Positions 1-64,000 of a DNA stretch of 64,000 nucleotides are shown one piece after another. The DNA comes from Anaerovibrio sp. JC8 (GTDB lineage: Bacteria > Bacillota > Negativicutes > Selenomonadales > Selenomonadaceae): assembly GCF_002100115.1 (NCBI RefSeq), contig NZ_ANBM01000006.1, forward strand, positions 62,001-126,000, written 5' to 3'. The notes under the pieces are model-generated. The model was given only the letters and a program-made list of their open reading frames with translations. It was not told where the DNA came from and searched no databases. The stretch's first letter is position 1; each line of letters opens with the position of its first letter. The position numbers and the translations under genes were made by a program.

Positions 1-180
1 GAAAATTGGCTGGTCATCAACGATAACCTCAGACTTGGAAGCACCGCCACGGGCCTCTGGACCGTAGGACTGGGACTGTACAGCCTCCTTGCCCTCGGCA
101 ACAGCTGCCTCGGCGAAAATAATGGCGGCGGTAATTACACCCTGGCCACCGGACCCGGATAATCTAAGCTGCTTTCTCAT
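1..180 (-). CDS. korC: 2-oxoacid:ferredoxin oxidoreductase gamma subunit (5' part only)
   Basis: Only the first 60 codons are inside the window; the gene runs off the left edge. The N-terminus has the glycine-rich GSGGQGV motif of the gamma domain of the pyruvate/2-oxoglutarate ferredoxin oxidoreductase family, followed by SYGPEARGG, which is also typical of that subunit. Its ATG overlaps the TGA of korB (ATGA), so the two are translationally coupled and it is the last visible gene of the leftward kor operon. It should form part of the complex that decarboxylates a 2-oxoacid to its acyl-CoA with ferredoxin as electron acceptor, in the cytoplasm. Confidence 0.9.
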   Translation of the reverse strand, partial: MRKQLRLSGSGGQGVITAAIIFAEAAVAEGKEAVQSQSYGPEARGGASKSEVIVDDQPIF

Positions 181-1001
181 TTATCAGCACCTCCTGCAAT
201 CTGAATAACCTCGTTGTATGCAGTTGCATAATCTGTTTCGCTTTCATTGTAGAAGAGGCCGATAGGGAATTTTTCCTCCGTCTTCTTGTCATCAGGCAGC
301 TTGTCCCAGGCTGCCTTCATAACAGCGTTGTCACGCATCCACATCATCATCTTGGCCGGATCAGCCATCTTGTTCTTGCGTCCATAGGAAGTAGGACACT
401 GGCATACAGCCTCCACGAAGGAGAAGCCCCTGTTGTCCAGACCTCCGACAATCATATCAGTAAGATGCTGAACATGGAAGGCTGTTGAGCGGGCTACATA
501 AGTTGCACCAGCTGCCTCAGCCAAACGGCAGGCATCAAAGTTACGGTCAATGGCACCATAAGGGGCAGTAGTAGCCTTCTTATGGGTAGGCGTCATTGGC
601 GAGGCCTGACCACCTGTCATGCCATAGATGCTGTTATTAAAGAGAACAACTGTCAAATCTACATTGCGGCGGCAGCCGTGAATGAAGTGATTGCCACCGA
701 TGGCGGTGCAGTCACCATCACCGGTGATAACAATAACATTCAGCTCAGGATTTGCCAGCTTGACACCAGTGGCAAACGGGATAGCACGGCCATGGGCGGT
801 GTGAAGCGTATCAAAATCCATGTAGCCGGAGGCTCTTGAAGAGCAGCCGATACCGGATACGATTACGGTTTTATCCTGGTCCAGCCCCTTCTTTTCAATG
901 GCCTGGACAACAGCCTTCATAACAATGCCGTTGCCACATCCCGGACACCAGAGGTGTGGCAGGCGATTCTGACGAAAATACTGTTCAAAAGATCTTTCCA
1001 T
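177..1001 (-). CDS. korB: 2-oxoglutarate:ferredoxin oxidoreductase beta subunit
   Basis: 274 aa, full length for the ThDP-binding beta subunit. CPGC at residues 19-22 is the conserved start of the domain, and GDGD at 94-97 followed by GGNHF and NNSIYGMTGGQ is the thiamine diphosphate/Mg binding motif. It binds ThDP and carries out the decarboxylation half-reaction of a 2-oxoacid. The ATG overlaps the korA stop by one base (TAATG), and its own stop overlaps korC. The korDABC order points to 2-oxoglutarate rather than pyruvate as substrate, which is an inference from gene order and family. Such enzymes run the anaerobic branch of the TCA cycle, in either direction. Confidence 0.93.
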   Translation of the reverse strand: MERSFEQYFRQNRLPHLWCPGCGNGIVMKAVVQAIEKKGLDQDKTVIVSGIGCSSRASGYMDFDTLHTAHGRAIPFATGVKLANPELNVIVITGDGDCTAIGGNHFIHGCRRNVDLTVVLFNNSIYGMTGGQASPMTPTHKKATTAPYGAIDRNFDACRLAEAAGATYVARSTAFHVQHLTDMIVGGLDNRGFSFVEAVCQCPTSYGRKNKMADPAKMMMWMRDNAVMKAAWDKLPDDKKTEEKFPIGLFYNESETDYATAYNEVIQIAGGADK

Positions 1002-2149
1002 TATGCCCTACCTCCTGCTACAAGCTCATCAATGCCCGCTTCAATTTCAGCCGGCTCAAATATAGTCATGTCATATTTAGCACAGAGCTCTACAGGGCAC
1101 TTGCCAGCCACAACACGTTCAACCTCACCAACCAGCTGACCATAGTTCAGCTCAGCCACCAGAATCCCCTTTACCTTCTCAGCTACCTTTTTGATAGCCT
1201 TGTCAGCAAACGGCCAGATGGTAATGAGACGAACCATGCCAACCTTTATGCCCTTCTTGCGGGCGTTGGCAACAGCTTCATAAGCAGTACGGGCAGTACC
1301 ACCAAAGGCAACAACGGCATATTCAGCATCATCCATGAAGTATTCCTCTACATGGGTGATTTCATCCCGTGCAATATCAATTTTCTCGTGAAGACGCTTG
1401 GTAACCTCACGGGTGATCTTAGGACTGCCAATCGGGAAGCCGGTGTCATCGTGGATAAGGCCAGTTACATGAATGTGATAGCCTTCGCCGAAGTTGGCGG
1501 TATTTGGCACCAGATCCTTGTCAGGGGTAAATGGCTCATAGCCCTCTGCACGGCTGCAGGATGGCTTGCGGCGTGGATAAATCTCTATGGCCGATGCTTC
1601 AGGAAGCTCCACCTTTTCCCGTAAGTGGCCGACGATTTCATCCATAAGTAGAATAACCGGAGTGCGGAAGCGTTCAGAATAATTAACCGCCATAACAGCA
1701 TTATCGAACGCCTCCCGGACACTCCATGGAGAAAGGGCAATCATCGGATGGTCACCGTGGGTACCCCAGCGGGCCTGCATAACATCACCCTGGGAAGGGG
1801 CTGTAGGCTGACCGGTGGACGGACCCACACGCTGAACATTTACAATAACAACCGGAATTTCAGCGGCAGCAGCATAACCGATAAGCTCCTGCTTTAAGGA
1901 AATACCGGGACCGGAGGAAGCGGTAACCGACTTTTTGCCGGCCAGGGATGCTCCCAATACAACACCCATGCTGGCAATTTCATCCTCCATCTGTACAAAC
2001 TTACCTCCAACAGTTGGCAGCAGCTTGGCCATACTTTCGGCAACCTCTGTGGAAGGTGTAATAGGATAACCACCAAAGAAACGGACACCAGCGGCCAATG
2101 CGCCCTCCACGCAGGCCTCATTACCTTGCATTAATCTTGCTTTACTCAT
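1001..2149 (-). CDS. korA: 2-oxoglutarate:ferredoxin oxidoreductase alpha subunit
   Basis: 382 aa from the ATG at 2149, which overlaps the ferredoxin stop (ATGA). A longer reading frame upstream is open, but the overlap and the conserved start MSKARLMQGNEA favour this start. The protein has the pyrimidine-binding alpha-domain signature GGYPITPSTE near the N-terminus, the core with SSGPGISLKQE, and a C-terminal domain II ending near residue 380. Together with KorB it builds the ThDP active site at the subunit interface. Gene order D-A-B-C and the tight overlaps indicate one cotranscribed, translationally coupled unit. Confidence 0.92.
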   Translation of the reverse strand: MSKARLMQGNEACVEGALAAGVRFFGGYPITPSTEVAESMAKLLPTVGGKFVQMEDEIASMGVVLGASLAGKKSVTASSGPGISLKQELIGYAAAAEIPVVIVNVQRVGPSTGQPTAPSQGDVMQARWGTHGDHPMIALSPWSVREAFDNAVMAVNYSERFRTPVILLMDEIVGHLREKVELPEASAIEIYPRRKPSCSRAEGYEPFTPDKDLVPNTANFGEGYHIHVTGLIHDDTGFPIGSPKITREVTKRLHEKIDIARDEITHVEEYFMDDAEYAVVAFGGTARTAYEAVANARKKGIKVGMVRLITIWPFADKAIKKVAEKVKGILVAELNYGQLVGEVERVVAGKCPVELCAKYDMTIFEPAEIEAGIDELVAGGRA

Positions 2150-2346
2150 GCCTTCACCTTCTTGTCTACAAAAATTGCATAATCCGGACAACGGAGCTCA
2201 CACTGCCCGCAGGCGATACAAGCTTCTTCATGCAAAACGCGAATCTTCCCCAGCTCACTGACTGCCAAAACCTGCTTGGGGCATAATGTCGCGCAAATTC
2301 CGCAACCCTTGCAGCGCGCTTCCTTGATGGTAATATTGACGTTCAT
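2146..2346 (-). CDS. korD: 2[4Fe-4S] ferredoxin-like delta subunit of the kor complex
   Basis: 66 aa from ATG 2346, which has a GGAGGAGA ribosome site 4-5 bases upstream; an ATG seven codons earlier has no such site. Two classical cluster motifs are visible, CKGCGICATLCP and CIACGQCELRCP, each able to hold a [4Fe-4S] cluster. It should pass electrons from the KorAB active site to external ferredoxin. Its stop overlaps the korA start. It lies 30 bases downstream of the dicarboxylate transporter gene, so all five genes may share one transcript. Confidence 0.9.
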   Translation of the reverse strand: MNVNITIKEARCKGCGICATLCPKQVLAVSELGKIRVLHEEACIACGQCELRCPDYAIFVDKKVKA

Positions 2347-2376
2347 CTTCTCTCCTCCATTTGACACACATCTATC

Positions 2377-3885
2377 TTAGAAAATACCCAAAAACCGCCA
2401 ATAGGTCTGTGAGAACAACAACAGCAGCAGGTAGCCGATAATGGTAATTGGCAAGCCTACCTTGATGCAATCCTTGGCCGTAAATGTCTCCGTAGCAAAG
2501 GCCAGAATACCCTGTGGCGAATTAACCGGCAAAATAAAGCCGAAGCTAACTACAAACTGCAATACCATGGTAATACCCACAATGTTCAGCAGAGGATTAT
2601 CCAGGCCCTGCAGTACTGCAATCATTATTGGAATCATGGAAGAGGCTACAGCTGTGGCGCTGGCAAAGCCTATATGAACAACGATAAGGAACAGAGCCAA
2701 AATGGCAAATACCATAAATACACTCATACCGGCCAGACCAAAGCCCATGGAGAGCTGATTGGCCAACCAGGCAGCCGCCTGTGTGGACAGCAGGGCTGAA
2801 CCCATGCTGATACCAATACCGAACAGTACCAAGGTACCCCAGGAAATCTTAGCCTGAGCTTCCTTCCAGCTCATGATGCCGATTCCCGGCATAAACATCA
2901 ATGTAATTGCAATTACAGTAGATGTGGTAGTATCCAACGGATGGAGAATTTTTTCAGTTACCCAGAGAAACAGCAGACCGATGGAAATCAGCATCAGCTT
3001 CTTCTCAGAGGCCTTCATTGGACCCAATTCCTTCCGTGCTTCCTTAACTGTGGCATCCCCGCCAGCCACCTCGTTCATCTCCGGTGGCAAAATCTTCCAG
3101 CAAAGGAAATACAGAACTACGGACATAATAGCGGCATAAGGGGCCGCTGCGATAAACCACTCAGTCCAGGTGATGTTGGCTCCCAGCTGCTTGTCGATAA
3201 AGCCAAGAGCTACCATGTTCTGGGCCGCTGCGGTCTTGATACCAATATTCCAGATACTGGCCGCATGCACCGTTGCAATCATCAGCAGTGCGGCAAAGCG
3301 GCTGTTGCGCTCCATCTTAAAGGCGGCGATAATACCCAGGACAATCGGAACAATACAGCCTACACGGGCTGTGGTACTAGGAACAAAGAATGCCAATACA
3401 AAGCCTACGAAAATCATGCCTGCCAGAATTCTGTTTGTTTTTGCTCCTACCTTGGAGAGAACAAACAGGGCTATCCGCTTGTCCAATCCTGTGTGCATCA
3501 TACCAGCGGCCAAAAACAGGGCCGCACCTACCAGAACCGTTCCGCTGGCACTAATTCCTGTAAAAGCTGTCTTAATCGCACCGGAAGTACCCACAAGAGT
3601 TGTCGGATCCTGTGGATTCGGGGACAGCCCCAGACACAGGATCATTAAAGTGGCGATAATCGTTGCACTGACTGGATACGACACCGTTTCTGTAATCCAG
3701 ATAATAACCGCAAACACCAATATACCCAGCATACGATGCCCCGCAGTAGTCAGGTCTGCCGGGGTTGGCATCATAAATATTCCGGCCATTGCCAGGAAGC
3801 CCAGCAACAGACCATATTTTTTCAATAACGACGATACCGATACCGGATGAATTTCCATGTTTCTCATTTCATGCGATAATTCCAT
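2377..3885 (-). CDS. DASS-family (SLC13-type) dicarboxylate/citrate transporter
   Basis: 502 aa inner-membrane protein with about 12 hydrophobic segments. An N-terminal ITETVSYPVSATI region, a central cluster of charged residues (about 270-300) and a C-terminal NSPQGILAFATETF region fit the divalent anion:Na+ symporter family (CitT/SdcS). Start chosen at ATG 3885, 8 bases after AGGAGG. Its position just ahead of korDABC suggests uptake or exchange of a C4/C5 dicarboxylate such as 2-oxoglutarate, succinate or citrate; the exact substrate cannot be read from the sequence. The 3886-4080 region upstream is AT-rich and presumably holds the operon promoter. Confidence 0.88.
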   Translation of the reverse strand: MELSHEMRNMEIHPVSVSSLLKKYGLLLGFLAMAGIFMMPTPADLTTAGHRMLGILVFAVIIWITETVSYPVSATIIATLMILCLGLSPNPQDPTTLVGTSGAIKTAFTGISASGTVLVGAALFLAAGMMHTGLDKRIALFVLSKVGAKTNRILAGMIFVGFVLAFFVPSTTARVGCIVPIVLGIIAAFKMERNSRFAALLMIATVHAASIWNIGIKTAAAQNMVALGFIDKQLGANITWTEWFIAAAPYAAIMSVVLYFLCWKILPPEMNEVAGGDATVKEARKELGPMKASEKKLMLISIGLLFLWVTEKILHPLDTTTSTVIAITLMFMPGIGIMSWKEAQAKISWGTLVLFGIGISMGSALLSTQAAAWLANQLSMGFGLAGMSVFMVFAILALFLIVVHIGFASATAVASSMIPIMIAVLQGLDNPLLNIVGITMVLQFVVSFGFILPVNSPQGILAFATETFTAKDCIKVGLPITIIGYLLLLLFSQTYWRFLGIF

Positions 3886-4024
3886 ACATCACACCTCCTA
3901 AATATAATTTCAGTTTCCTTTCGTAAATCAGTGCACCTCTCTTATAGGTAGTATAAAATTACGGCATAGTATAAACGATAAAAATCCGCCCATTGGTCCA
4001 AATTCGCCCCCGAATGACAAAAAA

Positions 4025-4052
4025 GAGGCGCTGAATTTTCTTCAGCTGCCTC
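4025..4052 (-). terminator. Rho-independent terminator, leftward
   Basis: A GAGGC...CTGAA / TTCAG...GCCTC hairpin is followed on the minus strand by a run of six T. It would end leftward transcripts coming from the peptide-gene region before they enter the transporter operon. No other gene is seen between 3886 and 4110. Confidence 0.6.
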
Positions 4053-4110
4053 AATAAATGTACCTATATTATTTTGATAACTCATTAAACAGTAAAATGT
4101 TAATCCATAA

Positions 4111-4329
4111 TCTTTGCAGGATAATTTTCAGAATCATGGAAAAGACCAACTACATCGCCCAGATCCTAATGCTCCAGATGAAATGGATTTCGAATTAAAT
4201 AAACAATTTCCTGATGGAATGTTCAGATTTGAAAAACGGATACTATAAAAATTATTGGGACTTGCACCAGCAGGTCCCTTTATTACTTTTAGGGGTGATA
4301 GTCGAGGGCTGGGCAACGTTATTTTACAG
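4111..4329 (+). pseudogene. Remnant of an unrecognised gene, possibly a toxin C-terminus
   Basis: A reading frame without a good start or ribosome site translates to a protein-like stretch. A segment containing RPDPNAPDEMDFELNKQFPDG runs to a TAA at 4246 and then continues in the same frame with LAPAGPFITFRGDSRGLGN. The composition is natural-looking, and the end resembles the pre-catalytic region of some polymorphic (RHS/contact-dependent) toxins, but this resemblance is from memory only. A hairpin with a T-rich tail follows at 4257-4280. I read it as a decayed fragment; it may also be chance. Confidence 0.35.
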
Positions 4330-4340
4330 AAATTAAAACC

Positions 4341-4367
4341 CCCGGCTCTGGTTAACCCAAAGCCGGG
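4341..4367 (-). terminator. Terminator hairpin, copy 1 of a four-copy repeat
   Basis: CCCGGCTCTGGT / ACCAAAGCCGGG hairpin, followed on the minus strand by GGGGGTTTTAATTT. It ends the leader-peptide gene at 4388. Nearly the same hairpin recurs at 5301-5333, 7204-7235 and 53261-53292. Confidence 0.7.
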
Positions 4368-4387
4368 ATGAGTGTGTTACAGAGGGC

Positions 4388-4585
4388 TCAGCTTACCTTA
4401 TCAAGAATATTAATGATAGGAGATTCTGGAGATGTTACGACGTCTACGACATCAACCGCAACATCATCTACAACGTCCTCAACACCATCTACAACATCAT
4501 CCACTACATCCACCACATCATCCCAGAAGCCACCGCCTGCTACTTTTTCCAGCTCATAACTGGTAAGTTCCATCTTCTTCAACAT
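4388..4585 (-). CDS. Double-glycine leader peptide with acidic valine-rich core, copy 1
   Basis: 65 aa from the ATG at 4585, 8 bases after a GGGGG ribosome site; an ATG two codons earlier sits too close to it. Residues 1-18 look like a double-glycine export leader (ELEKVAGG at the end), as cut by C39-peptidase ABC exporters. The remainder begins with GFWDD and then repeats D/V units such as VVDVVDDVVDGVEDVV, giving a very acidic amphipathic helix or coiled-coil candidate with no cysteine. No exporter or modification enzyme lies in the window. Function unknown: a bacteriocin-like, signalling or adhesive peptide are all possible. A paralogue with the same leader is at 53312. Confidence 0.75.
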   Translation of the reverse strand: MLKKMELTSYELEKVAGGGFWDDVVDVVDDVVDGVEDVVDDVAVDVVDVVTSPESPIINILDKVS

Positions 4586-4687
4586 TTTCATTACCCCCTT
4601 CTGTAATTTAGTTGACTTTATCATCTTTGTCTATATATACGAGTGACAGCGTTTTCTATTACAAATATTTGAAGGAAAAATAAAAAC

Positions 4688-4712
4688 AGGCCTCCAAAAT
4701 CATTGGAAGCCT
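4688..4712 (-). terminator. Terminator of the upstream leader-peptide gene
   Basis: AGGCCTCC / GGAAGCCT hairpin followed on the minus strand by TGTTTTTATTTT. It separates the gene at 4780 from the one at 4388, so each peptide has its own transcript. The same hairpin is found between the two peptide genes at 53.6 kb. Confidence 0.7.
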
Positions 4713-4779
4713 GCTCTCTTAAGCATCGCTTTTATTAATGGTGGTCCCCCAGATCCGCCTGAAGGCTACCAGCTCCATA

Positions 4780-5142
4780 TTACCGACGCTTCAGTTTTAA
4801 TGCTTTCGCAGTTGACTCTACATCGAGAGTGTGGAGTACATCACCCTTTGGACCGGTAAGATAGATTGTTTTCTCATAGTGGTTATAGTTGTGCTGCACC
4901 AGCTTTAACATTGCTTCTTCTGCGGTTTTTCCGGTATAAATCTCGTCCTTACCGGTGTTAAGGTTACGCATCTTGAAGGTAACGATTCCATTACGTACGG
5001 TCTTATCAATTCTTCCGTAGGTGTAGCCACCAGCCACGTTATCCAGCTCGTCATCGGCCATGAGCTTGTTTTCAACCAAACCAGTTACTACCATGTTTTC
5101 CATTTCGTCCATCCATCCGTTGAGCTTCTTTACAGCAGTCAT
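4780..5142 (-). CDS. Small protein with double-glycine-type leader
   Basis: 120 aa with an AAGGAGGAG ribosome site 7 bases upstream. The first 38 residues resemble a double-glycine or Nif11-like leader ending DDELDNVAGG; the core then starts with YTYGR. The core has charged and aromatic residues with a repeated YTGK/YLTGPKG theme and no cysteine. The family is not recognised. It has a dedicated promoter-like motif at 5191-5219 and a terminator at 4688. Together with the gene at 4388 it forms a two-peptide locus whose layout is repeated at 53.3-53.9 kb with a different first peptide. Confidence 0.7.
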   Translation of the reverse strand: MTAVKKLNGWMDEMENMVVTGLVENKLMADDELDNVAGGYTYGRIDKTVRNGIVTFKMRNLNTGKDEIYTGKTAEEAMLKLVQHNYNHYEKTIYLTGPKGDVLHTLDVESTAKALKLKRR

Positions 5143-5190
5143 TTTAATCTCCTCCTTTGAATTAGGTTGTTGTTTTTATTTCTTCTTGTC

Positions 5191-5219
5191 CTTTATATCC
5201 CTTACTTAATAAAAGTGTT
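5191..5219 (-). promoter_or_regulatory. Conserved promoter-like motif AACACT-N15-ATATAAAG, copy 1
   Basis: On the minus strand AACACT is followed, after exactly 15 bases ending in GGG, by ATATAAAG, about 48 bases before the start at 5142. The same two blocks with the same spacing occur at 16520-16548 and 53910-53938, each in front of a small secreted or leader-peptide gene. Confidence 0.65.
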
Positions 5220-5339
5220 ATGAAATTTATTATATTTTTAAAAAAGTTTTTAATAACAGCCAGTGTTCAAAACAATTGGAGGTTTGTATGTCAAAGTAAA
5301 GCCCCGACTCTGGTGGTTACACCAAAGCCGGGGATATGG

Positions 5340-5404
5340 TTGGAAAAAGCTAAACAATTGCGTTATAATCATTTTGGGTGTTGTTTAGCGGTTTATTTGC
5401 CCTC
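5340..5404 (+). promoter_or_regulatory. Toxin promoter and structured 5' leader, copy 1
   Basis: TTGGAA (5340) and TATAAT (5364) are 18 bases apart. The inverted arms GCTAAACAA (5349) and TTGTTTAGC (5381) flank the -10. In the leader, TAGCGG (5386) and TTGCCCTC (5397) are together complementary to GAGGGCAAGCCGCTA at 5544-5558 in the mRNA 3' end. CCCTC can also pair with the AGGGGG ribosome site. Long-range 5'-3' pairing that hides the ribosome site is a known feature of type I toxin mRNAs. Confidence 0.65.
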
Positions 5405-5418
5405 TTTATAAGGGGGTG

Positions 5419-5496
5419 ATGCCCATGGACGATAGTATTGTGGTACTACTACTGGTTCTGCTAATCGTGATGGAAACAAAAAATAACCGCTCCTAG
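5419..5496 (+). CDS. Type I toxin-like hydrophobic peptide, copy 1
   Basis: 25 aa with an AGGGGGTG ribosome site right before the ATG. After MPMDDS comes a single strongly hydrophobic segment (IVVLLLVLLIV), then a short polar tail METKNNRS. This is the layout of membrane-acting type I toxins of Firmicutes (Fst/TxpA or holin-like classes). The stop codon lies inside the hairpin that would terminate the antisense RNA. An alternative ATG two codons in cannot be excluded. Toxicity is an inference from architecture. Confidence 0.65.
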   Translation: MPMDDSIVVLLLVLLIVMETKNNRS

Positions 5497-5576
5497 TCCG
5501 GCAAGACCGAGCGGTTATCTTGTAGAAATATAACTTAATCGACGAGGGCAAGCCGCTAGGCGGCACCCTTTTCTTG
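5478..5576 (-). ncRNA. Predicted antisense antitoxin RNA, copy 1
   Basis: Minus-strand promoter TTGCTG (5610-5605) and TATACT (5587-5582) with a 17-base spacer predicts a start near 5575. The RNA would overlap the toxin mRNA 3' end and stop at the hairpin TAACCGCTC / GAGCGGTTA (5484-5517) followed by six T. About 95-100 nt, fully antisense to the toxin stop region and 3' UTR. Confidence 0.6.
5544..5573 (+). terminator. Toxin mRNA terminator, copy 1
   Basis: GAGGGCAAGCCGCTAGGCGGCACCC forms a hairpin followed by TTTTCTT. The 5' half of this hairpin is also the partner of the toxin mRNA leader. Confidence 0.65.
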
Positions 5577-5653
5577 TGTTTAGTATAGCACTTGTCTGCA
5601 TTGTCAGCAAGTGCCTTATTTTTTGCTTTTTATTGCTTCGCAACCAACTGATG

Positions 5654-5731
5654 CTACTTTTTCATCAGCTCTATCATACTGTTAAATTTCTTGATTAGAG
5701 CCAAGAGAAGCTCACTTACTAAGTCTCTCAT
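5654..5731 (-). CDS. Conserved 25-aa small ORF beside the type I locus, copy 1
   Basis: Encodes MRDLVSELLLALIKKFNSM followed by IELMKK, an amphipathic peptide. The first 24 codons are identical at DNA level to the copy at 7547-7630, while the stop and 3' flank differ. The ATG overlaps the TGA of a 7-codon GTG-started mini-ORF preceded by GGGGAA, which suggests translational coupling. Not recognised. It may be a third part of the locus or simply part of a conserved RNA. Confidence 0.4.
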   Translation of the reverse strand: MRDLVSELLLALIKKFNSMIELMKK

Positions 5732-5891
5732 TTACGGCTGAGATACACCACTTCCCCGCCTCATTTTATCACAGGAGGGATGATTTTATTAAGTGGTACA
5801 AGACTTTATAAAAGTTTCATGTGTAAACTATTGATTTCTGAATAATTTATAAGTTATAATTAATTAACAAAGCTATTGCTTTTGTCTCATA

Positions 5892-6019
5892 TTCCTTTCC
5901 ATGTGGTGTGGTTTATTGTCCGCACCATACTCCTTTCTTGCGTGGGCTATTGTTTCCCATTTATTCAATAGCCCATACACACAATGGTTTAGGGCTGCAC
6001 TTAGCAGCCCACATTTTTT
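5892..6019 (+). ncRNA. Candidate small structured RNA
   Basis: Three hairpins in a row without an ORF: an imperfect one near 5900-5928, a perfect 10-bp stem TGGGCTATTG / CAATAGCCCA (5943-5975), and GGGCTGC / GCAGCCC (5992-6010) followed by TTTTTTG, which looks like an intrinsic terminator. No clear -10/-35 was assigned. The rest of 5774-6222 has no supported gene. Confidence 0.35.
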
Positions 6020-6177
6020 GTCCAGACGTAAACCGGGATATCTTAAAACCTAAATCAATACAAACTCATACGACACTTACACTTTATTCCGGTTACTGGG
6101 GCTGCTGATGCGGCCCTTTTTATTTTGGGCATAATAATAGCCCTGATATATATTGATATCAAGGCTGAAACTGTTTA

Positions 6178-6213
6178 GTTGAACGACCATCCAAATTCAA
6201 CGGGTCGTATTGG
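6178..6213. repeat. Short hairpin repeat, copy A
   Basis: GTTGAACGACC ... GGGTCGTATTGG. A second copy at 6640-6675 has a perfect 9-bp stem (ACGACCCGC / GCGGGTCGT). The 34-36 base unit is likely a small palindromic repeat or terminator; a weaker relative may begin at 6853. Confidence 0.45.
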
Positions 6214-6222
6214 TTAAACTAA

Positions 6223-6477
6223 TTAATGGTTTGAAGCAGGGGTATTTTTGGGGCCTAAAATCTTCTTTGTGGCCATGGAAATCCAGCTCTTGTGCCAGAA
6301 TAAATGTAGCAATAGTCCAACAGCCATAAAATAACCACTGTAAATATGGATGTTTCGGTAAAATAGCCTTGCTTCTCTGCCACCAGAAATAAGGTGAAAA
6401 TCAAGCATTAAACCGGTAACAATGCAAATTAAACCACTGATAAAAAGAAGCCAGGCAAGACCATAATTCTTTTTCAT
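6223..6477 (-). CDS. DUF4405-like small membrane protein
   Basis: 84 aa with a GAGGGGG ribosome site 9 bases before ATG. Two predicted transmembrane helices (about 8-28 and 47-63) are joined by a loop. Histidines in HIYSG and in LHLFWHKSW fit the DUF4405/cytochrome b561-like family, in which such residues are thought to bind haem. Its partner and electron donor are not visible here. It stands alone between hairpin repeats, and its GC is similar to the surrounding island. Confidence 0.6.
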   Translation of the reverse strand: MKKNYGLAWLLFISGLICIVTGLMLDFHLISGGREARLFYRNIHIYSGYFMAVGLLLHLFWHKSWISMATKKILGPKNTPASNH

Positions 6478-6639
6478 AATAGATAACCCCCTCGCTATAT
6501 TTTGGATATATTATATGGCTTAAATCTAAATTGGAAATAAACAAATTATAAAATAAACCTGAATTATTCATAAAACAACATTCAAAACCAGCTAAGCCTC
6601 ATCAAATATGAGTTTAGCTAAAATATTTCTTTCACTTAA

Positions 6640-6675
6640 GTTGAACGACCCGCCAAATTCAGCGGGTCGTATTGG
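6640..6675. repeat. Short hairpin repeat, copy B
   Basis: Second copy of the GTTGAACGACC ... GGGTCGTATTGG unit at 6178, with perfect stem complementarity. Confidence 0.45.
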
Positions 6676-6729
6676 AAAAAGAAAACATTGCTTGTAACCA
6701 ATTTTGAAGAAACTAAAAGAGCTCCTAAC

Positions 6730-7028
6730 GGTATGGATGCCTTCGTGCGTTCCATACCTACTGCTGACGGTACGACTTCTCCGTCAGAGCAGGAACCCTT
6801 TGTTGTTTAAGTTATATCATTCGTGGAACAAAAATAAAAGGAGTTGATGCAAATTGACTTGAACGGCCCTCCAACTATAGATGATTAAATCGACGGTAAA
6901 AGCTAATCAATTAAAAGATTTTCCTCGACTTCTATTTATGTGTCTGTTAAACTTGTATCAATAGGAGCAGTTCCTTTTTTGCAAAACCGACTTATGCTCG
7001 GTTTGGTTTGGAACTGTTCCTATTTTTT
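6730..7028. other. Gene-free region with strong hairpins
   Basis: Holds GGTATGGA/TCCATACC (6730-6758), CTGACGG/CCGTCAG (6764-6787), and a long stem AATAGGAGCAGTTCC / GGAACTGTTCCTATT near 6960-7026 with an inner AACCGA/TCGGTT hairpin, followed by a T run. The last looks like a terminator or a small RNA end. No gene is supported between 6478 and 7200. Confidence 0.4.
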
Positions 7029-7087
7029 ATTTGGGCGGGTAGTACGCCGGTGATGCGGCTGCTCTTTTTTATGCAGCTGCAGCTCCG

Positions 7088-7150
7088 GCTGGCGGGGGCG
7101 ACGCAAGCGAAGCGAGCTAGTACCCGAAGGGTAGGTCGCGTAAGGGATAG
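7088..7150. repeat. GC-rich dispersed repeat, copy 1
   Basis: Begins CTGGCGGGGGCGACGC, with GCAAGCGAAGCG and a TACCC GAAG GGTA hairpin. It matches 8006-8081 apart from a few bases and a short insertion, and its GC is well above the flanks. Confidence 0.6.
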
Positions 7151-7241
7151 CTTACCTGCCCATTGTTAATAACTTGTTTTCGTCAAGTGCTACTGTCCGC
7201 AAAGCCCCGGCTCTGGTGGTGAACCAAAACCGTGGATATGG

Positions 7242-7306
7242 TTGGGAAAAGCTAAACAATTGCGTTATAATCATTTTGGGTGTTGTTTAGCGGTTTATTT
7301 GCCCTC
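7242..7306 (+). promoter_or_regulatory. Toxin promoter and structured 5' leader, copy 2
   Basis: TTGGGA (7242) and TATAAT (7266), 18-base spacer. TAGCGG (7288) and TTGCCCTC (7299) pair with GAGGGCAAGCCGCTA at 7443-7457, as in copy 1. Confidence 0.65.
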
Positions 7307-7320
7307 TGTATAAGGGGGTG

Positions 7321-7389
7321 ATGCCCATGGCGGAGTTAATCATAGCATTGCTTTTGATTTTGCTTATTGTTATGGAAGAAAAGAAATAA
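7321..7389 (+). CDS. Type I toxin-like hydrophobic peptide, copy 2
   Basis: 22 aa: MPMAEL, then a hydrophobic stretch IIALLLILLIV, then MEEKK. The AGGGGGTG ribosome site directly precedes the ATG. It differs from copy 1 at many codons but keeps MPM, the leucine/isoleucine core and the charged tail, as expected for selection on a membrane-active peptide. Confidence 0.65.
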   Translation: MPMAELIIALLLILLIVMEEKK

Positions 7390-7475
7390 ACCGCCCTAGC
7401 CGGTCAAACTTAGGCGGTTTAATATAAAAGATTCAACTTACTGAGGGCAAGCCGCTAGGCGGCACCCTTTTCTTG
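7384..7475 (-). ncRNA. Predicted antisense antitoxin RNA, copy 2
   Basis: Promoter TTGCTG (7509-7504) / TATACT (7486-7481) with a 17-base spacer. Terminator hairpin AAACCGCC / GGCGGTTT (7388-7420), then a T-rich tail. The hairpin sequence differs from copy 1 but the stem is preserved by paired changes. Confidence 0.6.
7443..7472 (+). terminator. Toxin mRNA terminator, copy 2
   Basis: Same GAGGGC...CACCC hairpin and T tail as at 5544. Confidence 0.65.
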
Positions 7476-7546
7476 TGTTTAGTATAGCACTTGTCTGTAT
7501 TGTCAGCAAGTGCCTTATTTTTTGCTGTTTATTGCTTCTATACCAG

Positions 7547-7630
7547 CTACTGATACATTTTCATCAGCTCTATCATACTGTTAAATTTCTTGATTAGAGC
7601 CAAGAGAAGCTCACTTACTAAGTCTCTCAT
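7547..7630 (-). CDS. Conserved 27-aa small ORF beside the type I locus, copy 2
   Basis: Starts with the same MRDLVSELLLALIKKFNSM as the ORF at 5654 but ends IELMKMYQ because the 3' flank has diverged. It has the same overlapping GTG mini-ORF. A possible promoter TTGATA-N17-TAGAGT lies just upstream. Confidence 0.4.
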   Translation of the reverse strand: MRDLVSELLLALIKKFNSMIELMKMYQ

Positions 7631-7712
7631 TTACGGCTGAAATACACCACTTCCCCGCTTCACTCTATCACAGAAGTACAGTTATATCAATTCATTATTG
7701 AAATGTCTATAT

Positions 7713-7916
7713 TTAATCTCTCCAGCAACCACCGCGACGATGACGGCCTCCGTAACAGCCACCCTGTCCGTCATCTCCATAACATCCTTGTCCGTCCTGA
7801 TAACAATACCCGTTTGGACAGCCGTAATATTCGCTGTTATAGCTATCAGCAGCAAAAACCTGTACGGAAGCTGTTGTTATTACAGCAATTATCATAAGAG
7901 CAATTATTTTTTTCAT
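7713..7916 (-). CDS. Secreted cysteine/glycine-rich small protein
   Basis: 67 aa from the ATG at 7916, with GGAGG 8 bases upstream; an upstream in-frame ATG has no ribosome site. The signal peptide (MKKIIALMIIAVITTASVQ) probably ends after VFA. The mature part is about 45 aa, rich in G, Y, Q and D with five cysteines spaced in GC/YC pairs and a basic HRRGG end. Small enough to be a metal-binding or disulfide-linked surface peptide. No family recognised. Confidence 0.65.
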   Translation of the reverse strand: MKKIIALMIIAVITTASVQVFAADSYNSEYYGCPNGYCYQDGQGCYGDDGQGGCYGGRHRRGGCWRD

Positions 7917-8005
7917 ACTATATTCCTCCGTTATATAAGTCTGTGGAGTAATTATATCATGATGCAATAGCCCTTACCAACAAATTTTCTTACTAATTGG
8001 CCTAT

Positions 8006-8081
8006 GCTGGCGGGGGCGACGCAAGCGAAGCGAAGCTAGTACCCGAAGGGTAGGTCCCGTAAGGGCACCCGTGAGGGATAG
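8006..8081. repeat. GC-rich dispersed repeat, copy 2
   Basis: Second copy of 7088-7150 with an extra GCACCCGTGAGG segment near its end. The two copies flank the second type I locus and the gene at 7713. Confidence 0.6.
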
Positions 8082-8162
8082 TAGCCTCGAATGGCTGGTC
8101 AGCTTTTGATAAGTGTGATTATCGGAATAACGCCCACACAGTTCATTAAATTGTATACTCTA

Positions 8163-8645
8163 TTACTTAACACTGGTAGCGTACAGGTGAATAAGGCTTA
8201 TTATGTCATCATACTTGTCATAACCCACTCTTAGAATTATGTTGCTCTGATTCGGTCTGAATATCAGGTATTTTACATAGGTCATCTTTTCATCAGAATC
8301 CTGTATTGGTTCAATTCCATATTTCTGCTCAAAATGCTTAATCAGACTTTTTACATTGCTGCCTACAGTAAAGCCAGCGGGCATGCGGATTCCATTATTT
8401 TCATTTGTTGTAATACTGGTAACGCATCCCTCTGTAAAGTTAATCAAAAAGGAATCATCATAAAACCATTCCTCCACAAATTCATCACGCGTCTTGGTTG
8501 GATCGCCACAAATATTTTTGACATCATCCCTGCTCATGCCCAAAGCTACTCCACCCAAGGCACATTCGTCGACAACAGAAGCCTGGCAGATGTTAAATGC
8601 AAAGCATACCAGCAGCATCATGAAGATACAGGATAATTTTTTCAT
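8163..8645 (-). CDS. Exported protein, BamE/SmpA-like fold suspected
   Basis: 160 aa with GAGGGG 9 bases before ATG. A clear signal peptide runs to about residue 22 (NICQA). The start of the mature part, GGVALGMSRDDVKNICGDPTK, has the G-M-(S/T)-xx-(D/E)-V-xxx-(L/C)G-xP pattern of the small SmpA/OmlA/BamE-like domain. The rest is beta-rich with no clear match. Three mature cysteines. Probably periplasmic. The domain call is by pattern only. Confidence 0.6.
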   Translation of the reverse strand: MKKLSCIFMMLLVCFAFNICQASVVDECALGGVALGMSRDDVKNICGDPTKTRDEFVEEWFYDDSFLINFTEGCVTSITTNENNGIRMPAGFTVGSNVKSLIKHFEQKYGIEPIQDSDEKMTYVKYLIFRPNQSNIILRVGYDKYDDIISLIHLYATSVK

Positions 8646-8780
8646 TGATATTCACCCCTCGTTCAGAATAATCAATAATCTTTCTTTAATTATAACGCCA
8701 TTGTTCAAATTTTTCTTCTTTAAGAAGAAAAATCTTCCAATTAGCGTTTCCCTAAAGGACTAACTCACTTCGTTCGTGTC

Positions 8781-8850
8781 GCAACGAGCTGGGAGATATG
8801 CTCGCCAGCTGTTGTAGTTTGTTTTCCCCCACCTAAAGAGGTGGGGGACA
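8781..8850. other. Tandem hairpins resembling an IS200/IS605 end
   Basis: CAACGAGCTGG / CCAGCTGTTG (about 8782-8814), followed by a perfect CCCCCACC / GGTGGGGG stem with a TAAAGA loop (8826-8847). Short CCCCACC-loop-GGTGGGG hairpins are common at the ends of IS200/IS605 elements, but no transposase lies nearby. No gene is supported in 8646-9049. Confidence 0.35.
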
Positions 8851-9049
8851 TCTTAAAGCTCGTTATATTTTTCAATTAAAAATATGTCATTCTTTTTTTC
8901 AAAATCTCTAAACGCTTTTGGCTGTTACCCTATGAAGGCAAATCCTTTTTCTCTGTTTCTTTTAACCATAACTAAAATGAATTATAAAATAACTAAAATA
9001 AATGATATAATAGATCCATAAGATATATGGGGAGAGGGGGAACTCGTAT

Positions 9050-9289
9050 ATGTCTGGAAAAAATACAATTGCGGCTTTTTTCGGTGGGCTCTTTTCGGGG
9101 AAGATTATGAGTCACATCCCAGATGAAAGCCCTAGCTCCGCCGATGGGCGGGACCATGATTTATCACATCAGTTTAATCAGGAAATCGAGCGATACCAGC
9201 TGGAAGTACAACGGTTCAATGCTATCCAGCAGCACCATAGGGAAATTCAGGACAAGCAGGATAAAATCATGGCCGATGTGAATTATTAA
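9050..9289 (+). CDS. Hypothetical protein with helical C-terminal half
   Basis: 79 aa. GAGAGGGGG lies 9 bases upstream of the ATG, and a terminator at 9365 follows. The N-terminus (AAFFGGLFSGKI) is hydrophobic/glycine-rich; residues 40-75 are a likely helix rich in Q, E, R and H. Not recognised. Confidence 0.5.
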   Translation: MSGKNTIAAFFGGLFSGKIMSHIPDESPSSADGRDHDLSHQFNQEIERYQLEVQRFNAIQQHHREIQDKQDKIMADVNY

Positions 9290-9364
9290 TGAAAACCTTC
9301 ACTATAAAACACTCCTTTTATTATGGACTATTGTCAATTCCTTCCCAGTAGTCCCAATGTATTA

Positions 9365-9397
9365 CGGGCTGCCTCTGGCAGCCCGCTTTTCTTTTTT
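9365..9397 (+). terminator. Intrinsic terminator
   Basis: CGGGCTGCC / GGCAGCCCG hairpin followed by TTTTCTTTTTT, after the gene at 9050. Confidence 0.75.
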
Positions 9398-9456
9398 AGT
9401 AGTTAGCTGGGATGAAAGGGCACTCTCCCAGTTTCCCAATGAATTGCGTCAAGTAC

Positions 9457-10011
9457 TCAACAGTAGAAGGTTACCTTATTTAAGATGCTTACCGGCAGCT
9501 TTGGCAATATCAGAAACAGCTCCCGGCCATTTTCCTTCAGCCACTTTGTGTGCAGTTTAAAATGCTGATCGAAACGTCCCACCAGCCGCCAAAATCTTAT
9601 GGAGTGGTTCATTTCCTGCAAATGGGCGAGCTCATGAATTACCAGATAATCAATAACATCGTCAGGCGCCATCATGATACGCCAGTTAAGATTAATATTC
9701 TTAAGGCTGGAACAACTTCCCCAGCGTGACTCCTGGTCCTTGATAATTATTTTATTATATCTGACTCCCATTTGTTCCGCCCAAAATGCCGCCCGCTGCG
9801 GCAGATATTCCTTGGCCCTGTTGCGGTACCAACGTACCAGGGGCACCTGTACCGGAACCTTCGGATGGGGTGTATAGAAATTTACAGTCAGGCTGTCTCC
9901 CCTGATTTGTACCGTAGGCTTATCCAGAGTGCTCGTTATTTTCAACTTATATGCTTTCCCCCGAAAGGGCATGTCGTAGCCCTCCGGCAGTGTTGCTCTT
10001 GCTTTTATCAT
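9457..10011 (-). CDS. YgjP-like zinc metallopeptidase (DUF45/WLM family)
   Basis: 184 aa. The start at 10011 has GAGG 6 bases upstream. The C-terminal half contains the family signature: ESRWGSCSS, then LNWRIMMAP, then the HExxH zinc site in VIHELAHLQEMNHS with a third-ligand histidine a few residues on. It is shorter than most YgjP proteins (about 220-240 aa), mainly at the N-terminal beta domain. Cytoplasmic; the substrate of this family is not known. No operon partner. Confidence 0.8.
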   Translation of the reverse strand: MIKARATLPEGYDMPFRGKAYKLKITSTLDKPTVQIRGDSLTVNFYTPHPKVPVQVPLVRWYRNRAKEYLPQRAAFWAEQMGVRYNKIIIKDQESRWGSCSSLKNINLNWRIMMAPDDVIDYLVIHELAHLQEMNHSIRFWRLVGRFDQHFKLHTKWLKENGRELFLILPKLPVSILNKVTFYC

Positions 10012-10104
10012 ATTAACCTCAATAACATAAATTGCTTATACAGACTGCATCATTATTAGGTTACCAATGCGACAGGCTTTCCGCAAGAACTTTATGGATG
10101 CAGT

Positions 10105-10132
10105 TAAGACCATATAGCATTATTTACGATAA
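10105..10132 (+). promoter_or_regulatory. Possible sigma-28 promoter of the flagellin gene
   Basis: TAAG (10105) and TACGATAA (10125) are 16 bases apart, close to the TAAA-N15-GCCGATAA flagellar consensus, 50 bases before the start. A weak match, supported mainly by the gene it precedes. Confidence 0.4.
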
Positions 10133-10181
10133 AAAGGTAACAGGATTTGTTTCCAGCAACCTATGAAGGGAATGACACGCT

Positions 10182-11957
10182 ATGGCCATGGTAGTAAAAA
10201 ATAATATGTCGGCAATTAATACTTTGAATGTTCTAAATAAGAACAGCAAGGACTTTGCCAAGCAGCTTCAACAGGTGTCTTCTGGAATGAAGATAAATAG
10301 TGCCGCAGATGATGCGTCTTCTTATGCCATCAGTGAGCGGATGCGGGTGCAGATACGGAGTCTTGATGCGACCCTTACCAACACCCAGAACGGTTCCAGC
10401 ATGATGAAGGTGGCAGAGGGTGCCGTGTCTTCCACAGTGGATGCCCTCAGGACCTTCAAGGCCAAGGCTATTGACGCGGCCAATGATACCAATACTGACA
10501 GCGATCGGGCTATAATCCAGAAGGAATTGGACCAGCTCATGAATCAGATAGACGATAATGCGTTGGTGACCTTTAACGGCAAATATCTGATAAATGGTTC
10601 CTTGGGAGGCAATATCGTGGCGGACCAGCAGGATGCCATTGTTTCCTTTATGAGTTTCCTGGACAGCAACAAATTTGTTTCTTCCACGGATTCTCTTGAT
10701 GAAGCCATAAGGTTTGCCTCCAGTGGTATGTTTAAGGATGAGGCGTCCCTAATTAACAGCTGTGTAAACGATGTTAAGAAATATGGCCTTCTGGAGGCCT
10801 GCGGCATTGATTTAAATAACGATGATACGGGCTCTATCACTGGCTTAGATGCCGGGGGTGAGAAGACGAAAACAGCTGTTACTGTGGTTCCAGAGGAAAA
10901 GACTGCCTTTGGCGGAAACCCAACTGGCAGCTCCTATATTCGTGGGTTGCAGGTCAACTGGCCGGATACTGCTGGTGATGCAATGAAGCAGGCCATCGCC
11001 GCGGCCTTGGATAATGAATGGCTTACCAACTGTATGCAGCTGGTGGATGAATCCTTTGCCATTAATTTCTGGGAAAACGGCACATCAGTAAAATCCATTA
11101 ATGTACAATTTAGGAGTGCCGCTGATAACGTATTGGCTGATGTGGTACAGCACTATGACGGTGAGGGTGTAACAACAGGTCTTGATCTGAGAATAAATAT
11201 GAATTATTATAATAATCTTGACCTGACGGATAAAAATGGTGCCGTTGTGGGGAACCCGGACCAGCTTTATTTGGACCGTACGTTGGCTCATGAATTGACC
11301 CATGCCATTATGGCTGCCAATATCAAGAATTTTGCTACTTTGCCTAAATATATTACGGAAGGCATGGCAGAGCTGGTTCACGGTATTGATGATTATCGCA
11401 AGTCGGGCATACAGGCTTTGGCCAATGACACAGACACCCTGAAGTCCATTTTGGACGGCTCCACAACACCAACTGATGATTCAGCTTATTCCGCTGGCTA
11501 CATCGCCTTAAGATATTTAGCCAAGCAGGCGGCAAATTCAGAACCGGAAAAGAGTGCTTATTTCCAGATTGGCACCAAGGCATCACAGACTATCAGCATT
11601 GGATTGGCAGACATGCGTTGCGAGGCTCTGGGTCTTGTTAAGGACGACGGCACAACAGTTAGTGTAGCTACCCAGAAAAAAGCCACTTCTGCCATAACGG
11701 TTATTGACCGGGCCATCAGCCGAGCCTTGAAGCAGCAGACCATTATTGGTTCCATTGAGAGCCGTTTGGAATTCACAGCCGCCAATATCACTACAGCCCA
11801 TGAGAACGTAACCTCTGCTGAATCAGTTATTCGTGACGCAGATATGGCCAAGAGCTTTACGGCATATACCAAGGCCAATGTTCTAATGCAGACCGCCCAG
11901 TCCATGCTGGGACAGGCCAACCAGAACAGCAGCTCAGTATTGTCGTTGCTGCAGTAA
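10182..11957 (+). CDS. Flagellin with inserted zinc metalloprotease domain (flagellinolysin)
   Basis: 591 aa. Residues 1-145 and about 505-591 are the conserved D0/D1 flagellin arms (MAMVVKNNMSAINTLN at the start, a typical ...ANVLMQTAQSMLGQANQ C-terminus). Instead of a usual variable D2/D3 region there is an insert of about 350 aa with a HELTH zinc site (H370, E371, H374) and a downstream glutamate in ITEGMAELVHG (E393). That is the gluzincin HExxH...E arrangement, resembling collagenase-type M9 proteases. Proteolytic flagellins of this design were described in Clostridium as flagellinolysins. The filament should expose many copies of an active peptidase. No other flagellar gene adjoins; GAAGGG lies 12 bases upstream and a terminator follows. 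Confidence 0.9.
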   Translation: MAMVVKNNMSAINTLNVLNKNSKDFAKQLQQVSSGMKINSAADDASSYAISERMRVQIRSLDATLTNTQNGSSMMKVAEGAVSSTVDALRTFKAKAIDAANDTNTDSDRAIIQKELDQLMNQIDDNALVTFNGKYLINGSLGGNIVADQQDAIVSFMSFLDSNKFVSSTDSLDEAIRFASSGMFKDEASLINSCVNDVKKYGLLEACGIDLNNDDTGSITGLDAGGEKTKTAVTVVPEEKTAFGGNPTGSSYIRGLQVNWPDTAGDAMKQAIAAALDNEWLTNCMQLVDESFAINFWENGTSVKSINVQFRSAADNVLADVVQHYDGEGVTTGLDLRINMNYYNNLDLTDKNGAVVGNPDQLYLDRTLAHELTHAIMAANIKNFATLPKYITEGMAELVHGIDDYRKSGIQALANDTDTLKSILDGSTTPTDDSAYSAGYIALRYLAKQAANSEPEKSAYFQIGTKASQTISIGLADMRCEALGLVKDDGTTVSVATQKKATSAITVIDRAISRALKQQTIIGSIESRLEFTAANITTAHENVTSAESVIRDADMAKSFTAYTKANVLMQTAQSMLGQANQNSSSVLSLLQ

Positions 11958-11982
11958 ACAGCAAAATAAATATACCAAGCAA

Positions 11983-12013
11983 AAAGGACAGCTCCAAGAG
12001 CTGTCCTTTATTA
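11983..12013. terminator. Bidirectional terminator
   Basis: AAAGGACAGCTC / GAGCTGTCCTTT hairpin between the convergent flagellin and MBL-rubredoxin genes. Confidence 0.75.
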
Positions 12014-12036
12014 TTGCTGTTCTTTATTAGTTTAAA

Positions 12037-12993
12037 TCAGGCTTTATTGAATTTGTCCTTGCCTTGCTTGCAGCGAGGACATTTCCAGTCATCAGGCAGA
12101 TCCTCAAAGGCTGTTCCCGCAGGAATGCCATTTTTCGGGTCACCTACAGCCGGATCATATACCTCTCCACATACGGAGCAGACATAGCGGCCGGTAGCCT
12201 GTCCCTGGGCGATTTCAGTTGGTGGAATGGTCTTTGGTGGATTATCGAGGTCCACGGTGCGTTTTGCCTCCAGATTCTCATAGCCCAATGGCGTATGGGT
12301 GGAGCAATATACCGTAGGATTGTTGCGAATAAACTCCCGTACCTTGTTCAAGGTATCACGGGCCGCCTCTTTATCCTCGAATACCACTGACAGTTTATTT
12401 TCGTAAAGAGCCTCATCAGTATAGGTTACATCACCATGCATCATATAGAAAAGACCGTCGGCTTCGGCAATGATGATGCTGTTGCCAGTGGTATGCCCCT
12501 TGGCCGGCAGCAGATAAACACCTTCGGCTATTTTCTCCGAGGCAGGGAAATTATGGTATGGACCGTCCTTGTACTCCACGCCGATTACATTATCGCCCTT
12601 GTATTCCGTAGCTTCCTTTTCTTCCGGTGACATGTAGATTTTTGCATTCGGGAAGCTCCGCAGCTCGCCGGTATGGTCCGCATGCTTGTGGGTTACGAGG
12701 ATTTTTGTCACCTGCTCCGGCTGGTAGCCCAGGTCCTTTAATGCCGATACATAGTCCTTAATCCGGGAACCAAGAAAAATCTTTGTATTTTCATCCACCA
12801 CCATATCCGGTGCCTCCGAAGGCATACCGGTATCCACCAAGATGATTTCATTGCCGGTATCAATGACAAAGTTTTGGAGTGTGGACCGATAACGCACACT
12901 GGCATCGAACTTTTCCGGCCCATCCTCACCACCTAAGGCGAAGGGCTGGAGCATAAATCCTTTTTCATAAAGTTTTACAGCCTTGATTTCCAT
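12037..12993 (-). CDS. Metallo-beta-lactamase-fold hydrolase fused to rubredoxin
   Basis: 318 aa, AGGAG 6 bases before ATG. Residues 1-255 form an MBL-fold domain with HKHADH at 102-107 and later GHTTG, HGD and STHTP ligands, as in lactonase/glyoxalase-like members. Residues 270-318 are a complete rubredoxin with CSVCG and CPRC holding one Fe(SCys)4 site. The fusion suggests a redox role, for instance an oxygen- or NO-handling MBL with its own electron carrier, but the usual flavodiiron ligand set was not verified and no flavodoxin domain is present. Single gene. Confidence 0.82.
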
Positions 12994-13106
12994 CGCATAC
13001 TCCTTTCATCTATTAACGTACACATTACACTGTTTTGCTATTTCTACAAGACCGTATCATATTCCTTCCATACTCAAAATTTTACCCCGTACTTTTAAAA
13101 AGGAGC

Positions 13107-14301
13107 CTACCCTTCCGCCAGGACCTTACTATAATTGTCCTTATCCGTATCCCCCTCCGTGCTTATCAGCAGTATGCGGGATTTTTCATCAAGTCCCAGC
13201 TTCTGACGGTAGCCGGACAGCTCCCCATCCTGCATGAGATGAACAAGAACCCCGGTAGTTACGGCACCGGACTCGCCGGAAACAACGGCAGTATCCTCTC
13301 CCCGGGGATAAGCTAGAATACGCATACCCTCGGCAGAGTAATAATCTTCACAGGATATAAAGGCACTGCCCAATTCTTTTAAAATGTCCCATGCAATCGG
13401 TGATGGCTCGCCGCAGCATAGCCCTGCCATCATGCTGTTCATGGCACCGGTGACAGCATGGATTTTCCCATCCCCAGCCTTGGCCGTGCGATAGAAGCAG
13501 TCAGCCTGGGTCGGCTCTACGACAATAATTTTTGGACATTCCTCCTGCCAGAGAGACGCCAAATATCCCGCAATGGCAGCCGCCATGCTCCCCACACCAG
13601 CCTGCAAAAAGATGTGCGTAGGCTTTGGACAGCTCCCCTTCTGCAAGGCCTGATCAATTTCACATGCCATGGTAACGTACCCCTTCATGATATCCTGCGG
13701 TATTTCCTCATACCCCGGCCATGCAGTATCCTGAACCAGCACCCAACCATTCTGTTGGGCCATATCATTGGCATAACGCACAGTGTCATCGTAATTCCAA
13801 GGCATAATCTCAGCATGGGCACCCAGACCAAGAATATTTTGCAGCCGTTCCTCCCGTGTACCCTGAGGCAGATATACCCAGGCCGGACAGCCCAGCAGCT
13901 TCGCCATCCATGCCACACCACGGCCATGATTGCCGTCCGTAGCCGTAACAAACGTGAAATTCCGAACCTTTTCACGGTATTTTTCCGAGGTAAGCTCCGC
14001 AAATGTATTCTCGTCCAGAGCAAGCTTCAGCTTCTCACACAGATATTTTGCTATGGCATAGCTCCCCCCAGTGCCTTGAAGGCATTGAGCCCAAAGCGTT
14101 TTGACTCATCCTTCAGCCATATCTGCTCCACACCGATGTGGCTGGCCAGGGCTGAAAGGCTCACCAGGGGTGTCGGCATATAGTCCGAAAGCCCCTTATG
14201 GAAAGCAAAGGTATTTCCCACCTCATCCGTTGATACACAGCTTTTTTTCTTCCAGGCATCCGCCTGAATATCCTGCGTGGCCATAAAAAATCATGGTCCA
14301 T
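13107..14301 (-). pseudogene. dpaL: Diaminopropionate ammonia-lyase, frameshifted
   Basis: The two halves read as one PLP enzyme of about 395 aa: residues to GLNAFKALGG (the PLP lysine is in this motif) in one frame, then YAIAKYLCEKL to the C-terminal STEGDTD in another. The shift falls in a run of six G at about 14066-14071, where one more G restores the frame. A second missing base in a T6 run near 14286-14291 would join the reading frame to the ATG at 14301, which has a good GGAGGAGAGG ribosome site. The intact enzyme cleaves 2,3-diaminopropionate to pyruvate and ammonia. Either a decayed gene, slippage-regulated, or two sequencing errors. Confidence 0.8.
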
Positions 14302-14309
14302 TTTCCTCT

Positions 14310-14551
14310 CCTCCAATCTTGTTTTTATGCATTAATTTTATAAAATATTGCAAAAAATGTAAAAAATATTTTGTTACATCATTTATTATATTATGCTACT
14401 ATAAGTTTTTTTATACAAATTAATCATGTATCTTATATATAACAAAATACCTAAAATGTTATTGATTATTAACTAATTGCTATGGTAAAATTCCATGTAA
14501 ATGTTGCTAATCCTCTGTTTATTTATGCATCACCATAGGGGGGCAAGTTAT
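14310..14551. other. AT-rich divergent intergenic region
   Basis: About 240 bases between dpaL and the diguanylate cyclase, very AT-rich (TTTTTTATACAAATTAATC and similar). It presumably holds both promoters; no clear pair was assigned. Confidence 0.4.
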
Positions 14552-15934
14552 ATGGCAAGCATTGAGGCTATGTTGAAAGCGGTATCACAAAAATACATAT
14601 CCATGCATATCATTGATATTATTGCTGATACCTATGAAGCCATAAAATCTACAAAAAATATTGATGCACTCGTCCAGAGTGCAAACGGTGCACAGCAGGC
14701 CATTCAAACTGTTATGGATAAATTGGCCCAGGTGAAAACACGTAATATTATTAAGGAATTTACTACCTTTTCTACCTTGGATGAGCGGCTACGGGACAAC
14801 CAAATCATCCGATGTACGTTCCTGACAAGAGACAATGGTTGGTGTGAAGCATCATTTATCCAATGTGACGATGACTGCCAGGATTCTGTTCGCACCGTAA
14901 TATTTTTAGTAGAAGATATTAACGAACAGGTTCGCCGCGAGCATATTATGCGGGAACAGGTCAGGAAAGCCGAAGAGCAGGCTCTGAGGACAGAGGCTCA
15001 GGCTATTCGTGACCCATTGACAGGTCTTTTAAACCAGGCCGGTATAGAACGCTCCATAAATGATTTCATAAAGATGTGTCCCGAGGCCAGCTGCGTGCTT
15101 ATGACCCTGGACATCGACAATTTTAAGCTTATAAATGATGTATTCGGTCATTGTGTCGGCGACAATGTATTGAAAACTGTGTCCGATATTCTAAATAAAA
15201 AATGTCCCAAGCCTTGTTTTCTTTCCCGCAATGGCGGCGATGAATTCATGGTATTTTTTACCAATACGACACTGGAGGAGGTTCGTCCCTTCTTTAAATC
15301 CTTCGTCAAACAAAAAAACATCTTTATGCACGATGACGAAGCTCATGAATTTTCCTTGTCCATGGGAGCTGCGGAATATCCTTTTCATTCGAAGGATTAC
15401 GGAAAATTGCGGGAAATGGCAGACACCGCCCTCTATGATGTAAAACTAAATCATAAGGACGGTTTCAAATTCTATCATGACGGCATGGAGAAAAGAAACA
15501 GAGAGCAGCTGGGCTTTAATACGGATGATTTTATTCAGGGACTGCCGGGAGCTTTTATTGCATACAAGGTGGATACTGATGGTCATATAATATTTGCCAA
15601 CGACGATGCCATCCGGCTGTTTGGCTGTGACAGTATGCAGGATCTCATGACCGTTTCCGAGGGAAAATTTATCAACATGATTCATCCCGAGGATTTAAAG
15701 CATGTACTCCGCTCAGTTTACGAGCAGTACCGTATTATCAGGAAAAACAAGGCAGCAGCAGAACGTACGAATGGATTTGTAAAATTCCGCATTGTAAACA
15801 AGCAGGGCCAGGAGATAAACGTAGAATGCTCCGGCCGCCGTGTCTGCAATAAATTGCACGGTGAAATAGTTTACGTATTTATTCAGGAAAGCCGCCTCAA
15901 GGAGCAATACTTAAAGCTTGCCGAAGGTATTTAA
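14552..15934 (+). CDS. Diguanylate cyclase (GGDEF) with C-terminal PAS domain
   Basis: 460 aa from the ATG at 14552, which has AGGGGGG upstream; the frame is open further back without a ribosome site. Residues 1-130 are a PAS-like sensory region, a helix with many Q/E/R links to the GGDEF domain (about 155-320), and GGDEF itself is at 228-232, so the active site is intact. No RxxD inhibitory site is seen at the usual place before it. Residues 335-455 form a PAS domain (HIIFANDDAIRLFGC, then IHPEDL). Makes c-di-GMP, cytoplasmic. The C-terminal PAS resembles the one in the hybrid kinase at 42474. Confidence 0.88.
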   Translation: MASIEAMLKAVSQKYISMHIIDIIADTYEAIKSTKNIDALVQSANGAQQAIQTVMDKLAQVKTRNIIKEFTTFSTLDERLRDNQIIRCTFLTRDNGWCEASFIQCDDDCQDSVRTVIFLVEDINEQVRREHIMREQVRKAEEQALRTEAQAIRDPLTGLLNQAGIERSINDFIKMCPEASCVLMTLDIDNFKLINDVFGHCVGDNVLKTVSDILNKKCPKPCFLSRNGGDEFMVFFTNTTLEEVRPFFKSFVKQKNIFMHDDEAHEFSLSMGAAEYPFHSKDYGKLREMADTALYDVKLNHKDGFKFYHDGMEKRNREQLGFNTDDFIQGLPGAFIAYKVDTDGHIIFANDDAIRLFGCDSMQDLMTVSEGKFINMIHPEDLKHVLRSVYEQYRIIRKNKAAAERTNGFVKFRIVNKQGQEINVECSGRRVCNKLHGEIVYVFIQESRLKEQYLKLAEGI

Positions 15935-15960
15935 CCTGTTAACTGCATAAAAACTTTAAT

Positions 15961-15984
15961 GGGCCTCCAAAAAATTGGAGGCCC
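15961..15984. terminator. Terminator-like hairpin
   Basis: GGGCCTCC / GGAGGCCC perfect stem between convergent genes; the T-tail is weak. Confidence 0.55.
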
Positions 15985-16069
15985 TATTAAATGGATTCCT
16001 TTATTCGGAATTTATATTTTGCCTTAGAATCGTAAGCCTTGAACAGTTTTCAGACAGCAATCCCTATCA

Positions 16070-16444
16070 CTAAGCCATTTCAATACTGGAAGTACCACCA
16101 GGACGGATGGTTACGGAATATACACGGTACAAGTCAAGTCCATACCAGTAATCCTCTACGCCGTTATCATAAACTACCTTCAGATCCCAATACTGAACGC
16201 CATCTCTTGGGCTAAAGCCAATGAAGATATCCTGTCCTGGATAAAGAACATTGTTTGGTCCCAGCTCGTCCTGATAAATCCACTCAGAACTGGAAGTTGG
16301 GCTGATATAAACATAAACGATGGTTTTACCGGTACCATTTACCAGCGTAAAATCCTGACTGCCGGCCATTGCCGTACCACCAGAAATGGACAAGGCCATA
16401 ACCAAGGTCAACAGGAAAATTTTTAATGCCTTTAAATGCTTCAT
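16070..16444 (-). CDS. Small exported protein of unknown function
   Basis: 124 aa. Signal peptide of about 27 residues ends near TAMAG. The mature part, DFTLVNGTGKTIVYVYISP then EW and WDLKVVYDNG, is a beta-rich domain seen in many small secreted proteins of Negativicutes and Proteobacteria, whose role is not known to me. It is preceded by the AACACT-N15-ATATAAAG motif at 16520-16548, shared with two leader-peptide genes. Confidence 0.65.
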   Translation of the reverse strand: MKHLKALKIFLLTLVMALSISGGTAMAGSQDFTLVNGTGKTIVYVYISPTSSSEWIYQDELGPNNVLYPGQDIFIGFSPRDGVQYWDLKVVYDNGVEDYWYGLDLYRVYSVTIRPGGTSSIEMA

Positions 16445-16519
16445 ACTAAATTTCCTCCTTTTACCAAAAAGTTAAACCCTAATACTGCTTACGACTTCTA
16501 AAGATATCCGGCTTCTGTT

Positions 16520-16548
16520 CTTTATATCCCCATTATCCCGGAAGTGTT
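16520..16548 (-). promoter_or_regulatory. Conserved promoter-like motif AACACT-N15-ATATAAAG, copy 2
   Basis: Same blocks and spacing as 5191-5219, with GGGG before ATATAAAG; 75 bases before the start at 16444. Confidence 0.65.
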
Positions 16549-16571
16549 ATTATATTCTGATTTATTCTACA

Positions 16572-18419
16572 CTACCTGTCGTTTTTCCTGCTAATATCTA
16601 CTTCAATTATCCCATTAAAAACCCGATTATTGTACATAAACAGCAGGGCTTGAGGCCGGGAGGCCAGAAATGATGTGCCTTCAGGGGCATCCACTACCAC
16701 ATCGAAGACCTCGATGTGGTATTTTTTGTTGAGCTCCCGCCAATTGGTGAATCTAAAGCCCTCAATAACGGCAGAAGCACCCTGGCCAGATGGCAGCTGG
16801 TCCCGCCAGAAGGCAGCCGTCTGCTCCTGATATTTCTCGCGGTTCCAGTGCAAAAATTCCGGCCGGTTCTGTCCGCTGTCAGCGGTGAGAGCATCATAGC
16901 GCATAAGATTGTCCATAATCAGATATGAAGCATCCTGCTGCACCCTGTCTGTCCCACTGGCAGACTCCGCCACAGACCTGAAAAAAGCCCACAGATAGCC
17001 GTAGAGATTTTTGGCACTGACGGCCCGCTTGTGATTCCCCAGCTTTTCCCAATAGTCAGTAAAGCGGGAATAAAATTCAAAGGCATTGCCCTCAAAGAAG
17101 GTCTGAATCATATACTCGGAGGCTTTCAGACACCGTCCCGCATTGTGGTACAGCTCGAAAACCTGCTCAAAAATATGGAGCCAGCGAATCTGTCCATAAT
17201 CCATCACATTATTGGACAGCACCTCATAAGGCCCGATATCCATGTACTTATAGTCGTATTCTGCCACCAGCTTCATCATGGCGGCCCCTTTGAGGAACTT
17301 CAAAAAGCCCAGCTGCAGCATATCCGTGTGGAGGGCGTACAAATCGTTGAAGGAACGTCCGAAGGAGGCCAAATCCTCTCCCGGCAGACCAATAATCAGG
17401 TCAGTATGAATATGCATATTGCCATTCTTCTGGAGGGCACTGATATTGCGGCAGATATCCTCCCAGTGATTAACCCTGGCAATGCGTTTCAAAACATCCT
17501 TGTTAGTGGTCTGAACCCCAATTTCCAGCTGCACCCGGCCCTTTGGCATGGACTGCAGCACCTCAATGGTTTCCTCATCCAGATAATCCACTGCCACCTC
17601 CAAATGAAAGTTGGTACGGCAGGAGTCCGGCAAGGCCTTTATATACTGAATAATTGGCAGAAAATGGGCCTTTTTCGCATTAAAGGTCCGGTCCACAAAC
17701 TTAACCTGCCGCACATCATGGCCCACAAAGAAGTCCAAATCCGCAAACACCTCATCAAGAGGACGGAACCGTACTCCCGCTGTGGCACAGGACAGGCAAT
17801 AGGCACAGGAAAACGGACAGCCTCTGGATGTTTCGTAATAAAGGATTTTGTCCTTTATTTCTGACATTTCGTCATCAATATAGGCAAAGGGCAGATGCAA
17901 AACCGACGGAGCCTCACTATCCATGCAGGTAACTGCCTGTCCATCATGAATAATGGTGTCCTCCCGCCAGGCGATACCCGAATTTTCAGGGGCAATTGTC
18001 AGCCTGCGGTTCCCGTCCAGAGCCTGTTGATTCACCACCAGCTCCATCAGCTCCTTGACGGCCTCCTCACCTTCTCCCCGGACCACGAAATCCACTGCCG
18101 GGTTGGCTGTCATAAACTCAGCCACCTCATAGGAAACCTCCGGCCCGCCGCAGATAATGACACACTCTGGCAATACCTTCCGTACCAATGGCAACACCTG
18201 CTTTACCAGCTCAATATTCCAGATATAGCAGGAAATCCCCAAAACATCAGGCTTATGGTCGTAAATTTCGCTGAGGATATCCGGAATGTAATTATTGATG
18301 GTAAGCTCCAGCAGCTCCGATTCAATATTAATTTCTGCCGCAGCCTGCCTAAGATAGCGGGCTGCCAGGGATGTATGGGAAAATTTGGCATTAAACGCCA
18401 GCCAGACAACTTTCTTCAT
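16572..18419 (-). CDS. B12-binding-domain radical SAM protein, DUF4080 type
   Basis: 615 aa. Residues 1-150 form a cobalamin-binding-like Rossmann domain (PDVLGISCYIWN, IICGGPEVSYE). The radical SAM core starts with CPFSCAYC at about residue 200, and the C-terminal part fits DUF4080. These enzymes carry a [4Fe-4S] cluster bound by CxxxCxxC and generate a 5'-deoxyadenosyl radical; the substrate is unknown. The cobalamin-binding motif DxHxxG is not evident, so whether it binds B12 is open. Stands alone with short gaps. Confidence 0.85.
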   Translation of the reverse strand: MKKVVWLAFNAKFSHTSLAARYLRQAAAEINIESELLELTINNYIPDILSEIYDHKPDVLGISCYIWNIELVKQVLPLVRKVLPECVIICGGPEVSYEVAEFMTANPAVDFVVRGEGEEAVKELMELVVNQQALDGNRRLTIAPENSGIAWREDTIIHDGQAVTCMDSEAPSVLHLPFAYIDDEMSEIKDKILYYETSRGCPFSCAYCLSCATAGVRFRPLDEVFADLDFFVGHDVRQVKFVDRTFNAKKAHFLPIIQYIKALPDSCRTNFHLEVAVDYLDEETIEVLQSMPKGRVQLEIGVQTTNKDVLKRIARVNHWEDICRNISALQKNGNMHIHTDLIIGLPGEDLASFGRSFNDLYALHTDMLQLGFLKFLKGAAMMKLVAEYDYKYMDIGPYEVLSNNVMDYGQIRWLHIFEQVFELYHNAGRCLKASEYMIQTFFEGNAFEFYSRFTDYWEKLGNHKRAVSAKNLYGYLWAFFRSVAESASGTDRVQQDASYLIMDNLMRYDALTADSGQNRPEFLHWNREKYQEQTAAFWRDQLPSGQGASAVIEGFRFTNWRELNKKYHIEVFDVVVDAPEGTSFLASRPQALLFMYNNRVFNGIIEVDISRKNDR

Positions 18420-18490
18420 AATAAAGCTCCAACACTAATATAGAAACAAAATTTTTTTCTCGGCAGGTACCAATATATATGTTTCTTTGG

Positions 18491-18496
18491 TATAAT
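18491..18496 (+). promoter_or_regulatory. Possible -10 box
   Basis: TATAAT in TTTGGTATAATATGG, about 70 bases before the gene at 18565; no good -35. Confidence 0.35.
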
Positions 18497-18564
18497 ATGG
18501 AAGGATATGCACCGTTCTGAACGATACAGAGGACGGAATATGATAAAAAGGAATGTGATTTATA

Positions 18565-18837
18565 ATGATACCAGAAAAGTTTATGCAGATTGGTGCTGCT
18601 ATCATGCAGAACCCTGAAATGCTCCAGAAACTCAGCGAAGCAAAGAGCCCTCAGGAGGCCTATGAAATCGTAAAGGGCCTGCTGGGTGGCATGACCATGG
18701 AGGAATTCATGGCTACCGCTGCAACCCTGGCACCTCTTATCCCTGCTGACCTTACCGATGAGCAGCTGGCTGCTATGCCTGCCGGCAACATCATCAAGGC
18801 CTTCAAGGGCTGGGTTAAGGATCTGCCACAGGCTTGA
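18565..18837 (+). CDS. Small all-alpha protein, Nif11-like pattern
   Basis: 90 aa, AAGGAATG 9 bases upstream. The middle (NPEMLQKLSEAKSPQEAYEI, then GLLGGMTMEEFM) resembles the three-helix pattern of Nif11/nitrile-hydratase-type leader domains, but it lacks a C-terminal double-glycine core. Could be a small regulatory or scaffold protein. Ends at a strong terminator. Confidence 0.5.
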   Translation: MIPEKFMQIGAAIMQNPEMLQKLSEAKSPQEAYEIVKGLLGGMTMEEFMATAATLAPLIPADLTDEQLAAMPAGNIIKAFKGWVKDLPQA

Positions 18838-18870
18838 TTCCATCTGCATTTTAAAATGTCTATTATTAAA

Positions 18871-18897
18871 GGGACTGCAAAAGCAGTCCCTTTTTTG
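18871..18897 (+). terminator. Intrinsic terminator
   Basis: GGGACTGC / GCAGTCCC hairpin followed by TTTTTTG. Confidence 0.8.
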
Positions 18898-18902
18898 TTG
18901 CA

Positions 18903-19772
18903 TTAATAAAAAATTTCCAAAACCTGTGGAACGGTTTCAATTTTCAATGGCAGCTTCGGCCCTATTTCACCATCGATATCGCTGGTGAGCTCCTCGGAGC
19001 ATTCCACCTCAAAGGAAGCCGCCTGACGGTAGATAACCTCCTTGCGCTGGGAAATATCCTTCCCCGCCAACAGCTCAGTGGTAACAATCATCAAGTCCGC
19101 CACATTGCACTGCTTCATGATAATCAGATCCAGCACCCCGTCCTGAACACTGGCCTGTACCGCCGCATTTTTAAAGCTGGCCACCACGCTGGAATTAACT
19201 ACCAAAAAGAGAAAAGCCTTCTCGTGGAATTCCTCCTTTTCCGTCCGCACCGTCAGATCAAAGGCCCGGAACTGTGGCAGGGTCTTCAGCCCATGAACAT
19301 AATATGCCATCTTGCCAAAGGCATTCTTTAGGCGGGTATCCACCTCATGGGCAATGGATGTAACCATGCCGGCGCTGGCCACATTGATGAAGTAGTTGTC
19401 CCCCACCTTGCCCAGGTCAATTTTCATGGTATTGCCCGCCGCAATGCGGTCAAAATATTCATCAGTATCAAGGTGCAGATATGTGGCAAAATCATTGGAG
19501 GTGCCGGTACCAATAATGCCCATTGGCAGCTCCAGCTTTTCCTTCATTATAAGGTTAACTATCTCATGGACGGTGCCATCACCACCGGCAGCAATAATTC
19601 CATCGGGAGCCGCCAGCCTGATAAAGTCCACCAAATCCTTATTTTCCGGGGTAGTCCGATAAGGAATCACCATGCAGCCCCGGCTCTGGAGCTTATAGAT
19701 TATTTCATCAAGGCGTGTTTTGAATACCGCCTTGCCGGAAACCGGATTATATACCAAAACAAGTTTTTTCAT
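18903..19772 (-). CDS. YegS/DagK-type lipid kinase
   Basis: 289 aa. VYNPVSGKA at the N-terminus, GGDGTVHEIVN (about 79-89) and GTGTSNDFA are the nucleotide-binding motifs of the diacylglycerol kinase catalytic domain; the C-terminal beta domain follows. It phosphorylates a lipid such as diacylglycerol, recycling it into phospholipid synthesis at the inner membrane. It lies just downstream of the flippase gene on the same strand (about 50-base gap), so they may be cotranscribed. Confidence 0.87.
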   Translation of the reverse strand: MKKLVLVYNPVSGKAVFKTRLDEIIYKLQSRGCMVIPYRTTPENKDLVDFIRLAAPDGIIAAGGDGTVHEIVNLIMKEKLELPMGIIGTGTSNDFATYLHLDTDEYFDRIAAGNTMKIDLGKVGDNYFINVASAGMVTSIAHEVDTRLKNAFGKMAYYVHGLKTLPQFRAFDLTVRTEKEEFHEKAFLFLVVNSSVVASFKNAAVQASVQDGVLDLIIMKQCNVADLMIVTTELLAGKDISQRKEVIYRQAASFEVECSEELTSDIDGEIGPKLPLKIETVPQVLEIFY

Positions 19773-19819
19773 ATTGTTTTATACAGTCCTTCTGCGCAAA
19801 TTATATGAATTATTAAGCC

Positions 19820-21478
19820 TTAATCCTTGTAAACACCCAGCTTGTGCATAGCCTTGATACCAAAGCGGCCAATCATTGGAATGCGGGCCATATCCTCCTC
19901 CATCATGCCACCGATCATCAGCAGCACCGTGAGATAAACCACACAGCCCACCAGACAGGCCCCGAAGGTGGAAATAATACTGCTGCTCCAGGCTGCCAGG
20001 GTGTAATCGTAGAAATACCATACGGAGGCCGCCATAACCACGGCAGCAACTGCCGTCTTTAAGAACTGCGGTATCTCCATGCGATAGCCAATATATTTAT
20101 AGATAAAGAACATATTAATAACGGCTGCCACACCCATGTCAGCTGCTGTTGCCCAGGCCGCACCCATGATACCCAGCCAAGGCTGAGCAACCAGGGTCCA
20201 GTTCAGGAAAACCTTGGCCACAGCCGCAATAATCATGTTGACCATAGGAATAGATGGATGGCCAAGACCCTGCAGCACAGCGGTGGAAACCTGATGAAGT
20301 CCCAGCAGCACAATGCTTACAGCAGAGACCATAATAGCCGGGCCTGCATTTGGTGCATTGTATATTAATGAAGCAATCGGAGTAGCCAAAACGAAGACTA
20401 TTACAAAGGCCGGGAAGCATACCGCATTGGAAATGCGGATTCCGGAGGCCGTCTGACTGAATACCAGCTTGGCATCGTTAAGGGCCCGGGCCTTGGAAAT
20501 GGCCGGAACAAGGCTAACCGCCAAAGAAGCTGTTATGATGGTAGCCAGATTTACCAATGGCACTGCCATACCAGTGAGATAACCAAAGAGCTCAGTAGCT
20601 TCGTTGACACTGTAGCCTGCCACCTCAAGGCGCTGTGGCACAATGGCCAGGTCCAGATTGGACACTACAGGCAGCATAATGCTGGCCGCCGATACTGGCA
20701 GTGACAAAGCGAAAATACGCTTGATAATGCCCCAGTTGGAGGTCTTTTCCGTATCCGGAAGGGGCTTCAAGTCATGGCCAAACTCATTGACGATATCCTG
20801 CTCCAGCTTCCAGTGGAAATAAACCAGCACAATGAGACCGGTTACCGCACCGGCAAAGGCACCCAGACTGGCACCCGCCGCAGCGTAATCCAGACCATAA
20901 GGCAGGAACAGGCTGGCGAACATAATCATAGTCACAACCCGGAAAATCTGCTCCACTATCTGGGAAACAGCCGTCGGGGTCATGCGCTGCCAACCCTGCA
21001 GATAACCACGGGAGCTGGCCAAAAGAGTAACGAAGAAAATGGCCGGTGCCAGGGCCACTACGGACCAGTAGGCACGGGCATCACGGATAAAGTGGAAATC
21101 AATGAGCCACTGGGCACCAAAATAAGTCAGCAGCGAGAACACGATACCAGTCACAAACATCAGTGACATGGATACCTTGAACACCCGCTTGGCACCCAAA
21201 ATATCCTTCAGAGCCACACGCTCAGCGGTAATAATGGAGATTGCCACCGGCACGCCGGCAGTGGATACACTTAAGGCGAAAAAATAAATTGGGAAGGCCA
21301 TCTGATACAAACCGATACCTTCACCGCCCAAAATTCGGGAAACAAAAATCCAGTTCAAGGAGCCAATAACCTTTACGACGATACCCGCCACCGTAAGGAT
21401 CAAGGTTCCCTTCAGCAGGGATTCACCCTTATTACTTTTATTATTTTCGGAAACTTCCTGAGTACTAATCTTGCTCAC
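19820..21478 (-). CDS. Polysaccharide/lipid flippase, SpoVB/MurJ-like (MOP superfamily)
   Basis: 552 aa with about 14 transmembrane segments after a polar N-terminus of about 25 residues. GSLNWIFVSRILGGEGIGLYQ early in the protein and the repeated inverted-fold pattern match the stage V sporulation protein B / oligosaccharide flippase branch. Likely moves an undecaprenyl-linked precursor (lipid II or polysaccharide unit) across the inner membrane. A sporulation role cannot be inferred from this gene alone. Confidence 0.85.
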   Translation of the reverse strand: MSKISTQEVSENNKSNKGESLLKGTLILTVAGIVVKVIGSLNWIFVSRILGGEGIGLYQMAFPIYFFALSVSTAGVPVAISIITAERVALKDILGAKRVFKVSMSLMFVTGIVFSLLTYFGAQWLIDFHFIRDARAYWSVVALAPAIFFVTLLASSRGYLQGWQRMTPTAVSQIVEQIFRVVTMIMFASLFLPYGLDYAAAGASLGAFAGAVTGLIVLVYFHWKLEQDIVNEFGHDLKPLPDTEKTSNWGIIKRIFALSLPVSAASIMLPVVSNLDLAIVPQRLEVAGYSVNEATELFGYLTGMAVPLVNLATIITASLAVSLVPAISKARALNDAKLVFSQTASGIRISNAVCFPAFVIVFVLATPIASLIYNAPNAGPAIMVSAVSIVLLGLHQVSTAVLQGLGHPSIPMVNMIIAAVAKVFLNWTLVAQPWLGIMGAAWATAADMGVAAVINMFFIYKYIGYRMEIPQFLKTAVAAVVMAASVWYFYDYTLAAWSSSIISTFGACLVGCVVYLTVLLMIGGMMEEDMARIPMIGRFGIKAMHKLGVYKD

Positions 21479-21634
21479 ACCCTCATAGGTAATAAATTAT
21501 AGTTGTAAGCTACCCTGTTATTGTGCTTTAATAATAACTGTAGCTGTTTATTCTTGTATTATGGCACACTTTGCCATGCTAAAATATTGTATCACTTACA
21601 GTCATAGACTGCAAGCACGCGAGGAGTCTATAAC

Positions 21635-22468
21635 ATGGATATAAATATCATCGACTTTAACACATCCATCGGCGTGAAAAAGCCCCGTACCATTCAGGGC
21701 ATGGCCAACACTCCTGACTGTCCCTTCTGCGACGTGGAGCATCTGGTGGATATCATCGACACGGATGACAATATCATACTATTGAAGAATAAATACAACG
21801 TAATGGAGCCCTCGGACCAGCTGGTGCTCATTGAAACGGACCAGTGCAAGTCCGACATTCCCGATTATTCCAAGGAGCAGATGCGCCGGGTAATCCACAT
21901 GGGCGTTAAGCACTGGATAGAAATGCTGAACTGCGGCAAGTACCGCTCCGTTATTTTCTTTAAAAATTTTGGTCCCATGTCCGGCGGCACCATACAGCAC
22001 CCTCACATGCAGCTGGTGGGCTATCCTGAGCTGGATCCGGATCTGATGTTTGACCCGGTGGAATTTGAAGGCCTGAAAATATATGAGGATAAGGGCGTGG
22101 AGCTTAACACCTCCACCAATCCCCGCATCGGCTTTTCCGAATACAATCTGGTACTGCACCATGAGGCCTATGGCTCCACCGACTTAAAGGACAAGGTGGC
22201 CCTGATGCCCCAGAAGGACAGCCTGGATTTGCTGGCGGACCTTATAAAGGAAACCGTAACCTTTATGAAGGGCTACTTCAACCGGCCAAATTTCAGCTAT
22301 AATCTCTTCTTTTATAATGTAGAGGGAAAAATGCGGGTAAAGGTCATGCCAAGGTTTGCCACCCCGCCAATGTATGTGGGCTACAACATTCACCTGCGGC
22401 CTACCTCCATTCCGTCCTTTGCGGATAACCTGAAGGCTCACCTTAAGGAGCGGGGTTACAGTAAATAA
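21635..22468 (+). CDS. DUF4931 protein, GalT/HIT-like nucleotidyltransferase fold
   Basis: 277 aa. CPFC at residues 30-33 is a zinc site, and GGTIQHPHMQLVGY carries the HxHxQ catalytic triad-like motif of galactose-1-phosphate uridylyltransferases, in which the second histidine forms the nucleotidyl intermediate. The DUF4931 family is typical of Firmicutes and has no proven substrate. Start ATG follows GCGAGGAG. Monocistronic, followed by a terminator. Confidence 0.8.
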   Translation: MDINIIDFNTSIGVKKPRTIQGMANTPDCPFCDVEHLVDIIDTDDNIILLKNKYNVMEPSDQLVLIETDQCKSDIPDYSKEQMRRVIHMGVKHWIEMLNCGKYRSVIFFKNFGPMSGGTIQHPHMQLVGYPELDPDLMFDPVEFEGLKIYEDKGVELNTSTNPRIGFSEYNLVLHHEAYGSTDLKDKVALMPQKDSLDLLADLIKETVTFMKGYFNRPNFSYNLFFYNVEGKMRVKVMPRFATPPMYVGYNIHLRPTSIPSFADNLKAHLKERGYSK

Positions 22469-22509
22469 CCCAAAATATTAAATTAATTTCATCAATTTTC
22501 TTAATTATT

Positions 22510-22550
22510 AAAACCGAAATTGCCTTCACCAAAGGTAATTTCGGTTTATT
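22510..22550 (+). terminator. Intrinsic terminator
   Basis: AAACCGAAATTgCCTT / AAAGGtAATTTCGGTTT hairpin with a T-rich tail. Confidence 0.75.
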
Positions 22551-22812
22551 TTGTTCAATGTCTATTTAGATTAGTCTAATGTACATTTTGGCGATACATT
22601 ATTATGTGTAAATTATACATATTTGTCCGACTATTTTTGATTTTTTATTCCTAGAAGCAATACAAATGGCATAAATACTGGATTTTTAAAAATTGTTCCG
22701 TGTTTTGAATCATGTTACAAGTTTACACATTTTCATGGAGAAATGTCTTTCCTTTTTATTTTTAGTGTGTTATAATAACGCTCGTATACTAAAACGAAAA
22801 GAGGTTTTGATC
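22551..22812 (+). promoter_or_regulatory. Upstream region of the NSS transporter
   Basis: About 260 AT-rich bases. TATAAT at 22771-22776 is a plausible -10; the -35 is not convincing. No gene here. Confidence 0.4.
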
Positions 22813-24207
22813 ATGGAATCAAGAAAATCCTTTGGTGGATCATTTGGATTTGTTCTGGCCGCTGCCGGTTCCGCAGTTGGTCTTGGTAATATCTGGAGAT
22901 TCCCTTATCTGGCAGCAAAGGACGGCGGCGGATTGTTCCTGCTGATTTACTTTGTACTGCTTCTGACCTTCGGTTTTGCATTGCTGACAACCGAAATCGC
23001 TATCGGCCGTAAGACCAAGCAGGGTCCTTTGACCGCCTACTCCCGCATCTGCAAGAAATGGCGTTGGCTGGGTCTGCTGGCCTGCTTAATTCCGGCAATT
23101 ATCATGCCATACTACAGCGCTATCGGCGGCTGGGTTATCAAGTACTTCCTGACATTTACCACCGGCAGCTACGTGGAAGCAGCGCAGGATGGTTATTTTG
23201 TAGGCTTTATCACCGCTCAGCATGAGCCACTTGTTTACATGTTCCTGTTCCTTATGGCTTGTACAGCAATTATTCTTTTAGGTGTAAACAAGGGTATTGA
23301 GGCATCCTCAAAGATTATCATGCCGGCCCTCATTTTATTGATTATTGCCATTGCAATTTATTCCCTGACCATCACCCACACCGATGCCAATGGTGTTACC
23401 AGAAGCGGTATGGACGGTCTGGCGATTTATCTTATTCCGAATTTTGAAGGCCTGACCTTCAGCCACTTTATGAGTGTACTGGTGGATGCCATGGGTCAGC
23501 TGTTCTTCTCCCTGTCCGTTGCCATGGGTATTATGGTAGCTTATGGCTCCTATGTAAGTGACAAGGCCGATGCCGTTTCCTCTGTAAACCGCATTGAGTT
23601 CTTCGATACTCTGGTATCCTTCCTGGCAGGTCTGCTGATTATCCCTGCTGTATTCACCTTCATGGGCAGTGAGGGTCTGTCCGCTTCCGGCCCGGGCCTC
23701 ATGTTCATCTCCCTGCCAAAGGTATTTGAAAGCATGGGCACCGCCGGCATTATCGTAGGCATCATGTTCTTCCTGATGGTACTTTTTGCAGCTGTTACCA
23801 GTGCCGTATCCATCATGGAGGCTGTAGTAGCCAGCTTCATGGACTACTTCCACATCACCCGTGTAAAGGCAGCTCTCGCTGAGTTTGCCATTGCCCTGGT
23901 ATTTGGTACCATCGTATGCCTTGGCTACAACGTATTGTACTTTGAACTGCCACTGCCAACCGGCAGCACCGGCCAGGTTCTGGACGTAATGGACTACATT
24001 TCCAACAGCATCTTCATGCCGATTATTTCCATCGGTACCTGTATCATGATTGGTTGGGTTGTAGGGCCACAGGTTGTTATTGACGAAATGGAAAAGAATG
24101 GCGAAACCTTCAGCCGTAAATACATTTACATTGCAATGATCAAGTACATTGCACCGGTTCTTCTTTTCATTCTCTTCCTGAAGTCTTCTGGCATGATCAG
24201 CTTCTAA
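22813..24207 (+). CDS. Sodium-dependent amino acid transporter, neurotransmitter:sodium symporter family
   Basis: 464 aa from ATG 22813, 8 bases after AAGAGG; the frame is open 40 codons further up, but that part is AT-rich and non-coding in look. The N-terminal FGFVLAAAGSAVGLGNIWRF motif with GNIWRFPY is the hallmark of the LeuT-fold NSS family, in which TM1 binds Na+ and substrate. About 11-12 membrane helices. Likely imports an amino acid (tryptophan, tyrosine or leucine-like). Followed by a strong terminator. Confidence 0.9.
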   Translation: MESRKSFGGSFGFVLAAAGSAVGLGNIWRFPYLAAKDGGGLFLLIYFVLLLTFGFALLTTEIAIGRKTKQGPLTAYSRICKKWRWLGLLACLIPAIIMPYYSAIGGWVIKYFLTFTTGSYVEAAQDGYFVGFITAQHEPLVYMFLFLMACTAIILLGVNKGIEASSKIIMPALILLIIAIAIYSLTITHTDANGVTRSGMDGLAIYLIPNFEGLTFSHFMSVLVDAMGQLFFSLSVAMGIMVAYGSYVSDKADAVSSVNRIEFFDTLVSFLAGLLIIPAVFTFMGSEGLSASGPGLMFISLPKVFESMGTAGIIVGIMFFLMVLFAAVTSAVSIMEAVVASFMDYFHITRVKAALAEFAIALVFGTIVCLGYNVLYFELPLPTGSTGQVLDVMDYISNSIFMPIISIGTCIMIGWVVGPQVVIDEMEKNGETFSRKYIYIAMIKYIAPVLLFILFLKSSGMISF

Positions 24208-24220
24208 AATTGCATTTTAA

Positions 24221-24252
24221 AAGGACTGCTCACAACGAGCAGCCCTTTTTTA
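24221..24252 (+). terminator. Intrinsic terminator
   Basis: GGACTGCT / AGCAGCCC hairpin followed by TTTTTTATTTG. Confidence 0.75.
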
Positions 24253-24450
24253 TTTGTCAGTATCCGCTTCAAAGACATCCACACAATCATGAAAATCGCA
24301 GGCCGCCCCTTTTACGGATATGCGATTGCCATCTTCAAAAAAATGCTCCAGCCATATATAAAACATCTCCGTGGAATCAAATTCCCAGGATTTAGCATCC
24401 AGCCATTCCCGCAGCCGATGATTGCTGGTAAAGTTCTTCTCTATGCGCAT
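24250..24450 (-). CDS. Hypothetical small protein
   Basis: 66 aa from ATG 24450, which has GGAGG 8 bases upstream. Acidic and aromatic (WLEHFFEDG, CDFHDCVDVFEADTD) and probably cytoplasmic. Overlaps the tail of the terminator of the convergent transporter gene. Not recognised. Confidence 0.5.
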   Translation of the reverse strand: MRIEKNFTSNHRLREWLDAKSWEFDSTEMFYIWLEHFFEDGNRISVKGAACDFHDCVDVFEADTDK

Positions 24451-24634
24451 CCAAACCACCTCCGGATAAATTTCTCTCCTATGATTCCTAATATTTTCTA
24501 TAATTGTACCAAAAATCCTGCCTAAAATGCAAAAATCAAAAAATTCTGTTGCATTCTATTGATTTATTCCTTGCAGTAAGAAAAATCCCTTGATAATATA
24601 ATCTTATTATCCAAGCACAAGGAGTCACACAATT

Positions 24635-25768
24635 ATGAGGACAGAACGAATAAACTCCATAGATATTTTTCGGGGGCTGACCATTTTCGTAATGATTCTG
24701 GGGAATCTGTCTCCCGATTCCACATATACCTACCCGACACTGCTCCACCGCGACTACACCGGGGTCAATATCATCGATATTGCCTTCCCCACCTTTATCT
24801 TTATTATGGGAGTGTCAACTGTATTTGCCCAGTCCCTGCAATATGCAGACTGGCTGGGAATGGTCCTGAAAAGAACCATAATACTTATTATATTGGGACT
24901 GCTGGTAAATCATGTGGCTCTGCTGTGGACTGTCCTGTTCACACCGGATTATACCGTGGCCCAGGCCACCAGCGATTTTCTGAATTATTTTCGCCCCTTT
25001 GGCGTATTGCAGCGGATTGCCCTGGTATATCTTATAGGCACCATTATCTATCAGAAATTTTCCCATCCATGGACCCTCTTCATTATTTCCATTATTCTGA
25101 TGGGGATGTCCACCATGGGATACCATCTGTACAATCCAGCTGACCCCTTTGGGGAATTGAACAATATAAGCCTTTACGTGGACCAGCACCTGCAGGGAAG
25201 CCAGCATAATTATCTGCAGGCCGCCAGCGACCCGGAGGGTCTGTACGGCACCATCAATGCCACCGCCACCATGCTTTTGGGCTGCTTTGCCGGCTTAATG
25301 ATAAAATCCCGTCAGGAATTCCGCCTGAAGGACAATAACACACGGAAAAAGCTGTTTGCCACAGGAATTCTCCTGATTCTGGCCGCCTGGGGCTGGTCAC
25401 AGTGGGAAATCATCAGCAAGCCCCTGTGGACAGCTCCTTATGTCCTGTCCATGGCCGGTCTGGACATGATATTGCTGTCCCTTATGGAAGGCCTCACCGA
25501 CAGTGCCCTCTTCCGTTTTTTGCTTCACCCTCTAAAGGCACTGGGGCGAAATCCTATTTCCATTTACCTACTGGCTGAATGGGGATTGGCTTTACTTTGT
25601 GCTGTGCCCTACATGGGAGAGTCATTGTATATGTACATCTACCACAGCTGTTTCTTCTCCCCGGAAACACCATATTTCAGCACCTTCGGCTACACCCTGA
25701 TGTGGGATGTTGCCCTTGTAATGCTGGCAGAAATCATGCACTGGAAAAATGTTATCATAAAAATCTGA
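24635..25768 (+). CDS. HGSNAT-like membrane acyltransferase (DUF5009)
   Basis: 377 aa, AAGGAG 8 bases upstream. The N-terminus RINSIDIFRGLTIFVMILGN (arginine plus IDIFRGL) and FPTFIFIMGVS are typical of the heparan-alpha-glucosaminide N-acetyltransferase-like/DUF5009 family, with about 10 membrane helices. It probably transfers an acyl group across the membrane to a sugar; the sugar is unknown. A palindromic GATAATA / TATTATC lies 25 bases upstream (24592-24611). Confidence 0.82.
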   Translation: MRTERINSIDIFRGLTIFVMILGNLSPDSTYTYPTLLHRDYTGVNIIDIAFPTFIFIMGVSTVFAQSLQYADWLGMVLKRTIILIILGLLVNHVALLWTVLFTPDYTVAQATSDFLNYFRPFGVLQRIALVYLIGTIIYQKFSHPWTLFIISIILMGMSTMGYHLYNPADPFGELNNISLYVDQHLQGSQHNYLQAASDPEGLYGTINATATMLLGCFAGLMIKSRQEFRLKDNNTRKKLFATGILLILAAWGWSQWEIISKPLWTAPYVLSMAGLDMILLSLMEGLTDSALFRFLLHPLKALGRNPISIYLLAEWGLALLCAVPYMGESLYMYIYHSCFFSPETPYFSTFGYTLMWDVALVMLAEIMHWKNVIIKI

Positions 25769-25796
25769 AAATAACTTAAATGAGATTAAACGAAAA

Positions 25797-25840
25797 GAAG
25801 ACTTCCAGAATCCCAGGATTCCGAAAGTCTTCATTTTTAT
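25797..25840 (+). terminator. Intrinsic terminator
   Basis: GAAGACTT...GAATC / GGATTC...AAGTCTTC stem with small bulges, then ATTTTTATTG. Confidence 0.7.
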
Positions 25841-25860
25841 TGTCTTTTATCTTGTATGTT

Positions 25861-26715
25861 TTACAGAATTTCTACCAGTTCAATCTGGAAATTCAGTTCC
25901 TTGCCAGCCAGCTCGTGGTTGGCATCAAAGGTAATCTCTGTATCGGTCTTTTCGGTAACGGTTACAGGGAAAGGCTGTCCCATAGGATTGGTAAGGAATA
26001 CCCGCTGACCCTTTTCCAGATTCTCAGCCCCCGGAACCTCAGCAATCTCCACGGTCATAATGGCATTAGGATCTGCCTCGCCATAGGCATCCTTTGGCTC
26101 CATGTGGGCATCCTTGATCTCTCCCACCTTCATATCAGCCACAGCCACATCAAAGCCGCGAATCATCATGCCGGCACCGCATACAAATTCCAGCGGCTCA
26201 CCGCGGTCATAGGAGGAATCAAACTGGGTACCGTCGTTGAGGGTCCCCTTGTAATGAACCCGAACCTTCTTGCCGACATTAGGGCCTTCAATGCCCGGAA
26301 CCGTATGGGAACCACAGCCGCCGCAGCCCTCGTGGCCGCCACAGCCACCTTCCTCATGATGGCCGCAGTCATGGTCCTCACCGTGATGGTGATCACAGTT
26401 TACACCGGAATTTACCAGCTCACCGGCCAGATAGGCCTCCACAGCAGCATCCACATCCCCGGAAGCTCCGGCACACAGCTCAATGCCTGCATTGGCCAGC
26501 GCCTGCTGGGCACCGCCGCCAATACCACCACAGATAAGCACATCAATGGAATTATCTGCCAAAAGACCAGCCAAAGCGCCATGCCCACTGCCATTGGAGC
26601 CCATAATCTCTGAAGATACTACCTTATTGTCCTCAACCTCAAAAACCTTGAAGCTCTCAGTCTTGCCAAAATGCTGAAAAACATTGCCATTATCATATGT
26701 TACTGCAATTTTCAT
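25861..26715 (-). CDS. NifX-type Fe-Mo-cluster-binding domain fused to SlyD-like FKBP isomerase
   Basis: 284 aa. Residues 1-105 form the dinitrogenase iron-molybdenum cofactor (NifX/NifB C-terminal) fold ([22 protein letters not shown]). Residues 110-138 are a His/Cys/Gly-rich linker ([20 protein letters not shown]) able to bind metal. Residues 145-284 are an FKBP peptidyl-prolyl isomerase with an inserted IF domain, as in SlyD ([18 protein letters not shown], then MKVGE). A metal-handling chaperone for an iron-sulfur or nickel protein is a reasonable guess. No nitrogenase gene is present. Its promoter is similar to that of the next gene. Confidence 0.83.
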
Positions 26716-26754
26716 CTATATACGCACCTCTTTTGAAATATCCAAATTATCAAA

Positions 26755-26812
26755 TCACATCTTTCCATATGATAATATAGGCCACCATAAAAGTCAATAA
26801 GTCAAGCTATAC
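26755..26812 (-). promoter_or_regulatory. Promoter region of the NifX-FKBP gene
   Basis: Reading leftward: TTGACT, then CCTATATTA, then ATATGGAAAGATGTGAT. The same arrangement (TTGACT ... CCTATATTA ... ATATGAAAAGATGTGAT) precedes the thioesterase gene at 27260-27320, which suggests shared control. Confidence 0.45.
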
Positions 26813-27229
26813 CTCAGTTTTCACAATAACCATCTTGGCGGAGCCCTCGGCGCTGATGGAGCCATCCTCCAAAATGATTTCCGACTTCATTTCCACCACG
26901 TTGCGCTTACGGCTTTCCACCCAGCCACGGATGGTAAGGGGCATACCTACAGGAGTAGGCTTGCGGTATCGGATTTCCAGCTTTCCCGTAAATGCCGGCT
27001 CCCCTATGGTAAACAGGTAGCCTCCCATGGCCTCATCCAGCATGGTGGAAATAATGCCCCCGTGGACCACCCCACCAAAGCTCTGGTAGTTCTTGTCCAC
27101 CGTGGTTTTGGCAATATACTGGTTGGAAATTATCTTAAAATCCAGCTTTAAGCCAATAGGATTATTCTTGCCGCAGGCAAAGCAGTTTCCCGTATCCTCC
27201 ATTTTTCTCAGTTCTTCATCTGTTGGCAT
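26807..27229 (-). CDS. PaaI-like hotdog-fold thioesterase
   Basis: 140 aa. CFACGKNNPIGL at the N-terminus, GGVVHGGIISTMLDEAMG (the HGG active-site helix) and the central beta-strand region KLEIRYRKPTPVG match the PaaI/4HBT hotdog family. Hydrolyses an acyl-CoA thioester; substrate unknown. Transcribed alone, with a promoter like that of the next gene. Confidence 0.83.
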   Translation of the reverse strand: MPTDEELRKMEDTGNCFACGKNNPIGLKLDFKIISNQYIAKTTVDKNYQSFGGVVHGGIISTMLDEAMGGYLFTIGEPAFTGKLEIRYRKPTPVGMPLTIRGWVESRKRNVVEMKSEIILEDGSISAEGSAKMVIVKTEV

Positions 27230-27259
27230 TACCGCACCTCCGAAATTCTATTGCAGTTT

Positions 27260-27322
27260 TACATATATTCACATATCACATCTTTTCATATATTAATATA
27301 GGAAAAAATAACAGTCAATAAA
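27260..27322 (-). promoter_or_regulatory. Promoter region of the thioesterase gene
   Basis: Leftward TTGACT with a possible TAATAT -10 17 bases on, sharing a 45-base pattern with the promoter at 26755. Confidence 0.45.
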
Positions 27323-27352
27323 GGGATTTTCTGCATAATTCGGCAAAACGAA

Positions 27353-27384
27353 AAACCGCTGAGCAAATGAGACTCAGCGGTTGA
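27353..27384 (-). terminator. metY terminator
   Basis: AACCGCTGAG / CTCAGCGGTT hairpin with TTTTTCG on the minus-strand side. Confidence 0.7.
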
Positions 27385-27408
27385 ATTTTTAGCAAATGAG
27401 CTGGGAGC

Positions 27409-28689
27409 TTATACGGCCTTGAAAGCCTGGTCAAGGTCGGCAATAATGTCGTCAATGTGTTCAGTACCGATGGAAAGACGGATGGTGCTACGGCTAATGC
27501 CCACATCAGCCAGCTCCTCATCAGTGAGCTGGGAATGGGTAGTGGTTGCCGGATGGATAACCAGGGACTTCACGTCAGCTACATTGGCCAGGAGAGAGAA
27601 GATCTTCAGGCTGTCAATGAACTTGAAGGCTTCCTCCTGTCCACCCTTGATTTCAAAGGTGAAGATGGAGCCGCCGCCATTAGGGAAGTACTTCTGGTAA
27701 AGAGCATGATCCGGATGGTCGGAGAGGCTTGGATGATTAACCTTGGTTACCTTAGGATTCTTTACGAGATAATCAATAACCTTCTTGGTGTTCTCTGCAT
27801 GACGCTCCAGGCGGAGGGACAGGGTCTCAGTACCCTGCAGGAGCAGGAATGCAGCAAATGGAGAAATGGTAGCACCCTGATCACGGAGCAGAATTGCACG
27901 GATATAGATAGCAAATGCTGCCTTGCCGGCGGCCTCAGTGAACTTTACGCCGTGATAGCTTGGGTTTGCCTCGGAGATCCATGGATACTTGCCGCTCTTG
28001 GCCCAGTCGAAGTTACCGCTGTCCACGATAACACCGCCCAGAGTAGTACCATGACCGCCAATGAACTTGGTAGCGGAATGTACCACGATATCTGCACCGT
28101 GCTCAATTGGACGGATAAGATACGGAGTACCAAAGGTGTTATCAATTACCAGTGGCAGGCCGTGCTTGTGGGCCAGCTTGGCAATAGCATCAATATCCGG
28201 AATATCGGAGTTAGGATTGCCCAGGGTCTCAATGTAGATAGCCTTGGTATTCTCCTGAATAGCTCCCTCAATTTCCTTCAGGTTGTGGGCATCCACAAAG
28301 GTAGTCTCAATGCCATAAAGTGGCAGGGTGTGTGCCAGAAGATTTGCAGAACCGCCGTAGATGGTCTTCTGAGCAACAATATGCTCACCGGCCTTTGCCA
28401 GAGCCTGAATGGTATAGGTAATGGCTGCGGCACCGGAAGCCAGGGCCAGACCGGCTACACCGCCCTCCAGAGCTGCGATTCTTTCCTCAAATACGCCCTG
28501 GGTGGAGTTGGTCAGGCGGCCGTAGATGTTACCAGCATCTGCCAGACCGAAGCGGTCAGCTGCATGCTGGGAATTGCGGAATACATAAGAGGTAGTTGCG
28601 TAAATTGGCACTGCTCTTGCATCAGATGCTGGATCTGGGTTCTCCTGACCTACGTGAAGCTGAAGGGTTTCAAATTTATAGTTGCTCAT
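27409..28689 (-). CDS. metY: O-acetylhomoserine sulfhydrylase (aminocarboxypropyltransferase)
   Basis: 426 aa. The PLP-binding lysine is in HSATKFIGGHG (about residue 208), preceded by ALASGAAAI and ETLGNPNSDIPD. Length and motifs fit MetY of the Cys/Met gamma-family. It makes homocysteine (or methionine) from O-acetylhomoserine and sulfide (or methanethiol). Upstream, 28764-28928 holds a cysteine-rich leader ORF and alternative hairpins, and an Rrf2 regulator is divergent, so the gene is expected to answer to sulfur supply. Confidence 0.92.
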   Translation of the reverse strand: MSNYKFETLQLHVGQENPDPASDARAVPIYATTSYVFRNSQHAADRFGLADAGNIYGRLTNSTQGVFEERIAALEGGVAGLALASGAAAITYTIQALAKAGEHIVAQKTIYGGSANLLAHTLPLYGIETTFVDAHNLKEIEGAIQENTKAIYIETLGNPNSDIPDIDAIAKLAHKHGLPLVIDNTFGTPYLIRPIEHGADIVVHSATKFIGGHGTTLGGVIVDSGNFDWAKSGKYPWISEANPSYHGVKFTEAAGKAAFAIYIRAILLRDQGATISPFAAFLLLQGTETLSLRLERHAENTKKVIDYLVKNPKVTKVNHPSLSDHPDHALYQKYFPNGGGSIFTFEIKGGQEEAFKFIDSLKIFSLLANVADVKSLVIHPATTTHSQLTDEELADVGISRSTIRLSIGTEHIDDIIADLDQAFKAV

Positions 28690-28763
28690 AATAAAATCTC
28701 CTTTTCAATCCAATATTATTTAATGATAATTTCTCAATAATTTTCAGCGAAATCGTAGCAAAT

Positions 28764-28863
28764 AAAAACGGGGGCTTTATCCAAGCTCCCGGGCACATGG
28801 CTGCACAATCAGCTGCATTCCAAAAAAGACGGACGCATCTGGCCATCATTACATGCCCGGGAG
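28764..28863 (-). promoter_or_regulatory. Predicted transcription attenuator of metY
   Basis: Terminator: GGGAGCTT / AAAGCCCCC stem (28790-28770), then GTTTTTATTTG. Competing antiterminator: CTCCCGGGCATGT (28863-28851) pairs with ATGTGCCCGGGAG (28798-28786), 13 pairs with two wobbles, and uses up the left arm of the terminator. The leader ORF covers the upstream arm and stops at 28809. So translation can decide which hairpin forms. Confidence 0.65.
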
Positions 28864-28919
28864 TAGCACATTCGACAAACCCATGCTGCTGTCTTACAGG
28901 TGTTGTTTACTCCATACAT
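28809..28919 (-). CDS. Cysteine-rich leader peptide of metY
   Basis: 36 aa if started at ATG 28919 (9 bases after GAGGAG); an in-frame ATG at 28928 is too close to that site. The peptide has Cys in NTCK, WVCRMCYSRAC and a late FLECS, five of 36 residues, which is far above usual. It lies between a consensus promoter and the terminator in front of metY. A role as sensor of charged tRNA-Cys is inferred. Confidence 0.6.
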   Translation of the reverse strand: MYGVNNTCKTAAWVCRMCYSRACNDGQMRPSFLECS

Positions 28920-28989
28920 AGCATCCATCTCCTCTCTTCCAGTATTAGTCTTTAATCTTCAATCTTTGTTGCTCAATTTCGATGTCTTA

Positions 28990-29018
28990 ATATTAAACCT
29001 ATATGCCTACTATGTCAA
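28990..29018 (-). promoter_or_regulatory. metY leader promoter
   Basis: TTGACA (29018-29013) and TAATAT (28995-28990) with a 17-base spacer; start expected near 28983. ATAGGTTTAA lies inside the spacer/-10 and recurs in the divergent promoter at 29064, a candidate regulator site. Confidence 0.65.
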
Positions 29019-29035
29019 TAGGTAAAAATAAAAAT

Positions 29036-29073
29036 TTGAAAAATCCATTTACCATAGGGTAAAATAGGTTTAA
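29036..29073 (+). promoter_or_regulatory. Rrf2-gene promoter
   Basis: TTGAAA (29036) and TAAAAT (29060), 18-base spacer, followed by ATAGGTTTAA and then the AAGGAGGG ribosome site. Confidence 0.6.
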
Positions 29074-29087
29074 AAGGAGGGTGTCGT

Positions 29088-29495
29088 ATGATTTCAACAA
29101 AGGGAAGATATGCAGTAAGATTTATGATAGACCTGGCCCAGCAGCCCGATGACAAGCCGGTAACTCTGGACGATGTGGCACAGCGTCAGGAGATTTCCAA
29201 AAAATATATGGAGCGAGTGGTAAAAATGCTGGTAAGTGCCGGACTGGTTAAGGGTACCAGTGGCAAGGGCGGCGGCTACCGTCTCCTGAAAAAGCCGGAG
29301 GAATACAATGTTATGGAAATTCTTCAGATTACCGAGGGACGCCTCACCTCAGTAGCCTGCCTCCAGGAGGGAGCAGAACAGTGTCCCCGGGAGGCAAATT
29401 GCCTGACAGTGCCTATGTGGAGGCTCTTTGACGAAATGGTCAGTGATTTCTTCACCAATATAACCATTGCCGACCTGATCAGAGGTCATGAATAA
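29088..29495 (+). CDS. Rrf2-family transcriptional regulator (CymR/IscR-like)
   Basis: 135 aa, AAGGAGGG 8 bases before ATG. MISTKGRYAVRFMIDLA and the GxGGGYRL wing are the winged-helix signature. Three cysteines in ACLQEGAEQCPREANCLT match the spacing region that holds [2Fe-2S] in IscR, although CymR-type members act through cysteine synthase instead. Divergence from metY with shared ATAGGTTTAA elements suggests that it controls sulfur assimilation and itself. Confidence 0.87.
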   Translation: MISTKGRYAVRFMIDLAQQPDDKPVTLDDVAQRQEISKKYMERVVKMLVSAGLVKGTSGKGGGYRLLKKPEEYNVMEILQITEGRLTSVACLQEGAEQCPREANCLTVPMWRLFDEMVSDFFTNITIADLIRGHE

Positions 29496-29517
29496 CAAAT
29501 AACAAGTAAACAAAACA

Positions 29518-29554
29518 AAAAGCAGAAACCGCGTAACAGCGATTTCTGCTTTTT
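29518..29554. terminator. Bidirectional terminator
   Basis: AAAAAGCAGAAA / TTTCTGCTTTTT stem between convergent genes. Confidence 0.75.
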
Positions 29555-29581
29555 AATTTCTGCACAACTGGTGCAGCCATA

Positions 29582-31066
29582 TTATTTTTTCTTGGACGCC
29601 TCGTATTCAGGAACAATCCTGTTCTTGGCAATCTTGCCCGTAGAGGTTCTCGGCAGGGCCTCCACCTCATGAAATTCACGGGGAATCTTGTAGAGGGCCA
29701 GATTTTTCTGGAGATACTTCTTCAAATCACGCTTATTGACGGTCTCCCCCTCATTTACGGCGTAGAAGCAGGCTCCCGCATTGCCCCGTAGCTTGTCCGG
29801 CACACCCACCACGGCACATTCAGTAATGCCCGGATAGTGATATACCAGCTCCTCAATTTCCCGTGGGTACACGTTCTCACCCATGGAAATAATAATATCC
29901 TTAATGCGGTCCACCACATAGAGGAAGCCCTCCTCATCCTCACGGACCACGTCACCGGTGTGGAACCAGCCGTCCTGCATGGCATCGGCCGTAGCCTCCG
30001 GCAAATTCCAGTAGCCCAGCATGACATTGTCACCCTTGACCACCAGCTCGCCAGCCTCACCAGGAGCCACTTCCTGGTTATCACCGTTCATGATCTTATA
30101 TTCAATGCCCTTTACCACCGGCCCGATGGAGCCGATTTTGGCGGTAGCCGGGGAATTCATGGTAACCACCGGCGCGGTTTCTGACAGGCCATAGCCCTCG
30201 CACAGGGTAATGCCAAAGTTATTCTTAAAGTCCTGTGCTATCTTCAATGGCAAAGTAGTGCCGCCGCTTACTACCATCCGCAGGGACTTCATGTCCTCCG
30301 GCTTGGCCAGCTTATTTAAAAGGGCACAGATACTAGGCACCACATGGGTATCGGTAACCCCATATTCCCGAATGGTCTCAATGGTCTCCTTTGGAGTAAA
30401 CTTATCCAGAATAACCATCCTGCCCCCCACATAAAGCGGATACATGACGGACAGGGTCCAGCCAAAGCAGTGATACATCGGCAATACGCACAGCTCCACC
30501 AGATCGCTGGTGCCATGGGCTACCTCATGATACTGCTCATCATTGGCAATAATATTTCTGTGGCACAGCACAGCTCCCTTTGGATTGCCGGTGGTGCCGG
30601 AGGTGTAAATAATTACACATGGCTCCGTATCCTTGAAGTCTTCCGGCAGCTTCGGTGCAGCCGGGCAATTCTGGTTCTGGTAGCAATATCTAAGGTCATG
30701 CTGCCGGAAATTCCCCTGATAATTCAGTTCCTTCAAATCCTCGTCTATTTCCAGCTCCTTGTAGGTCAAAACGTGGTCAATGCCTGCATCCTTGACGATA
30801 TAGGCAATCTCACGGTTACTGAGCTGAAAATTAATCGGAACAGCCAGGGCTCCCAAAGACACAATGGCCACATAGGCAAACAGAATATCCGCCGAATTGC
30901 GGGAAAACAGGCCAACCCGGTCCCCCTGCCTTACCCCCAGACTATACAGATAATTGCGGTATTCATCCACAATATCCTGCAAATCCTTATAGGTAAACTG
31001 GCGATCCTTATCTATAACAGCAATTGCATCGTCCTTGCCACGATATGGTAAATCATGTATTAACAT
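29582..31066 (-). CDS. Acyl-CoA synthetase (AMP-dependent fatty-acid or carboxylate ligase)
   Basis: 494 aa. YTSGTTGNPKGAV (AMP-binding P-loop, about residue 153), GYGLSETAPV, a TGDVV motif and the C-terminal lysine motif RTSTGKIAKN are all present, so both half-reactions should work. It activates a carboxylic acid to acyl-AMP and acyl-CoA. Chain length is not readable; overall likeness is to long-chain fatty-acid-CoA ligases. Single gene. Confidence 0.85.
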   Translation of the reverse strand: MLIHDLPYRGKDDAIAVIDKDRQFTYKDLQDIVDEYRNYLYSLGVRQGDRVGLFSRNSADILFAYVAIVSLGALAVPINFQLSNREIAYIVKDAGIDHVLTYKELEIDEDLKELNYQGNFRQHDLRYCYQNQNCPAAPKLPEDFKDTEPCVIIYTSGTTGNPKGAVLCHRNIIANDEQYHEVAHGTSDLVELCVLPMYHCFGWTLSVMYPLYVGGRMVILDKFTPKETIETIREYGVTDTHVVPSICALLNKLAKPEDMKSLRMVVSGGTTLPLKIAQDFKNNFGITLCEGYGLSETAPVVTMNSPATAKIGSIGPVVKGIEYKIMNGDNQEVAPGEAGELVVKGDNVMLGYWNLPEATADAMQDGWFHTGDVVREDEEGFLYVVDRIKDIIISMGENVYPREIEELVYHYPGITECAVVGVPDKLRGNAGACFYAVNEGETVNKRDLKKYLQKNLALYKIPREFHEVEALPRTSTGKIAKNRIVPEYEASKKK

Positions 31067-31289
31067 ATAGCTTTTACACTCATCCTTCTACTATAATCTC
31101 TCACTATCTCTTTTTGTCTAACTGATATAGTATAACAGAATTTCATCACATTGCCAATTAATTCATATCAAATATGACTGACAATTTCAAACATCAAAAT
31201 AAAAAAACTCCATAAATAATATTAGCTACAAACGATAATAAAACAGCATAGATTGTGATATAATACTATAGAAAAAAGGAGGGTTTTAT

Positions 31290-32987
31290 TTGAATGATTT
31301 AACTATTCGCCAAAAGCTATATATGGTATTTGGTTTGTTGCTGCTTATTATCACTGCAACCAACCTCTTTTCCGGGTATAGTTTAAACAGCATTAACAAT
31401 GGTGCCATGCGAATTGCTACAGAGCATCTTAATGGTGTTTTGGCTGCATCCAATAGTAACCAGACCTTGACCGACTACCGTCAGGGTGAATATGGCATTT
31501 TCACAGCAACTACTCTGCCAAATAGGATTTATGCCATGCAGCAGACAAAAAAACTGGGGGATCAGCTGGACATTGCCTTTAAGGATATCGAACCAACCCT
31601 TACTGGTGAAAACGCAACCCGTTTCCAGACCATTGTCAGCAACTGGCAGACCTATCGGAAAAACTCCGAGGCTATGATTAATCTGATTTCAGAGGGCAAA
31701 CAGGCTGAGGCTGCTGTTATGCTTGATAAATCCAAGCAGGACTATCAGGTTATCAGTAATGATCTTACAAAGCTCCTGGATTCACAGAAGGATTTTATCC
31801 ACGCTGAAACAGCAGACGCAGAAGCAAAGTATGCTGCTACCAGAAATACTTTAATCTTTACTTTTATAATAATCCTTGTTCTGTCCGCATTTATGGGCTG
31901 GTATCTCAGCTCCACTATTCAGAAGTCTATCACCTATCTGATGAATATCTCCAAGGAGATTGCTGGTGGTAATCTGACAGTGGATGTTTCCGCCAAAACC
32001 AACGACGAATTCGGTGAGCTGACAAATTCCTATAAAGACACAGTTCATAATCTCCGTACCCTTATTGGACATATTCATAAAACAGCGCAGGACGTTTCCG
32101 GATTTGCCAAGCAGCTTACGGAAAATGCTGAACAGTCTGCCCAGGCAACCAATCAGGTGGCTATGTCCATCACCAATGTGGCAGCCAATGCCAACATGCA
32201 GGAAAGTGCCGTAACCAATTCCTCAAATGATATCAACCTGCTGGCTGAAAATCTTGAGGGCTTTGCAAATAAGGCTTCTGCCTCCAACGAAGCTGCCCAC
32301 AATGTACAGGACATTGCCAGCCATGGTGCAGAATCCATTGCTGATGCAGTTCGTCAGATGGAAGAAATCTCTGATGCAGTTATCAAATCATCTGAGGTTA
32401 TTAAACAGCTGGCTGAACGCTCCAACGAAATTGGTACCATCAGTGATACTATTGCAAGTATTGCATCCCAGACAAATCTGCTGGCTTTAAACGCTGCTAT
32501 CGAGGCTGCCCGTGCCGGTGAAGCTGGCCGTGGCTTTGCTGTAGTAGCTGAGGAGGTTCGCAAGCTGGCTGAGGAATCCAACACTGCCGCTTTACGTATA
32601 GCAGATCTGATTTCCGATATCCAAAAGGATACGGATCATGCTGTTAACCGTATGAATCGGGGCACCGAGGTTGTGAAGGCTGGTCAGGAGGTTGTCACCA
32701 ACGCCGGTGATGCTTTCAATCAGATTGTTAGTGCTGTTGAGAACCTGGCTGAGCATTCCCGTGATATTCTTAACGAGGCCACCAGCTCCTCCTCCAACGC
32801 CGCCAACCTGGTTAGCAACATGGCTGCACTTGAGAAGACTGGCAGAGAAGTGGCCTCTGAAACCGAATCCGTATCTGCAGCTACTGAAGAACAGGCAGCT
32901 TCCATGGACGAAATTGCCAATGCCAGCCGCAAGATGGCAGAGCTCTCTGTTGACCTGCAGAATGCTACTGACAAATTTAAGATTTGA
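31290..32987 (+). CDS. Methyl-accepting chemotaxis protein with 4HB-type sensor
   Basis: 565 aa, starting at a TTG (31290) 6 bases after AAGGAGGG; no in-frame ATG fits. TM1 spans about residues 10-30, followed by a four-helix-bundle-like periplasmic domain with [14 protein letters not shown]2 at about 188-210, HAMP, then the signalling domain with the hairpin tip [32 protein letters not shown]. Directly followed (23 bases) by a sugar-binding lipoprotein gene, a likely ligand presenter. Confidence 0.88.
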
Positions 32988-33010
32988 TTGTCAAAAGGAG
33001 AGAATATTAA

Positions 33011-34027
33011 GTGAAAAAAATAATCGCTTTAGCATCACTTTTACTTCTTGTAGCAGCCTTTCTGGTTAGCGGATGCGGTTCTGACAACGGTTCCAACAAG
33101 AAAGTTGCTATAAGCTTTGCCAATTCATCTGCCAGCTGGCAGAAAAACGGCAACAGCGTGAAGGAAGATCTGGAAAAAGAGGGCTTCCAGGTTGATCTGC
33201 AGTTTGCTGATACCGAGGATCAGCAGATTGAACAAATAAAGAAGATGATTCAGGACCGTCCTGGCTGCCTCGTTATTGGCGCAGTAAATGGTGAAAAACT
33301 CACCGAAGTTTTAAAAGACGCAAAGGCGGAAAACATTCCTGTCATTGCCTATGACCGTCTGATTATGAATACTGATGCTGTATCCTACTACGCTTCCTTC
33401 GATAATGAGGCTGTTGGTAAGGCCATGAGTGAATATCTGGTGGCAGCCCTTAACCTCAAATCCGGTGCTGGTCCTTACAACATTGAGGTATTTGCCGGGG
33501 ATCCAAAGGATAACAATGCTCACATGTTCTTTACCGGTTCCATGGAGGTGCTTAAGCCATACTTCGATAATGGTCAGCTTGTAAGCCGCAGTAATGAAAC
33601 CAGCTTTGAGCAGGCTGCCACCAAGGACTGGGACGGTAAGAATGCTCAGGCCCGCATGGACAAGCTCATCAGCACCTACTATTCCGATGGTAATCTGGCT
33701 GCTGTTCTTGCTCCAAATGATGGCTGTGCCGCTGGCATCCGTGCTTCTTTACAGGCAAATTATCATGGTGCTTGGCCACTTATTACCGGCCAGGATGCCG
33801 AAGCCAGTGCCATTGAGGCCATCCGCTCTGGTACTCAGGCTATTACCATTTATAAATCCTCAGATGACCTTAATGCTAAGTGTATCCGCATGATTAAGGC
33901 CGTAGTTGAGGGAACTCAGCCTGCCATCAACGACAAAACCACCTACAATAATGGTGTTATGACGGTTCCGGCTTATTTGTGTATTCCAATGATAATCGAT
34001 AAGGACAACACAAATCTCGTAAAATAA
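33011..34027 (+). CDS. Sugar-binding lipoprotein, GGBP/ChvE type, without transporter
   Basis: 338 aa from a GTG start, AAAGGAG 11 bases upstream. Lipoprotein signal peptide with LVSGC at about residues 18-22. The body is a type I periplasmic binding protein (VAISFANSSASWQ, then DRPGCLVIGAVNGE, then ITGQDAEASAIEAIRSGTQ), as in galactose or multiple-sugar binders. No permease or ATPase gene follows, and the next + gene is far away. With the chemoreceptor just upstream it is probably a chemotactic sensor of sugars. Confidence 0.85.
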   Translation: MKKIIALASLLLLVAAFLVSGCGSDNGSNKKVAISFANSSASWQKNGNSVKEDLEKEGFQVDLQFADTEDQQIEQIKKMIQDRPGCLVIGAVNGEKLTEVLKDAKAENIPVIAYDRLIMNTDAVSYYASFDNEAVGKAMSEYLVAALNLKSGAGPYNIEVFAGDPKDNNAHMFFTGSMEVLKPYFDNGQLVSRSNETSFEQAATKDWDGKNAQARMDKLISTYYSDGNLAAVLAPNDGCAAGIRASLQANYHGAWPLITGQDAEASAIEAIRSGTQAITIYKSSDDLNAKCIRMIKAVVEGTQPAINDKTTYNNGVMTVPAYLCIPMIIDKDNTNLVK

Positions 34028-34047
34028 TAATCTGTTTTGTACGTAGA

Positions 34048-34082
34048 AAACGCCTTGACTCAGTGAGCCAAGGCGTTTTAAG
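34048..34082. terminator. Bidirectional terminator
   Basis: AAAACGCCTTG / CAAGGCGTTTT stem between convergent genes. Confidence 0.75.
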
Positions 34083-34108
34083 TTTGTCATCGTTGTTTAT
34101 TTTTGGAA

Positions 34109-34498
34109 TTAGTCGCTGGAAACAGTGTTCTCAATGGAAACATACTTCAGCATAATATGACCGCTGGTTCTGTTGGTAGCCAACGGAACATTATGTACGT
34201 CACACAGTCTCAGCAGAGCGTTGATATCCGGCTCATGAGGCTGGGAGGTAAGCGGATCGCGGAGGAAGATTACATAATCTATCTCACCGGTAGCAACCTT
34301 GGCACCAATCTGCTGGTCACCGCCCAGAGGACCGGACATCATGGTCTCAACTTCAATGCCATACTTTTCCTTAATCTTGGTACCAGTGGTATTGGTAGCA
34401 ATCAGATGGCAATCCTGCAACAGATCAATATGCTGCTCCACGAACTCCAGCATTTCTTCCTTCTTCTTATCATGAGCAATCAGTGCAATAGTATGCAT
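34109..34498 (-). CDS. mgsA: Methylglyoxal synthase
   Basis: 129 aa from ATG 34498 with GAGG 9 bases upstream. [39 protein letters not shown] (phosphate-binding loop, catalytic Asp) and [20 protein letters not shown] are diagnostic. It converts dihydroxyacetone phosphate to methylglyoxal and phosphate, a bypass of lower glycolysis under phosphate limitation. Confidence 0.93.
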
Positions 34499-34646
34499 GT
34501 AAATCAACCTCTTTTCTTGTTCCTTTTTGTTTCAGCGACAATTCTAACCCCAATACATGAAAATACCATGTAAAAACATCAAAATTGCCCCTGCAGTTAA
34601 TTATACATCAGATAGTCTCCTAATTGCACTGTATTCTTTATATTTC

Positions 34647-36431
34647 TCAGTCCATTTTAAAGCTCTCAACTGCCTTGAGCATATCCTGGGCCATTTCCGC
34701 CAGAACGCCACTGGAGCTTTCGATCTCACTCATGGTAGCGGTAAGCTGCTCGGTAGCCGCCGATACGCTCTCCGCCTCGGCAGAAACGGAAGAACTCTTT
34801 ACCGATACTGACTGGATGGCAGCACCTATGGTCTTGGTATTTTCATTAAGGGAGGTGACAATATTGTTCATCCGCTGGGATTCGTCAGCCACATTGCGGA
34901 CCATTTCCGCAATCTCACCAAAGCTGGTACCGGAATCCTGTACCACCTTGGTGCCGGCCTCCACCTGGCTTACACCCTCCTTCATTACGGCTACAGCTCT
35001 TTGGCTCTTGGCCTGAATGGAGGTAATGAGTCCCGCAATCTCACCGGCAGACTCACTGGACTGCTCGGCCAGCTTTCGTACCTCATCTGCTACAACCGCA
35101 AAGCCACGGCCATGCTCACCGGCCCGGGCTGCCTCAATGGCGGCATTCAGGGCCAACAGATTGGTCTGGCCTGCAATGGAGGAAATTGTGTCAACAATCT
35201 TGCCAATGCGGTCAGATTCCTCACCCAGCTCAGTAATAACATCGGCGGACTGCATAACAGAATCGTGAATCAGCTTCATCTGGTCCACGGCCCCTTCTAC
35301 GGTCTTGGCCTCGCTGACAGCCTTTTCCTGGGTGGTCCGGACTACCTCACTGGACTGCTGAATAGTAGTCACGAAATTGGTCATGTGCTGACCCAGATCC
35401 TCAACCTGTCCGTTGGCCGTCTCTATTTCCGTAAACTGCTCAGAGCAGTTGCCGGCCACATTTACCATGGAATTGGCCACGGAATGGGATACCTCGGCAG
35501 ACTGACGGGCGCTGTTGTTCAGATGGGAGGCCGAATCAGTAACCTGATGGGCTGTAGAAACAACCTTTTTCATCATGTTGCTGATATTATTCTGCAGGGT
35601 GGTGAGGGCCTGCCCCATTTCACTGATTTCATCATCAGTATCATATACATCGCCGCCGCTTCGTCCCCGACGGAAATCACCGGTAGCCAACACCTTAAGA
35701 CGATCTGTAACCTGCATAATAGGCCCTACGATACGGTTGGCAAACACATAACCAATGCCAATAAAAATCATCTGGAGAACAATCACAAAAATGCCCATTT
35801 TAACGAGGCTGGCTCTGAGAGCCGCATTGGCCTCCACTTCCTGCTGGGCCACCATAGTATCAATATAATCAATCCAGACACCAGTGCCCAGTACCCACTG
35901 ATAAGGAGCAAAGGACACGGTATAATTACGCTTTGGCAACGGAGTATCCTCACCTGGCTTGGCGAACATCAGGTCAGTAAAGCCGCCGCCGTCCTTGCGG
36001 CCGTTCTTGATCATTTCCTCAATAAAGCGGGTACCATTAGGGTCAACGGAATCAATGCGGCTCTTGCCCTCAGTAGGACGTCCCAGCAATACCACATTGA
36101 CACCCTCATAGGTATCAATCCAAAAATAACCGGCACCATTATCGTATCTCATGGCCCTTACCCGGTCAGCAGCCTCCTTCCTGGCCTGTTCTTCTGTCAT
36201 AAGGCCCTGCTGCTGCAAGCCGTAAACATAATTAATTACGGATACAGCACTTTCCGTCTGGTCCTTCAGCTGCTTCTCAATATCCTGGGTCAGGGTTGCC
36301 CGATAAGACTCAACCTGTCTCTTGGACTCGTCTACCATGCTGTAGACCATCATGGCACCGATGCAGAATGTAGTCAGCAACGAAATACTGACAACAACAA
36401 AAATAACCTTGTTTTTCAACGAAAGTTTCAT
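34647..36431 (-). CDS. Methyl-accepting chemotaxis protein with sCache_2 sensor
   Basis: 594 aa. TM1 at about 8-30; the periplasmic part contains [18 protein letters not shown] and [16 protein letters not shown], the sCache_2 pattern for small carboxylates and similar ligands. TM2 at about 195-215, HAMP, and a signalling domain with the [20 protein letters not shown] tip follow. Transcribed alone. Confidence 0.87.
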
Positions 36432-36479
36432 AGTAATACCTCCCCTAAAAGCTTTCCAAATAAACCCCTATCTTCATAA

Positions 36480-36847
36480 GCTCGAACCAGCAAGCGTCAT
36501 AAAGCAATAAAAAAATTTCTCTTAATTGTCTTATGAATTCTAGATTTACTAAAAATATCCTTCTTTAAATTATTTTTATTAATGTATTTTTAAATTAATT
36601 TTTGATATATTTTTTATCAATTTAAAAAATTATTTATTTATTATAGCAATTAAATTTTATAGGTCAAACCTTTAAACGCCTGACATCATACCATTTGTTG
36701 GAAAAATTTGTCGTATTTCCCATTTTTCCCCATAAAATTTGCAAAAATAATAGCAATTTTCAACCAAATTGTTTATAATGGTCTTATAAATTTTGAAAAT
36801 ATTTTTTACCTTAGTAGGACAAAATAACAACAAGGAGTATAAATGTT
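36480..36847. other. AT-rich divergent intergenic region
   Basis: Nearly 370 bases, very AT-rich, between a chemoreceptor and a GntR-type regulator. TATAAT near 36774 is a likely -10 of the regulator gene. No gene or clear repeat seen. Confidence 0.45.
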
Positions 36848-37576
36848 ATGGATGAAGTAAAGGAAGAAAGTGGAAAAACATTAGTTGAAGTTACCACTGA
36901 CAGAATTATCGATTATATTACTTCCAGACAGTTAAAGCCTGGTGACAAGGTGCCAACGGAAGCCGAATTTCTTGACAAGTTCGAGGTCAGCCGCGGTACC
37001 CTTCGTGAAGCATTTAAGGTTTTAATTGCCCGTAACATTCTGGAAAGCCGTCAGGGTGCCGGTACCTTCATTTCAGAAAAGCAGGGCATTCCGGATGACC
37101 CGTTGGGACTTACCTTTATCTACGATGACCAGATGCTGGCCCTGGATATGATCGATCTGCGTTTGATGATTGAGCCAAAGGCAGCCCAGCTGGCTGCAGT
37201 AAACGCCACTGAGGAGCAAAAGCAGGCCCTCATCGACATGATGGCAACCCTGGAGGACAAGATAAACAAGGGTGAATCCTATGTGACAGAAGACGGCAAG
37301 TTCCATCAGCTCATTGCTGAATCCACCGGCAACAGGATTATCGGCAACCTCACCTATATTCTCTTTTCTTCCATTGAGAAGAACATCGCATTGACCCTTA
37401 ACAACCTCAGTGTTTCCAATACACTTTATTATCACCGTCGGATTCTCAAGGCGATTCTGGAAGGCGAAATCTTCGATGCCTACAATGCCATGACCAACCA
37501 CCTGAGCCTCATCCGGGAGTATATGATAAAGGCCCACGAGGAAGAAATAAAGGGACAGGCTGGTGAAGAAGCTTAA
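36848..37576 (+). CDS. FadR-subfamily GntR transcriptional regulator
   Basis: 242 aa, AAGGAG 10 bases upstream. Winged-helix part: LKPGDKVPTEAEFLDKFEVS, then RGTLREAFKVL, the standard GntR DNA-binding motif. Residues 95-230 form the helical FCD ligand-binding domain (DLRLMIEPKAAQLA; metal-binding residues include D and H in FHQLIAEST and NHLSLIREY). Such regulators sense carboxylic acids or sugar acids. The target gene is not adjacent, so only autoregulation can be suggested. Confidence 0.87.
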   Translation: MDEVKEESGKTLVEVTTDRIIDYITSRQLKPGDKVPTEAEFLDKFEVSRGTLREAFKVLIARNILESRQGAGTFISEKQGIPDDPLGLTFIYDDQMLALDMIDLRLMIEPKAAQLAAVNATEEQKQALIDMMATLEDKINKGESYVTEDGKFHQLIAESTGNRIIGNLTYILFSSIEKNIALTLNNLSVSNTLYYHRRILKAILEGEIFDAYNAMTNHLSLIREYMIKAHEEEIKGQAGEEA

Positions 37577-37587
37577 TACTCAATTAC

Positions 37588-37627
37588 AAAAGCTGGAAGC
37601 TGCGGTTTCCGGCTTTTATTTTTTCTG
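37588..37627 (+). terminator. Intrinsic terminator
   Basis: GCTGGAA / TTTCCGGC hairpin followed by TTTTATTTTTT. Confidence 0.65.
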
Positions 37628-37701
37628 TTATTCACGGACTGGAAAAATAAGATTATTTTCGTTAAAATAGTAAAAGAAATCTACGTAAAAGGACATATAA
37701 T

Positions 37702-38391
37702 ATGACTTTTCAGTTACCAGCCAATTTCAACAGCATAATATTTGCCCAAAAATTTATTTCCAGTCTGGGCTTTGTTCCCGTCAATTTTCACTTTCCCGGC
37801 ATAAATCCCCACTCTGACAGCTGTATCAGCTTTGGGCTGAAAAAATTCTCCGGCTTTAAAGGCATGGAGGAGCAGATTCTGTTTTACTATGACGATGGGG
37901 ATATGAATGCTCCCAACAAGGGCTTTTTGCTGACCACCAAGGGTATGCACCTTTTGGGATATCCCTGGTTTATTCCCATGGAGCGGTTTATGGGCAGCAA
38001 TCTGCAGCTTACCAGATCCCAGGTCGGCTTTGATTTGACCATGTACTATGCCGAAGGCGTTACCCCGGCATCAGATACGTATAAAATATACGTGCCCAAT
38101 GATATGCTGATTCCTGTGCTCCGAAAAGTGTTCCAGCAGCTGGGCTCCGATAATCCCATGGAGCCACTTAAGCAGGATATGCCAGAGGCCCCGGCATCAG
38201 CAGCTGCTGTTTCTTGCCCGGCCTGCAATGCCCCAGCCAGGGAAGGGCAGAAATTCTGCACAAAATGCGGATCGGCTATCCCTGCCGAGGAAACTAAGGT
38301 CCGCCTAAAAAAATTCTGTACCAACTGCGGCAGCAAGCTCCTGGGCGGGGCAAAATTCTGCCAGAACTGCGGCACCAAATTATACGATTAA
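37702..38391 (+). CDS. Protein with two C-terminal zinc ribbons
   Basis: 229 aa. Residues 1-150 are an unrecognised alpha/beta domain; the C-terminus has two zinc ribbons, CPACNAP...FCTKCG (about 172-192) and FCTNCG...FCQNCG (about 204-226). The next gene also carries a zinc ribbon. Probably cytoplasmic. The N-terminal domain matches nothing I recall with confidence. Confidence 0.6.
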   Translation: MTFQLPANFNSIIFAQKFISSLGFVPVNFHFPGINPHSDSCISFGLKKFSGFKGMEEQILFYYDDGDMNAPNKGFLLTTKGMHLLGYPWFIPMERFMGSNLQLTRSQVGFDLTMYYAEGVTPASDTYKIYVPNDMLIPVLRKVFQQLGSDNPMEPLKQDMPEAPASAAAVSCPACNAPAREGQKFCTKCGSAIPAEETKVRLKKFCTNCGSKLLGGAKFCQNCGTKLYD

Positions 38392-38419
38392 CTGTTTTAT
38401 AAATTAAATTTAGGCATCA

Positions 38420-38452
38420 AAAAAGCGGCTCAGCTTCGAGCCGCTTTTTATA
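38420..38452. terminator. Bidirectional terminator
   Basis: AAAAAGCGGCTC / GAGCCGCTTTTT stem between convergent genes. Confidence 0.75.
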
Positions 38453-38471
38453 TTATTAATGTTTTTTGCTA

Positions 38472-39146
38472 TCAAGGGAACATCAATGGGTCGTCACCAT
38501 ACTGGTTTGGGCCTTCGGTACCCCTGCCGAACAGCAGATAGAGGCTGACGAAAATATTTACGATTGGAATCAAAGTACCAATAACCAGCCAGCCCGGCTT
38601 ATCCAAATCATGAGCACGTTTGATGCTGTTCATAAAGGACAAAATCATTACAGGCAAGCAAACAATATAACCCAGGCCCTGACTTGCATCAGGATCAAAA
38701 TCCATAGCCAGGCCTATAAAAGTACCAATCATGGCGAGAACAGCTGCTACAACACCCAGCACCAGACCGCGGAGGAAATATCTCAGACGGTTAAGACGAC
38801 CGGTATAGGTGGTCCACTTGAAGGCCTGAATAATATTTTCCGGCTTTGGCCCCATATTGTAGCCGCCATACTGAGGCTGCTGCTGGAAGCCTTGCTGCCC
38901 ATAAGGATTATAGCCATTATTGTAGCCGTTGTTCATTGGCTGCTGTGGCTGTGCAGGCTGATAAGGATTCTGCTGCATAGGCTGCTGAGGCTGAGCCTGC
39001 ATTGGTGGCTGCTGCATTGGCTGCTGAACCATCTGCTGTGGCTGAGCTGCCGGCTGACTCTCCATATTCAAGTTCTGGCCGCACTCAGGACAGAACACTG
39101 CATTATCCTCTACCTTCTCACCGCAATTAGGACAAAATTTAGACAT
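38472..39146 (-). CDS. Zinc-ribbon and DUF805 membrane protein
   Basis: 224 aa. N-terminal zinc ribbon FCPNCG...FCPECG (residues 4-23), then a glutamine/proline-rich linker of about 65 residues, with QQPM repeats, then a DUF805 domain with four membrane helices (YTGRLNRLRYFLRG; IKRAHDLDKPGW). DUF805 proteins are widespread membrane proteins of unknown role. Confidence 0.82.
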   Translation of the reverse strand: MSKFCPNCGEKVEDNAVFCPECGQNLNMESQPAAQPQQMVQQPMQQPPMQAQPQQPMQQNPYQPAQPQQPMNNGYNNGYNPYGQQGFQQQPQYGGYNMGPKPENIIQAFKWTTYTGRLNRLRYFLRGLVLGVVAAVLAMIGTFIGLAMDFDPDASQGLGYIVCLPVMILSFMNSIKRAHDLDKPGWLVIGTLIPIVNIFVSLYLLFGRGTEGPNQYGDDPLMFP

Positions 39147-39190
39147 AACATCATCTCCATCTAAAAAAATAACATATCTATTCTAGCACA

Positions 39191-40378
39191 TTAATCCGCG
39201 AGACTTCTCTTGATAATTAGTCCCATTCTAGGGGCCACCAGATTCAGCTTGGCCCGGATAATACGCCGGACAGACTCATTAATCCGCTCCTCTGATATTT
39301 TACCGCTATTTACCGCTGTCAGCAAGGCCTCCGCCGTTTCAGCCTGATTCCTGTACACATGACAGCTCATAACAATATCAGCCCCGGCCAGTACAGACTG
39401 TACTGCCGCGTCCCCCGGGGTATAAAACCGTGACACGGCCCCCATGGCCATATCATCCGTTATTATAATTCCTTTATAGCCCAGCTTTTCCCGCAGCAGC
39501 TTGGTCATAATATCCGGAGAAAGGCTGGCCGGCATCTGGCCACCAATTTTCGGATACACAATATGGGAAATCATGATCAGCTGCCTGTCATGGGTATTGC
39601 GGTTCAGCACCCGCACAAAGGGTGCCAAATCCGTATCATTAAGCTGCTCAAGGGTGGCATCCACCACTACACGGTCCACATGGGTATCTGCCTTGCCCCG
39701 GCCGATTCCCGGAAAATGCTTCAAGGAGTATAGCATGCCGCTTTCCTCATAGCCCATAGCCGCCTGGTCCACAAAATCCGCCGCAATTTTTGGATTATTG
39801 CTGTAATGACGGTCCTTGAAGGATCCCAAATCCGCCACCGGCGCAAAATTCACATTAAAGCCCAAATCCTTCAGCTGCCCGGAAATCTTCACGGCCCATT
39901 CCTTAGCCAGCTCCGGACGTCCGGTCTGGGCAATGGACAGCTGTGAAGGCGGCGGTGGTACTATATGACGCATACGGGCCACCTGGCCCCCCTCCTCATC
40001 CACGGCGATAAAGAGAGGCAGCTTCCCCTGGGTGGTGTCCTGCAGCTGCTGATTCAGCTTCCACACCTGTTCCCTTGACTCCAGATTGTAGTCAAATTCC
40101 ACCAGCCCTCCAAAATGGTAGCGCTCAAACATGCCCCGGGCCTCAGCATCAAACTCCGTGCCGGTAACCCCGGCACAAATCATCTGGCCGATCTTCTCCT
40201 CAAGGGTCATGCCCTCAAGAATCTCCTCCACCTTCTGCCCCTGGGACAGGCTGCCGTCGGCGGCAATAATCTTGAAATCCCTGTTCCTGTTGCTGCTGCA
40301 GCCGCTGATGAACAGGGACAGGACCAAAAGCAGAAGCCCCAGCCCCAGCAGAGACTTGCCGTGCCTATTAATACTCAT
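39191..40378 (-). CDS. Beta-N-acetylhexosaminidase-like GH3 lipoprotein
   Basis: 395 aa from ATG 40378, overlapping the end of the upstream gene by 11 bases. Lipoprotein signal with LFISGC at about residues 24-29. GH3 features: VDEEGGQVARM, KHFPGIGRGKADTHVD (general acid loop of NagZ-type) and MISHIVYPKIGG, then the nucleophile motif IIITDDMAMGA. It removes GlcNAc from muropeptides or chitobiose-type sugars, outside the inner membrane. Coupled to the gene upstream. Confidence 0.85.
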   Translation of the reverse strand: MSINRHGKSLLGLGLLLLVLSLFISGCSSNRNRDFKIIAADGSLSQGQKVEEILEGMTLEEKIGQMICAGVTGTEFDAEARGMFERYHFGGLVEFDYNLESREQVWKLNQQLQDTTQGKLPLFIAVDEEGGQVARMRHIVPPPPSQLSIAQTGRPELAKEWAVKISGQLKDLGFNVNFAPVADLGSFKDRHYSNNPKIAADFVDQAAMGYEESGMLYSLKHFPGIGRGKADTHVDRVVVDATLEQLNDTDLAPFVRVLNRNTHDRQLIMISHIVYPKIGGQMPASLSPDIMTKLLREKLGYKGIIITDDMAMGAVSRFYTPGDAAVQSVLAGADIVMSCHVYRNQAETAEALLTAVNSGKISEERINESVRRIIRAKLNLVAPRMGLIIKRSLAD

Positions 40379-41783
40379 CTTCCCCATCATCGAATTCATC
40401 ATAACCATCCTCATAATAGCGACGTCTGAATTCTTCCTTTACCAGCTTTTCCAGACTTGGGTCTATATCGAACAGCATTACCGCATCCACCAGATTATCA
40501 AAAACCACATCCGGCACCAGCGACATAATGCCCTTGCCATCCACATAACGGACAAATTCCTCCGTGGCAGCCGGATCCTCCACCAGACTGTCAGCAATGG
40601 ATTCCAGCATATCCGTACGTTCCCGGTCGCTCTTTAACCTCTTGGAGACGGATTCTGCCGTTTCAAACACCTTGCCCAGCTCGTGGTCAATCTCCTCCTC
40701 GCTGAAGCCCTGGCTTTCCATCCATTGGGCGTGCACATCGCAGCGGAAATCATCCAGCTCCGGAATGGATTTACGACGGTCCAGAGTAATGTTCAGCTTG
40801 CTGCAAAGCCCACTCAGCAACGCCTCCGTGGCATCATTGCGTACCCGGATGGTCATTGGCCGCCCCTGCTTCATAATGACACTCATCAATGACTTGGTGA
40901 TATTGCCATAAAGGTCCTTATCCGACAGGCTGGTTTCCATGAAAAGCAGCTCACCGCTGGCCTCGTCAAATACCGCCAGCATCTCCGGGAAATAAGGTGC
41001 CTTGATGGCCTCCCCGAACTCATTCATTTTGGCATCCTCGTTAATAAGCGCCTCTGGCAGGGTACCCTGATCTGCCACCCAGATAGCCCCGGTTTTCTTG
41101 GCCTTCTTCATGCGGGCCACCTGCAGATCATTCCACTTCGGCTGATAATGCTTTGGCTGACTGTCCGTCACCACAGAAGCCACATCGGTGGCATATGTGC
41201 TGCCATCGTATACCAGGGCCGGAATTGCCAGCTCCCTGTCCTGCACATGATGACGCAGATCCAGAATATATTTGCTGGTATTGGAGGCCTTCAGAATATC
41301 ATTAATCCGTTTCATGACAGCCTGCAGGCAAAGCAGGGTATCATCCACATCCGCCTTGTCACGATACATCCAGGCACGATGCTGGGCCGTAGTCACCCGA
41401 AAAACAGGATAAAAGCCGCTGCCGCTTGGCTTCAGCTTCTTTTTCGTCAAATAATCCTGTATTTCGCCTATCTCGGAAGGAGCCAAGGCCGCCTTGTTCT
41501 CAAAGGTAAGAATATAGGCCTCCTGCTCCACCAGATATGCCACCTTGGTGTAGAAATTAACCTTTTTGGCATGAACCATGCGCAAATAGGCCTGAACGCT
41601 CTCCTCACTGTTATGGATCCACAAAGCCGGCTTTCCGGTGCCTCCGCCGAAAATCTGACAAAAGCGCGGCCTGCCGTCAGGCAGTATCACCGAAAAGAAC
41701 TGGGCCGGATGCATTTTTTTCCACGGCTTCAGGGACTTAAATTCAAAAGCCAGATCAAACAATTCATCTGGTATCATTGTCAT
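40368..41783 (-). CDS. Hypothetical protein, possible DUF7309/DUF6930
   Basis: 471 aa, AAGGAG 8 bases upstream. The N-terminal 200 residues (FEFKSLKPWKKMHPAQFFSV, FYPVFRVTTAQHRAWMYRD) and the middle GEAIKAPYFPEMLAVFDEASG recall the DUF7309 and DUF6930 families, but I am not sure. The C-terminus is very acidic (DEFDDGEDEY). No catalytic motif is obvious. Overlaps the GH3 gene and is probably cotranscribed with it. Confidence 0.6.
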   Translation of the reverse strand: MTMIPDELFDLAFEFKSLKPWKKMHPAQFFSVILPDGRPRFCQIFGGGTGKPALWIHNSEESVQAYLRMVHAKKVNFYTKVAYLVEQEAYILTFENKAALAPSEIGEIQDYLTKKKLKPSGSGFYPVFRVTTAQHRAWMYRDKADVDDTLLCLQAVMKRINDILKASNTSKYILDLRHHVQDRELAIPALVYDGSTYATDVASVVTDSQPKHYQPKWNDLQVARMKKAKKTGAIWVADQGTLPEALINEDAKMNEFGEAIKAPYFPEMLAVFDEASGELLFMETSLSDKDLYGNITKSLMSVIMKQGRPMTIRVRNDATEALLSGLCSKLNITLDRRKSIPELDDFRCDVHAQWMESQGFSEEEIDHELGKVFETAESVSKRLKSDRERTDMLESIADSLVEDPAATEEFVRYVDGKGIMSLVPDVVFDNLVDAVMLFDIDPSLEKLVKEEFRRRYYEDGYDEFDDGEDEY

Positions 41784-41967
41784 AGCTGATCTCCTTATAA
41801 ATCAGAATGCCATTCAAAATATTTTCCTTAAAGAAAAATTTCTTAATATCTTTATTATTATATCATAAATGTTTAACTGAGGCCTGTATTTTAATGGCAT
41901 TACATAAAATTAAGTAGCCAACTATTTTTTACGATATAATCTATAGAGCAGGAAAGGAGGGTCTTCT

Positions 41968-42447
41968 ATGGCTTTTATCGATAACAGCATGGAAATACTG
42001 ATGCAGCTGCACAATCTGGCCAACAACAGCCGGATAGGCAGCGTCAGCAAAAGTCCAAAAAGCAAATCCACAGATGAAACCAGTGACACCAAGTCCTTTG
42101 CAGACGTCTGGAGCAAAATCCAGAAGGAGCAGCAGGAATTTGATGCTATTCTCGACCAGGTGGATCTGGCCCAGTACAAGCTGTCCCTGCAGGATGCTTT
42201 CTGGTCCAGCCAGGCCGATGCCATGAAGTACCTACGGAATTACACCCAGCGACATCAGCGGGCCTACACCCAGGAAGCTCTTGGCACCATCACCACCGGT
42301 GTGCTTAAGCTCCACCAGTTAAATTCACTCTATAGCTACAATATGGATCCGGAAATAACCCAAAACCTCAGCAAGCAGCTCCAGACCGCCCTGACCGAGG
42401 CCATGATGGCCAACATCAAGAGCACCGGGAGCTGGCTGTCCTATTAA
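41968..42447 (+). CDS. Hypothetical helical protein
   Basis: 159 aa, AAAGGAGGG 7 bases upstream. Mostly alpha-helical and polar, with no membrane segment, cysteine or known motif (SFADVWSKIQKEQQEFDAIL). The gene is 26 bases ahead of the hybrid kinase gene and on the same strand, so it may be a partner or input of that kinase. Confidence 0.55.
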   Translation: MAFIDNSMEILMQLHNLANNSRIGSVSKSPKSKSTDETSDTKSFADVWSKIQKEQQEFDAILDQVDLAQYKLSLQDAFWSSQADAMKYLRNYTQRHQRAYTQEALGTITTGVLKLHQLNSLYSYNMDPEITQNLSKQLQTALTEAMMANIKSTGSWLSY

Positions 42448-42473
42448 AAATTTCATAATGCAGGAGAATGACC

Positions 42474-43994
42474 ATGAGCAAGAAAAAGAACAGTGCAACC
42501 ACGTCCTTCCTCTTTAACATCTCCCACAAAATGCTGACTCCCCTGAACGCCATGGCGGAGCTCACCAACACTCTGGAGAATAATCTGGATGACGAAGAAA
42601 AGGCACGGGAATGCATCAAAAAAATCAGGGAATCCCACACCTTCATGCAGAACCTCATCAACAACGTTCTGGACACCGCCCGTCTGGAAAGCGGTATCGC
42701 CGTTGTAGAGGAAACCTACGGAAATATCAATGTCCTCATGAATTCCATTGCCAAGGAATTTAAGGGGCTTATGAAAAGGAAAAACATTCGTTTTTCCACC
42801 AATATCGACATAAAGCACCCTGATGTCATGGTGGATTTTACCAAGGTCAAGGGTATCCTGCTGAATCTAATCAGCAATGCCCACAAATATACCCCTGAAG
42901 GCGGCAAGATACACATAAACGTGCGGGAGCTGAACTGTGATAAGCCGGATTATGCCCTTTACGAAACCACCATCTCAGATACTGGCAGCGGTATCCCACA
43001 GGAAGCCCTGCCTCATCTTTTCGATGCCTTCTCCAGTGGCGGTTCATCTTCCTCCGGTGGAATTCTCAGCACAGGTCTGGGCATGCATATCGTAAAGGAG
43101 CTGGTAAATGTTTTGGATGGCACCATAACGGTGAAGACCCGTGAAGGTGAAGGCACCGATTTTATCGTCACCCTTCCTCACCGCTTAAATACCCAGATTA
43201 CCCATGATATGCGGATTCTTCTGGCCGAGGACAATGAGCTTAACGCTGATATTGCCATTGCCCTGCTGGAGGACAGAGGCTTCAAGGTGGAGCGGGCAGT
43301 TGACGGCGTGCAGTGTGTGGAAATGCTGCGGGGATCGGAACCTGGATATTATGACATCATTTTAATGGATGTAGAGATGCCACACATGGACGGCCATAAG
43401 GCCACCAAAATTATCCGCCGCCTGAAGGATTCTGTCCATAGCACCATACCGATTATCGCCATGACCGCCAATGCATCGGATGAGGACAAGCGGAAAACTC
43501 TGCTGGTAGGCATGAATGCCCATGTGGCAAAGCCATTTGACGTGGACAAGCTCTATGCCACTATCTTCAATGTGCTGGCACATAAAACCTATTACATCCA
43601 GACTGACGGCCTGGAAACCTTCCGGAAGAAGTACACCAATCTGGGCTGCAAGTGCGGCTTCTTCATCTACTATGTGGACTGGGATGAACAAATCACCTAC
43701 GCCGATCAGGGTACAGCAGAGATATTTGGCTGTGCCAATGAAGCAGAATTCCTCCAGCTGGTGGGCGGCACCTTCAAGACATTGGTTCACGCCAATGACA
43801 TTGAGCAGGTCCAGAAATCCATCACCCAGCAGCAGGAATCCTCCTCCATGAATCTTGATCTGGTGGATTACGATGTTATCCGCAAGGACGGCCAAATCCG
43901 CCACCTGGCCGACATCGGCTACAAGGTATTCGACGGTGAGCGGCTGGTTTACTTCGTATACATCGCTGATATTACGGATATTAATAAAAAGTAA
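42474..43994 (+). CDS. Hybrid sensor kinase: HisKA-HATPase-REC-PAS
   Basis: 506 aa from ATG 42474 (7 bases after GGAG). There is no N-terminal sensor: the protein opens with the phospho-acceptor box FLFNISHKMLTPLNAM, then an HATPase with NLISNAHKYTP and DTGSGIP (about 120-240), a receiver (RILLAEDNELNAD; IILMDVEMPHMDG with the Asp; AKPF; about 245-365), and a C-terminal PAS. The SHKML sequence departs from the usual SHExR box. A soluble kinase; the output partner is not in the window. Confidence 0.85.
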   Translation: MSKKKNSATTSFLFNISHKMLTPLNAMAELTNTLENNLDDEEKARECIKKIRESHTFMQNLINNVLDTARLESGIAVVEETYGNINVLMNSIAKEFKGLMKRKNIRFSTNIDIKHPDVMVDFTKVKGILLNLISNAHKYTPEGGKIHINVRELNCDKPDYALYETTISDTGSGIPQEALPHLFDAFSSGGSSSSGGILSTGLGMHIVKELVNVLDGTITVKTREGEGTDFIVTLPHRLNTQITHDMRILLAEDNELNADIAIALLEDRGFKVERAVDGVQCVEMLRGSEPGYYDIILMDVEMPHMDGHKATKIIRRLKDSVHSTIPIIAMTANASDEDKRKTLLVGMNAHVAKPFDVDKLYATIFNVLAHKTYYIQTDGLETFRKKYTNLGCKCGFFIYYVDWDEQITYADQGTAEIFGCANEAEFLQLVGGTFKTLVHANDIEQVQKSITQQQESSSMNLDLVDYDVIRKDGQIRHLADIGYKVFDGERLVYFVYIADITDINKK

Positions 43995-44035
43995 CATTAT
44001 TTAAATACTAAAATAACATAATTTTACCCATAAAA

Positions 44036-44075
44036 AAGCCGGGCATCCATTGGATGTCCGGCAGTTTTGTTTTTT
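44036..44075 (+). terminator. Intrinsic terminator
   Basis: GCCGGgCATCC / GGATGtCCGGC stem, then a T-rich tail. Confidence 0.7.
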
Positions 44076-44084
44076 TACTCCAAC

Positions 44085-44681
44085 TCAGCCCTTGCCGATT
44101 ATTTCACTCCACAAAGCTTCAGACACCTCATCCTTGGTCAAAAAGCCGTGAACCAAGGTGTAGTACTCCGGCAGACGGTCCGTGGTCCATTGGATATCTA
44201 TAGAAAACACGTCCTTGGTGATATCCACTATCTTAAAGCCAAAGGCATCTATGGCGTAGCGCATCTTGTCCGGCTGACAGCACGGCAGGCCCGACTTGCG
44301 GGTACATTCCTCACAAAGATTGCAGGCCGTGGCGGACAGGGTAATACTTCCCGGAACCGATGCCTCCAGTTGACGCAGCCTGTCATCCATATCCAGCTTC
44401 ACTGCGGACATTATATCCCAGCCAATATCGTTGATATTTTTCGTCCCAGCGGTTGACTGAATCAGGCCACTATCCAGATTTATTTTGGAGCATACCAAAT
44501 ACGCCCAGGAATATTGCCCCAAAAACTCCTCCACATCTATGGATAAGGGCGGACAAGACCATATTTTGTCGTATCTCGGACACTGACGGCAATAGCCAAG
44601 GTGCTTATCACGATCCTGGTATTGCTCCCGCATAACCTGCATTGGCAGATGTTTTATGTAATGTTTAACCGAATAATCCAT
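44085..44681 (-). CDS. DUF2284 metal-binding protein
   Basis: 198 aa from ATG 44681, with AAGGGTAAGGGT upstream and the preceding stop 4 bases earlier. CRQCPRYDKIWSCPP near residue 30 and CNLCEECTRKSGLPCCQPDKMR around 120-140 are cysteine clusters of the DUF2284 family, which probably hold an iron-sulfur cluster or metal. Function unknown. Cotranscribed with the ArsC-like gene. Confidence 0.78.
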   Translation of the reverse strand: MDYSVKHYIKHLPMQVMREQYQDRDKHLGYCRQCPRYDKIWSCPPLSIDVEEFLGQYSWAYLVCSKINLDSGLIQSTAGTKNINDIGWDIMSAVKLDMDDRLRQLEASVPGSITLSATACNLCEECTRKSGLPCCQPDKMRYAIDAFGFKIVDITKDVFSIDIQWTTDRLPEYYTLVHGFLTKDEVSEALWSEIIGKG

Positions 44682-44685
44682 ACCC

Positions 44686-45048
44686 TTACCCTTTGGCCTG
44701 GTCCTGCCATTCCTGCTCCTTAAAGCCCACCAGTACAAAATCCTTCGCCACCAGTATTGGCCGCTTTACCAGCATACCATCAGTAGCCAGCAGGGCATAC
44801 TGCTCATCATCGGACATGGCTGGCAGCTTGTCCTTCAGCTGCAGCTCCTTGTATTTCAAGCCACTGGTATTAAAGAACCGCTTCAGAGGCAGGCCGCTGA
44901 GCTTGTGCCACTGCCGCAGCTCCTTCTCTGACGGATTATTCTCCTTGATATCCCGCACCGTTACCTCAATACCATTCTCCCCCAGCCATTTCTCCGCCTT
45001 CTTGCAGGTTGTGCACCGCGGATAGCACACAAAGGTCAGCTTACTCAT
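44686..45048 (-). CDS. ArsC/Spx-family thioredoxin-fold protein
   Basis: 120 aa from ATG 45048 with GGAGG 7 bases upstream. CYPRCTTCKKAEKWL has the CxxC active site of the ArsC/Spx/YffB group; the later RPILV motif has the arginine and proline of the fold. More like the YffB/Spx-like reductases than a true arsenate reductase, as no ars genes are near. Confidence 0.8.
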   Translation of the reverse strand: MSKLTFVCYPRCTTCKKAEKWLGENGIEVTVRDIKENNPSEKELRQWHKLSGLPLKRFFNTSGLKYKELQLKDKLPAMSDDEQYALLATDGMLVKRPILVAKDFVLVGFKEQEWQDQAKG

Positions 45049-45107
45049 AATGCACCTCCGAATTATTATTAAACCGCTATACCGGCTCATATTTGATAAC
45101 CTGCTTT

Positions 45108-45719
45108 TTAATGTTCGGCAACTGAAGCAAAATCTCCTGCACCCTTCTCATACATTCCATGCCGATTGCAATAGGCAAATATCTTCTTCACGCCTCTGAT
45201 TTTAAACCGCCCTTCCGCATTTCCCTCCGGATACAGCTTCACAAACTGTATTTCCTGGTCAGACACAGCGGCAATAAAAGATATGTAATGCTCCTTGGAC
45301 ATAGGATGAGCAAGATGGACGAAATATTCATCCTCCACCACCTCCACACCGATCCGGTGGTCCTCATCCATATACTCCGGCACAAGGGCCGGAAGCGTAA
45401 TCCCACAGCAGCTGACCACTGCTTCGCCAGTGGCCTGTATAACATTGCCACAGACCGGACAGACGTAAAACTTTACCTTCTTCATATTGGAAGCCCTGTT
45501 TTCATTGCGAATATCCGCCCCGGCCAACAGCTCAATAACCGAAATATTAAGGGCCCTTGCCAAGACTTCCAGCAGGCTGATATCCGGAAAGCCCTGCCCG
45601 GTTTCCCACTTGCTAATTGCCTTGCTGCTGACGGAGATTTTCCGCCCCAGCTCCTCCTGGGTCATTTTCTGTTCCTCACGAAGCTTTCTTATCACGGCAC
45701 CAGTAACATATTTATCCAT
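45108..45719 (-). CDS. XRE regulator fused to a desulfoferrodoxin-like domain
   Basis: 203 aa from ATG 45719 with GGGAGG upstream. Residues 1-65 are a Cro/C1 HTH (VIRKLREEQKMTQEELGRKI, then SSKAISKWE). From residue 88 there is a desulfoferrodoxin domain: FYVCPVCGN...CCG (the Fe(Cys)4 site), then VHLAHPMSKEHYISF and AYCNRHG, carrying the His/Cys ligands of the superoxide reductase centre, apparently complete. Likely an oxygen- or superoxide-responsive regulator. Three redox-type genes adjoin it. Confidence 0.8.
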   Translation of the reverse strand: MDKYVTGAVIRKLREEQKMTQEELGRKISVSSKAISKWETGQGFPDISLLEVLARALNISVIELLAGADIRNENRASNMKKVKFYVCPVCGNVIQATGEAVVSCCGITLPALVPEYMDEDHRIGVEVVEDEYFVHLAHPMSKEHYISFIAAVSDQEIQFVKLYPEGNAEGRFKIRGVKKIFAYCNRHGMYEKGAGDFASVAEH

Positions 45720-45810
45720 ATTTCCGCCTCCCATGCCCTAATCCTATCACAATTAAATGACGGGCACTACCCACGCTGCGTAGAGTTGCCTTAATCGTAC
45801 ACTTGCAGAC

Positions 45811-45846
45811 AGAAAAAGACTGCCCACATTTTCATGTGCGGCAGCC
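45811..45846 (-). terminator. Terminator of the flavoprotein gene
   Basis: GGCTGCC..CACAT / ATGTGGGCAG stem, then CTTTTTCTG on the minus strand, after the gene at 45897. Confidence 0.6.
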
Positions 45847-45896
45847 TTCTGTAATTCATAACATTTCGCTATGCCTTTTCCACTCTGTTTTTCTGC

Positions 45897-46409
45897 TTAG
45901 AGCCCCTTTGCGAATTCCTTGATTTCATTCATCTTGGCATCGGACTTATTTTCCTCACCGCTGGCCGTAATAATACCAGCCACCTCAATATTGGCATAAG
46001 CCATATAGGCCTTGAACTGGGTAATGGAACCTTCATGGCTTCCAGGAGAAGCGGCGGAAAGAAGCAGGGCCGCCTTCTTGGCCTTAAGCGGCTTGCCAAT
46101 GCAGTAAACACGCTGAATGGCAGCCTGCATCTGGGCAGTCATGGTGAAATAATAAATTGGAGAAGCAAATACCACCATATCCGCCTCTTTATAGGCCGGC
46201 AGCAGCTTTTCAAAATCATCCTTTTGCACGCAAGTGCCCTCACCCTTGGTGTGGCAGTACTCGCAGCCCAGACAGCCAGCTATTTTCATCTTGCCAACAT
46301 GGTACTCCTCTACCTCATGACCGGCTGCCTTGGCCCCCTCGCTAAAGGCCTGCACCATAGCTGCCGTATTTACCTTTCTTGGACTGCCGTTAAAAATTGC
46401 AATTTTCAT
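45897..46409 (-). CDS. Flavodoxin-fold NAD(P)H-dependent FMN reductase
   Basis: 170 aa. FNGSPRKVNTAAM is the FMN phosphate loop, CLGCEYCHTKGEGTCVQKDD a cysteine-rich segment typical of the iron-sulfur flavoprotein/ISF-like reductases, and FASPIYYFTMTAQMQ the FMN ring contact. Cytoplasmic redox enzyme, donor and acceptor unknown; sits in the redox cluster 44-46.4 kb. GGAGG lies 8 bases before the ATG. Confidence 0.85.
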   Translation of the reverse strand: MKIAIFNGSPRKVNTAAMVQAFSEGAKAAGHEVEEYHVGKMKIAGCLGCEYCHTKGEGTCVQKDDFEKLLPAYKEADMVVFASPIYYFTMTAQMQAAIQRVYCIGKPLKAKKAALLLSAASPGSHEGSITQFKAYMAYANIEVAGIITASGEENKSDAKMNEIKEFAKGL

Positions 46410-46546
46410 TTAGTATCCTCCTATACATAACACACAATACACACATATAGCAGTTTTCGACTTGCCTTTTGGTTGTTTCTACAGCCAGCAGTAAATTTCC
46501 TGTAAAGAAAAATGGCATTTTCTATCACGTCATCTATCCCATTTCG

Positions 46547-47032
46547 CTATTCCCATTTAAAAATATCGTGCCAATGCCGTTTATCATCCCCTGTTAAGCC
46601 TGCTACGTCATCACTGGTCAGGCCGGTCCTGGAATCCGTGTAATATATGTTTAATCTCGATGTTGGGAAAAGACTCCTGTCATCATCCAGCACAACGTAA
46701 TCAGCCTCACCTATCTCCCGTAGGGCTATGTAAAGCTCCACAGCTTTTCCCCTGTTTGCACCGCATTCATCCGATGTGGTGCCAGCTATTTCAACCCCAT
46801 GAGATCTCAAAACCTCCAATAATTCCCGTACATAGGAAGCATGGTTTCCCTCATGACTGAAGCCTGTTTTCCATGAAGAGGTCAATACAACTGCCGCGCT
46901 GTTTTTCTTCTTTTTGTAGTAATCCAACAATGACAGGAAGTTGTTGACACACTTCTTATTGAGTGTAAAAGGTCTTTTCCAGTCAACCTCTTTATTTAAA
47001 ACTCCGTCGATGTCCAAAAATATATAAAACAT
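46547..47032 (-). CDS. HAD-like phosphatase domain protein
   Basis: 161 aa from ATG 47032 (GAAGG 10 bases upstream). IFLDIDGVLN is HAD motif I, VVLTSSWKT motif II and DYVVLDDDRSLF the acidic motif III/IV. It resembles the small HAD domain found in Swiss-Army-knife RNA repair proteins. A fragment of a similar gene lies at 53950-54015. Confidence 0.75.
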   Translation of the reverse strand: MFYIFLDIDGVLNKEVDWKRPFTLNKKCVNNFLSLLDYYKKKKNSAAVVLTSSWKTGFSHEGNHASYVRELLEVLRSHGVEIAGTTSDECGANRGKAVELYIALREIGEADYVVLDDDRSLFPTSRLNIYYTDSRTGLTSDDVAGLTGDDKRHWHDIFKWE

Positions 47033-47469
47033 AGCAATACCTTCACCATCAAAATGCTGATATTCCACATCTTTCTGTAAACTGCCAGAAAATCATCAAT
47101 GAAACGTACAAGAACCCCTGTTATGAGTCTGGTCAACTTGCATCACAGGGGCTCTTTTTTTGTGAATATGGACCTCATATCCTTTAATCACCATTTGCCT
47201 TGTCAAAATTGTACTCCATATATAAATGCATGACAAGCTATTGCACATTTAATTATTGGTGCTAAATAAGGCTGTCGCATTTTGGGGCAACTCTTTTTTC
47301 GCTAAGATTAGTCCCCTGGCTGGGCACAGGCGATATAAGTACAAGTCCGATAATAATCTAATACAGAATTATGAAACGCCTTTCTCAAAATATTAATAAA
47401 TATACTTGATAATCTGTAATTATATTAATATAATATAATTAAAATCCTAATCATTTTTATATAATTGCA
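47033..47469. other. Gene-free region with one terminator-like hairpin
   Basis: ACCCCTGT / ACAGGGGCTCTTTTTTT near 47113-47162 is a stem with a T tail reading rightward, although no + gene precedes it. The rest to 47469 is AT-rich and empty. Confidence 0.45.
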
Positions 47470-47495
47470 TAATGATAGCTAATATGCTATCATTA
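47470..47495 (+). promoter_or_regulatory. Operator of the higBA-like module
   Basis: Perfect inverted repeat TAATGATAGC / GCTATCATTA with a 6-base spacer, directly after a TATAAT at 47460-47465. Such a site at the promoter of a toxin-antitoxin operon is normally bound by the XRE antitoxin. Confidence 0.65.
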
Positions 47496-47522
47496 AATAA
47501 AGCAAGAGAAGGTGCTTGTCAA

Positions 47523-47885
47523 ATGTTTAGAGTTGAATTCTATGAAAAAGCGGATGGTACATCGGATGTCTGGGATTTTATGGAATCACTACGACTTAAA
47601 GCCACAACAAGTAAAGATGCCCGCATTCAACTTAAACAACTAAGATTATATATCCAATTGCTGGCTGACAATGGCACGTGGCTTCCGGAAAGTATAACCA
47701 AGCACATAGTAGATGATATTTGGGAACTGCGCCCCGGCAATAATAGGGTGCTGTATTTTTACCAGAAAGAGGACACTTTTGTTTTGCTTCACCAGTTTAG
47801 AAAGAAAACTCAAAAGACACCTAAATCCGAAATTGAACGTGCCCGTAGAGAAATTGCTGATTACATAGAAAGGATGGGGAAGTAG
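47523..47885 (+). CDS. higB: HigB/Gp49-like RelE-fold toxin
   Basis: 120 aa from ATG 47523 (GAAGG 10 bases upstream). FRVEFYEKADGTSDVWDFM at the start, the central IWELRPGNNRVLYFYQ and the FVLLHQFRKKTQKTP end are typical of the phage-derived Gp49-like/HigB family of mRNA-cleaving toxins. Its TAG touches the ATG of the antitoxin gene. Toxin-first order is as in higBA. Confidence 0.83.
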   Translation: MFRVEFYEKADGTSDVWDFMESLRLKATTSKDARIQLKQLRLYIQLLADNGTWLPESITKHIVDDIWELRPGNNRVLYFYQKEDTFVLLHQFRKKTQKTPKSEIERARREIADYIERMGK

Positions 47886-48164
47886 ATGAAAACATGGAAT
47901 AATTATAAAGAATACATAAAAAATACTTCTCCTCAGGGAGAAAAAGAAATAGAGGAAATAGAAGCATTGTCTCAAGTTATTTCGTCTATTATTGCACGCA
48001 GAAACGAATTAGGAATCTCGCAAAGGGAGCTCGCTGCCCTTTGTAATATGCCTCAATCCTCTGTAGCACGTATCGAGAGCTATAAGACAATACCTAAATT
48101 GGATACACTTATAAAAATCACCAGCTCACTGGGTTTGAAATTAATCGTTGATTCGATAAATTAA
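47886..48164 (+). CDS. higA: XRE antitoxin HigA-like
   Basis: 92 aa. Residues 30-88 form a helix-turn-helix (ELGISQRELAALCNMPQSSV). Immediately abuts the toxin gene. Expected to neutralise the toxin and bind the inverted repeat at 47470. Confidence 0.83.
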   Translation: MKTWNNYKEYIKNTSPQGEKEIEEIEALSQVISSIIARRNELGISQRELAALCNMPQSSVARIESYKTIPKLDTLIKITSSLGLKLIVDSIN

Positions 48165-48186
48165 CCCGCTCAGCCTCTGTAAAAAC

Positions 48187-48218
48187 TGACGCCAGTCTGA
48201 ACCCAGACTGGCGTTTCT
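48187..48218 (+). terminator. Intrinsic terminator
   Basis: GACGCCAGTCTG / CAGACTGGCGTTTCTTT hairpin after higA. Confidence 0.75.
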
Positions 48219-48229
48219 TTATGCTTCAT

Positions 48230-48625
48230 CTAAACAGCACTTTCATATTTTTTAAGTTTCTCTACCAAACTCAAATCAGCAGGCAACCATTCAACACTAT
48301 CAATTTCTGATAGCTCTAGCCATCTAGCCGCTTGGTGTTCTTTTAAAACTAGGTCTCCATCTACTATATTTGCCCAAAACACCTGCATAGAAAGGTGGAA
48401 CTGGGGATAGTCATACTCCACAGTGTCGATTAGCTCCCCAACCTGAATTGTAGTATCTAATTCTTCCTTTATTTCACGGCGTAAGGCATCCTGTGGTGTT
48501 TCACCAGTTTCAATCTTTCCCCCAGGAAATTCCCAGCCGCCTTTAAATTCGCCATATCCACGCTGGGTGGCAAATATTTCATTATCCTTCCTAATTACAG
48601 CAGCAACAACATTTACAGTTTTCAT
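48230..48625 (-). CDS. MutT/Nudix hydrolase
   Basis: 131 aa from ATG 48625 (AGAGGA 6 bases upstream). The Nudix box GGKIETGETPQDALRREIKEEL is complete. Closest in appearance to 8-oxo-dGTP or CTP pyrophosphohydrolases. Located 27 bases downstream of the helicase gene on the same strand, a pairing I recall from other genomes. Confidence 0.85.
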   Translation of the reverse strand: MKTVNVVAAVIRKDNEIFATQRGYGEFKGGWEFPGGKIETGETPQDALRREIKEELDTTIQVGELIDTVEYDYPQFHLSMQVFWANIVDGDLVLKEHQAARWLELSEIDSVEWLPADLSLVEKLKKYESAV

Positions 48626-48652
48626 TACTAGTCCTCTCATCATTATCAACTA

Positions 48653-51600
48653 TTATCCCATTACATTTCTCCCGAGAGCAATAACCTCTTTGGCAGAAAT
48701 TGGTCGTTCCAATTTCCAAGTAATATTCATTGGTCGACTTCCTGTGTGCTTTACATATTTCACTGGACCCACAAAAGTATAAGGTGTAGTGCCCATTTCA
48801 TTCTTTTTATAATCTCTGACAAATAGTAATATTGTGCTCCCTTGCTCCTTATGATGAATATAGCGCTGACCTGTTCTTGAAGTATCAGAGGTGGTACTCT
48901 GACTTTGCCAGTGAAAGAATTCATCACTGATAAAATAATCATCATACATGGTAGATGGTGAATATTCTTTATCAGATTTATTGATGGTCACCAAAAACAA
49001 GTCCGTATTTTTATCACTTATATACAAAACACCTTGTCTCATAGATGATATTTTAAAGTAATCCATAGCGACCAAAATCTGATCCTTGGTATAGGCACAA
49101 TGCAAATCTAATGGGCAATTAAACTTTAATGGAACTGCCTCATCCAAAAAATCTATCTTGTCTAAATTATATTCCAAAATCTCCATTATTTCCCTTAGCA
49201 TCATCGGGCTATCAGCCAATTTATTGAGATTTATCTTTACCTCCGGACTATTCTCGTCAAATGTACCCACACTCCAAATTGTCACGTAAAACATCCATAC
49301 CAGATGCTTTTCATAGCTACTTAAACTATTTATGTCAGTATGCTTTATATTAGACAGGTAGCGAAGTAAGAATTTTATCCATCGTCTCGAGTTAATTCCA
49401 ACCAGCCGCGGAAAGGCTTTGGCAATTAGTAGCTCCTCAACTGGCTCATCGTATTTCTCTATCACACCGGCATCTTCACACAAACGGTAAAAGCCGTAGC
49501 GCTTATATATTGTAGTGATAGGTTGATGATAATATTGTAAAAAATTACTTATGTTAAGCTCTTTGCCAGACTCATCCACAAAATCCTTTATCCTAGCTAC
49601 AATGGCATTTCGATTATTAAATGCCTGGCTGATGTTCTTAAGAACATATTCCTGAGTCTTTTTCTCTAATTGTATAAAACATCCCTTCGGAACAGATGGA
49701 AAGCCTTTATCTATTTCAGATTTTACACTATGTCTTGTGTTGGAGAGTAATGCTGCAAATTTTTCTTCAAAATTATATTTTTTGTTTGCCTGTCCCACAA
49801 ACTCCAATACTGTAAGGCAATCCTTGCCCTCAGATAACCGTAAGCCGCGTCCTAATTGTTGCAAAAAAACTGTCAATGACTCTGTTGGACGTAAAAATAA
49901 TACTGTGTCTACCTCTGGAATATCCACACCTTCATTATAAAGATCAACCACACATATTATCTTAATCTCACCAGAAACTAACCTTGCTTTGGCGGTATTT
50001 CTTTCTTCATCAGATGATGAAGCATTTAAGGATATGGCCTTTAAACCATGTTTATTAAAATACTCTGCCATAAAATCTGCATGAGCAATCGAAACACAAA
50101 ATGCCAAACACTTCATGGTTGCGTCATTGGTGACATACCGACCTATAGAATTTACAATATGACCAGCTCTTTTTTCGGCAATCCCACGTTCTATAGTATA
50201 AACGTTACTAAGCTCTGTCTTATCATAGCCGCCCTTATTCCATTTTAAATTGCTAAGATCAACCTCATCGGCCACACCAAAATATTGGAAAGGACATAAC
50301 AGTTTCCTATCAATGGCCTCCGGCAAGCGTATTTCCGCCGCTATTCGTCCATCAAAATAAGATATAATAGATTTTCCGTCTGCCCGTTCTGGAGTAGCAG
50401 TTAATCCTAACAGTATTTTGGGGGTAAACGTATTTAATAAATTCTGATATGATTTAGCCGCCGCATGATGAAATTCGTCCACCACAATAAAATCATAATA
50501 GTCCGCCGGTATATTATCATATATTTTCCTGGACTCTGCGGTCTGAATTGATATAAACAAATTTTCAGCACTATCCGGCTTATAGCTCCCCACTAATAGT
50601 GCACCAAAATTTGGGTCCTTCAACACACCACGAAAAACATTGAGACTCTGTTCCAAAATTTCTTCCCTATGGGCAACAAATAGGAGCTTTGCTCCTCCCT
50701 TGTTTTTTCTCCTAAAATTGCGGTAATCAAAGGCCGAAATTAAAGTTTTTCCTGTGCCGGTTGCCGCTACTACCAGATTTTTATAATAACCTCTTTCCTC
50801 CCGCTCCACCTGTAGTTTATCCAATATTTCCTGTTGATATGAATACGGGTTAATATCAAATATATACTCTCTTTTCTTAGCAGGACCGATATACTTTTCC
50901 GCCATAATAGCCTTAGTCAACCGTTCCTTATCGTCGTGAGTATATGATTCAAATTCCTCAGTACACCAATAGTTTTCAAAGGTAGCTTCTATCTTTTTTA
51001 TGTTATTAGGCTGGTCCTTATTGGTAAGCTTTACATTCCATTCCAAACCGCTTGATATAGCTGCATTGGATAGATTTGATGAACCAACATAGGCCGTAGT
51101 AAAGCCTGTATTACGATAAAACACGTATGCCTTAGCATGAAGTCTTGTCCTGTTGGTGTCATAAGATATTTTAATATTTGTATTTCTAAGGTCAGCCAAG
51201 GCCTCTATTGCTTTTACATCTGTAGCCCCCATATACGATGTGGCTATAATACGAAGCTGCCCACCTTTTTCAGTAAAGTCTTTCAATTCTTCCAAAATTA
51301 GGCGTAAGCCGGTCCATTTAATAAAAGATACCAGCATATCTATCCTGGTTGCTGTTTTAATCTCTTTTTTTAACTCAGAAAACATTGGTGGCTCCGTTCT
51401 GGAACCAGTAAACAAACTGCTTTCCGCAATAGATGTCTCAGGACGTTCTATTATTTTCTCTATTTTCTTACCTATTGCCAATTCAGCATTATTTTCATCA
51501 AGCAGCCCTAATAGCTGTTCCCCTTTACCCGTGATTGCTTTTTCTTCATAGTAATCATCACTGGTGTAATTCTTTATAAGTTCGATTATTTTATTAGCCA

Positions 51601-51802
51601 ACTCAACCTGACTTTCAATACCTTTTTTCTTATCTAATAAATTATCTAAACCCGCCTTAATAACACCCTCTGTATATTTTGCAATTATGTTTGACGCTTC
51701 TTCCTCATCTATGGCTTGTATGTTCTTGCATTTATCCGGACGCTTATTTAACTCTTTAAGCATTCCTTTATTTATTAAAGCTTCATATATTCCCGATTCC
51801 AT
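48653..51802 (-). CDS. PLD-like, superfamily 2 helicase, DUF3427 protein
   Basis: 1049 aa, AAAGGAG 8 bases upstream. About residues 130-275: a phospholipase-D-type nuclease domain with one HxK motif (RLHAKAYVFY, then GSSNLSN). About 330-700: SF2 helicase with Walker A AATGTGKT (about 345), DEFH (about 440), GLTATPERADG and QQLGRGLRLS. About 700-1049: DUF3427 with the C-terminal SPTMYDDYFISDEFFHWQSQ. It resembles restriction-type or defence helicase-nucleases; with the Nudix gene it may form an anti-phage or DNA-repair pair. The role is inferred. Confidence 0.85.
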   Translation of the reverse strand: MESGIYEALINKGMLKELNKRPDKCKNIQAIDEEEASNIIAKYTEGVIKAGLDNLLDKKKGIESQVELANKIIELIKNYTSDDYYEEKAITGKGEQLLGLLDENNAELAIGKKIEKIIERPETSIAESSLFTGSRTEPPMFSELKKEIKTATRIDMLVSFIKWTGLRLILEELKDFTEKGGQLRIIATSYMGATDVKAIEALADLRNTNIKISYDTNRTRLHAKAYVFYRNTGFTTAYVGSSNLSNAAISSGLEWNVKLTNKDQPNNIKKIEATFENYWCTEEFESYTHDDKERLTKAIMAEKYIGPAKKREYIFDINPYSYQQEILDKLQVEREERGYYKNLVVAATGTGKTLISAFDYRNFRRKNKGGAKLLFVAHREEILEQSLNVFRGVLKDPNFGALLVGSYKPDSAENLFISIQTAESRKIYDNIPADYYDFIVVDEFHHAAAKSYQNLLNTFTPKILLGLTATPERADGKSIISYFDGRIAAEIRLPEAIDRKLLCPFQYFGVADEVDLSNLKWNKGGYDKTELSNVYTIERGIAEKRAGHIVNSIGRYVTNDATMKCLAFCVSIAHADFMAEYFNKHGLKAISLNASSSDEERNTAKARLVSGEIKIICVVDLYNEGVDIPEVDTVLFLRPTESLTVFLQQLGRGLRLSEGKDCLTVLEFVGQANKKYNFEEKFAALLSNTRHSVKSEIDKGFPSVPKGCFIQLEKKTQEYVLKNISQAFNNRNAIVARIKDFVDESGKELNISNFLQYYHQPITTIYKRYGFYRLCEDAGVIEKYDEPVEELLIAKAFPRLVGINSRRWIKFLLRYLSNIKHTDINSLSSYEKHLVWMFYVTIWSVGTFDENSPEVKINLNKLADSPMMLREIMEILEYNLDKIDFLDEAVPLKFNCPLDLHCAYTKDQILVAMDYFKISSMRQGVLYISDKNTDLFLVTINKSDKEYSPSTMYDDYFISDEFFHWQSQSTTSDTSRTGQRYIHHKEQGSTILLFVRDYKKNEMGTTPYTFVGPVKYVKHTGSRPMNITWKLERPISAKEVIALGRNVMG

Positions 51803-52179
51803 GTGCGTCGCTCCTTTGGGGACTTCATTTTATAGAACACCTTATCCACTAGCACTTAGTAAGGGTCTAGGTAACAATTTTTTATCTAAACATTTTAACA
51901 ACTATGTTAATATTTCTTTTTCTAATCTAATAATCCTGCAAAAATATACCAAACTACTATTGCACCTAGCTCTAAGTCATAATCCACCTAATACTTCGAT
52001 ATAAAATATTGGTGTCATCATCAACATCCACACAAAAAGAGGCTTTTATCATACCAAGGAACATTACACGCTTCCTGTACTGCAAAAGCCTCTACTTTTG
52101 TTGATTTTTTTAAGACGTTACCACTGTGACATATCAGCAACAATCTTTTTAAATTCTTCAGTAGTTTATTTCATTTCCA
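51803..52179. other. Gene-free region with long hairpin
   Basis: AGAGGCTTTT / AAAAGCCTCT arms (52037-52046 and 52083-52094) enclose a second short stem; on the minus strand CCTCTTTTTGTG follows, so it may terminate leftward transcripts of the following gene. Otherwise AT-rich, no gene seen. Confidence 0.5.
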
Positions 52180-52458
52180 TCAGTCAACCCCAGGAAAAGC
52201 ATCTACAAATTTGATTTTGATGTCTGGAAAGCTCTCCACAAACTGAATGGTAAAATCCTCGCCATGTTCAACAAACTGCCACTCCCCAATTTTATCAGGA
52301 AATGCATCAACGGTTTTCACCCCTATATCCGGAAAAGAATCCACTACTTTGACCTTGATATCCGGAAAATGGTCTACAATTCTTACCTTCCCATTGAGCC
52401 TGATACCTTTATAAGTCATATACTCTCGCCCACATTCATCGCGGCTCTTTGACATCAA
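52180..52458 (-). pseudogene. Truncated septoil-knot-like protein fused to an Rpn fragment
   Basis: 92 aa reading frame. From YKGIRLNGKV on it is almost identical to the gene at 54089, with six FPDI-type repeats, but its signal peptide is gone. The first 14 codons derive instead from a copy of the DNA at 52621-52665 (GCGAGAGTATATGACTT shared). So it is a recombinant without a proper export signal, probably not functional, unless it is made as a cytosolic form. Confidence 0.65.
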
Positions 52459-52691
52459 AGCATAGTTATATATTTAGAGAAATCCTCTTTTGGAATACCT
52501 ATTGCTTCCATGGCCGCCTCGGCAGAAAGCTTCATATTTTCCATAAGGCTTTTTATCGATTTAACTCGCCCTTCCATTTCGCCCTTTTCCAAGCTCAGTT
52601 TTTTCTCTTTCTCTATTTCCAATGCCAAAGTCATATACTCTCGCCTCCATTCATCACGCTGCAATTCTATCGCATTCTGTAAGCTGGTCAA
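52455..52691 (-). pseudogene. C-terminal fragment of an Rpn-family nuclease/transposase-like gene
   Basis: 78 codons: RDEWRREYMTLALEIEKEKK, then KGEMEGRVKSIKSLMENMKL, then AMEAIGIPKEDF. This is the charged helical tail found in Rpn/PD-(D/E)XK recombination-promoting nucleases. The nuclease domain itself is missing, replaced by the truncated toxin at 52654. Confidence 0.65.
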
Positions 52692-52869
52692 TGTCGTGTG
52701 AATGCAGGCTGGGATGTCTTGGATTTTCTGACAGCAACTTCAAGGCCTTTCCCCATTTTTTATATAATGCAGCATCATTTTTACTGATAGTTCCAGATTT
52801 GTAATCTTCCCGCAACTTATTCCATAGTTCTTCCATCTCTGGAATTCCCATTCTAATCATAAATGCCAT
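52654..52869 (-). pseudogene. Truncated toxin gene joined to the Rpn fragment
   Basis: About 60 codons of a small toxin (MGIPEMEELWNKLREDYKSG, then KWGKALKLLSENPRHPSLHS) that in other genomes continues with a longer C-terminus (RYGMKVWQSY-like, from memory). Here it runs at HDIDQLT into the nuclease fragment and stops. GGAGA before the ATG and a 12-base gap to the antitoxin gene show the old operon. Confidence 0.65.
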
Positions 52870-52881
52870 AATATTTCTCCA

Positions 52882-53121
52882 TTAAAAGTCTGAAAGGTCT
52901 ATAGGCTCAGAAACCATACCAGACTTAAAATTGGCAATTGCCTTATCCATGTCCTTCAACGTTCTTGCAGAAATATCCTTGGGAATAGAAAGTTCTCTGG
53001 GCTCCAGGATAATGCAGCCATTCTCATATTCCTTGACATTATAATAATGATATTTTGCGCCTCTTAGTGTCACTCTTTTTTTGCTATCGATATGAACATC
53101 ATAATCTCTCCATACTTTCAT
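52882..53121 (-). CDS. Antitoxin-like protein of a toxin-antitoxin pair
   Basis: 79 aa from ATG 53121 with GGAG 8 bases upstream. KKRVTLRGAKYHYYNVKEYE, then CIILEPRELSIP and DKAIANFKSGMVSEPIDLSDF match small antitoxins that precede toxins of the kind truncated downstream. It keeps a strong promoter and a palindromic operator although its toxin is broken. Confidence 0.72.
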   Translation of the reverse strand: MKVWRDYDVHIDSKKRVTLRGAKYHYYNVKEYENGCIILEPRELSIPKDISARTLKDMDKAIANFKSGMVSEPIDLSDF

Positions 53122-53143
53122 AGTAATATCTCCATTTTTCAAT

Positions 53144-53157
53144 GTGGGAATTCCCAC
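53144..53157 (-). promoter_or_regulatory. Palindromic operator
   Basis: GTGGGAATTCCCAC, a perfect 14-base palindrome between the promoter and the antitoxin start; probable autoregulatory site. Confidence 0.65.
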
Positions 53158-53170
53158 TATTTTTCTCAAG

Positions 53171-53197
53171 ATTATATTTTATAAAATAATATGTCAA
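53171..53197 (-). promoter_or_regulatory. Antitoxin promoter
   Basis: TTGACA (53197-53192) with TATAAT (53176-53171) at a 15-base spacing, or TAATCT at 17. Confidence 0.6.
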
Positions 53198-53260
53198 GTG
53201 TTTTGTCAGGGGGTTGAGTATTAATATTACATGCTCTTGCAGTTTTTGCAGAAATTAATA

Positions 53261-53292
53261 CCCCGACTCTGGTAATTAAACCAAAGCCGGGG
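53261..53292 (-). terminator. Terminator hairpin, copy 4 of the repeat
   Basis: CCCCGACTCTGGT / ACCAAAGCCGGGG, nearly the same as at 4341, 5301 and 7204; ends the peptide gene at 53312. Confidence 0.65.
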
Positions 53293-53311
53293 TGGGTGTG
53301 TTGCAGGGGGC

Positions 53312-53497
53312 TCAGCTTACCTTGTCAATAATAGTAATGATCGGAGGTTCTGGAGTTGTTACAACGTCTACGACATCATCCACGACGTCATCAACAGTGT
53401 CTACTACATCGTCTACTACGTCTACCACATCATCCCAGAAGCTGCCGCCTGCTACTTTTTCCAGCTCATAACTGGTAAGTTCCATCTTCTTCAACAT
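53312..53497 (-). CDS. Double-glycine leader peptide with acidic valine-rich core, copy 2
   Basis: 61 aa. The first 18 residues (MLKKMELTSYELEKVAGG) equal those of the gene at 4388. The core starts SFWDD and keeps the VVDDVV repeats but with several substitutions and one shorter repeat, ending IITIIDKVS. Leader and flanks are nearly identical to the 4.4 kb copy while the core differs more. It shares the ribosome site and terminator arrangement, so it appears to be an expressed paralogue. Confidence 0.75.
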   Translation of the reverse strand: MLKKMELTSYELEKVAGGSFWDDVVDVVDDVVDTVDDVVDDVVDVVTTPEPPIITIIDKVS

Positions 53498-53601
53498 TGT
53501 CATTACCCCCTTTTGTAACTTAGTTGACTTTATCATCTTTGTCTATATATACGAGTGACAGAGTGTTCTATTACAAATATTTGAGGGAAAAATAAAAACA
53601 G

Positions 53602-53627
53602 GCCTCCAAAATTATTTGGAAGCCTGC
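53602..53627 (-). terminator. Terminator between the two peptide genes
   Basis: AGGCCTCC / GGAAGCCT hairpin followed on the minus strand by TGTTTTTATTTT, as at 4688. Confidence 0.65.
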
Positions 53628-53645
53628 ACTCTTAAGCTATCATTA

Positions 53646-53843
53646 TTATCCTGCTACTGGGCCGTTGGAACCGCCGATAATTATACAAAAGGCTGTTTTC
53701 CCCTTCTTTTGTGTTAAACCAATTCCTACCCCTATATAGGCGCAGGCATTGCTGCCATTTTTAGTGTCATCAAGCTTTATTTTCCTGCCTCCCGGAGCTC
53801 TCCCTCCGGCTACCTGTGCCAACTCATCCTCAGACAGGTTCAT
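53646..53843 (-). CDS. Double-glycine leader peptide with cysteine-containing core
   Basis: 65 aa from ATG 53843; the frame stays open upstream (LEELKEYEQDQLKEMNLSED), so the real start may be earlier at a non-ATG codon, or the 5' end may be damaged. The leader ends DELAQVAGG. The core RAPGGRKIKLDDTKNG... contains two cysteines (NACAY, TAFCI) and a glycine-rich hydrophobic tail, a layout seen in bacteriocin-like peptides. Promoter motif at 53910. Function not known. Confidence 0.65.
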   Translation of the reverse strand: MNLSEDELAQVAGGRAPGGRKIKLDDTKNGSNACAYIGVGIGLTQKKGKTAFCIIIGGSNGPVAG

Positions 53844-53909
53844 TTCCTTCAGCTGATCCTGCTCATATTCCTTTAATTCCTCAAGGGTAAATGGCAGGCC
53901 AACTTTGTA

Positions 53910-53938
53910 CTTTATATCCCCATGCTGGTCAAAGTGTT
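53910..53938 (-). promoter_or_regulatory. Conserved promoter-like motif AACACT-N15-ATATAAAG, copy 3
   Basis: Same blocks and 15-base spacing as at 5191 and 16520, again with GGGG in front of ATATAAAG. Confidence 0.65.
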
Positions 53939-53949
53939 ATATTTAATTC

Positions 53950-54015
53950 CTATGTATGGAAAAGGCTTATGTCATCATTCAACACAATGTAATCAACCTC
54001 ACCTATTCCACGTAA
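53950..54015 (-). pseudogene. Fragment of a HAD-domain gene
   Basis: Reads LRGIGEVDYIVLNDDISLFHT then stop, matching LREIGEADYVVLDDDRSLFPT of the gene at 46547. Both ends are missing. Confidence 0.65.
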
Positions 54016-54088
54016 GGAATGTCTTCACCAGTATAATACTGCAATTCTACCATGTTCTGTAAAATGCCAGATAGATGTCATTTTTTCC

Positions 54089-54418
54089 TCAGTCCACCCC
54101 AGGAAATGCATCTACAAATTTAATTTTAATGTCCGGAAAACTCTCCACAAATTGAATGGTAAAATCCTCGCCATATTCCACAAACTGCCACTCCCCGATT
54201 TTATTAGGGAATGCTTCAACGGTTTTCACCCGTATATCCGGAAAAGAATCCACTACCTTTACCTTGATATCCGGGAAATGGTCTACAATTCTTACCTTCC
54301 CATTGAGCCTGATACCTTTATAATACCCGTCCTTGTTTATGACCGTGGCTGCCATGGCCGGAACCGATACAGCAATAATCAACAAGGCCATAAATAGTGC
54401 AATTATTTTTTTCGTCAT
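54089..54418 (-). CDS. Exported 7(1)-septoil-knot-type repeat protein
   Basis: 109 aa from ATG 54418 with AAGGA 8 bases upstream. Signal peptide of about 23 residues ending AMAA. Then YKGIRLNGKV and six repeats of 11-13 residues with core V-(D/E)-x-F-P-D-I-(K/R), for example RIVDHFPDIKV and QFVESFPDIKI. This repeat pattern corresponds, as I recall, to the family named 7(1) septoil knot domain. Small, probably periplasmic; biological role unknown. The truncated copy at 52180 is 2 kb away. Confidence 0.75.
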   Translation of the reverse strand: MTKKIIALFMALLIIAVSVPAMAATVINKDGYYKGIRLNGKVRIVDHFPDIKVKVVDSFPDIRVKTVEAFPNKIGEWQFVEYGEDFTIQFVESFPDIKIKFVDAFPGVD

Positions 54419-54647
54419 GATGATATCCTTTCTGGAAAAATCCACCGATATGTTGAACCTGTTTTTATACATTCAATAAAAATAAGATTTTTTCCTGCTG
54501 AAAAAGATAACACGTATTTTTTTAATACTTATCCCTTGTAATAGAACACTTTTTCTGTTATTCTATTTTTATGTAGAACTTATGTTTTATTGTTTGGCTT
54601 GTCTACTACTATTAAATAGTATTATAATGAGTTTGGAGGGATACGCA

Positions 54648-54761
54648 TTGAAGATAACCCGTAAATTTGTTTTAGGTACATGGTTTGAACACTCATGGAA
54701 AACGCTGGGTTTTGATGATGATGACCTTCGGCGCTTACAACGCGAGAACGAAACATATTGA
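54648..54761 (-). other. Reverse complement of the truncated toxin gene: nothing supported on this strand
   Basis: The coding signal at this place is on the + strand, see the next entry. This strand shows no ribosome site or family match. Confidence 0.2.
54648..54761 (+). pseudogene. Truncated HigB/RelE-type toxin upstream of an antitoxin gene
   Basis: Starts at TTG 54648 after GGAGGG and reads KITRKFVLGTWFEHSWKTLG, then FDDDDLRRLQRE, the usual N-terminus of a HigB-like toxin, then runs out after 37 codons. Remnants of the C-terminus (IEEIDELEYNL) can be traced just after with a 4-base disruption. The middle, including the active region, is deleted. Confidence 0.65.
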
Positions 54762-54806
54762 AGAAATAGATTGATGAATTGGAATATAATTTGTGAGGTG
54801 AGCAAC

Positions 54807-55112
54807 ATGAGTAAAGCATTTAATATCCTTTCTTCTGCACTGGATGAAGCCATTGACAATGCTAAATCTGAAGAAAAATTCCTGACTGAAAATACTCTGT
54901 CCATCGAAATAGAACCGCTACAGGAATACACCGCAAAGGACATAAAAGAAATTCGTCACAACACTGGTCTAACCCAAGCCCTATTTGCCCAATGGTTTGG
55001 TGTATCCAAACGCACCGTTGAAGCCTGGGAATCGGGCCGTAACAAACCCTCTGGGCCAAGTACCCGTTTACTGGGATTGCTAAAATCCAATCGATTGTCT
55101 ATTGCTCATTGA
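54807..55112 (+). CDS. XRE antitoxin, orphan
   Basis: 101 aa from ATG 54807 with GAGGTGAG upstream. Residues 50-100 are a HigA-type helix-turn-helix (IRHNTGLTQALFAQWFGVSK, then RTVEAWESGRNKPSG). Its toxin gene upstream is broken, so it is an orphan that may still repress or cross-neutralise. Confidence 0.78.
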   Translation: MSKAFNILSSALDEAIDNAKSEEKFLTENTLSIEIEPLQEYTAKDIKEIRHNTGLTQALFAQWFGVSKRTVEAWESGRNKPSGPSTRLLGLLKSNRLSIAH

Positions 55113-55234
55113 GGCTACCCCTTCTAAGCCAATTTTAATTTTAAATTAACCCTATCCTTATTGCGCCGTCGTGGGACCGTGGGTAATATATAGCTAAGTT
55201 AAATGTAACTATGCACATAGGAGGGAAATGCCTT

Positions 55235-55708
55235 ATGAATAAGTTAGTTGAAATTGGTGTAGGTCTTGCAAAGGGGACAGTGAAGAATACGGTTTATGGT
55301 CTGGCCAGTACGGGGTGTACGGCTCTGGATGTGGGCAAGGCTGTTTTCCGCGGGAAGCCCGAGGAGGCGGCTGATGTTGTTTCCAACAAGCTGGACCGCA
55401 TGGTGGACGGTGTGAAGCTGCTGGCCACGGATACCAAGAATCTGGGCAAGGATATGTATTCCAACTACAAGGAGGATAAGCCGGTATTCGATGATGCCAA
55501 TACCCAGCGTTTTATCAAGGTTGGTTCCATAGCGGGTTCCCTGCTGCTGGCCGGCAAGGCTCTGGATTTCGTGCCAGGTGCCCCAATTACACCAGCGGTG
55601 GCAGCCTTCAACCATGACGGGATTCTCGCTGACCACGAGGGCCAGGAAAGTGGTCTGGTGCTTAGCTCCCGCCATCTGCCGGTAACTGTCGAGGCAGAGG
55701 ACTGCTAA
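55235..55708 (+). CDS. Hypothetical protein
   Basis: 157 aa from ATG 55235 with AGGAGGG 9 bases upstream. A predicted hydrophobic segment near residues 98-115 (VGSIAGSLLLAGKALDFVPG) and a polar C-terminus; the N-terminus (GVGLAKGTVKNTVYGLAS) may be amphipathic. No known family. Followed by a terminator. Confidence 0.55.
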   Translation: MNKLVEIGVGLAKGTVKNTVYGLASTGCTALDVGKAVFRGKPEEAADVVSNKLDRMVDGVKLLATDTKNLGKDMYSNYKEDKPVFDDANTQRFIKVGSIAGSLLLAGKALDFVPGAPITPAVAAFNHDGILADHEGQESGLVLSSRHLPVTVEAEDC

Positions 55709-55734
55709 AATAATAATTATTTCCAAGCAAAATA

Positions 55735-55775
55735 CCCCCTAAGGTACTGGTGTTGGCCAGATGCTTTAGGGGGAT
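55735..55775 (+). terminator. Intrinsic terminator
   Basis: CCCCCTAA / TTTAGGGGG arms, then ATTTTT. Confidence 0.7.
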
Positions 55776-55878
55776 TTTTCGTGCGTCACAATAAACGGAA
55801 GAATCTTCTATGGAAAATTTTTAAACAAATAGGTTATAATGACATGTAGCATAACATGAAAAATGAGGTGACTAACCT

Positions 55879-56319
55879 GTGACGGAAAAACTAACGCCCC
55901 TTGACCGCCTTCGTGCCAAGGGCTATAAAATAACTCCACAACGTCGTGCTGTTTTGCAGGCCCTGGCTGCCTGCCCGCCCTTCACCACTGCCCAGCAGAT
56001 CCGTGAGGAGGTCCAGAAGCAGCAGCCTGATGTTTCTCTGGATACGGTTTATCGCAATCTTTCCCTGCTGGCTGAGCTGGATATCGTCCACGAGATTTTC
56101 CGCAGCTCCGGCAATGTATACGAGCTGGTAGATGATGAGCATCACCACCATCATCTGGTCTGCACGGAATGCGGCCGCACTGAATGCATTGATATCTGCC
56201 CCATGATTGACACTTACGAGCAGGAAGCCGCCAAGAAGGGCTTTCAGATCACCGGTCATATCTTCGAGCTTTATGGGCTCTGCAGTCAGTGCCAGGAAAA
56301 GAAATCTCATAAGAAATAA
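55879..56319 (+). CDS. Fur-family regulator, probably Zur
   Basis: 146 aa, GTG start with GAGGTG 9 bases upstream. N-terminal winged helix (ITPQRRAVLQALAA; VSLDTVYRNLSLLAEL), then HHHHHLVCTECGR and the C-terminal CSQCQ zinc site. Zur is preferred over Fur or PerR because the next gene is a zinc-binding lipoprotein behind a Zur-box-like palindrome. Confidence 0.82.
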   Translation: MTEKLTPLDRLRAKGYKITPQRRAVLQALAACPPFTTAQQIREEVQKQQPDVSLDTVYRNLSLLAELDIVHEIFRSSGNVYELVDDEHHHHHLVCTECGRTECIDICPMIDTYEQEAAKKGFQITGHIFELYGLCSQCQEKKSHKK

Positions 56320-56360
56320 CCCTAAAACGACAAGAGTGAGAATAATTATTGAATTCGCCC

Positions 56361-56412
56361 TTGTCATTTTTACTTATCGTGCTATAATCTTAAATAGTAA
56401 TATTACTATTTA
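56361..56412 (+). promoter_or_regulatory. znuA promoter with Zur-like operator
   Basis: TTGTCA (56361), 16 bases, TATAAT (56383), then the perfect 22-base palindrome TAAATAGTAATATTACTATT plus TA at 56391-56412. The B. subtilis Zur box has the same form (AAATCGTAAT, N, ATTACGATTT). The site covers the transcription start, as for repression. Confidence 0.75.
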
Positions 56413-56441
56413 ATTATTTTCTTTATAGGGAGGTAATCGTT

Positions 56442-57350
56442 TTGAAGTTCAAATCTGCATTATTCTGTCTGCTTACAGCCCTCTGCCTTATGCTGGTTGG
56501 CTGCGGAGCTGACAATAATCAGTCCAATGGCAAGGAAGCCAAGGACGGCTCTGTGAGCATTGTCACCACATTTTATCCTATGTATATTGATGCCATCAAC
56601 ATCACCAAGGGTGTTGAGGGCGTGACCGTTACCAATATGACCAAGCCTCAGACCGGCTGTCTCCATGATTATCAGCTGACCACGGCTGACATGAAGATTC
56701 TGGAAAAAGGCGATATACTGATTGCCAACGGTGCCGGCATGGAAAGCTTTCTGGAGAAGGTTATTAAGGAACAGAAGCACCTCAAGGTAATTGATTCTTC
56801 CAGAGGCATCCAGCTGCTGAAGGAGAACGGCGAGGAAAATCCTCATGTATGGCTCAGCATCACCGACAATATCCAGCAGATCAAGAATATAACCGACCAG
56901 CTGAAGGATGCGGATCCAAAGCATGCTGAGGCTTATCAGGCCAATGCGGATGCCTACATCAAGAAGCTGGAGGCCCTGAAAAAGGAAATGCATGATGCTC
57001 TGGACAAGGTTCCAAACAAGGAGATTGTTACCTTCCATGAGGCCTTCCCGTACTTTGCCAAGGAATTTGGCCTGAAAATTATCGCTGTTGTTGAGCGGGA
57101 GCCGGGCACCGAGCCAAGCCCAGCTGAGCTGCAGGGGGTAATCGAGCAGGTGAAGCCTCTGACCACCAAGGTTCTGTTCACGGAGCCTCAGTATTCCCCT
57201 GATGCTGCCAAGACCATTGCCCGGGAAACCGGTGCCAAAATCTACGTGCTGGACCCGGTTGTAACCGGTGAAGCCAACGAAGGGGCCATTGATGCCTATC
57301 TGGTAACCATGCGGAAGAACATGGAAACCCTGAAGGAAGCCCTTAAATAA
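56442..57350 (+). CDS. znuA: Zinc-binding lipoprotein ZnuA/AdcA
   Basis: 302 aa from a TTG start 8 bases after GGGAGG. Lipoprotein signal LMLVGC; TTFYPMYIDAINIT; zinc ligands expected in CLHDYQLT, NPHVWLS and FHEAFPYF. Cluster A-1 binding protein of metal ABC transporters. The ATPase and permease genes do not follow. Followed by a terminator and the convergent pyrD. Confidence 0.85.
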   Translation: MKFKSALFCLLTALCLMLVGCGADNNQSNGKEAKDGSVSIVTTFYPMYIDAINITKGVEGVTVTNMTKPQTGCLHDYQLTTADMKILEKGDILIANGAGMESFLEKVIKEQKHLKVIDSSRGIQLLKENGEENPHVWLSITDNIQQIKNITDQLKDADPKHAEAYQANADAYIKKLEALKKEMHDALDKVPNKEIVTFHEAFPYFAKEFGLKIIAVVEREPGTEPSPAELQGVIEQVKPLTTKVLFTEPQYSPDAAKTIARETGAKIYVLDPVVTGEANEGAIDAYLVTMRKNMETLKEALK

Positions 57351-57360
57351 ATTAAAAATA

Positions 57361-57410
57361 AAACTACGCCCGTCATAGCATAATGCCAATGATTGAGCGT
57401 AGTTTTTTAT
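57361..57410. terminator. Bidirectional terminator
   Basis: AAACTACGC / GCGTAGTTT arms with TTTTTT on one side; between convergent genes. Confidence 0.65.
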
Positions 57411-57421
57411 TGTGTTTGAAT

Positions 57422-58342
57422 TTAACGCTGTACCTTGCCCACCAGCTCGGAAACGTGGCTAAGGCCCCGCTTCTCCAGGTAAGCGTCAATGCCCTCGGCT
57501 ACCCGCACCACAGCATCCGGATGGACGAAGTTTTCTGCACCCACGGCTACAGTGGAGGCACCGGCCAACAGGAATTCAATGGCATCCTCCGCAGTGGCAA
57601 TGCCGCCCAGGCCCAAAATCGGAATGTTCACCGCCTGAGCCACCTGATATACCATCCGCACCGCAATAGGCTTTACTGCCGGGCCGGACAGGCCGCCGGT
57701 TACATTGCCCAAAAGTGGCTTCCAGCTATTTATATCAATGACCATGCCAGTAAGAGTATTTATCAGGGCCAGTGCATCCGCCCCCGCTTCCTCTACGGCC
57801 TTGGCCATTACTGTAATATCCGTTACGTTAGGAGACAGCTTCACGATAACCGGCTTGCTGGTATGGGCCTTAACCTCCTTGGTTACAGCCGCCGCAGCCT
57901 TGGGGTCCGTGCCAAAGACAATGCCGCCCTCCTTCACATTCGGACAGGAGATATTGACTTCAATACCGTCTACCCCGTCCACGTCCAGCTTCTCAGCCAT
58001 TATGCCGTAATCCTCCACGGAGCTGCCGGAGAAATTGGCAATAAAGGCAGTATTAGGCGCTTCCTTGCGAACCTTTGGCAAAATATCCCGCAAAAATACA
58101 TCAATGCCGGGGTTTTCCAGACCAATGCAGTTCAGCATGCCGGAAGGAGTTTCCGCAATGCGTACCCCCTCATTGCCAGCCCGTGGCAACGGGGTCAAAC
58201 CCTTGGAAATAATGGCTCCCACCTGATTTAAGTCCAAAAAATCACTATATTCAACGCCAAAGCCGAAGGTACCGGAGGCTCCCATAACCGGGGTGGCCAT
58301 CTTGATGCCGGCAAAATCCGTAGCCAGTCTGTTCATATTCAT
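57422..58342 (-). CDS. pyrD: Dihydroorotate dehydrogenase B, catalytic subunit
   Basis: 306 aa. Class 1B features: MGASGTFGFG, NISCPNVKEGG and LGGIATAEDAIEF. FMN enzyme oxidising dihydroorotate to orotate in pyrimidine synthesis; works with PyrK, which passes electrons to NAD+. The start overlaps the pyrK stop (TGATG). Confidence 0.93.
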   Translation of the reverse strand: MNMNRLATDFAGIKMATPVMGASGTFGFGVEYSDFLDLNQVGAIISKGLTPLPRAGNEGVRIAETPSGMLNCIGLENPGIDVFLRDILPKVRKEAPNTAFIANFSGSSVEDYGIMAEKLDVDGVDGIEVNISCPNVKEGGIVFGTDPKAAAAVTKEVKAHTSKPVIVKLSPNVTDITVMAKAVEEAGADALALINTLTGMVIDINSWKPLLGNVTGGLSGPAVKPIAVRMVYQVAQAVNIPILGLGGIATAEDAIEFLLAGASTVAVGAENFVHPDAVVRVAEGIDAYLEKRGLSHVSELVGKVQR

Positions 58343-59133
58343 CAGCCAAATACCTCCTCTGCGTCAAATACCGGGCCATCGCCGCAAACCTTCCAGCGCT
58401 TGCCGCTCTTACCCTCAAAGGTGCAGCCCAGACATACGCCAATGCCGCAGGCCATGCGCTTTTCCAGAGAAACCTCGCACTCAATGCCCTGCTTGATAGC
58501 CAGCTCGGCAATTCCCTTCATCATAATGGTAGGACCGCACACCTTGATATGCTTAATATCCGGGTATTCCTTCAAAATATCCGGAATGGCATCAATGGCA
58601 AAGCCCTTGCGGCCATAAGAGCCGTCATCAGTGGTATAGACCAGCTTCTCGGAGAAATCCTCCACAAAATCGCTCCAGAACAGCTCCTTGTGGTTCCGTA
58701 CACCAAGGAGAGTTACTGGCTTCGGGGCGTCCATTTCCTTGCCCAGACGACGGGCAGTATAGATAATCGGGGCAATGCCCACACCGCCACCAATCAGCAG
58801 GGTACGGCCTTCATTTTTAAAGGAAAAGCCCTTGCCCAGAGGACCTTCCACACTGATAGGGGCCCCGTCCTCCAGCTTGGCCAGCTCCTGAGTTCCCTTG
58901 CCGGCCTTGCGGTATATGAGAAGCAAAAAGCCCTGCTCCTTGTCCACATCAGCCACCCCAAAAGGACGGCGCAGATAAGTGCTGCCCATTTCGTTCTTGA
59001 TCATGACGAATTGGCCAGGCTCTGCCAGGGCCACTACCTCAGGACACTCCAAAACCAAGGCATTTACATCTTCGGATAATTCCCAGTTGGAAATAATATT
59101 ACCGGTCTCCACCAGCTTTTTGGTTGCGTTCAT
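58342..59133 (-). CDS. pyrK: Dihydroorotate dehydrogenase B, electron transfer subunit
   Basis: 263 aa. FAD site YLRRPFGVAD, NAD-binding GGGVGIAPI and the C-terminal [2Fe-2S] cysteines CGIGVCLGC (about 222-230, with a fourth Cys later at WKVCGDG). Operon with pyrD; other pyr genes are not in the window. Confidence 0.93.
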   Translation of the reverse strand: MNATKKLVETGNIISNWELSEDVNALVLECPEVVALAEPGQFVMIKNEMGSTYLRRPFGVADVDKEQGFLLLIYRKAGKGTQELAKLEDGAPISVEGPLGKGFSFKNEGRTLLIGGGVGIAPIIYTARRLGKEMDAPKPVTLLGVRNHKELFWSDFVEDFSEKLVYTTDDGSYGRKGFAIDAIPDILKEYPDIKHIKVCGPTIMMKGIAELAIKQGIECEVSLEKRMACGIGVCLGCTFEGKSGKRWKVCGDGPVFDAEEVFG

Positions 59134-59214
59134 TTGCCATTCACCTCAATTAATTATTAAAGCATATTCCCGGCCTTTTGGCTACCTTTTAGGGGGCCCC
59201 AGCCGCAAAAAGGG

Positions 59215-59245
59215 AAAAGCTGCCCACAATGAGCAGCTTTTGAAT
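59215..59245. terminator. Terminator hairpin
   Basis: AAAAGCTGC / GCAGCTTTT between pyrK upstream region and the TonB receptor's 3' end. Confidence 0.65.
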
Positions 59246-59282
59246 TAATAAAGTAACTTTATTATAACGTTATATTATTGAA

Positions 59283-61127
59283 TTAGAATTTAACGTTTGC
59301 ACCAACGAGGAAGGTACGGCCCTGAAGTGGATAGAAATGACCTGTCCAAGCGGATTTTGGTACAAGATAATATACCTGATTGGTAAGATTATTGATTTTA
59401 AAGTATACATCAATATTTTCCGTAGCCTGGTAGCTAGTATTGAAATCCCAAATAGCATAATGGTTGCGGCCATAAGCTGTATCATCAAGACCACTGCCAA
59501 AACGTCCCATAAGATTAGCCTTCCAGCGGTCGCAGTTGTAATGAACCCCCAAACGATAGCCATTTGGTTCGTAATAGGCCACCTGCTTGCCATCCGTTTC
59601 ACTGCTGATGTAGGAATAGCCAAGATCATAAGACCAACGGTCAGACAACGCACCATTTAAGGAAATATTTATGCCTTGCTTCTTTTCATTTGACACATTC
59701 AGAGCATCTGTCATATAGGTAACTGGATTATATACCCATTTAATAGCGTCATCAATATCACTCCAGAAATAGTTCACATCCAATATAGCCTTTTCATTGA
59801 ATTCATGGGTTACACCAATGGTTTCCACATTGCCTGACTCCGGCTTCAGATTTGGATTACCCTGCATATAAGCATCCGTATAGTACATATCATCCGCAGT
59901 TGGCGCCTTAAATACCTTACCCCAGGAAGCGTACAACTTGGTAGCCGTATCCGGCTGATAATTTATGGCAGCCTTCGGAGACCAGTGAGTTCCAAAAGCA
60001 TCATGATGATCCATACGCAGGCCTGGTACAAATGTCCAGCGCTTGTCCATCGTTATAGTATCCTGCAGAAACAGAGCATAGGTGGTAATATCCTTATCCT
60101 CATACCCACTTTGTTTATTGGTGGAGGTACTCTTGCGCCATTCACCGCCTGCAATGATTTTGTTATTGCCTAGCTGCCAACCATTCTGATATTCCAAGCT
60201 ATTGCTGTGAGTATCATACTTGCCCTGATAATCGGTGGACTTATAGTTGGCACCATAGCGCAGGAAGCCCTGTACTGGCTGATCCTCCTTGAAATTGTAT
60301 GTAATAGAACCATAATTATAATTTTGGTCCTGATACAGTGTTTTCTCTTCTATTCCCATATCAGCCTGTCTATGAGTGAACATTAACCGCAAGGAATCGC
60401 TGTCGGAAAACTTCTTATCAAGCCGTAAATATAGGCTCTTCTTGTTATAGCCGCTGTTGTTACGGCGAACATCTTCCCCATTATCACCTTTATACTTAAA
60501 ATAATCCCTTTCCTGAAGGCCAGCAGCAGCGAACCAGCTCCAGTCACCTTCACTGCCTTGGTTGCTGAGTTCCACATTATGTGTACCAAAGGAACCAATA
60601 TTCATATCCAAGTTAGTTTCCGCCTTGCTGCCCTTCTTGGTGATAATATTAACTACACCACCAACCGCATCACTGCCGTAAAGAGCAGAACCTGCTCCCT
60701 TCACTACCTCAATACGTTCGATGCTCTTTACAGAAGGAAGCATCCCCAAGCTGGCACTGGCACGGGTCATGGAACCCTGATCGTTATTTAAACGCTGACC
60801 ATCAATGAGAATTACAACACGCTGATCGCCATTGATGATTACTTCCTGATCACCGTTGGCATTACCATTAGTCACAACCACACCATTAATCGGCCGCAAC
60901 GCCTCTGCCACATCGCTGTAGTGATTATCCTCAATCTGCTCAGCGGTGATAACAGTTACATCTGCCGGGGTGCTCATAATAGATGATGGCATACGCTCTG
61001 CTGTAACTACCACATCCATTATATCATCGTCCTGGACTGCAGGTGCCGCCTGGACCACTGCTGTACTGGAGCAGAGAACGCCCACAGCCAAGGTGGCCAG
61101 CACCTTGTTCTTCAACTCATTTTTCAT
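59283..61127 (-). CDS. btuB: TonB-dependent outer-membrane receptor, BtuB-like
   Basis: 614 aa. Signal peptide to about residue 27 (VVQAA), TonB box region DDIMDVVVTAERMP, plug domain (SALYGSDAVGGVVNIITK) and a 22-strand barrel with a C-terminal phenylalanine (GANVKF). Length matches BtuB. Follows btuF by 15 bases under a cobalamin riboswitch, so B12 or another corrinoid is the likely cargo. Confidence 0.85.
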   Translation of the reverse strand: MKNELKNKVLATLAVGVLCSSTAVVQAAPAVQDDDIMDVVVTAERMPSSIMSTPADVTVITAEQIEDNHYSDVAEALRPINGVVVTNGNANGDQEVIINGDQRVVILIDGQRLNNDQGSMTRASASLGMLPSVKSIERIEVVKGAGSALYGSDAVGGVVNIITKKGSKAETNLDMNIGSFGTHNVELSNQGSEGDWSWFAAAGLQERDYFKYKGDNGEDVRRNNSGYNKKSLYLRLDKKFSDSDSLRLMFTHRQADMGIEEKTLYQDQNYNYGSITYNFKEDQPVQGFLRYGANYKSTDYQGKYDTHSNSLEYQNGWQLGNNKIIAGGEWRKSTSTNKQSGYEDKDITTYALFLQDTITMDKRWTFVPGLRMDHHDAFGTHWSPKAAINYQPDTATKLYASWGKVFKAPTADDMYYTDAYMQGNPNLKPESGNVETIGVTHEFNEKAILDVNYFWSDIDDAIKWVYNPVTYMTDALNVSNEKKQGINISLNGALSDRWSYDLGYSYISSETDGKQVAYYEPNGYRLGVHYNCDRWKANLMGRFGSGLDDTAYGRNHYAIWDFNTSYQATENIDVYFKINNLTNQVYYLVPKSAWTGHFYPLQGRTFLVGANVKF

Positions 61128-61142
61128 AACTCTTTCCTCCTC

Positions 61143-62138
61143 TTAATTCTCCAATGCTGACAGGTGCTGCTGCGGAGCCAGCTTGAACTTGTCGCCGTAT
61201 ACCCTGTAGGCGATTTCCTGCACCGCATACACAAAATCCTGTGAGCAATTATATATATACCCTTCATCCGGCTCCAGCAGCCGGCCATTCTTTATGGCCT
61301 TCATACCTTGCAGGGATGGGTCATTAACATAGTCAGCCCGTATTTTGTTTATATCCAGCTCCCCATGATTGTTATAGCTTGGCAAAAACAAAATATCCGG
61401 GTCAATGGCTACCAACTTTTCCTTGGTAAGGACCTCACCATTTTTCAAGCCGGCGGCCGCCATTCCATTGATAACTCCAGCCAGCTGACAGGCCTCGTCA
61501 AAGGCACAGCCTGCTCCGCCGTAGTCCTTCATAAGGGAAATCAGCACCACGCTGCGGCGGTCTGACGCGGGAATTTCCGCCACCTTGGACTTAATCTCCG
61601 CCAGCTTGTCATCCATCTTTTTTAGCAAAAGCTCCCCACGCTCCGGCTCACCCACAGCCTGGGACAGCAGAGTGATGGTTTCCTTTATATCCTGTAAATT
61701 TTTGGGACCCTTGCAAACCACCACCGGGATACCCAAATCTCTGAGGGATGCCACACGGGACAAATCACCCCAGTCCGGCACTATAACCAAATCCGGCTGA
61801 AGGCTGGCAATTTCCTCCACTGATGGGTAGGTAATCTTGGTGGTTACCTTCTTCCCCAGCTCTACCATATTGGAGCTGGTAGGGTCATCCAGCATAGTAT
61901 TCACTGCTGCCATCCGTTCCGGCTCCACCAGAGCCAGCATCATCTCATCAGTGCTCATGGCCATGGTCAGGATTTTCTTCGGCTTGGCGGGAATATTGAC
62001 CTTAGTCCCCTGAATATCCGTTACTGTATAGCCCGTCTGTGTGTCGGCCCCTGCATTATCCTGCTTGCAGCCAGCCAGACAAGTTAAGACCAGCAGCATT
62101 ACTACTATAAGCTTAAACTGCATTATTTTTTTCAGCAT
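61143..62138 (-). CDS. btuF: Cobalamin ABC transporter substrate-binding lipoprotein
   Basis: 331 aa. Lipoprotein signal LTCLAGC. Type III periplasmic binding domain (VTDIQGTKVNIPAKPKKIL, then LQPDLVIVPDW). First gene of the riboswitch-controlled operon with btuB. BtuC and BtuD do not appear in the window. Confidence 0.87.
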   Translation of the reverse strand: MLKKIMQFKLIVVMLLVLTCLAGCKQDNAGADTQTGYTVTDIQGTKVNIPAKPKKILTMAMSTDEMMLALVEPERMAAVNTMLDDPTSSNMVELGKKVTTKITYPSVEEIASLQPDLVIVPDWGDLSRVASLRDLGIPVVVCKGPKNLQDIKETITLLSQAVGEPERGELLLKKMDDKLAEIKSKVAEIPASDRRSVVLISLMKDYGGAGCAFDEACQLAGVINGMAAAGLKNGEVLTKEKLVAIDPDILFLPSYNNHGELDINKIRADYVNDPSLQGMKAIKNGRLLEPDEGYIYNCSQDFVYAVQEIAYRVYGDKFKLAPQQHLSALEN

Positions 62139-62159
62139 ATATCCTCCAAGGCAATATAA

Positions 62160-62400
62160 AAGCCGCCCTCAAAAGAGGACGGCCGAACATTGCATATAAC
62201 ATTATAACGTGATGCTAGAACTGCGTAATCCCCTTCCCATCTCTCGTAGGTCAAACGGTGATTGTTAATCAGGCAGTTCTCCTGGCTCCGGTTCACAGCT
62301 CCTCCGCGCCTTCCCAGAGTCTCCCCCAGTGACATTTCTTGCAGATTCGCTCCCCGATACAGTGGCGTGACCGCGCCGGCCTTAAACCGGCTTTTCTATT
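62160..62400 (-). promoter_or_regulatory. Cobalamin riboswitch with terminator
   Basis: Leftward RNA with the conserved B12 box AGCCAGGAGAACTGCC (around 62286-62271), upstream GGGAGCGAA...GCAAGAAATGTCACTGGGG, and GCGCGGTCACGCCACTGTA at the 5' side. Just before btuF the stem GCCGTCCTC / GAGGGCGGC (62162-62183) followed by TTTTAT forms a terminator, so B12 should end transcription early. Confidence 0.88.
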
Positions 62401-62526
62401 AAGTACTATGACGCCTAATCCGTTATTTTTTTATTAATTAATACGCCATAGATAATATCATCATACAAATTTTCTGTCAACGCAAAATAAAATTAACAAG
62501 TCCTTTTACCTATAGTTCGCAACATA

Positions 62527-62560
62527 AAAAAGGGACCGCCAGGCGGCCCCTTTTGGGTTG
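62527..62560 (-). terminator. Terminator of the chemoreceptor gene
   Basis: GGGGCCGCC / GGCGGTCCC stem followed on the minus strand by TTTTTT. Confidence 0.75.
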
Positions 62561-62589
62561 ATAATCCATAATTAATATAAACTGAATTC

Positions 62590-64000
62590 TTAAACCTTGA
62601 ACTTGCTCATGGCATTCTGCAGATCAACAGCCAGATTTGACAAGCCATTGGCGGCTGCAGCGATCTCCTCACTGGAGGCCGACTGCTCCTCGGCTGCGGC
62701 AGAAATGGTCTGGGTTTCCTCAGAGGTATCACGGCATACCTTGTCGATATTATCCATAGAGCCTACTACACTCTGCATACCCTTGGATACAGTCTGAACT
62801 GCAGAATTGATTTCTTCCATTTCGTTCTTAATGGAAGCTACACGGTCGGTAATATCACGGAACTGCTCGCCCACCTCACGGATGGCCTGAGTGCCGGCAG
62901 TAACCTCCTGATTACCCGATTCCATAGCTTTTACTGCATTCTCAGTATCACCCTGAATAATGGCAATGCGGTTCTTGATTTCCTCGGCAGATTCCTGGGA
63001 CTGCTCTGCCAGCTTGCGAACCTCCTCAGCTACAACGGCGAAGCCACGGCCGGCTTCACCGGCACGGGCGGCCTCAATGGCTGCATTAAGGGCCAGAAGG
63101 TTGGTCTGGTCTGCAATGGAGGAAATACTCTCCACAATTTCACCAATCTGCTGGGAATTCTCGCCCAGCTTCTTTACTACTTCAGCGGAATTGGCCACGC
63201 TCTTTTCAATGCCATTCATCTTTGCCATGGCATTCTGCATGAGACGGGCACCATTGTCTGCTGCCCCGGCCATCTGCTCAGTATTTTCAGTAACACCGTT
63301 GGTCTTTTCAGTCATTACATTGATATCACCAAAGGAGCTGTCAATGCTGTACTTGGCCTCATCCATGCTGGTAAGCTGTTTTTCCATGCCACCGGCCACA
63401 TCCACAACGGACTGGGCCACATGGGTGGCTGCCTCTGCGGACTGCTGGGCACTGGCGGTCAGCTCCTCACTGGAGGCGGCTACCTGCTCAGCCGTTGATT
63501 TCATCTGGCTGATCATGTTCTTCAAATTCTGGTGCATCTGATTGAAATTGTCCGCCATCCGGCCCAATTCGTCCTGAGCCTTGATAGGCAGTGCATTCAG
63601 CCGCAGATTACCTCTGGACATTTCCTCAATATGAGCACCCAGGGCCTCAATACGGGTAACCATATTGTTGGCCTGATATACGATACTGCCTACGCAAAGG
63701 GCGATCATAACAACGCAGACAAAAATCATGATTTTACTCATGGTCACTGCCGGAGCGTTGATTTCTTCCTGTGGCATAATGAGACCCAGCTTCCAATTTA
63801 CATTTGGAACAGTAGCAAAGTACAAATTATGACCGTCAAATTCAGCTATGCCGCTTTCACTGTTCAGCATAATCTGACCAGCCGCTGCCAGGCTCTTGTC
63901 CTCATCATCGGTGATTTTGAGAGCATCAGCTACCGCCGCCTCATTATTTGTGTAAATGTATGTACCATCGGCGGTGGTGAGAATAGGCCGGCCATTTTCG
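62590..64000 (-). CDS. Methyl-accepting chemotaxis protein, 5' end beyond the window
   Basis: 470 codons are visible; the frame remains open to 64000, where it codes for the last part of a dCache-type sensor ([25 protein letters not shown]). Then TM2, HAMP and a signalling domain with a [20 protein letters not shown] tip. Two other chemoreceptors of the window share the tip. Confidence 0.87.

Follow-up and report, generated by a model that had tools for sequence, protein, structure and literature searches.

Sulfur amino acid genes of Bacillota are controlled by S-box (SAM) riboswitches and T-boxes, and their control is usually ascribed to SAM riboswitches, T-boxes and CymR. Leader peptides offer another route. 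As outlined in PMC8632094, the uORFC-8-2 motif consists of tandem-Cys attenuators before cysS in Rhodobacterales, for which tRNA-Cys attenuation is predicted. The account of the Actinobacteria cys/cbs operons in PMC1262725 describes Cys leader peptides with no conserved terminator hairpin and suggests Rho, and PMC2965389 outlines His leader peptides before hisS paralogues in bacilli. Here we analysed a 64,000-nt stretch of the genome of Anaerovibrio sp. JC8 (the window; contig NZ_ANBM01000006.1, positions 62,001 to 126,000), in which a preliminary description had placed a Cys-codon attenuator upstream of metY. In the open-access literature searched, we recognised no description of a metY leader peptide.

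Layout of the metY leader

The gene that the leader is predicted to control is metY, and the MetY protein of the window is 98% identical to that of Anaerovibrio lipolyticus DSM 3074. The preliminary description had listed a promoter, a Cys-rich ORF of 36 aa, an antiterminator and an overlapping terminator with a T-run; we located all of these on the minus strand, in the order promoter, leader ORF, antiterminator, terminator and metY (Table 1). We also found that the ORF covers one antiterminator arm and stops beside the other, as had been noted: arm A lies within the coding sequence and arm B lies 3' of the stop codon. The five Cys residues of the leader are at codons 8, 15, 18, 23 and 35. The A:B duplex has a predicted energy of –28.4 kcal/mol; the duplex itself stood, and its size, earlier given as 13 pairs, came to 16 (11 + 5). 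The competing B:C terminator hairpin spans 28791-28769 with one mismatch and is followed by the T-run. The P1 helix and the CGA-ATG core are elements absent from the preliminary description.

Table 1. Features of the metY leader region, in window coordinates
Feature	Position	Strand	Remark
Divergent Rrf2-family regulator	29088..29495	+	PF02082 126.2 bits, TIGR00738 130.7 bits
Operator-like dyad CCTATTGACATAGTAGG	29006..29022	–	over –35 box; possible Rrf2 site
Sigma-70-like promoter TTGACA-17-TAATAT	29018-28990	–	10/12 consensus matches
P1 helix, 5' arm	28921..28935	–	includes the leader's Shine-Dalgarno sequence; pairs with 28836-28822
Leader ORF MYGVNNTCKTAAWVCRMCYSRACNDGQMRPSFLECS + TGA, 36 aa	28809..28919	–	ATG 28919, stop 28811-28809
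Cys codon 8 (TGT)	28896..28898	–	earliest possible stall site; masked fold P(A:B) 0.90
Cys codon 15 (TGT)	28875..28877	–	final Cys ahead of switch point; masked fold P(A:B) 0.89
CGA-ATG (Arg16-Met17)	28869..28874	–	near-invariant core, switch point
Antiterminator arm A CTCCCGGGCATG	28863-28852	–	leader codons 19-23; pairs with arm B, covaries
Arm A extension ATGGC	28842..28846	–	partner GCCAT at 28801-28797
P1 helix, 3' arm	28822..28836	–	able to hide the leader's ribosome-binding site
Arm B GCCATGTGCCCGGGAG	28801-28786	–	common to antiterminator and terminator; 3' of stop
Terminator arm C AAGCCCCCG	28777-28769	–	B:C hairpin –11.9 kcal/mol
Intrinsic terminator T-run TTTTTATTT	28760..28768	–	identified by sequence
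metY, O-acetylhomoserine aminocarboxypropyltransferase	27409..28689	–	TIGR01326 626.5 bits, cut-off 495.1

The window leader had no match in Rfam at the gathering score, with the SAM riboswitch and T-box models included, and this agrees with the earlier statement that neither element is present; the best sub-threshold match was S15-Flavobacteria (26.6 bits against 46.5). Nor did any of 20 related loci show a match at the gathering score in its metY leader. Taken by itself, the single sequence proves little, because a simple terminator scan found 0 terminators, missing the one in the window's leader, and the whole leader folded no better than its shuffles (z = –0.53; 63 of 200 shuffles at least as good). 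What settles, at the level of sequence, that the leader stands beyond chance is the comparison across genomes, not the window sequence alone.

Elsewhere in the window we observed a cobalamin riboswitch (62255-62433, minus strand, 89 bits) and, at 25861-26715 (minus strand), a protein whose MrpORP/NifB-end-like N-terminus is joined through a linker rich in His and Cys to a portion of the FKBP-type isomerase kind.

Leader families and the CGA-ATG core

The MetY-anchored set comprised 93 upstream regions (the best 80 of at least 586 loci plus 14 of the genus, minus one duplicate). When these were sorted by peptide pattern, 25 were class 1 (C-R-M-x-x-S-R; eight of them from the window's genus), 28 were class 2 (core R-x-N-[FY]-R-x-G-R-M) and 38 were neither, including the class-1-like L009 and L108. 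The class-1 script had returned two false rows among the 93 loci (L012 and L046), which were dropped, and had missed both L009, where TGG stands in place of CGA, and L108, which has CGA. Over all searches we collected 59 class-1 leaders, that of the window among them, in which the related core is typically MCC-R-M-xx-SRA.

Class-1 DNA patterns matched in 18 of the 38 genomes reached through the loci, which had been chosen for having leaders of this kind; in 10 of 391 genomes of the class of G214, counting the centre and G194; in 17 of 250 genomes of the family of G220, counting the centre and a chance match (L197); and in 2 of 199 genomes of the window's phylum, which are the window itself and a second chance match (L223). 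L197 was rejected as a leader because it falls inside a coding gene, the L223 match was rejected as a non-leader, and L096, a class-2 leader, was removed before the class-1 counts. A reversed control pattern gave one match (G627) among the matches listed. Of 48 distinct DNA-pattern matches, 46 were leaders, in frame within the leader ORF, and a Shine-Dalgarno sequence was found (in the sequence only) for 54 of the 59 class-1 leaders.

An alignment of related metY leaders had been proposed earlier as a check on the Cys codons, and they are conserved: among the 25 MetY-anchored class-1 leaders, 23 have a Cys codon immediately 5' of CGA and 15 have one at the position before that. The corresponding counts for all class-1 leaders, 53 and 42 of 59, are partly fixed by the search patterns. 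Cys at position –1 was fixed by the patterns run on the 38 locus-derived genomes and on the class of G214. Because pattern-found loci have CGAATG by requirement, we judged its conservation on the 93 MetY-anchored loci only. Cys makes up 10.8% of the residues in 54 leaders with a clear start. Met is also common in the leaders (8.9%, not counting the start), so methionine may be sensed in addition to cysteine.

The genes downstream of class-1 leaders are mostly sulfur-amino-acid genes. In addition to metY, which was recognised by sequence downstream of pattern-found leaders, we found genes for NlpA/MetQ lipoproteins (L173, L180, L181, L182, L184, L185, L190), a MetN-type ATPase scoring below its model's cut-off (L187), SBP_bac_3 or SBP_bac_3-NlpA fusion proteins (L161, L191, L194), an ABC permease (L177, with a close relative, L178, that had no match), Cys/Met PLP enzymes (L183, L192), GST-like proteins (L204; L186, several hundred nt off; L176, by likeness) and a PepT-like peptidase (L164). 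One leader lies 655 nt from a gene for a glutamate-cysteine-ligase-like protein (L179), and in L160 the contig end is reached downstream of the leader. Eight leader peptides tried against NCBIfam gave no meaningful match (best E 0.13), and seven tried against Pfam gave none. Class-1 leaders are apparently a broad family of cysteine attenuators without a name.

Class-2 leaders encode a different peptide, FxxL[VL]RxN[FY]RxGRM, with the stop often directly after Met and sometimes no Cys codon, and we saw no terminator by eye in them. The class-2 pattern was found in 19 of 245 genomes, with the centre and two known genomes included. Loci with class-2 leaders include L044 (–144 to –78 from metY), L047, L054, L155 and L205-L221; these leaders precede metY, and in L218 and L221 NlpA genes. 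A further type of leader, with many Met, Cys and Trp residues (for example TITMMWMCMWICQMC), stands in tandem upstream of a class-2 leader at about –200 to –360 from metY (L044, L054, L056, L096, L104); the two are separated by a CCGGGAG...CCGG terminator and its T-run in L044 and L054.

At MetY-anchored sites, chosen irrespective of codon, the Arg of the Arg-Met pair is encoded by CGA in 25/25 class-1 and 25/27 class-2 leaders; the class-2 exceptions are CGC in L043 and AGG in L105, and L067 has Val. In the metY genes of these loci, CGA is used least among the Arg codons (28 of 1204, 2.3%), and at each of two other class-2 Arg positions all six codons are used. Among 58 tRNA genes found in the window's genome, the tRNA-Arg anticodons are TCT, CCT, CCG and ACG (twice), with no TCG, in a set that is incomplete, since tRNA-Ile(GAT) is missing from it, and that may have missed tRNA-Arg(TCG) as well. 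With ACG present and TCG not found, CGA is probably decoded by inosine wobble of tRNA-Arg(ACG). In a his leader assay outlined in PMC4046918, CGA was decoded slowly. We considered, and set aside, a possible likeness between CGAAT and the T-loop of tRNA.

With a leader-peptide HMM, we found the leader before metY in 10 of the 16 genomes of the genus; nine of these ten rows had gone into the model, leaving G012 as the sole independent match (E 1.7e-9). The six genomes without the leader are G006, which has no close metY (best 44%), G010 and G011, where no such leader was seen by eye, and G004, G008 and G014, where a shorter ORF has VMCR with the CRM core missing. Elsewhere in the family (173 genomes), the HMM gave weak matches only (79 of 189 genomes), which we judged to be chance; none resembled a leader before a sulfur gene among the 17 of 20 listed weak loci that were judged (all but L130, L131 and L133), with downstream ORFs assessed by eye and without a family scan. 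Leaders of both classes also stand before metY in other phyla, in an Aeromonadales MAG (L091), a Fibrobacter MAG (L108) and Treponema or Spirochaetaceae MAGs (L042, L043, L067, L105). Within the window's family the leader was found in one genus only, and this distribution suggests horizontal spread of metY together with its leader.

Pairing of the arms and the switch position

Covarying stems had likewise been proposed as a check. Over 54 leaders, 99.3% of A:B cells pair and 17 are changed on both sides; 1000 shuffles, which keep the kinship among leaders, gave a mean of 2.7 such double changes and a maximum of 8, and slid versions of the pairing gave 1 to 9. Since arm B was selected for being most complementary to A, the comparison leans towards pairing. 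These counts and the folds below omit L007, L008, L009, L112 and L202, where arm B was misplaced or had 7-8 pairs; by eye, the first four do have such arms, and in L202 arm B lies nearly at the stop codon. In a MAFFT alignment of 10 chosen leaders, we found 4 double-changed cells, a value reached in 0/500 shuffles (3 cells when slid by –1); in the same alignment pair types were not in excess, and 500/500 shuffles reached the observed value.

Where arm A carries ACA instead of GCA (Ala to Thr), arm B carries a matching change, which indicates that RNA pairing constrains the SRA part of the peptide. The extension ATGGC:GCCAT can form 5/5 pairs in 39 of 54 leaders, as compared to a mean of 33.2 with flanks permuted and 15.9 with letters shuffled; it is mostly conserved sequence with little covariation. 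The P1 helix of the window has 15 bp and a duplex energy of –21.3 kcal/mol, which 0/60 shuffles reached. A P1-type helix is present at p ≤ 0.05 in 20 of 54 leaders, where about 3 would be expected, and many leaders have no such helix; seven of the 20 are from the genus, and six of these are close relatives.

To follow the position of the ribosome, we refolded the 54 leaders codon by codon with a footprint masked from –18 to +12 nt relative to the first base of the A-site codon, a rule of thumb, in equilibrium folds that ignore kinetics. The antiterminator is favoured in 41/54 leaders when the A site holds the final Cys position, in 25/54 when it holds CGA and in 0/54 when it holds ATG, where 47/54 fall on the terminator side. 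In these folds the ribosome covers arm A two codons past the last Cys, and the preference for the terminator persists to about codon +12 from CGA. The ribosome-free family average is 0.59 for the antiterminator versus 0.33. In the window, a ribosome at Cys8 or Cys15 leaves the antiterminator strongly preferred (Table 1), and this supports the earlier proposal that a stall at early Cys codons frees it. Stalls at Cys18 and Cys23 would mask arm A, so only Cys8 and Cys15 fit as sensors in the window. Modelled in this way, Cys stalling is well supported as the 'on' state.

The 'off' state is a different matter. The preliminary description had held that full translation favours the terminator, and the folds do not support this: a ribosome whose A site holds the stop codon sits well past arm A and leaves that arm uncovered, so that the antiterminator is favoured in 22/54 leaders and has P 0.99 in the window. 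The Cys codons thus stand just ahead of the boundary, but a finished leader does not bring about termination by itself. In the folding model, termination needs a ribosome at about codons +1 to +12 from CGA. In the window, the antiterminator is also lost at codons –5 to –2 before CGA (P 0.01-0.18), and with arm A masked the terminator side reaches only P 0.55; the modelled folds at codons –5 to –2 run against the clean picture there.

Proposed mechanism and comparison with known attenuators

Taken together, these data make it probable that the leader is a cysteine-responsive, ribosome-mediated transcription attenuator of metY with an 'off' pause at CGA-ATG. The claim of ribosome-mediated attenuation with a Cys sensor thus holds up in the conserved Cys before CGA, the masked folds and the sulfur-amino-acid genes downstream. 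A first ribosome would begin translation of the 36-codon ORF. When Cys-tRNA is short, it would stall at Cys8 or Cys15 with its front edge just short of arm A; the free arm A would pair with B, the terminator would be blocked and metY would be transcribed. When Cys-tRNA is plentiful, the ribosome would clear the Cys codons, slow at CGA-ATG and cover the start of A, the B:C hairpin would form and transcription would end at the T-run. The signal would be Cys starvation, and we propose the pause at CGA-ATG as the 'off' state. Once a first ribosome has initiated, P1 may sequester the leader's ribosome-binding site and leave the decision to that single ribosome, and the Rrf2-type regulator at the promoter may be a second control. 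More tentatively, and with somewhat more doubt than confidence, the leader could be read as part of a widespread system of gut and rumen bacteria with a timer, in which CGA-AUG, apparently decoded by the inosine tRNA, parks the ribosome on arm A as the default 'off', the Cys codons one step earlier flip it 'on', and the sister class, which ends in LVRxNFRxGRM(stop) and would keep the same codon pair with no need for Cys codons or a terminator, may be a true arrest peptide.

A nascent peptide could instead arrest the ribosome at Arg-Met in response to a sulfur metabolite, with tRNA charging not the signal; masking of A by this ribosome would then cause termination. The class-2 metY leaders, with their conserved peptide, their frequent stop right after Met and their occasional lack of Cys, fit such an arrest; L051 and L055 combine the class-2 peptide with arms A, B and C of class 1, and in MetY-anchored class 1 CGA is kept more strictly than the preceding Cys. 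By the criterion of a conserved peptide before the stall site, class 2 appears to fit and class 1 fails: at residues –10 to –5 of class 1, none is shared by more than 15 of 59 leaders, which is unusual for an arrest peptide, and the matched Ala-Thr changes in arm B explain the SRA residues by RNA pairing. Since the residues before MCC vary, we rank this explanation second for class 1 and consider it unlikely.

It is more improbable still that CGAATG and the arms form an RNA-level element that binds a protein or ligand, with the reading frame incidental. The near-invariance of CGAATG as nucleotides and the strong conservation of both antiterminator arms speak for such an element; however, nearly all distinct DNA-pattern matches are in frame, most leaders have a Shine-Dalgarno sequence, there is no Rfam match in the leaders searched, and in class 2 synonymous change is free around the conserved peptide.

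The divergent Rrf2-family regulator has three closely spaced Cys and scored below the cut-offs of the IscR and CymR models. A loose form of the dyad motif was found upstream of metY in 23/26 class-1, 17/28 class-2 and 16/39 other loci, and in 1/93 within the initial 600 nt of the metY coding sequence; judging from this arrangement, the regulator is a candidate protein partner of the dyad. That metY is controlled solely at the promoter by this regulator, with the leader a relic, is very unlikely, for although the Rrf2 gene adjoins and the dyad that overlaps the –35 box is also seen upstream of related metY genes, the arms covary and the leader precedes several unrelated sulfur genes, and a relic would decay.

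If the cysteine attenuator with a CGA-ATG pause is correct, it would add to the control of sulfur-amino-acid genes a cysteine switch of gut and rumen bacteria that is read by translation, common to several kinds of sulfur gene and unmatched by any Rfam family in the leaders searched. The CGA-AUG core also opens to test whether an attenuator can be set to 'off' by one conserved codon that is slow among its synonyms.

Unlike the S-box and T-box systems, neither of which was found in the window leader, the element appears to need translation. Like uORFC-8-2, as that motif is described, it has a leader ORF with Cys codons in tandem, followed by an intrinsic terminator; it differs in phylum and gene, and no CGA-ATG core is mentioned in the account of uORFC-8-2 cited above. 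The Actinobacteria leaders, in the account cited, likewise are short ORFs with Cys codons ahead of sulfur genes, and differ in that their Cys run is near the stop codon. The bacilli His leaders, as outlined, also combine an amino-acid leader peptide with a terminator in Bacillota, and differ in the amino acid, histidine, and in the genes. The trp and his attenuators of enteric bacteria share with the metY leader codons for the product amino acid, a stall that frees an antiterminator arm, an arm common to two structures and an intrinsic terminator. In contrast to them, arm A here lies inside the ORF with the stop codon downstream of it, the stop codon sets no 'off' state in the folds, and a rare CGA-ATG stands at the switch point. 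On the basis of the modelled folds, we would file the metY leader as a variant of ribosome-mediated attenuation that is distinct from the trp/his type.
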